In this document: positions 1 through 5,381 of the stretch, piece by piece
Position numbering within the stretch: the first letter of the stretch is position 1
Layout of the letters: every line of letters starts with the position of its first letter
From: Nitrospinota bacterium
Lineage (GTDB): Bacteria > Tectomicrobia > Entotheonellia > J063
NCBI GenBank assembly: GCA_003696125.1
Contig: RFHZ01000057.1
Span: forward strand, 1-5,381
DNA: 5,381 nucleotides
Direction: 5' to 3'
Program-made: the position numbers and the translations under genes
Notes under the pieces: generated by a model
Databases searched by the model: none
What the model was told of the DNA's origin: nothing
Seen by the model: the letters and a program-made list of their open reading frames with translations, nothing else

Positions 1-30
1 AGTATAATATATTGAGTGTATGATTGTCAA
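1..30 (-). promoter_or_regulatory. Candidate leftward sigma70-type promoter at the left edge
   Basis: On the minus strand a perfect TTGACA (plus positions 25-30) is followed after 18 bp by TATACT (positions 1-6), five of six matches to the -10 consensus. It would drive a gene lying outside the window to the left, divergent from the YchF-like gene. The segment is strikingly AT-rich against the GC-rich surroundings, which favours a real regulatory region. No transcript data exist here, so this is a motif-based inference. Confidence 0.45.
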
Positions 31-39
31 TTATATTAA
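3..39 (+). promoter_or_regulatory. Candidate promoter elements for the YchF-like gene
   Basis: Two rightward possibilities are visible. A perfect TATAAT sits at 3-8, but its -35 box would lie outside the window. Alternatively TTGAGT (12-17) and TATTAA (34-39), spaced 16 bp, each match four of six consensus bases. Either would give a 5' leader of roughly 65-100 nt before the start codon at 113. The region contains an imperfect inverted repeat (arms 5-15 and 27-38), so both strands carry promoter-like boxes and the exact one used cannot be decided. Confidence 0.35.
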
Positions 40-112
40 TAAAGAGAGATGAAACTTTGCAGAGGGTTGCCCTACCCCAGGGGGAACGCTCGACGACAGG
101 GAGAGCTTAGCC

Positions 113-1192
113 ATGGAAATAGGGATCATCGGTCTGCCCCAAAGCGGTAAGACCACCGTGTTTAACGCCTTAACCCAGGGATCCGTCCCCCTGCAGGGGA
201 CAGGCGGTGGCAAAGTCGAGGTGCATCGTGGCGTCTCCAAGGTCCCGGATGCCCGCCTGGCGCATCTGGGACAGCTCTTTGCCCCCCGCCGGGTGGTACC
301 GGCCGAGGTGAGATATATCGATATCGGCGGTGCCCATGCCCACAAGGGAGTGGGAGAAGCCCGGCTGACCCAGATACGTCCTGCCACGGCCATAGGAGTG
401 GTCATCCGCTGCTTTGCCGCTCCTCATGTCCCCCACCCCTACGGTCGTATCGATCCTCTCCGCGACTATCAGGAGGTGATGGGGGAACTCCTGATCAGCG
501 ACCTGCAGGTGGTGGAAGGGAGGTTAGAACGCCTGAAGAAATCGGTACGGCGCGGAGAAAAGGCCAGCCGGGAGGAACTGGAACTCCTGGAGCGCTGCCT
601 CACCTGCCTGGAGGAGGAACAGCCGCTCCGTACCCTCTCCTTTGCCCCGGCAGAGGAAAAGCTGCTGCGGGGATTTCAGTTCTTAACAGCCAAACCGCTC
701 CTCATCATCCTCAACATGGACGAAGAGCAGATTGTGGGGGAAAGGGAAGAGCTCCTGGCCCGGTTCACCCCCTACGCCGCCCTCCCGCAAACCGCTGTTT
801 TCCCCCTCTGCGGGGCCCTGGAGATGGAGATCGCCCAGCTCGATGAGCAGGATTCCCAGGCCTTTCTTCAAGAGATCGGAGAAGAGGAATCGGCCCGGAG
901 CCGCCTCATTCGCCTCTCCTATCAACTGCTGCACCTGATCTCCTTCTTTACCATCGGCACAGATGAGGTCAAGGCCTGGACGATCCGGCAGGGGACCCCG
1001 GCCGTCAAGGCGGCCGGGGTGATCCATTCCGACATGGAGAGAGGATTTATCAAGGCCGAAGTCATCAGCTATGAAACCCTGGTCAAAGCCGGCTCCTTTG
1101 CCGAAGCCCGCAAGCAGGGACTCCTGCGCCTGGAAGGGAAAGACTATACGGTACAGGATGGTGACATCATCACCTTCCGCTTTAACGTATAG
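113..1192 (+). CDS. YchF/OLA1-related P-loop NTPase with C-terminal TGS (DUF933) domain
   Basis: This 359-residue protein has the full architecture of the YchF/OLA1 family, whose members are about 363 residues long, bind ribosomes and typically prefer ATP over GTP. Visible motifs: P-loop G7-LPQS-GKTT (residues 7-15), a G3-like DIGG at 70-73, and G4 in the family's NxxE form (NMDE, 201-204). A charged helical, probably coiled-coil segment runs from about 130 to 170. A very well conserved TGS domain runs from about 275 to the end (AGVIHSDMERGFIKAEV, then EGKDYTVQDGDIITFRFNV). The ATG at 113 follows AGGGAG (98-103) at a suitable distance. Compared with canonical YchF, the P-loop reads PQSGKT instead of PNVGKS and the G2/G3 region is shortened and altered (IGGAHAHKGVGEA). 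It therefore looks like a divergent relative or paralogue rather than standard YchF. The function is inferred as a cytoplasmic, translation-associated NTPase; its exact role is unknown. Confidence 0.9.
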   Translation: MEIGIIGLPQSGKTTVFNALTQGSVPLQGTGGGKVEVHRGVSKVPDARLAHLGQLFAPRRVVPAEVRYIDIGGAHAHKGVGEARLTQIRPATAIGVVIRCFAAPHVPHPYGRIDPLRDYQEVMGELLISDLQVVEGRLERLKKSVRRGEKASREELELLERCLTCLEEEQPLRTLSFAPAEEKLLRGFQFLTAKPLLIILNMDEEQIVGEREELLARFTPYAALPQTAVFPLCGALEMEIAQLDEQDSQAFLQEIGEEESARSRLIRLSYQLLHLISFFTIGTDEVKAWTIRQGTPAVKAAGVIHSDMERGFIKAEVISYETLVKAGSFAEARKQGLLRLEGKDYTVQDGDIITFRFNV

Positions 1193-1221
1193 ACGGGGAG
1201 GAGCTCTTCTTCTCTCTTCGC

Positions 1222-2064
1222 TCAGACAAGCCGGAACTCTTCTCCTGCGCGTACTACCCTCCCCTCCTCCTCCAGCTTGAGCAGGTGGGAGAGGATGGAG
1301 CGCTCGGCGATGCGATAGAGGGAAGGAGAAAGATCGGTATAAATGCGTCTGACAATGCTGGAAACGGTGGTTGCTCCCTGGGTCAGGGCTGCCAGTACCT
1401 GGGCTTCGCGCATCTGGCGATGGGCGATATAGGCGCGGATCTTCTCCTGGGGACGGGTGATGACCGGACCATGCGCCGGGTAGATAGAGGCGATATCGAG
1501 CTGGAGTAAGCGCTCAAGGGAGTGCAGGTAGGCAGAAAGTCCCCCCCCTTCCGGGGAGATCACCACGGTACCTGTTCCTGCGATCAGGTCCCCGGAAAAG
1601 AGGAGTCGTTCTTCGGGAAGATAGTAGCAGAGGTGATCACGGGCATGGCCAGGGGTATACATGACCTGCAGGGTAAAGCCGTCCCCCTGGATCCGATCCC
1701 CCTCCTGGAGAGGGGAAAAGGGGGAGCGAAAGTGCTCGGCTCTTCCGGTGAGCGGCATCTTGTAGATGGTTACCTGGGGGAAATGCTGTCGCAGGAGGTC
1801 GCAGCTCCCCACATGGTCGGGATGCCCATGGGTGAGGAGGATGGCGCGGAGCGGTCCCAAAGCGTACCGTTGTAAACAGGCCTGGAGGGCGGCCAGATAA
1901 GAGGGGTTTCCTGCTCCGGTATCGATCAAGACCGGAGAGCGTTCTCCCAAGAGATAGGTGTTCGTCCCTGCTCCGGTCATGGGAGAGGGGTTATGTCCCG
2001 GTACCAGATAGAGTCCTTTGCGCAGTTCTACCGCTGCTCGGTTTTGATCGGTCCCCTGTTCCAT
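1222..2064 (-). CDS. MBL-fold metallo-hydrolase with LACTB2-like winged-helix tail
   Basis: A 280-residue metallo-beta-lactamase-fold hydrolase. The ligand set looks complete for a two-zinc site: T-H79-G-H81-P-D83-H84, H140 in TPGH, D159 in FSGD and H198 in YPAHG. The N-terminal signature NPSPMTGAGTNTYLLG (about 25-40) and the C-terminal winged-helix domain (about 210-280, with ILSHLLKLEEEGRVVR) are typical of the LACTB2 / glyoxalase-II-like branch. Human LACTB2 is an endoribonuclease; many bacterial members are annotated only as MBL-fold hydrolases, so the substrate is unknown. The start at 2064 is preferred to upstream in-frame codons because GGGAGGAG (2067-2074) lies just before it and a longer start would overlap nth. 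It begins 13 bp after the nth stop and is probably cotranscribed with it. Predicted cytoplasmic; no signal peptide is visible. Confidence 0.9.
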   Translation of the reverse strand: MEQGTDQNRAAVELRKGLYLVPGHNPSPMTGAGTNTYLLGERSPVLIDTGAGNPSYLAALQACLQRYALGPLRAILLTHGHPDHVGSCDLLRQHFPQVTIYKMPLTGRAEHFRSPFSPLQEGDRIQGDGFTLQVMYTPGHARDHLCYYLPEERLLFSGDLIAGTGTVVISPEGGGLSAYLHSLERLLQLDIASIYPAHGPVITRPQEKIRAYIAHRQMREAQVLAALTQGATTVSSIVRRIYTDLSPSLYRIAERSILSHLLKLEEEGRVVRAGEEFRLV

Positions 2065-2077
2065 CGCTCCTCCCTGT

Positions 2078-2752
2078 TCAAGAAAACCGCTTCTCTTCTT
2101 CCTGGGCCGAGGGACAGAGGTCAGCCAGGACACATTCGGCGCATTTCGGTTTTCGCGCTCCACAGATCTGGCGGCCATGATAGATCAACAGATGGGCGAA
2201 ACGGACCCATTCCTCCTGGGGAACGAGCCGCATCAGGTCTGCCTCGATCTTCTCCGGATCGGTCTGCCCGGAGAGTCCCAGCCGGCCGGCCAGCCGCTTT
2301 ACATGCGTATCGACCACGATCCCTTCGGCACGATGAAAGGCGTTTCCCAGCACGACATTGGCCGTTTTGCGTCCAATCCCGCTCAGCTTGACCAGAGAGG
2401 CCATGTCGGCAGGTACCTGGCCACCATGATGTTCTACCAGGGCCTGGCAGCACCGGCGGAGGGTCCTGGCCTTGTTCTTGTAAAACCCGGTGGGCCGGAT
2501 ATCTTCTTCCAGCTCTTCTAGAGGCACGGAGAGGTAGTCCTGAGCCGTGCGATACTTCTGGAAGAGGGTGGCCGTCACCCTGTTTACCCGCTCATCGGTA
2601 CACTGAGCAGAGAGGATGGTGGCAACGAGAAGCTCCAGCGGGTTCGTGAAGTGCAGGGAGCACCTGGCATCCGGGTACAGTTCCTTGAGGCGTCGAATGA
2701 TCTCCTGCGTTCGCTCCTTTTGGGGAGCAAGGGTTTCCTGGTGTTCGCTCAT
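2078..2752 (-). CDS. nth: Endonuclease III, bifunctional DNA N-glycosylase/AP lyase
   Basis: A 224-residue base-excision repair enzyme that removes oxidised pyrimidines and cleaves abasic sites. It matches the family along its whole length. The helix-hairpin-helix LSGIGRKTANVV (123-134) contains catalytic Lys129 (equivalent to Lys120 of the E. coli enzyme). VDTHVKRLAGRLGL carries catalytic Asp148 (equivalent to Asp138). The C-terminal [4Fe-4S] loop is C197-x6-C204-x2-C207-x5-C213. Family length is about 211 residues. The ATG at 2752 is chosen over in-frame starts at 2800 and 2842 for two reasons: it has AAAGGA (2761-2766) at 8-nt spacing, and both upstream starts lie at or before the predicted transcription start near 2792. 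It is the first gene of a leftward unit with the MBL-fold hydrolase. Confidence 0.97.
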   Translation of the reverse strand: MSEHQETLAPQKERTQEIIRRLKELYPDARCSLHFTNPLELLVATILSAQCTDERVNRVTATLFQKYRTAQDYLSVPLEELEEDIRPTGFYKNKARTLRRCCQALVEHHGGQVPADMASLVKLSGIGRKTANVVLGNAFHRAEGIVVDTHVKRLAGRLGLSGQTDPEKIEADLMRLVPQEEWVRFAHLLIYHGRQICGARKPKCAECVLADLCPSAQEEEKRFS

Positions 2753-2793
2753 AACCGGTATCCTTTCTGGTTGAGAGAGAGGTAAAGTCGCTC

Positions 2794-2822
2794 TTGACAT
2801 TATACCGCTTCTCGCGGATAAT
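2794..2822 (+). promoter_or_regulatory. Sigma70-type promoter for the PqqB-like gene
   Basis: A perfect TTGACA (2794-2799) and GATAAT (2817-2822, five of six matches) are separated by exactly 17 bp. The predicted transcript start is near 2829, giving a leader of about 29 nt that includes the AGGAG at 2843-2847. Its -35 overlaps the -10 of the leftward nth promoter and vice versa, so polymerase should be able to occupy only one at a time. Confidence 0.65.
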
Positions 2823-2826
2823 GTCA
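2795..2826. repeat. Imperfect palindrome containing both divergent promoters
   Basis: The left arm TGACATTAT (2795-2803) is perfectly complementary to ATAATGTCA (2818-2826). Inside these, CCGC (2805-2808) is complementary to GCGG (2814-2817), leaving one unpaired A at 2804 and a TTCTC centre. Thirteen base pairs in total can form. Both predicted transcripts start outside the repeat, so it is more likely a DNA-level element than an RNA hairpin. Confidence 0.8.
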
Positions 2827-2827
2827 T
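2799..2827 (-). promoter_or_regulatory. Sigma70-type promoter for nth and the MBL hydrolase
   Basis: On the minus strand ATGACA (plus positions 2822-2827, five of six matches) and a perfect TATAAT (2799-2804) are separated by exactly 17 bp. The predicted transcript start is near 2792, giving a leader of about 40 nt to the nth ATG at 2752. The boxes are embedded in an inverted repeat shared with the opposite promoter. Confidence 0.65.
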
Positions 2828-2857
2828 GACGTGACCTCTCACAGGAGAATCCAGTCG

Positions 2858-3703
2858 ATGCAGAAGCTCGTTATCCTCGGTTCAGCGCAGGATGGGGGGG
2901 TCCCCCATATCGGGTGTGCCTGTTCGCATTGCCAGCAGGCCCGACACGACCCTGCTGCCGTGCGGATGGCTCCCTCTCTTGGTATCATCGACCTGGAGGC
3001 AGACAAGGCGTTTGTCATCGATGCCTCTCCCCACCTGCCCGACCAGCTCTACCGGTTGCGGAGCAGGCGGGGAAGGGAGGAGAGCCCTTTTCTCCCTGAT
3101 GCCATCTTTCTCACCCACGCCCATATCGGTCACTATCTGGGACTGGCCTATCTGGGCAAGGAGGGCTGGAACACGCAGGCCCTTCCCCTCTATTGCACGG
3201 CAGAGATGGAGAGCTTCCTGCGCCACAATAAACCCTTCCGCTACCTGCTGGAACAGGGGAATGTCTGCTGTCATCGTTTGCTTCCTCACCAGCGTCACCC
3301 CCTCACCCCTGCCCTCTCCCTGCTGCCGGTAGAAGTCCCGCATCGGAACGAGGATGCCAATACCCTCGCCTATGTCATCCAGGGACGGACCCTCTCTGTC
3401 CTCTACATGCCCGATCTCGATTATTACACCGAGGCGGTACTGGCCCTCATCCGGGAGGTGGATATCGCCATCATCGATGGTACCTTCTTCTCTGGCAGCG
3501 AGCTTCCGGCCATGCGTATGGCCGGGGTCCCCCATCCCCCGGTTGTGGAAAGCCTGGCCAGGCTGGAGGGGATACAGACCCGCATCATCTTCACCCATCT
3601 CAACCATACCAACCCGCTGCTCGACCCGGCTCACCCGGCCTGGCAGCGGGTGAGCGCAGCAGGGTTTGCGGTGGCAAAAGAGGGAGAGGAGATCGAGATT
3701 TAA
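2858..3703 (+). CDS. PqqB-like MBL-fold protein with atypical THAHIGH motif
   Basis: A 281-residue member of the PqqB-like branch of the metallo-beta-lactamase fold. Supporting motifs: an N-terminal LGSAQDGGVPHIGCACSHC with the CxCxxC cysteines C20, C22 and C25 (a structural zinc site in PqqB), DGTFF (208-212), and a C-terminal FTHLNHTNPLLD (246-257) closely resembling the PqqB ending. The usual HxHxDH reads H87-A-H89-I-G91-H92, with Gly in place of the zinc-2 Asp. Other candidate metal residues are H162 and D186. No pqqA, pqqC, pqqD or pqqE is in the window, so a role in PQQ synthesis is not supported; the substrate is unknown. The ATG at 2858 has AGGAG (2843-2847) 10 nt upstream and is preferred to an in-frame GTG at 2831, which sits only ~2 nt after the predicted transcript start. 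Transcribed alone, it converges on the selenoprotein gene. Confidence 0.85.
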   Translation: MQKLVILGSAQDGGVPHIGCACSHCQQARHDPAAVRMAPSLGIIDLEADKAFVIDASPHLPDQLYRLRSRRGREESPFLPDAIFLTHAHIGHYLGLAYLGKEGWNTQALPLYCTAEMESFLRHNKPFRYLLEQGNVCCHRLLPHQRHPLTPALSLLPVEVPHRNEDANTLAYVIQGRTLSVLYMPDLDYYTEAVLALIREVDIAIIDGTFFSGSELPAMRMAGVPHPPVVESLARLEGIQTRIIFTHLNHTNPLLDPAHPAWQRVSAAGFAVAKEGEEIEI

Positions 3704-4491
3704 TACTGTTCCCGCCGCCAGCGGTAGGGGAGATCGATGATCCCCGGTTCTGTCATCGTCTCCAGGTGACGAAACGCTTCCTCCAGGATACGGCGTTGCT
3801 GCCTTACGGCAAAAGGCTCCCCCAGCGGATGTCCAAAGGGCCAGCGCAGGAACAGGGCCCGGGGAGGGTTTACGGCCTCTGTGAGTTCCCGTTGAATGCT
3901 GATGGCGATGGTCGCCATCCCCTCCGCTTCGATCACCCGTTGTATCAGTCCCACCGACCGATTACAGAGGGCTCAGGCCGGGGTGAGGAGCACCACATCC
4001 ACCTTTTGCTCTTTAAGTTTGGTGGCAACCTCAGGAGCGGTCTCGTACAGGAGCACGGGGAGATGGTGCTTGTCGATGTGTCCCATGAAGCTGTAGTGGA
4101 CCGGGGCCAGCCTGCCGATACGTCCTTCGGCCTGAAACTCCTGGAGACGTTGCAGGGGAAAGACGATATTCAGGTCCTTATCCGCATCGCTGTGGTCGTA
4201 GTAGTCGTGGGTGATGGTTAATTCTTCCAGGGGCCAGTCGCCGGGGATCTCCCGGTAGCTCGGGTCTCCATCCGGATCGGTCATGTCAAAGGGCTGGTCG
4301 TCCCGGCGATGGACGCCGGCTGTGGTGACCAGAGCCACGGTGCATGTGGAGAGCGGTTTGGGCAGGGGAGTCCAGGGGGGAGGACCGAGTTTGGTGAAGG
4401 TGTGCCCTCGTAACCAGAGGGTGGTGAGCCAGCGAAAACGGGTAAAGAGTTTGGCCAGCAGTCGATGTTTCCGGCGTTGCCAGTTTCCCAT
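3700..4491 (-). CDS. Selenoprotein, glycine/sarcosine/betaine reductase selenoprotein B family (UGA-recoded)
   Basis: A 263-residue protein if the in-frame TGA at 3973-3975 is read as selenocysteine. Homology-like continuity runs straight through it: VDVVLLTPA, then Sec173-A-L-C176-NRSVGLIQRVIEAEG, forming a UxxC redox motif. Other family-typical blocks are ALVTTAGVH (53-61), FDMTDPDGDPSYREIP (68-83), LTITHDYYDHSDADKDLNIVFPLQRL (91-116), FMGH (135-138), PRALFLRWPFGHPLGEP and the C-terminal LPYRWRR. It is far shorter than true GrdB (over 400 residues) and no grdE partner is visible, so it is probably not part of glycine reductase; a thiol/selenol redox role is inferred. No signal peptide is seen; the N terminus is Arg/Lys/Trp rich. 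The ATG at 4491 has AAGGAG at 4503-4508, 11 nt upstream. It lies 27 bp after the glycosyltransferase stop, probably in one transcript. Its TAA overlaps the PqqB-like TAA in TTAA. Confidence 0.9.
3936..3971 (-). promoter_or_regulatory. Candidate bacterial SECIS element
   Basis: In the mRNA, starting two nucleotides after the UGA, a hairpin can form. CCC (3971-3969) pairs with GGG (3938-3936). Above it is a 2x2 mismatch, then three pairs, one bulged A, and a 7-bp upper stem closed by C-G. The 5-nt apical loop GGUGG (3955-3951) lies about 18-22 nt past the UGA. A short stem-loop directly after the UGA, with G and U in the apical loop, is the known arrangement for SelB-bound SECIS elements in bacteria. 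The fold was found by hand and its energy was not computed. Confidence 0.7.
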
Positions 4492-4518
4492 GTCTATCTC
4501 TTCTCCTTCTCTTCTCGT

Positions 4519-5226
4519 TCAGCGTACATCCCGGTATACCTTCCAGAGCAGGTGAGGGGAAAGGCCAAGAAAATAGAGTAACCGCAGGCACCACATCAGC
4601 AGGATGGTCCGCACAACCCCCTGTTTACGCCAGCGGCGGGCCGAGGTGGTGACCTTACTGCGCAGGCAGGCGATTTCTCCGGCGCGTTTCATCCGTTTAC
4701 TCAACTCGATGTCTTCGAAGAGGGGGAGTTCAGGATACCCCCCCAGCTGGAAAAAACACCGGCGCCGGATGAAGATGGCCTGATCTCCGGTGGCGATATG
4801 TGTCCAGCGGGAGCGGAGGTTCATCAGAAAAGCGACCAGATGCAAGAGGCCTTCCTGGACCCACTCCTTCAGGGTGTGCGGGTCTATAGGGTCGAACCGC
4901 ACATCGAATCGTCCCCCGATCACCTGGGGATGAGAGAGGGCCTGCTCGATTTCCCGGTGAAAGTGGGGAGGGAGGAGCGTATCGGCATGCAGAAAGAGGA
5001 GCACATCGCCGTGAGCTGCTCTGGCTCCGGCATTCATCTGGCTGGCCCGGCCTCGTGGTGCCGACAGGACCCGGGATCCCCTTTGCCGGGCAATGGCTAG
5101 GGTCTGGTCCGTGCTCCCTCCATCCACAACGATGACTTCGGCAGCGGGGGAGTGGGAGAGGGTCTTCAGCGTCGTTTCCAGGCTCGTTTCCTCATTGAGC
5201 GTGGGGATGATGATGGAGAGCTGCAT
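4519..5226 (-). CDS. Family 2 glycosyltransferase, TIGR04283 type (rSAM/selenodomain-associated)
   Basis: A 235-residue GT-A fold glycosyltransferase. It opens with MQLSIIIPTLNEE, has the nucleotide-sugar motif VVDGGSTD (33-40), APRGRASQMNAGA (57-69), the metal-binding HAD at 80-82 in place of DxD, TGDQAIFIRR (146-155) and the acceptor-side FEDIELSKRMKR (170-181). The tail TSARRWRKQGVVRTILL leads into a hydrophobic stretch (about 207-222) that may touch the membrane. This whole pattern fits the TIGR04283 family, described as rSAM/selenodomain-associated transferase 2 and also labelled an arsenosugar biosynthesis glycosyltransferase; the sugar and acceptor here are unknown. The ATG at 5226 is chosen because the family begins directly with this beta strand; an in-frame start at 5295 would add 23 atypical residues. 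The ribosome site is weak (GGGGGA at 5238-5243). First visible gene of the leftward unit containing the selenoprotein. Confidence 0.92.
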   Translation of the reverse strand: MQLSIIIPTLNEETSLETTLKTLSHSPAAEVIVVDGGSTDQTLAIARQRGSRVLSAPRGRASQMNAGARAAHGDVLLFLHADTLLPPHFHREIEQALSHPQVIGGRFDVRFDPIDPHTLKEWVQEGLLHLVAFLMNLRSRWTHIATGDQAIFIRRRCFFQLGGYPELPLFEDIELSKRMKRAGEIACLRSKVTTSARRWRKQGVVRTILLMWCLRLLYFLGLSPHLLWKVYRDVR

Positions 5227-5325
5227 GATCCTGCTCTTCCCCCTGCATGAAAACCGTCTTGCTGCGGTGTCCCGGCATGGTATATAACGTCCCATGGCCG
5301 CATAACATTCCCTTACAGGATAGGG
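5227..5325. other. Leader upstream of the glycosyltransferase
   Basis: No credible gene is seen here. On the minus strand a TATATA (plus positions 5281-5286) could serve as a -10 box, but no convincing -35 lies 16-18 bp upstream. The promoter of the glycosyltransferase-selenoprotein pair therefore remains unidentified and could also lie outside the window. Confidence 0.3.
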
Positions 5326-5355
5326 AAAAGGGAGAGAAAAGTCTACCCTCTCCCT
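5326..5355 (-). terminator. Possible leftward intrinsic terminator
   Basis: On the minus strand AGGGAGAG (5355-5348) and CTCTCCCT (5336-5329) can form an 8-bp stem around an 11-nt loop, followed by a short run of U. This could end a leftward gene lying beyond the right edge, which would place the glycosyltransferase at the head of its own transcript. The U tract is only three to four residues long, so the call is tentative. Confidence 0.35.
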
Positions 5356-5381
5356 CCGGTGCCCGTCGACTCACCCCTGGA

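Follow-up and report, generated by a model that had tools for sequence, protein, structure and literature searches.

The minus-strand gene at positions 3700–4491 of the window, the whole 5,381-nt stretch analysed here, is confirmed by sequence comparison as a single selenoprotein gene in which UGA 173 would be read as selenocysteine (Sec), yielding a predicted full-length, reductase-like protein of 263 residues. We propose with high confidence a combined reading of the locus: one selenoprotein gene, decoded by SelB and tRNA-Sec by way of a hairpin, encoding a PrdB-like product that is likely a thiol-dependent reductase working without PrdA on a substrate that is probably not D-proline. The gene is a further member of the PrdB selenoprotein family catalogued since 2005, and the result serves chiefly to correct the annotation: gene callers that do not handle Sec cut this gene and many of its relatives at codon 173, hiding both the Sec and the C-terminal third. 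Coordinates of the features are collected in Table 1.

Table 1. Features of the selenoprotein locus (positions in the window)
Feature	Position	Strand	Basis and remarks
PrdB-like selenoprotein CDS	3700..4491	minus	263 aa, Sec codon 173 (TGA), stop TAA; TIGR04483 186 bits, residues 31-260
In-frame TGA, U173	3973..3975	minus ('tca' on + strand)	Aligned codon TGA in 78/80 named homologues and in true PrdB (Terrisporobacter, Enterococcus, others)
Cys176 codon TGT	3964..3966	minus	Translation; at least 90% conserved in 36-sequence alignment
Bacterial SECIS core, CGGUC-GGUGG-GACUG	3946..3960	minus	Five pairs, 5-nt loop after 17-nt spacer from UGA; loop G 3954 invariant
Extended SECIS stem-loop, predicted (lower stem with internal loop)	3935..3972	minus	Fold of UGA + 39 nt, -17.3 kcal/mol; covariation evidence covers the core only
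AAGGAG, probable ribosome-binding site	4503..4508	minus	Sequence reading; 11 nt 5' of ATG
TIGR04283 'arsenosugar biosynthesis' glycosyltransferase	4519..5226	minus	271 bits against a cut-off of 182; ordinary TGA stop

The reading frame opens at ATG 4491-4489, meets TGA at 3975-3973 and terminates at TAA 3702-3700, with 172 codons 5' of the TGA, 90 sense codons 3' of it and no disruption other than the TGA. Standard gene calling ends the ORF at the TGA after 172 residues, the truncation that a preliminary description of this DNA had foreseen for automatic annotation. Its coordinates for the TGA and for the 90 further sense codons prove exact, and the UxxC motif it named is confirmed in the translation as U173-A-L-C176, with Cys176 the probable resolving Cys. 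The 172-residue 5' part matches positions 10-145 of the PrdB profile TIGR04483 (E 1e-36), and the 90-residue 3' part, searched alone, matches positions 151-236 (E 8e-11); the two halves match adjoining stretches of one profile in order, bearing out the claim that the C-terminal half comes from the same family. All 36 family members tested match TIGR04483. The AlphaFold model for all 263 residues (35 homologues; mean pLDDT 93.7, pTM 0.92) packs both halves into one confident domain, with residue 173 positioned between a strand (166-170) and a helix (174-189). Foldseek returned no structural match under E 0.001 for this model, the best VIA-align match (Z 8.9) was to unrelated α/β proteins, and sequence profiles matched designed proteins only; none of these searches retrieved a solved structure for the fold.

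A first search covering 98 genomes identified relatives in 16, most of them with one in-frame TGA at the Sec site, and scanning the GTDB species genomes yielded 80 named loci. The aligned codon at these loci is TGA in 78, TCA in two and a Cys codon in none. The homologues range across Nitrospinota, Poribacteria, Chloroflexota, Methylomirabilota, Acidobacteriota, Thermodesulfobacteriota, Rubrobacter, Halanaerobiales and others, and the 3' half keeps both its frame and its profile match from phylum to phylum. A PrdB-like paralogue on another contig of the same genome bin (C960) also contains an in-frame TGA, and Cys occupies the Sec column in a distant relative (L037). The expectation that homologues would have Cys or Sec at residue 173 thus holds for Sec; among close homologues the alternative is occasionally Ser and hardly ever Cys. 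A third PrdB-like gene of the bin, on contig C905 (L056:2273-3031, plus strand), has Ser (TCA) at the Sec column and no hairpin. TCA, one base from TGA, also stands at this column in two Desulfobacterales (L068 and L069); L069 retains five pairable positions, and the L068 genome has tRNA-Sec(UCA).

The hairpin 3' of the UGA shows compensatory variation. Across 18 distinct sequences the five pairs are formed in 100% of cells, with changes on both sides in four of the five, and the pairing signal is lost when the partners are slid by 1-3 columns. A set of 94 distinct sequences shows 93-100% pairing at each of the five pairs and an invariant G (94/94) as the second base of the loop. The most telling hairpin signal is covariation at a synonymous Gly codon position, whose third base is a purine in 74/75 sequences with Ser (T) opposite and in 0/10 with Thr or Ala (pyrimidine in 10/10). 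Comparing the Gly third base with the first base of the S/T/A codon gives a Fisher P of 3.5e-12, a value that treats sequences as independent, which the related Poribacteria are not; at other Gly codons of these genes, all four third bases occur. Because this single synonymous position covaries with a neighbouring codon, the family makes a good test set for SECIS elements.

Published bacterial SECIS criteria specify a loop of 3-9 nt, a stem of at least 4 bp, a G in the first two loop positions, a distance of 16-37 nt from the UGA and an energy of at most -7.5 (PMC13188914). The hairpin, with its 5-bp core, 5-nt GGUGG loop, 17-nt spacer and folding energy of -10.6 to -17.3 kcal/mol (UGA + 33-42 nt), falls within these ranges. 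Folding of 60 nt downstream gives a minimum-energy structure other than the hairpin, and no Rfam family scores above threshold in the window. Taken alone, the hairpin of this gene is weak evidence because the five pairs would survive in ~4% of random synonymous recodings; its strength lies in the covariation.

The source genome bin (4.18 Mb, 990 contigs, 94.8% complete, 8% contamination) contains the machinery for selenocysteine incorporation. selB scores 386 bits, above its curated cut-off; selA is split over two contigs at contig ends; selD (136 bits), likewise split at contig ends, has an in-frame TGA of its own; and a tRNA-Sec with anticodon UCA represents selC. All four genes for which the preliminary description had proposed a search, three of them (selB, selC, selD) as a refuting condition if absent, are thus found, although in a fragmented bin with 8% contamination they might conceivably come from a different organism. 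At least three other genes of the bin carry an in-frame TGA, namely SelD, GrdA and the C960 paralogue. Contigs C138 (L055 3570-4202), C930 (L054 2-517) and C950 (L150 1323-1940) hold fragments of GrdB (N-terminal) and GrdE (C-terminal) at contig ends together with the TGA-containing GrdA gene, which makes a glycine/sarcosine-reductase-type complex probable in the bin as well.

These data make selenocysteine at UGA 173 a very well supported reading at the sequence level, against which three others were weighed. A sequencing or assembly error hiding a sense codon (Cys, Ser or Trp) could be argued from the single metagenome assembly and from the Ser (TCA) of some relatives, but is excluded because TGA stands at the identical column in 78/80 independent homologous assemblies. 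The annotated PrdB genes, the paralogue of the same genome and the retained hairpin agree, leaving such an error, which the preliminary description had named as a possible refutation, a negligible probability. Hardly more credible is a pseudogene, or a locus with two products, in which a true stop at 172 residues precedes a degenerate 3' remnant. Standard calling does end the ORF there, but the 3' half is conserved across phyla, the structural model joins the halves in one domain, and the frame is otherwise intact. A genome-wide reassignment of UGA to an ordinary amino acid (code 4- or 25-like) would account for the several further in-frame-TGA genes of the bin, yet in these genes (SelD, GrdA, PrdB-like) the TGA falls at established Sec sites, and tRNA-Sec and SelB are present. 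The code is judged not to be reassigned because TGA terminates three neighbouring genes of the window (1222-1224, 2078-2080 and 4519-4521) at family-consistent lengths, and reassignment is as improbable as a sequencing error.

The selenocysteine-containing product is a predicted single-domain PrdB-like selenoprotein, not GrdB. It scores 185.9 bits against TIGR04483, short of the equivalog cut-off of 300 bits, and 39.9 bits against PF07355 (GRDB superfamily; gathering score 22), where the match covers profile positions 221-345 and residues 45-170 only. The GrdB-like (PF07355) assignment of the preliminary description therefore stands for the superfamily, with its gathering score passed, but the nearest model is PrdB (186 vs 40 bits). 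The GrdB models TIGR01917 and TIGR01918 match in their C-terminal part only, with 44 vs 602 and 50 vs 65 bits, below their cut-offs. GrdB, GrdF and GrdH, the selenoprotein B of glycine, sarcosine and betaine reductases (PF07355, TIGR01917/18), have a homologous C-terminal half and the same Sec column, and the GrdB-type motif UGTC occurs in L038 and L039. The GrdB models span ~431 positions, whose N-terminal part is missing in the product, and its matches of 40-50 bits lie far below the equivalog cut-offs.

Annotated PrdB proteins from Terrisporobacter, Enterococcus, Ligilactobacillus and Peptoclostridium are ~39-41% identical to the product over residues 51-258 and share the single domain of ~240 residues and the UxxC motif; in all four records inspected, their Sec aligns with U173. 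The motif itself differs (UGTC in PrdB, UALC here), the gene lacks prdA, prdC and prdD neighbours, and clostridial and enterococcal PrdB genes have no such hairpin at the same offset. A profile search found no PrdA in the bin, an absence that is probable but not certain at 94.8% completeness and 990 contigs, and the same model found PrdA in 4/4 control PrdB records. No PrdA or GrdE relative was found next to the fetched homologue loci. We file the product as PrdB-like, and not as D-proline reductase, because it scores below the equivalog cut-off and PrdA was found neither in the bin nor near the homologues. That it is nevertheless a true D-proline reductase subunit PrdB, as its best profile match, its identity and its shared Sec column might suggest, is improbable in view of the bit score and of PrdA, detected in every control record but not here.

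For the PrdB-like protein, the proposed mechanism begins with tRNA-Sec and SelB, which would decode UGA 173 under the direction of the hairpin starting 12 nt after the UGA. The U173-A-L-C176 motif would then lie at the N-terminus of a helix following a central strand, and the product, by analogy with GrdB and PrdB, most likely serves as the selenol half of a thiol-dependent reductase. The most likely redox pair is Sec with C176, a chemistry drawn from family and motif, in which Sec would attack or accept a substrate group and C176 would resolve it. The product seems not to need the PrdA pyruvoyl subunit, so D-proline is unlikely to be its substrate. More broadly, we lean slightly towards a widespread, PrdA-free subfamily of single-domain PrdB-like proteins whose substrate is not D-proline and whose partners vary by lineage, two Gfo/Idh/MocA oxidoreductases in Poribacteria being one example, and in which some copies exchange Sec for Ser through the one-base difference between TGA and TCA. 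Our literature search found no paper on PrdA-free PrdB-like proteins.

Sec-containing 'proline reductase PrdB' genes with a UxxC motif were reported from the Sargasso Sea (42 genes; PMC1088965) and from the GOS data (235 genes; PMC2398784), and the PrdB selenoprotein is listed in a 2026 review (PMC13188914). These marine-metagenome proteins very probably belong to the same family as the present gene, the two being set together by Pfam family (PF07355) and motif as published, with the Sec form commoner than the Cys form. Both metagenome papers call all members proline reductase, and the text of the GOS paper is without mention of PrdA (PMC2398784). The name may mislead for environmental PrdB selenoproteins since PrdA is apparently missing here.

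The TIGR04283 gene lies upstream of the selenoprotein gene in the same direction, 27 nt from its start. Its family first went by the name rSAM/selenodomain-associated. A tblastn search of ~100 homologue loci for a conserved link between TIGR04283 and PrdB-like genes gave only L116, at a distance of 3 kb, and a weak match in L140, and the adjacency is treated as chance. A link to ychF was also rejected, this gene adjoining a PrdB-like gene in three loci only, one of them from a Rubrobacter. Convergent with the selenoprotein gene, 2867-3703 (plus strand) encodes an MBL-fold, PqqB-related protein that, at 131 bits against a cut-off of 245, is not a true PqqB by the model. In most Poribacteria loci (L080, L081, L082 and L097 among them), Gfo/Idh/MocA oxidoreductase genes flank the PrdB-like Sec gene on both sides and on the same strand, an arrangement that suggests a sugar- or polyol-related operon in this lineage.
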